DNA of 13,555 nt, taken from positions 1 to 13,555 of the forward strand of contig LLEY01000387.1 in the NCBI GenBank assembly GCA_001414485.1, written 5' to 3'. The notes under the pieces are model-generated. The model ran no database searches, had not been told where the DNA came from, and saw only the letters and a program-made list of their open reading frames with translations. Position 1 is the stretch's first letter, and the number at the start of each line of letters is the position of its first letter. The translations under genes were made by a program, and so were the position numbers. Shown here piece by piece: positions 1-13,555 of this stretch. The stretch comes from Calycina herbarum. Taxonomy: Eukaryota > Ascomycota > Leotiomycetes > Helotiales > Pezizellaceae.

Positions 1-170
1 ATGAGATTTTCCAACTCGCATGCTGTGTAGAGCATCGCCAATGACCTTGAATCGTTCGCGGCATCGAAAAGATACGGTGTGTGGTCAGCAGAGGTATTTC
101 GTAGCAGCTCTACAATGTCTAGTCGCCGGTCTGCATATAGCCGCTTGGAAAACCGGCTTCCCTCCAGCAC
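1..170 (-). CDS. Partial unrecognised exon at left edge
   Basis: The minus strand from about 170 to 1 is open for 56 codons and reads like real protein, with segments such as RLDIVELLRNTSADHTPYLF and SLAMLYTACELENL, and it is still open at the window edge. Three stop codons lie directly upstream in the same frame (179-171), so translation must enter from an upstream exon. An AAG acceptor ending at 170 would do this, but I could not find the donor or the previous exon with confidence. The peptide has no motif I can name. It could be an internal or last exon of a gene lying mostly to the left. Chance open frames of this length occur, so confidence is moderate at best. Confidence 0.35.
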   Translation of the reverse strand, partial: MLEGSRFSKRLYADRRLDIVELLRNTSADHTPYLFDAANDSRSLAMLYTACELENL

Positions 171-1352
171 TTATTACTAAGCAATGAATGGGCGATCATA
201 CATTACACCAAACTATTACTATTCTGCTAGGCAGTAACTTAGTTGCTTATCGGTCAAAACCTCTGTATCTCGGAGGATGAACGTGCGGGCTTGAGTATCA
301 AGGAAGCTGCTCCTGTCTCAAGCTTTCTTCTTCACCTATTGTCCTAAGAATGATGTTTTGTTTGAATTGATTGTGTTAAAGCGCGTCTATCACACTACTG
401 CGGGCGCGGGGAGGATGCAATTCCGCAGCTTCACTGGAACTCCGGAACCGCACCATCTTTTGAAGTTGTTCTTCATGAAATGGAAATCATGTAACGTCCA
501 TCCATGCGTAACGAGAAACCACCCGTGCCGAGAAATTTTTTAGGTACTTCACTTTCAAACTGAAAAAAACCGAACACACAAAGGCGACTCCTATATTTTT
601 TGTACTAGCTTTGTTCTACAACCAATTCTAAACACATTGAGACCCTTCACTAAGAAAAGAAAAAAGTACAAGCTTTTCTCGGCTTAATTTATAGTATGCC
701 TTCGCTTGAAGTCTATAATACAGTTCCTTTCTTGAACCTCTACCCTAGTACTTCTCTTACTTCTACTTTCTTTATAAGATGTTACCTGAGTTATATATTT
801 CAAATACCATGCCTGAAATTATTATCAAGCCTTGTGGCGGCTATGCTATGCAGATTTATCTAAACTCGCTACGCAGATCAGTACTTTTGCCGAGGTGGCG
901 AACCGTTTTTGGAATAGCGTGCTGAAAGCTACACCCCTGAATATCTGGGTAACTTCGAGATTGGAAAACCAACACGTGACTCTGATTTACAGTCGCTTGC
1001 AAAATCGGCTTCGCGTCATTTCGCTTCGAAAGTTCTGAGCACGGACCACCTCGCCATTTTTGGCTGACTGCGAATGGTTCATACTGTGTGTCGCGTGACT
1101 TATCTACGACGTAGACGAAGTTATCCTCCACCTACAGTACTGTAACGCTCAAATGGCCATTTCATTCATCCCTACACGTCGCGTGACTGATTGATTACGT
1201 GGATGATATTGCTAGCCACGAGCTTATACCAGAAGGTTCTAGAAGCAAATGACAGCTATAAAATTACTATAAATTATTAGGCTCCCCTAGAACCTTCGAT
1301 AGAAGAGAGGAAAAAAGAAAAAGAGATATTATATTGAGAGCTTCATGTATCG
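171..1352. other. Intergenic, no convincing gene
   Basis: I see no supported gene here. An ATG at 809-811 has A at -3 and follows a CT-rich tract (about 730-775) like those of fungal promoters, but its frame closes after 39 codons with nothing recognisable. The 11-mer GTCGCGTGACT occurs twice (1089-1099 and 1178-1188). The part from 560 to 800 is AT-rich. Confidence 0.4.
1232..1297. repeat. Short inverted repeat containing a heat-shock-element match
   Basis: The arms GAAGGTTCTAG (1232-1242) and CTAGAACCTTC (1287-1297) are perfect inverted copies around an AT-rich 44-nt centre. The left arm continues to GAAGGTTCTAGAA (1232-1244), a perfect three-unit GAAnnTTCnnGAA heat-shock element. No gene start is evident nearby; the closest gene ends at 1380. 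It is either a tiny MITE-like relic or a stray binding site. Confidence 0.35.
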
Positions 1353-1358
1353 TTTATT
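1353..1358 (-). terminator. Candidate polyadenylation signal of the HNWD gene
   Basis: An AATAAA hexamer on the minus strand lies 22 nt downstream of the HNWD stop codon (1382-1380). The position suits a poly(A) signal, but the region is AT-rich and fungi use the signal loosely. Confidence 0.35.
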
Positions 1359-1379
1359 AACAAGTATAAATTCTATTTT

Positions 1380-4300
1380 CTATATTATAAGCTTAAGTCG
1401 TTGTTGAAACTGAAGAACTGACAATCCTCCTGACGAATGTCCTAACGTAATAATTCCACCCCATGTAGCTTGACAAGTAGGTCTATAACCAGTAGGTAGC
1501 CAGAGAAGATTAGTAGTGCCATCTGCTAGCCAGTTCCCAGAAACGTGTAAGGTTGGGATATGCTTGCCGTCAGGGGAGAAGGCGACTGAGGTGACTGCTA
1601 TAGTATGGCCCTCGAGGGCTGGCAGTAGCTGCTGTCCCGTGGCTGCGTCCCAGCGCCGGACGGTCTTGTCGCTAGACCCAGACACGATCTGCTTGCCGTC
1701 AGGGGAGAAGGCGACTGAGGTGACCCAACTAGTATGGCCCTCGAGGGCTGGCAGTAGCTGCTGTCCCGTGGCCGCGTCCCAGCGCCGGACGGTCTTGTCG
1801 TGAGACCCAGACACGATCTGCTTGCCGTCAGGGGAGAAGGCGACTGAGGTGACCCAACCAGTATGGCCCTCGAGGGTTTGTAGCATCGCATTCCAGTATA
1901 TTTCGACTCTAGGCTTTTTCTGGATCCAAGGTGGAATACAGCTCTCGAACGCTTCTCGAACAATACTCTTCTCTGGTGCGAAAACAAGAGCTGAACAATA
2001 CGCTTGAAGAGGCGCTTGTTCAATAATTGATCGGGTAGATACAGCAAAGCGCCTAGCATCGTGTATAAACGCATGTACGTTAGGGCTTTCATTGAACTTG
2101 TTTATGTTAGCAGAGTCTTCTCTAAAGGCATCCTCAAAATCGCAATATAACTTACCTTAATCCAGTTCTCGAGCTTCATTATCATCACGATACCATCTGG
2201 CAAACTTTTCATTAAGCTAAGCCCCTCAAGCCAGAACATATAACTCCTTTTTAAAAACTGATGAACGGAGCCACCGTCTATAAGATCATTAGTAGTGTGT
2301 CCCCTATCACAGTTAAGTAGATGGTCAACCCAATAGAGACAGGAGTATTGCGCTGCTACGAGTGGATCTGGAACTGGCGGCTCGACCATTCCAATCTGGA
2401 ACCCAGGGGCGCGCAATTTGTATATGTCGCGTCGAAGCGTTTTAGACATAATCTCGAGTGATTTTGAGAACATAGTATAGATTATATCTGCCTTTCCAGA
2501 TAGAAATACTCTATCAAATGCCCTTTCGAGCAAGAAGTCCTTTGCCGACTGATGGATAAAATACGTCCGATTCTCTCGTACAGTGAGAAACGAGCCGCAT
2601 TTATTGACAACCTTCACGACTTTATCGAGATTGGTAGATATTTTCTTAGGCAGATCGGAGAGGGCCCCTACCTCGAGCAGGTGGAGTGGGCGGTACGCAA
2701 GCGTTATAGTAGAAAGGACGAGACGGCAGAACACTAGATCTCTGCGTTGCAGCTGTTCAACCTGACGTAGCATCCGATCATAGAGTGGTTCTAGCTCCGG
2801 TGGCATGTCCTGAAGCACATCGAGCACGTCCCAGCTCTCTACGGGCGCAAGCTCCTTTAAGACAAGAGCTGCCCAAAGAAATGTCCCGTTGGCCTTAGCG
2901 TATATCTGACCTCGAATTGTCTCCTGTAGCTCGCCGTCGTCCTTAATAAGTTGCAGTTTGGAAACCTTGAAATCGATAAACAACTGGACAGCGCGAGAGA
3001 CATGCTCCTTGTTGAGCTCAAGGCTAAGCCTCGTCTGCGTATAATCAAGTCTCAGCCGCGCCTCAATGTTAGGCTCGTTGCGGCTTGATACAATCCATTT
3101 CACGCGAGTGGATGTTGAGGCAGTTCGACTAATTAGATCCAAAAGCTGGTCAAGATTTGCTTTACATTCATCGAGCGCATCAATGATCAAATAGATGCTT
3201 GTCAAGCTTGGGTCTTGCAGAATGCTAGTGAAGATTTCGGATAATGCAACCCAGGCGTTTGGATCTTTAAAAAGGGCCTTGCCAGCGTGGTCGTACTTTT
3301 TCCGTACATGCGAGATGAGCAATGGTTGCTGGTCGATGAGCAGGTAGATAAGACCACGGAGCGCGGCTGACGCATTATTAATGCGGTCATCGGTAGCCTG
3401 GCAGAAGAAGTACGACAATAGTGTGGTTGCCTCTTTGTCTCTCAGCTTCGTCGAAGGGCTTAATTCATCGAGGATGCCACTAATAAGCATCGTCTTGCCT
3501 TTACCAGGGTCACCCTTGATCCAGAGTAGCCGGCTCTGTGTATCGTCGCGCCATTGCTGGAAATCGGGATGTTCGAGGATCCATTGGTAAGAGTCTCGCA
3601 GCAGCCCGCCCTTCGTGTCTTCAATCCGCTTCTTATCCTCCCAGGGATCTGTTATCCGCAGGTCTTGTATACAACTTTGGCTTTCAGGGTCGAGTAGATT
3701 CTGCTCGTCTTCTTGCTAAAAGGGTTAGCAGACAGCTAGAGAGAGAGCGATTATCAGGTGTTCACCTGTCAGTGTTTTCTGGATCTTCTTCTTCAGCCGT
3801 CTGAAGGCGTGTTCTTTCCCTTCGCCATAAATAAGCGGCAAATAAATGCCAAAGATACCTAATAGCGAGTAGGCCATGTCTTCTCCGCGTGTTGTCTGCC
3901 GATTGTCTGCCCACGATAATCGCTCCTCGACGCTAAATTGCGACAAAAGGGTACCTTCAAGTGCTGAGATTGGAATGGCCGTTATCTCCTGGATTTGTCG
4001 GTTTAGAGTTCCTTTATCCCCTAGCCGCTCGCCATTGCGAGAGAAGAACTCAACTGAGCGTGGAGCAAGGAGCTCTTGAAGGGTCCAGCCTCGTGTAAAC
4101 CATTCGCTATCCCGGAAAGCAGATTCCCAAGTACACTCGGCAGCCGTATCACTTGCTTTCCGCTTCCGTGTCGAAACATCTGACAAATAGACATAGCATC
4201 TGGCCGCTTTCTGATACCAGCGAAACATCGAGTTGATAGCCTCTGCGAGCTCAGTGCTGTTCGACTTCTCGATACAGCAGGTGTCTACCTAAAAGTATTG

Positions 4301-4504
4301 CAAGCCGTCGCGCTTCGCTTGTTCTCCGCAGAAATGTATCTTGTCATAACCAGCCATCGTCTTGTAGTTGCCATTCTTCAGATCTGCCAAAGTAACCTCA
4401 TCCAATCCCCATCTGTGCGAAAGAATAGCATATCTGGGTATATCGCTCTCAAAGAACTCTGTTAGGCTGATATCGCCCCCGTTGTTGTACTGTAGCAGAC
4501 GCAT
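1380..4504 (-). pseudogene. HET-NACHT-WD40 (HNWD/STAND, HET-E-like) gene with one nonsense codon
   Basis: The model has three exons: 4504-3766, 3711-2156 and 2096-1380, about 1003 residues. The HET domain (about residues 1-150) starts MRLLQYNN and has AILSHRWG and TRGWTLQELLAPRSVEFF. The NACHT domain has Walker A GDPGKGKT (residues 313-320, nt 3514-3491) and Walker B LIIDALDE (421-428, nt 3190-3167). A linker with HDARRFAV and APEKSIVREAF leads to WD40 repeats from about residue 839, then a C-terminal tail. This is the architecture of the Podospora het-e/d/r incompatibility NLRs: WD40 ligand sensing, NACHT oligomerisation, HET-triggered cell death. Intron 2 (2155-2097, GTAAGT, CTAAC) is clean. 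Intron 1 (3765-3712) needs an AAG acceptor to keep frame. Codon 72 (4291-4289) is TAG where HET domains have Trp, so the product is truncated; otherwise the gene is open throughout. The family call is secure. Inactivity is inferred. Confidence 0.87.
1560..1883 (-). repeat. 129-bp WD40 tandem repeats (two full plus one partial)
   Basis: CTCGAG marks at 1611, 1740 and 1869 give an exact 129-bp (43-residue) period. The units are almost identical DNA. The differences are GGT/AGT/ATA and TGG/TGG/GCA after LEGHT, CAC versus AGC in the SGS-DK motif, the codon that becomes CAT in the third unit, and one silent GCG/GCA. Near-identity with clustered replacement changes is the known pattern of HNWD WD40 arrays. 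The third unit breaks off after FSPDGK and passes into the conserved C-terminal tail. Confidence 0.85.
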
Positions 4505-5187
4505 TATTCGACTAGATTCGAGGATCGTAAGGGGAGGATTCTCGTTAGTAGTTAAGCCGTCGAGTTGGCATAGATGCGAAGCGTAAAGACTTCATGTCGG
4601 GTTGAGGCTGGCGCACTAAGCTGGGCGGCAGCCTCGCGGCAATAGCATCGTCGCACATCACTAGAAGCGCGGAAGACTGGCCCAGTCGCTCAGACTCACC
4701 GTAGGAATACTGGAAGTCAGAAGTGGCGAGAGATATTCGAAGTCAACCTCGATTGAGCATAATAGATTCTCGTTACTGAGACGTAAGCTGAAGAAACATA
4801 GGATTGATTAATAGATAGAATAAGAAACTTAGGGCCCAGTCTACTTTCGATCTTCATCAGGTGTCGATTTCTCCAGCCTTAAGAGTTAAGCTAACATTTA
4901 TTAAGTAAGCTTCGGCGAAATTACCAAAGCTTTTGCGGGAGGTGCAGGGTCAGTCTCTTCTAGCCGAGAATCGTTAACTCCGTCAATCAGAAGTACCAAA
5001 CCGCTTGGCGGCCCTGCAACTGTTTGCGCGCTACAGCAGCCACAAAGCTTATAGGGGTCTCGGATGGAAAAATATAGATCTGAAAGCTCAGATAATAACT
5101 TTTAGGATATGTAAAGAATAATAGTAGCGTGCTAGTAAAGCTGTGGCAGAGGATTCGTATTAAAGCCCGAATAGAGGCTTCTTATAG
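4505..5187. other. Intergenic, upstream of the HNWD gene
   Basis: This stretch holds the presumed promoter side of the HNWD gene (its ATG at 4504 has A at -3). I see no ORF, RNA gene or clear repeat. The sequence is moderately AT-rich with many TA steps, compatible with old mutated repeat DNA, though I could not compute an index. Confidence 0.3.
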
Positions 5188-5224
5188 ATCAGGCGAATCA
5201 GCGACGATGTGTATATAAAATTTT
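5188..5224. repeat. Dispersed repeat fragment, copy A
   Basis: This 37-bp stretch shares ATCAGGCG, then AGCGACGATGTG, then AATTTT, in the same order and almost the same spacing as 12042-12077. Similarity seems to extend leftwards (AGAGGCTTCTTATA here, AGAGGTTCTATTATA there). It is probably a relic of one dispersed element, type unknown. Confidence 0.5.
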
Positions 5225-5333
5225 CTTTGGAAAGGGTTAAATTGCAAATTAATAGCTGTATAATACTTCATATCTTCTATTTTATAGCCTTATAAGCTGG
5301 TGTGGAGTTTGAAATGCTTGAAGTCAAAGTACC

Positions 5334-5468
5334 CTTGTTTTTTCTCGGCACGCAGGGTTTCTCGGCACGTAGGGAGGGACGTTATCTGCGGTGACTGACT
5401 TGTTCATCTTCTATTGATAGACTAACGTCTGTCCCTGCGTCCCGAGACGCACTGTGTCACGAGACAAG
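5334..5468. mobile_element. MITE-like inverted-repeat element
   Basis: The element is bounded by CTTGT (5334-5338) and ACAAG (5464-5468). Inner arms 5358-5381 and 5426-5449 are inverted copies matching at 18 of 24 positions. A 17-bp unit beginning TTTCTCGGCACG is tandemly duplicated at 5341-5357 and 5358-5374. There is no coding capacity. I see no clear target-site duplication, so the exact ends and transposon origin are uncertain. Confidence 0.4.
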
Positions 5469-5774
5469 TTTATAGTTTTAGAATCATAAATTTTTTCTTA
5501 GCAAGTCTATGAAGTTTTTATTAATAGGTCACTTTCTTTAAATATTTATCTTTAAAAAGATCACCTAATAATAAGAAAAATATTATGGCTGATCATGCTG
5601 TCGATAGTTTCAATTATACCACTGATTATTGCTTCTACTATTCCCCCCTGCTTAATCGCGACCATTCAAGTCTTTTCAGATTTTGGAGTACTCGGGGAGA
5701 GGTTTTATGAAGAAAGAATATGGCTCTAAATTTTAAAGAGAATCAGAAAGAAAAATAATGCTGTCCGGGAGTTA
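5469..5774. other. AT-rich intergenic stretch
   Basis: I see no gene or recognisable site. The part 5480-5580 is strongly AT-rich. Confidence 0.3.
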
Positions 5775-5824
5775 CGCCGTGCGGGGAGAGGGATATAATT
5801 GATTGATTGATTGATTGATTGATT
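5775..5824. repeat. ATTG microsatellite next to a short dispersed repeat
   Basis: Six ATTG units followed by ATTT run from 5798 to 5824. Directly to the left, GGAGAGGGATATAA (5785-5798) recurs exactly at 6865-6878, and similarity extends left through GCCG in both copies. A tetranucleotide tail next to a repeated segment is how SINE or LINE 3' ends often look, but no further SINE structure could be shown. Confidence 0.45.
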
Positions 5825-6744
5825 TATACACGGTTCCAGCCGTCCGTTTGTACAGCTATGCCGGAATGGCCCAGCTTTGGCACCAGTTGCCGAACTGCGT
5901 CTACCTCAGGAGACGCACCTCACTTCATCACACTCGTGTGACCAGCAACCTCCTCCACTGAGCTGTCTGGCTTCTATCTACGCATATATACACATCCGTT
6001 GACAGAAGTGCTTTGTTTGTGACTTTAGTATAAGGCTCTGACTCGGCGACCAACTGTCCTCCTATGTCTGCGGTCCTTAGATACCTGGTGGGCTACGGCC
6101 ACTGTAAAGCTATGTTGCAACTCCGCTGGCCACAGCAACCGTGATTCCACGAACCCCCTGGTCCTCACAGGGAAAAACCTTCCCAACAACGTTCTCTCTC
6201 GTCCAAATCGCCCCTTCCATACTCCCGCGACTCCAAATCCCCAAAGACCCTGACTCCCCTAAATTGTGTGATTGTGTATGCCCGGTGTGGGCCAAGTGCC
6301 TTCTGTGTGCTCTGTAAATTGATGATGTCGTTTTAATGAGGGTTTAGAAATCTGCCAGGCAGGACTGTAGTGGCAGAAAGAGGTTATGCTCTCCCAGGTC
6401 CACAGAATTGTGTGTGCTGTGTGTATGTTGTGTTGTACTGTGTATAATGTTACTGTATCTGAGATCTGGGTGGTCCAATTGAGGCTGTATTGAGGTAGGA
6501 AAACCCTGAGGAGTTGCTGCCGGCTTGCAAGAATGCTCCATTGTAGCCACCTTCCTCCTATGCGATCACCGCCCGTAATCGCTCCCCAGCACAATCCCAT
6601 CTGCCACCATGACCGGAGCCGCGCGTGAACTGTCAGGCCCTAAGGACAACCCGAGATCGAGTCGTAGTCGCTTTCGAGGTTGCCGTCGCCACTCGCAAAT
6701 CCATCATCCTACTAGCCACGTTGTTATCTTGAGCATGATGTGTT
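5825..6744. other. Intergenic, no supported gene
   Basis: Base composition is more balanced than in the flanks and short frames exist, but none shows a domain, good codon pattern or splice structure. There is a GT/TG-rich run at about 6408-6450. GCCACCATG at 6604-6611 resembles a good start context, but the frame that follows is unconvincing. Confidence 0.3.
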
Positions 6745-6862
6745 GGCAGCCGCAGGATTCGAACCTACCAGCACAAGCTGTCTTCCTCAACTCTGGCCAC
6801 GAGAAGCGTATACACAACAGGTGCTCACCAGAGAGGCAGTGCCAGCTACCTCTCCAGCCGCC
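6745..6862 (-). other. tRNA-like remnant or tRNA-derived SINE
   Basis: Read on the minus strand, GTAGG-TTCGAAT-CCTGC forms a complete T arm with a perfect B box (GGTTCGAATCC), followed by GGCTGCC (6751-6745). That can pair as a seven-base acceptor stem, with two wobbles, with GGCGGCT at 6862-6856. The enclosed 118 nt are long for a tRNA, the A box is poor and I cannot place an anticodon arm. A decayed tRNA gene or a tRNA-derived SINE is more likely than a working tRNA. Confidence 0.3.
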
Positions 6863-6878
6863 GAGGAGAGGGATATAA

Positions 6879-7168
6879 ACGCTACATGTTTTAGCTTCAG
6901 GGTTTAGTGCTTAGTGATGTGCATTAGCCTAGTCACGATATACTGTATTCAAGTCCGGGCTCGCTATATTTTACTCAGCCACTATTCTCAAGTCATGTGT
7001 GTGGCGTAGGAGCAGGCTTCTCGAACTTTCTATTGGCACGTGCCTGGCAGTACGCTGTTGCCTCCCGCTGCTTCTCACTCGCCCTCGTCACATCACTGTC
7101 ACCTTCTGCGACCTCTAGTACTAAAGCCCTTCTACGTGACGGATCTTCTCAACCTTCGAGCTACGATC
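6879..7168. other. Distal upstream region of the plus-strand HET gene
   Basis: I see no gene. A palindromic GGCACGTGCC (7035-7044) carries a CACGTG core like the site at 7171. Confidence 0.3.
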
Positions 7169-7273
7169 GTCACGTGACTTTACCCCGCTTCTGAATCACA
7201 AGGAGTGAACACGATACTTTGGCTTTGTTTCCCTTTTCTCCTTTCTTCTTCACGTTACAATCTTAGTTATATA
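7169..7273 (+). promoter_or_regulatory. Probable core promoter of the plus-strand HET gene
   Basis: GTCACGTGAC (7169-7178) is a perfect palindrome matching the bHLH (Cbf1-type) consensus. It is followed by a long pyrimidine tract (7223-7253), typical just upstream of transcription starts in filamentous fungi, and a TATA-like TTATATAC (7267-7274) about 70 nt before the ATG at 7341. The arrangement is suggestive only. Confidence 0.35.
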
Positions 7274-7340
7274 CGTAGCTAGAATAGTTGAACGTGACCA
7301 TTGTTACTTGCATTTAATTTAACACTTACGTCACATTCTA

Positions 7341-10300
7341 ATGGAGACGAAATCATCCCACTTTTCAGATAGCGGGGAGGACAATGGTGAATATAATATG
7401 GTAAGTGCTATGATCTGGAACAATATCTGTCGCTAATAATGATATTAATATAGGAGGTAAGTAGTAGCTGCGTTAATGATTAAGAGAAGAGAGTCGCTGA
7501 CCGGGGGTCTTGGTGGTGGTTTTAGGCGGTAAGTGGTAGCTGCGTTGATAATTAAGAGAAGAGAGTCGCTGATCAGGTGTCTTGGTGGTGGTTTTAGCGT
7601 GTAAGTAGTAGCTGCGTTGATGATCAAGAGAAGAGAGTCGCTGATCGGGGGTCTTGGTGGTGGTTTTAGCGTGTAAGTAGTAGCTGCGTTGATGATTAAG
7701 AGAAGAGAGTCGCTGACCGGGGGTCTTGGTGGTGGTTTTAGCTTGTAAGTATTATCTGCGTTGATAACTAAGAGAAGAGAGTCGCTGACCAGGTGTCTTG
7801 GTGGTGGTTTTAGCATGTAAGTAGCAGCTGCGTTGATAATCAAGAGAAGAGAGTCGCTGACTAGGGGTCTTGGTGGTGGTTTTAGGAGGTAAGTAGTAGC
7901 TGCGTTGATAATAAGAGAAGAGAGTCGCTGACCGGGGGTCTTGGTGGTTGTTTTAGGAGGTAAGTAGTAGCTGTGTTGATAATCAAGAGAAGGGAGTCGC
8001 TGATTAGGTGTCTTGGTAGTGGTTTTAGCGTGTAAGTAGTAGCTGCGTTGATGATCAAGAGAAGAGAGTCGCTGACCGGGGGNGTTTTAGCGTGTAAGTA
8101 GTAGCTGCGTTGTTAATGATCAAGAGAAGGGAGTCGCTGACCGGGGGTCTTGGTGGTGGTTTTAGGAGGTAAGTATTATTTGCGTTGATAATCAAGAGAA
8201 GAGAGTCGCTGATCGGGGGTCTTGGTGGTGGTTTTAGCTTGTAAGTAGTAGCTGCGTTAATAATTAAGAGAAGAGAGTTGCTGATTAGGTGTCTTGGTGG
8301 TGGTTTTAGCGTGTAAGTAGTAGCTGCGTTGATAATCAAGAGAAGAGAGTCGCTGACCGGGGGTCTTGGTGGTGGTTTTAGCAAGTAAGTATTATCTGCG
8401 TTGATAATCAAGAGAAGAGAGTCGCTGACCACGGGTCTTGGTGGTGGTTTTAGCTTGTAAGTAGTAGCTGCGTTAATAATCAAGAGAAGAGAGTTGCTGA
8501 TTAGGTGTCTTGGTGGTGGTTTTAGCGTGTAAGTAGTAGCTACGTTGATAATCAAGAGAAGAGAGTCGCTGACCGGGGGTTTTGGTGGTGGTTTTAGCTT
8601 GTAAGTAGTAGCTGCGTTGATAACTAAGAGAGGAGAGTCGCTAATCAGGTGTCTTGGTGGTGGTTTTAGCATGTAAGTAGTAGCTGCGTTGTTAATGATG
8701 AAAAGAAGGGAGTCGCTGACCGGGGGTATTGGTGGTGGTTTTAGGCGGTATGTAGTAGCTGCGTTAATAATTAAGAGAAGAGAGTCGCTGACCGGGGGTC
8801 TCGGTGGTGGTTTTAGGCGGTAAGTAGTAGCTGCGTTGATAATCAAGAGAAGAGAGTCGCTGACCGGGGGTCTTGGTCGTGGTTTTAGCTTGTAAGTAGT
8901 AGCTGCGTTAATAATTAAGAGAAGAGAGTTGCTGATCAGGTGTCTTGGTGGTGGTTTTAGCGTGTAAGTAGTAGCTACGTTGATAATCAAGAGAAGAGAG
9001 TCGCTGACCAGGGGTTTTGGTGGTGGTTTTAGCTTGTAAGTAGCAGCTACGTTGATAATCAAGAGAAGAAAGTCGCTGATCAGGTGTCTTGGTGGTGGTT
9101 TTAGAACGTAAGTAGCAGCTATATTAATAATTAAGAGAAGAGACTCGCTTATATTATATCTTAGAGAGTACGTATTATTGTATTTACTTAATAACATTAC
9201 TAACTAGTATTTTTTCTATTACTTTTCTAGTTAGTAAGCTGGCTTATATACTCTTCTGTTGTATATAATACTAATTTAGATCGACAAATCTAGTATGCTA
9301 AGGACAAGTGGACTTACCCGCCATTCAATGCATTTTCGAAATCTCTCGAAGTAGAAACTGGGTTAAATTCTCTATTTACTTATAAACCTTCTTCGGAGTT
9401 ATGCATTCCCTGTCGTAATATCGACCTAAATGCCTATCTCTCTTCGTTACATGATCTAGAAAAGGGTTGTGATCTATGTCAAATCCTTTCTAAAATCCCC
9501 GAGGAAGCTAGGAACAAGGAGCCTAAGAGACGACTTCTTGAAGCTCAGCAATACGTAAGAATTTGTGCTGTGCCGGGTATGTGAAACTGTACCGCTTTTG
9601 TTGTGCTACAATAGACAGCTGATGCTATTTAGATCCCCAACCTAGAAGCTCGCAGCCAATCCGACACGGACTTCCAGGATTTCTGCAATCGGGTAGCCAG
9701 CTCTATTTCGACCTAATCAAGGAATGGATTCGATTTTGTGATATGGGCAACTGCTCGAAAGGCTATAGCTGCTGTCCTAAGCTCGATGGAGCTAGAATGC
9801 CAACCCGCGTTATTGATGTGGGAGATGGCTCCACCGTTGAACTTAAGTTGAGAGACAACATTGGTCAAGGAGCACACTACGTTGCTCTATCTCATTGCTG
9901 GGGCAAGCCACCAGAAAAACAGGAGGAAACAACAAAAGAACAGAAGAACTGGAACTGGAACCGGGAACCTACTACTACCAACAAGGAGGAGAACTGGAAC
10001 GGGCAAACTACTACTAGCAACAAGGAGAAGAGAGCTCAAGGATTTCTGGTTACAGAATTGCCGCAGACATTTCAAGATGCAATCACAGTCACTCGAAAAC
10101 TTAACCAGCGATACCTCTGGATCGATTCGCTTTGTATTATTCAGGATGACCCAGGAGACTGGACTATCGAATCTGAGAAGATGGAAGCGGTATTTAAGAA
10201 CGCCTACTGTACAATTGCTGCCACCTCCGCTAAAGACTCAACTCAAGGATTTCTTAAACGGCCGCAAGAGGAAGATTCACAATATGTGATGGTGTCCGAG

Positions 10301-11374
10301 TCCTCACATGGCAAAGTCTACATTTGTACATCAATCGATGATTATGATCGCGACGTACTAGAGGGAATCTTGAATACGCGAGCTTGGGTGTTACAGGAAC
10401 GAGCCTTGTCACGCCGAACAATCCATTTCACGCGGAGGCAAACGTACTGGGAGTGTGGCGGTGGGGTGCGGTGCGGTGCGAAACGCTGACTCATATGAAG
10501 AAGTAAGTCCCGATCTAGGGCTCAGTTTTAAAGACGCTTTCGTCTTTCTAGATCGCTTTTCTTTATTCATTACCGAGCACTTACAACATTACTAATTTCT
10601 ACTAAAACTAGTGAGAAATTGTCTTTTCGAAGTGATCCAGAATTTCCTCGTTCTATTACTTATCGTACTCGGTCAGCTCGAATCATGCTTATTCAATCTC
10701 TCTTTGCGGATTACTCGACACTCCACCTCACATACGAGACAGACAGGCCCGTAGCAATCGAGTCACTAGCTAAGGCGTTGGCCAAAGCCCTCAAGACCGA
10801 GGTCAGTGATGGGATCTTTGAGTTCTTCCTGCACCGAAGTCTTCTGTGGCAACCGGCACAGAATACCCTGACGCAGATAGATTATGATAAGAAGGTGCCT
10901 CCATCTAAGGCGCCTCAATCGTGGTCTTGGATGGCGTATCACGGGAAGATCCAGTATTTGCCAATCGAATATGAAGACGTTGAATGGGATTGTAGTGTTC
11001 AACTTGTGGACACCGTCCGATTTGCGAAGGCCTTGCCATCTGGGATTCCGAGCAATTATGTCTTAAAGGCTCGAGTAAGACGGCTTCGAGATTGCAAGAT
11101 TAAACCTGAGGGCGTTATACTCGACAAGGAGAACAACGAAGTTGGGCAGCTGTGGTTTGATACCCAACCTGACAGCGTACTATCCGAAGTACGGTGTGCT
11201 ATAATGGGAAGAAAGCGTATAGCAGAGGATGGGAACCGGAAATATTATGTGCTGTTTGTTAAATGCGCGACGGCGCCTTCGCAGCGCGAATGTTTTAAGA
11301 GGGTTGGAATGGGTTTGATCCAGAAGCGTTTTATACTGTTTGACGGTCCAGATGATAAGGCACGAATCCTCTAA
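7341..11374 (+). CDS. HET-domain protein with a 5' micro-exon/intron array; carries a 5-nt frameshift
   Basis: Proposed exons: 7341-7400 (20 residues, METKSSHF...), 26 single-codon micro-exons between 7454 and 9233, 9294-9576, 9633-10502 and 10612-11374. With the frameshift ignored this gives 682 residues, or 656 if all micro-exons are skipped. Exon 9294-9576 has LCIPCRNIDL and GCDLCQIL, the Cys-rich N-terminal region common in HET proteins, and no in-frame ATG, so an upstream start exon is required. The HET domain shows YVALSHCWG (9878-9904), LPQTFQDA, YLWIDSLCIIQ (10112-10144), YCTIAATSA and AWVLQERALSRRTIHF. The C-terminal half lacks other domains. Introns 9577-9632 (GTATGT) and 10503-10611 (GTAAGT, TACTAAT) fit. 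A GGTGC triplication at 10465-10479 shifts the frame to TGA at 10487. HET proteins trigger incompatibility cell death. The HET call is firm; the 5' model is inferred. Confidence 0.75.
7401..9293 (+). other. Chain of 27 intron-like segments separated by 26 three-base micro-exons
   Basis: Intron 1 (7401-7453: GTAAGT, CGCTAAT, ATATAG) is unique sequence. Introns 2-24 are the 72-bp array units without their last three bases: 69 nt in most, 68 in intron 8, 72 in introns 11 and 19. Intron 25 (9108-9164) is a half-decayed unit. Introns 26 (9168-9230: GTACGT, TACTAAC, pyrimidine tract, TTCTAG) and 27 (9234-9293: GTAAGC, ACTAAT, TCTAG) are unique. Donors are GTAAGT 24 times, and GTATGT, GTACGT and GTAAGC once each. 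All introns are phase 0. Triplets: CGT 7, CTT 6, GAG 4, GCG 3, CAT 2, and CAA, AAC, AGA, TTA once each. None is a stop. Splice signals are seen directly; use is inferred. The alternative is one 1893-nt intron. Confidence 0.6.
7457..9167. repeat. 72-bp tandem array (about 24 units)
   Basis: The unit on the + strand begins GTAAGTAGTAGCTGCG and ends GGTGGTTTTAG plus three variable bases. The branch-like CTRAY lies at unit positions 41-45, with its A 25 nt before the acceptor. All 23 regular units keep CTRAY and TTTTAG, and all but one keep GTAAGT. Other differences include GTAGTAGCT/GTATTATCT, ACCGGGGGT/ATCAGGTGT and TTGATAATC/TTAATAATT. Indels: -1 in 7889-7956, +3 in 8094-8165 and 8673-8744. 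The last unit decays from about 9120. A single N at 8083 stands for about 11 expected bases, so the copy number is uncertain. Confidence 0.95.
9953..10030 (+). repeat. In-frame 39-bp duplication inside the HET domain
   Basis: Two adjacent 39-nt units encode NWNREPTTTNKEE and NWNGQTTTSNKEK. They lie in a hydrophilic low-complexity insert between the SHCWG motif and the LPQTFQDA motif of the HET domain, a loop of variable length in this family. Confidence 0.8.
10465..10479 (+). repeat. GGTGC x3, probable frameshifting microsatellite
   Basis: Three exact GGTGC copies follow TYWECGG. With three copies the frame reads VRCGAKR and stops at TGA 10487-10489. With two copies it would read VRCETLTHMKK and run straight into the GTAAGT donor at 10503, joining the downstream exon in frame. 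The family pattern after the WECG motif supports the two-copy frame. Confidence 0.75.
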
Positions 11375-11467
11375 TGTATTCTTCTCGCACTTCGATTTTT
11401 CCTTTTTTTTCTTGAACGAAGGCTAGATTCCTTTCTTCTTCCTTCTCTTAGCAGATTGAACACGTTT

Positions 11468-11473
11468 AATAAA
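11468..11473 (+). terminator. Candidate polyadenylation signal of the HET gene
   Basis: AATAAA lies 94 nt downstream of the stop codon (11372-11374), after a T-rich stretch. The position is reasonable for a fungal 3' end. Confidence 0.35.
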
Positions 11474-12041
11474 CATAAAGTAAACGCAAGTCTCGGTGAG
11501 GCATAGGGGGGTTTGAACCCGAAGGCATAACTCGGTGTGACGGACCTGAACGACGTTTGATGGTAGAATTGATCCATTCTTAGAATGCTAGGTTGAAGAG
11601 CTGAGACAGCTCTGAGTAATGCTAATATACAGGATTCTGCCAGGCGGTGAAGGTCACCTGGCAGGCAGGTCTGGAACCAGAACTGTCACAGTTGGAGTAT
11701 ATCGGGAAAACGGAATTTTGCGGCAGTCCGCCACACAGCCATAGCTAAGCAGCCACGAGCTTTATTCTATACATATTGTAATTACCGTAACCACTCTCCA
11801 CTTTTATTACAAAGCGACCAGGGATCCTTGGTCGTTTAATCTGGAGGTACCAACCTATGTGGCGATATCGCATGACATAGCACTTCCTGGTCACCACAAC
11901 ACTGTAAATGATTTTTCAGCATTGTAGTGAGGGTTGGAAACCTAGATCATAGTATTATATGAGTTTTGAAAGGTGCAAAGAGCTTATGGTAGTGCTATAG
12001 GTTGAGAGGTTCTATTATACTACGGATTGATATCCCCCGCA
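11474..12041. other. Intergenic region with clustered inverted repeats
   Basis: No gene was found. Hairpin-capable sequences are GAGCTG-AGA-CAGCTC (11598-11612), CTGCCAG...CTGGCAG (11637-11664), a near-palindrome CGACCA...TGGTCG (11815-11834), CTATGT...ACATAG around CGATATCG (about 11855-11881), and a loose pair near 11900-11930. They may be relics of non-autonomous elements. I see no element ends. Confidence 0.35.
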
Positions 12042-12077
12042 ATCAGGCGCGGTAGCGACGATGTGATCGTAAATTTT
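12042..12077. repeat. Dispersed repeat fragment, copy B
   Basis: This is the partner of 5188-5224: ATCAGGCG, a four-base difference, AGCGACGATGTG, a variable spacer, then AATTTT. The copies are in the same orientation. Confidence 0.5.
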
Positions 12078-12434
12078 AGAGTAGCCGGGGTTTAGACTGT
12101 TCAGGAGTGGTTACATAACATGACTGACACAAAAATACTAGAATTTTCAATAGATCTAGAAATTTAGATTTAATTGAATTCAAAGTACTAATAGTTTGTC
12201 TCGTCACGGTGTGCGTCTCTCGACGCAGGGATGCACGTTAGCACCTCGAGACTTGCTTGTCCCGAGGACAGAAATGCACCAAAACCAAGCTTCGAGCTTC
12301 TATGCTCCGGTAATGGAATGATGTCATGGACAATTTCTAGATAGAGCCTGACTTGCGCAATGATGAGTGGAAATGAAATCTCCTGATTTTGGATCAGTCT
12401 AAACGTCCTTCCTGCGTCTACAACGCCCCAATTG
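12078..12434. other. Intergenic / 3' flank of the kinase gene
   Basis: This lies downstream of the kinase stop codon. A minus-strand frame stays open to 12188, but only as read-through of unspliced kinase sequence. I see nothing else. Confidence 0.35.
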
Positions 12435-13555
12435 TTACATCGCTCTTTGCAGACGCTCAATCCCCTCTTTCGCAAGGGTGTACACTTCTTCCTCGGATCC
12501 AGTGCTGTCGATCTACAGAGAGTTAGCTGATGTAACATCAAAGCATCACTTTGACCGACCTTCTCGAATGGCCCTTTTTCTTGGAGGTGTCTTCGTAGGG
12601 ACTTCTCGTTACTGTATGACCGCAACCTCTTTTCAATGACAGCTTTTTTGTCATCTGATCTCGATGATGATGTCGCCCTTTTCTCAAGGCGAGCCCTGAG
12701 TATTCCCTCGAACACGTCCTCCGGCACGCTCTCTGGGCAATCCAGGGAGAGAGTTGAATAGCGTCGAGAGACCTTAAAAGTGTCAGCAGAAAGTCATCAT
12801 TAAAGATGGCGAAGATTACCCGTTGCTCAAATGTTACAAGCTGATCAAAACTTCTCGGAAATCCATTCACAAGCCACTTGGGACCCTTTGCTACCGCAAT
12901 CAGAAGACTGATCATCAGTTCCGCGGGAACAGTGAACCCTATGTCTATGCTTTTTTGGATAAAATTAGAGTACCGAGAACCACGTCGTTCAATCTCTTTG
13001 CGAAGTAATTCACCGGTAGGAATGTGACAGAAGTTGAGCGCCTCTGCAAGCTTGGCACACTGGGTATCTTTGCCTACGCCAGGACCGCCTAGTAAAGTTA
13101 GCATAGAAGAAAGAATGAACTTTAATGACAAGTACCAATTACGAATATGATCGTCATTTGCAACTGTTTCTCCCGCAATGAGTTTTCTTCCTTTGAGAGA
13201 AGATTGGTTAAATCTTGGAAGTAAACTGCTTTGGGTGGGGACTCCAAAAATTCAAGAAGTTTCTCAAACTGTGGATATCTCAAGATATATATAACTGCTT
13301 GGATTCGACATTCGAGGCTATCTGCTTCGTGGGTTATCCGAGCTGCATCGGAGTCGCGAGCCTCAAATTCTGTAAAGTACGGCTGCATCATATTTGTTTG
13401 AGATACGTATACGAGGTATCTCTGTCCGAACTGCTCATGACGATATTTGTCCGCTAACAATGATATCAGCAACGAGCATATCTTCGCGAGTAGAGTTTTA
13501 CCTTTTTCTATGCCTTCTGAAGGGATAACATCACCGATCACAATCTCACCGAGAT
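12435..13555 (-). CDS. Adenylate/UMP-CMP kinase-family protein with unknown N-terminal region (5' partial)
   Basis: Exons: 13555-13136 (continuing off-window), 13088-12820, 12772-12560 and 12512-12435 (TAA), 325 visible residues. The last ~190 are a full-length short-LID nucleoside monophosphate kinase, which moves phosphate from ATP to AMP or UMP/CMP. Visible motifs: P-loop GGPGVGKDTQ, HIPTGELLR, NGFPRS, LDCPESVPEDV, SRSDDKK (short LID) and C-terminal IDSTGSEEEVY. Which nucleotide it prefers cannot be told. The ~139 residues before it (IGDVIPSEGIEKGKTLLAKI..., YLVYVSQTN) match no domain I recognise; GIEKGKT is one residue short of a P-loop spacing. The three introns are each exactly 47 nt with CTAAC or CTGAC branch motifs. 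Donors GTACTT, GTAATC and GTCGGT are weak, and the last is unusual. The kinase identification is confident. The role of the fusion is unknown. Confidence 0.8.

Follow-up and report, generated by a model that had tools for sequence, protein, structure and literature searches.

The window, that is the whole stretch of 13,555 nucleotides analysed here (positions 1-13555 of contig C312, within a 68.8-Mb assembly of 379 contigs), carries on its plus strand a HET-domain gene that is preceded by a tandem array of short intron-like segments. When the genome was queried with the DNA of the array, it was found at two further loci only, referred to as C1 (L008, minus strand) and C127 (L009). The features of the gene, with some of their counterparts in these copies, are as follows.

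7341-7400, plus strand: exon 1, METKSSHFSDSGEDNGEYNM, 60 bases from an ATG start, its phase-0 end followed by a GTAAGT donor
7401-7453, plus strand: intron 1 (53 nt), distinct from the repeated unit (counterparts of 53 nt in C1 and 50 nt in C127)
7454-9107, plus strand: array of 24 triplets and the 23 introns between them, mostly 69 nt
8083-8083, plus strand: N (assembly gap) within a unit
9108-9164, plus strand: intron of 57 nt, unit-like in its first part and divergent in its second, no CTRAY match
9165-9167, plus strand: triplet AGA, identical in C1 and C127
9168-9230, plus strand: intron of 63 nt, distinct from the unit, branch motif CTAAC
9231-9233, plus strand: triplet TTA (ATT in C1, TTA in C127)
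9234-9293, plus strand: last intron, 60 nt, not a copy of the unit
9294-9576, plus strand: HET exon 2, YAKDKWTYPPF..., no in-frame ATG
9633-10502, plus strand: HET exon 3 with the whole HET domain (PF06985, E 1.5e-32, profile 1-146 of 146)
10612-11374, plus strand: HET exon 4, predicted by comparison with C1, its frame no longer matching that of exon 3

HET was the only Pfam family in exons 2 and 3; a NACHT domain also present in the window belongs to another gene, on the minus strand. This NLR-like gene (1380-4228) combines WD40 repeats (129-bp units, 95% matches) with a NACHT/NPHP3_N domain, its NACHT part at 3044-3532 being the best NACHT match of the genome, and an ORF upstream (3725-4228) resembles a HET C-terminal part when judged by eye, with no Pfam match. 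A search for the same gene beside C1 gave no match in L073 (both strands) or L008 (one strand). The approximately 200 bp directly upstream of the start codon (7135-7335), with TTCTA on either side, are absent in C1 and had no further match in the genome; about 1 kb at 5799-6861 is also missing from C1, and C1 in turn contains roughly 1.3 kb not shared with the window close to this place. An adenylate kinase-like ORF (PF00406, E 1.2e-18) was detected at 12538-13131 on the minus strand.

Read directly, the DNA that separates exon 1 from the HET exon (starting at 9294) consists of 27 intron-like segments with 26 triplets between them, and the gap between neighbouring segments is exactly 3 bases at 26/26 places, always in phase 0. 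Units with donor, branch motif and acceptor, exactly three bases apart and all in phase, had been noticed in a preliminary description of the locus, and the 78 inserted bases which it expected at full use are indeed obtained from the 26 triplets. The segments all end in TAG (27/27); their donor is GTAAGT in 24/27 and GTATGT, GTACGT or GTAAGC in the remainder, and CTRAY is present 15-27 nt upstream of the acceptor in 26/27. The exception is the intron at 9108-9164, whose counterparts in C1 and C127 do contain CTRAY. A unit length of 72 bp was found for 19 of the 23 spacings within the array, the others being 71 bp (from 7886), 75 bp (from 8091), 75 bp (from 8670) and 62 bp (from 8029); the last is due to the N at 8083 inside the unit starting at 8029, which also makes the unit count of the window approximate. 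The indels among complete units (71, 75 and 75 bp) were all intronic, and the triplet length was unchanged everywhere. TRF reported a period of 72 with 23.7 copies plus a higher-order period of 216 bp. The first 12 triplets of the array at 7454-9107 read GAG GCG CGT CGT CTT CAT GAG GAG CGT CGT GAG CTT and the last 12 CGT CAA CTT CGT CTT CAT GCG GCG CTT CGT CTT AAC; neither the 26 triplets of the window nor the 10 of C1 include a stop codon. If every triplet is used, the predicted product of the window starts with METKSSHFSDSGEDNGEYNM-EARRLHEERRELRQLRLHAALRLNRL-YAKDKW..., the HET exon itself lacking a start codon of its own, as had been noted before.

Such a chain is far from chance expectation. 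The longest AG-NNN-GT chain in the window has 26 members; 1000 first-order resamples of the same DNA yielded no chain above 4, and with other gap lengths (0-2 and 4-29) chains in the window did not exceed 3. As the 3-base rule is also kept between the non-repeat and half-alike introns at the ends, a minisatellite alone is insufficient as an explanation. We also searched a sample of 72 loci (263 kb) consisting of 30 HET loci (of at least 150 HET matches) and 30 NACHT loci (of 57 matches) of this genome, with short flanks, and, in overlapping records, the three array loci. Here AG-3-GT chains of three or more were restricted to the three array loci, gap lengths of 0-2 and 4-11 gave no chains of this size, and a gap length of 12 gave a single place in C127, covered by three overlapping records. 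From these sequence features, the 26 triplets are probably single-codon exons that would be joined by the splicing of short introns into a fast-changing N-terminal stretch of the HET-domain protein.

Comparison of the units revealed a strong difference between triplets and introns. Per-site diversity was 0.58 for triplets and 0.09 for introns in the window, 0.70 and 0.05 in C1 and 0.74 and 0.11 in C127, calculated on full units (22/24 in the window, where the N unit and a 60-bp unit were dropped, 7/8 in C1 and 11/12 in C127); between the window and C1 the values were 0.73 and 0.10. Of 70 three-column windows, the triplet was the most diverse one within the window, within C1 and in the comparison of the two. 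On the intron tree of 29 window and C1 units, the three triplet sites required 10, 14 and 11 parsimony changes compared to a mean of about 0.93, although one intron column reached 9 changes. Pairwise differences in the window comprised 67 transitions and 334 transversions for triplets, against 1073 transitions and 351 transversions for introns. In the end block at 9105-9293, 3/9 triplet bases but 8/180 intron bases differ between the window and C1 (p 0.01). When introns were at most one site apart, the triplet differed in 2/5 unit pairs of the window and in 3/3 of C1, and four of these five differing pairs differ at all three bases, a hint of whole-codon replacement; the same triplet in the remaining 3/5 pairs of the window counts against single-codon exons under diversification. 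All these unit, triplet and pair counts are not independent, since the units are duplicates of one another. No significant protection was seen for the donor TpG sites of the window (0/14, against 29/163 other TpG sites, p 0.13). The predicted spliced peptide showed no excess of helical amphipathicity (1732/5000 shuffles as high), and its best 18-residue stretch was matched by 3779/5000 shuffles.

Alternatively, 7401-9293 might be removed as a whole, either as one long intron or with the inner signals serving only as recursive splice sites, and the triplets would then be absent from the mRNA. Exons of 3 nt are known to be difficult to define, and the loss of triplets that are all in phase would go unnoticed. 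Nevertheless, removal of the whole stretch gives no reason why diversity is 6 to 13 times higher in triplets than at intron sites or why the exact 3-base spacing is kept even between non-repeat introns, and 26 acceptors with intact AG would have to be skipped, which makes it distinctly unlikely.

The array recurs in the two paralogous copies, in line with the in-phase array and tandem duplication suggested previously. The array of C1 comprises 10 triplets (GAG ATG CGG ATG GAC GAC ATT GAC AGA ATT) and 11 introns, with the 3-base spacing at 10/10 places as judged from its sequence, and GT and AG are intact at every junction in both the window and C1. Behind its array, the HET gene of C1 is open from exon 2 to the stop once joined at the predicted sites; the counterpart of exon 1 is MATKSSYFSDSGEDNGEYNI, and with every triplet used the predicted product begins with MATKSSYFSDSGEDNGEYNI-EMRMDDIDRI-YAEDKW.... 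C127 has 14 triplets, one of them TAA, and ATA at the position of the start codon of the other copies. In five of its 11 full units the donor GT has become AT, so that GT donors are found in 6/11 units compared to 29/29 in the window and C1 (p 0.0007, units not being independent), and its HET copy, which lies some 6 kb farther along, contains stops. Judged by these changes, the C127 copy is clearly decayed. The differing triplet numbers (26 in the window, 10 in C1 and 14 in C127) and the 216-bp period in the window indicate that array length changes by duplication of units. Between copies, the end triplets can be aligned and the inner ones cannot, and at some columns, for example 28 and 31, the window and C1 arrays have a different prevailing intron base; both observations fit a homogenization within each array.

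Compared to C1, exon 3 of the window contains an extra copy of a 5-base repeat at 10465-10479, leading to a frameshift and a TGA at 10487-10489, beyond the HET domain. The HET copy of the window is therefore without an intact reading frame and may be non-functional. It might thus be a decaying pseudogene whose array is now a neutral minisatellite, a possibility which would be compatible with single-codon exons in C1. The assembly gap within the array and the plain decay of C127 point in the same direction as the broken frame, but every GT and AG of the window array is intact, none of its triplets is a stop, its HET domain is complete and C1 with the same layout is open; we consider a pseudogene rather unlikely, albeit still to be reckoned with. 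Exon 3 also contains a 39-bp repeat at 9952-10031 (2.1 copies of 13 codons each) that differs from C1, and in its part at 9635-9934 the values between the window and C1 (dN 0.14, dS 0.11) exceed those of exon 2 (dN 0.02, dS 0.06) and exon 4; exon 4 of C1 has 30 bp extra compared to the window.

A 380-aa ORF on the opposite strand (8055-9197, minus) raises the question whether the array is instead a minus-strand gene for a protein of 24-residue repeats (LLLIINAATTYxLKPPPRPPVSDS) with one hypervariable residue per repeat. This frame is stop-free in all 40 aligned units, though shifted by the 71-bp unit, and in C127 variation is highest at its wobble positions (0.147 vs 0.096 and 0.078). No wobble excess exists in the window (0.106 at wobble positions vs 0.107 and 0.060), and in C1 wobble positions are the lowest (0.025 vs 0.079 and 0.054). 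The frame is open in the decayed C127 copy as well, a query with 8098-9197 gave no match at E<=0.001 among 7994 scored candidates, a Pfam match stayed below the cut-off (21.2 bits vs 27), and the end introns and exon 1 are left unexplained. The minus-strand gene was rejected because of the wobble pattern of the window and C1 (with C127 opposite), the lack of homologs in this search and the frame-shifting unit, and appears barely credible.

Introner-like elements are known as many near-identical introns dispersed over a genome. A mobile intron of this kind that had invaded an ordinary coding sequence at almost all codon boundaries, the codons being the old sequence, would produce introns that are alike and triplets that are near random, both as observed, and a multiplication of introns by such elements had been considered in the preliminary description. 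This was not borne out: the genome contains at least 43 unit matches, all at C312, C1 and C127, that is at three loci of one gene family, and no dispersed element was seen. Furthermore, triplet number and inner triplets differ between the paralogs while end triplets align, and the 216-bp period reflects tandem duplication. Introner spread was consequently rejected on the confinement of its matches and is very improbable.

If the triplets are single-codon exons, the short introns would be recognized as introns and spliced unit by unit, and exon 1 would grow by one codon per step. Introns may be homogenized by unequal exchange, and codons may be kept diverse by selection, as for the hypervariable positions in fungal NLR repeats. 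Since the introns are all in phase 0, the HET frame is preserved when any run of units is skipped, at the cost of only those codons, and variable splicing could be tolerated or even exploited, giving N-termini with different codon subsets. HET genes have roles in allorecognition and cell death (PMC10197012), and an N-terminus that changes rapidly would be appropriate for a recognition part; by analogy with the HET family, the triplet-encoded stretch might serve self/non-self recognition. Tentatively, and with reservations, we propose that the N-terminus could be assembled codon by codon and that duplication, codon replacement and in-frame skipping could give each gene copy, and possibly each mRNA, its own peptide barcode. 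Such a self/non-self gene would hold its introns identical and exchange each 3-base exon as a whole codon.

Related principles are known from other systems. The HNWD genes, NLRs with high-identity WD40 repeats (het-e, het-d and het-r in Podospora), also have near-identical repeats with variable positions and undergo unequal exchange; there, the repeat itself is protein-coding, whereas here 3 of the 72 bases per unit are predicted to be coding. Micro-exon genes of Schistosoma are chains of short in-phase exons that permit variable proteins, but these exons are usually longer than one codon, the introns are not tandem copies, and organisms and proteins are different.

The closest likeness is found in a truffle, Tuber melanosporum. 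The preliminary description knew of no described case of single-codon exon arrays, but three papers (PMC3689799, PMC4986451, PMC10197012) report that NACHT-ANK or NLR-type genes of T. melanosporum are diversified through alternatively spliced microexons of codon size (3 bp), in PMC3689799 with 'tens of' codon-sized exons, a statement credited there and in PMC4986451 to Iotti et al. 2012. Codon-sized microexons as a kind are thus already known. According to its abstract, a 2024 paper on a Trichoderma microexon regards functional microexons as previously undescribed in filamentous fungi (PMC11121469), and its reference list includes Iotti et al. As described for the Tuber genes, the putative exons found here are multiple and codon-sized and belong to a fungal gene family associated with the recognition of non-self, with many 3-nt exons predicted between canonical short introns (26/26 places in the window and 10/10 in C1). 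The Tuber genes are NACHT-ANK receptors with reported alternative splicing, in contrast to a HET gene with an N-terminal array and predicted splicing. Moreover, near-identical tandem 72-bp units and a measured contrast of introns and codons are found here. Our literature search, in which most subscription papers were outside the scope, found no microexon array in a HET gene. New would therefore be the HET family, the N-terminal place, the near-identical tandem array and the constant introns next to nearly saturated codons, as far as sequence comparison can tell. The hypervariable triplets, the paralogs, the broken HET frame and the open minus-strand frame likewise go beyond the preliminary description. 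If the codons are spliced in, this would be a second fungal gene family with codon-sized exon arrays beside Tuber NACHT-ANK, the only other one found in our literature search. Its near-identical tandem form makes the handling of 3-nt exon chains by the spliceosome testable, and lets one ask whether recognition genes confine diversification to single codons amid uniform DNA.

We were also interested in the N-termini of related proteins. In a search for HET proteins with 7995 scored candidates, the closest one among the best 120 of 4625 matches was from Cudoniella (66% identity over 95% of the query), and other close ones among the matches listed were from Rhexocercosporidium, Leptodontidium and Cadophora, then from Fusarium, Dactylonectria and Diaporthe among others; judged by these neighbours, the source is probably a leotiomycete. 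Nine homologs were compared to exon 1. N-termini similar to it were detected in P0001 (Cudoniella), P0003 (Leptodontidium) and P0005 (F. oxysporum), each with 0/1000 shuffles as high, and weaker similarity in P0007 (4/1000) and P0017 (15/1000); P0002, P0013, P0016 and P0018 were no better than chance. Together with the counterpart in C1, these three clear and two weaker cases agree with the proposed exon 1 at 7341-7400. In P0003 the exon 1-like part is followed by VSSSNIENRKKRVADR (residues 22-37), which matches the plus-strand translation of a unit from the donor on (69%, best tblastn E 7e-5 in a 2.1-kb database). From this match, which includes the donor, the gene model of P0003 seems to contain the read-through of a similar unit, and a relative likely carries the same unit; a search with residues 1-62 of P0003 returned P0003 itself as the only match. 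Strings such as DIDALNADIDDQIQL in P0017 were considered as joined micro-exons, an idea that was dropped because this part of P0017 lines up with a read-through of the last intron at its 3' end. The N-termini of P0017 (F. solani) and P0018 (Diaporthe) show repeated strings such as ICLLTLVVFGDI, possibly a read-through of repeated introns of another sequence. Five of 29 homolog sequences examined (P0008, P0010, P0011, P0012 and P0022) are annotated from MPTRVIDVG, well inside the gene, and their 5' exons may have been missed through similar arrays. Arrays of this kind may thus explain late starts or odd N-termini of predicted HET proteins in relatives.
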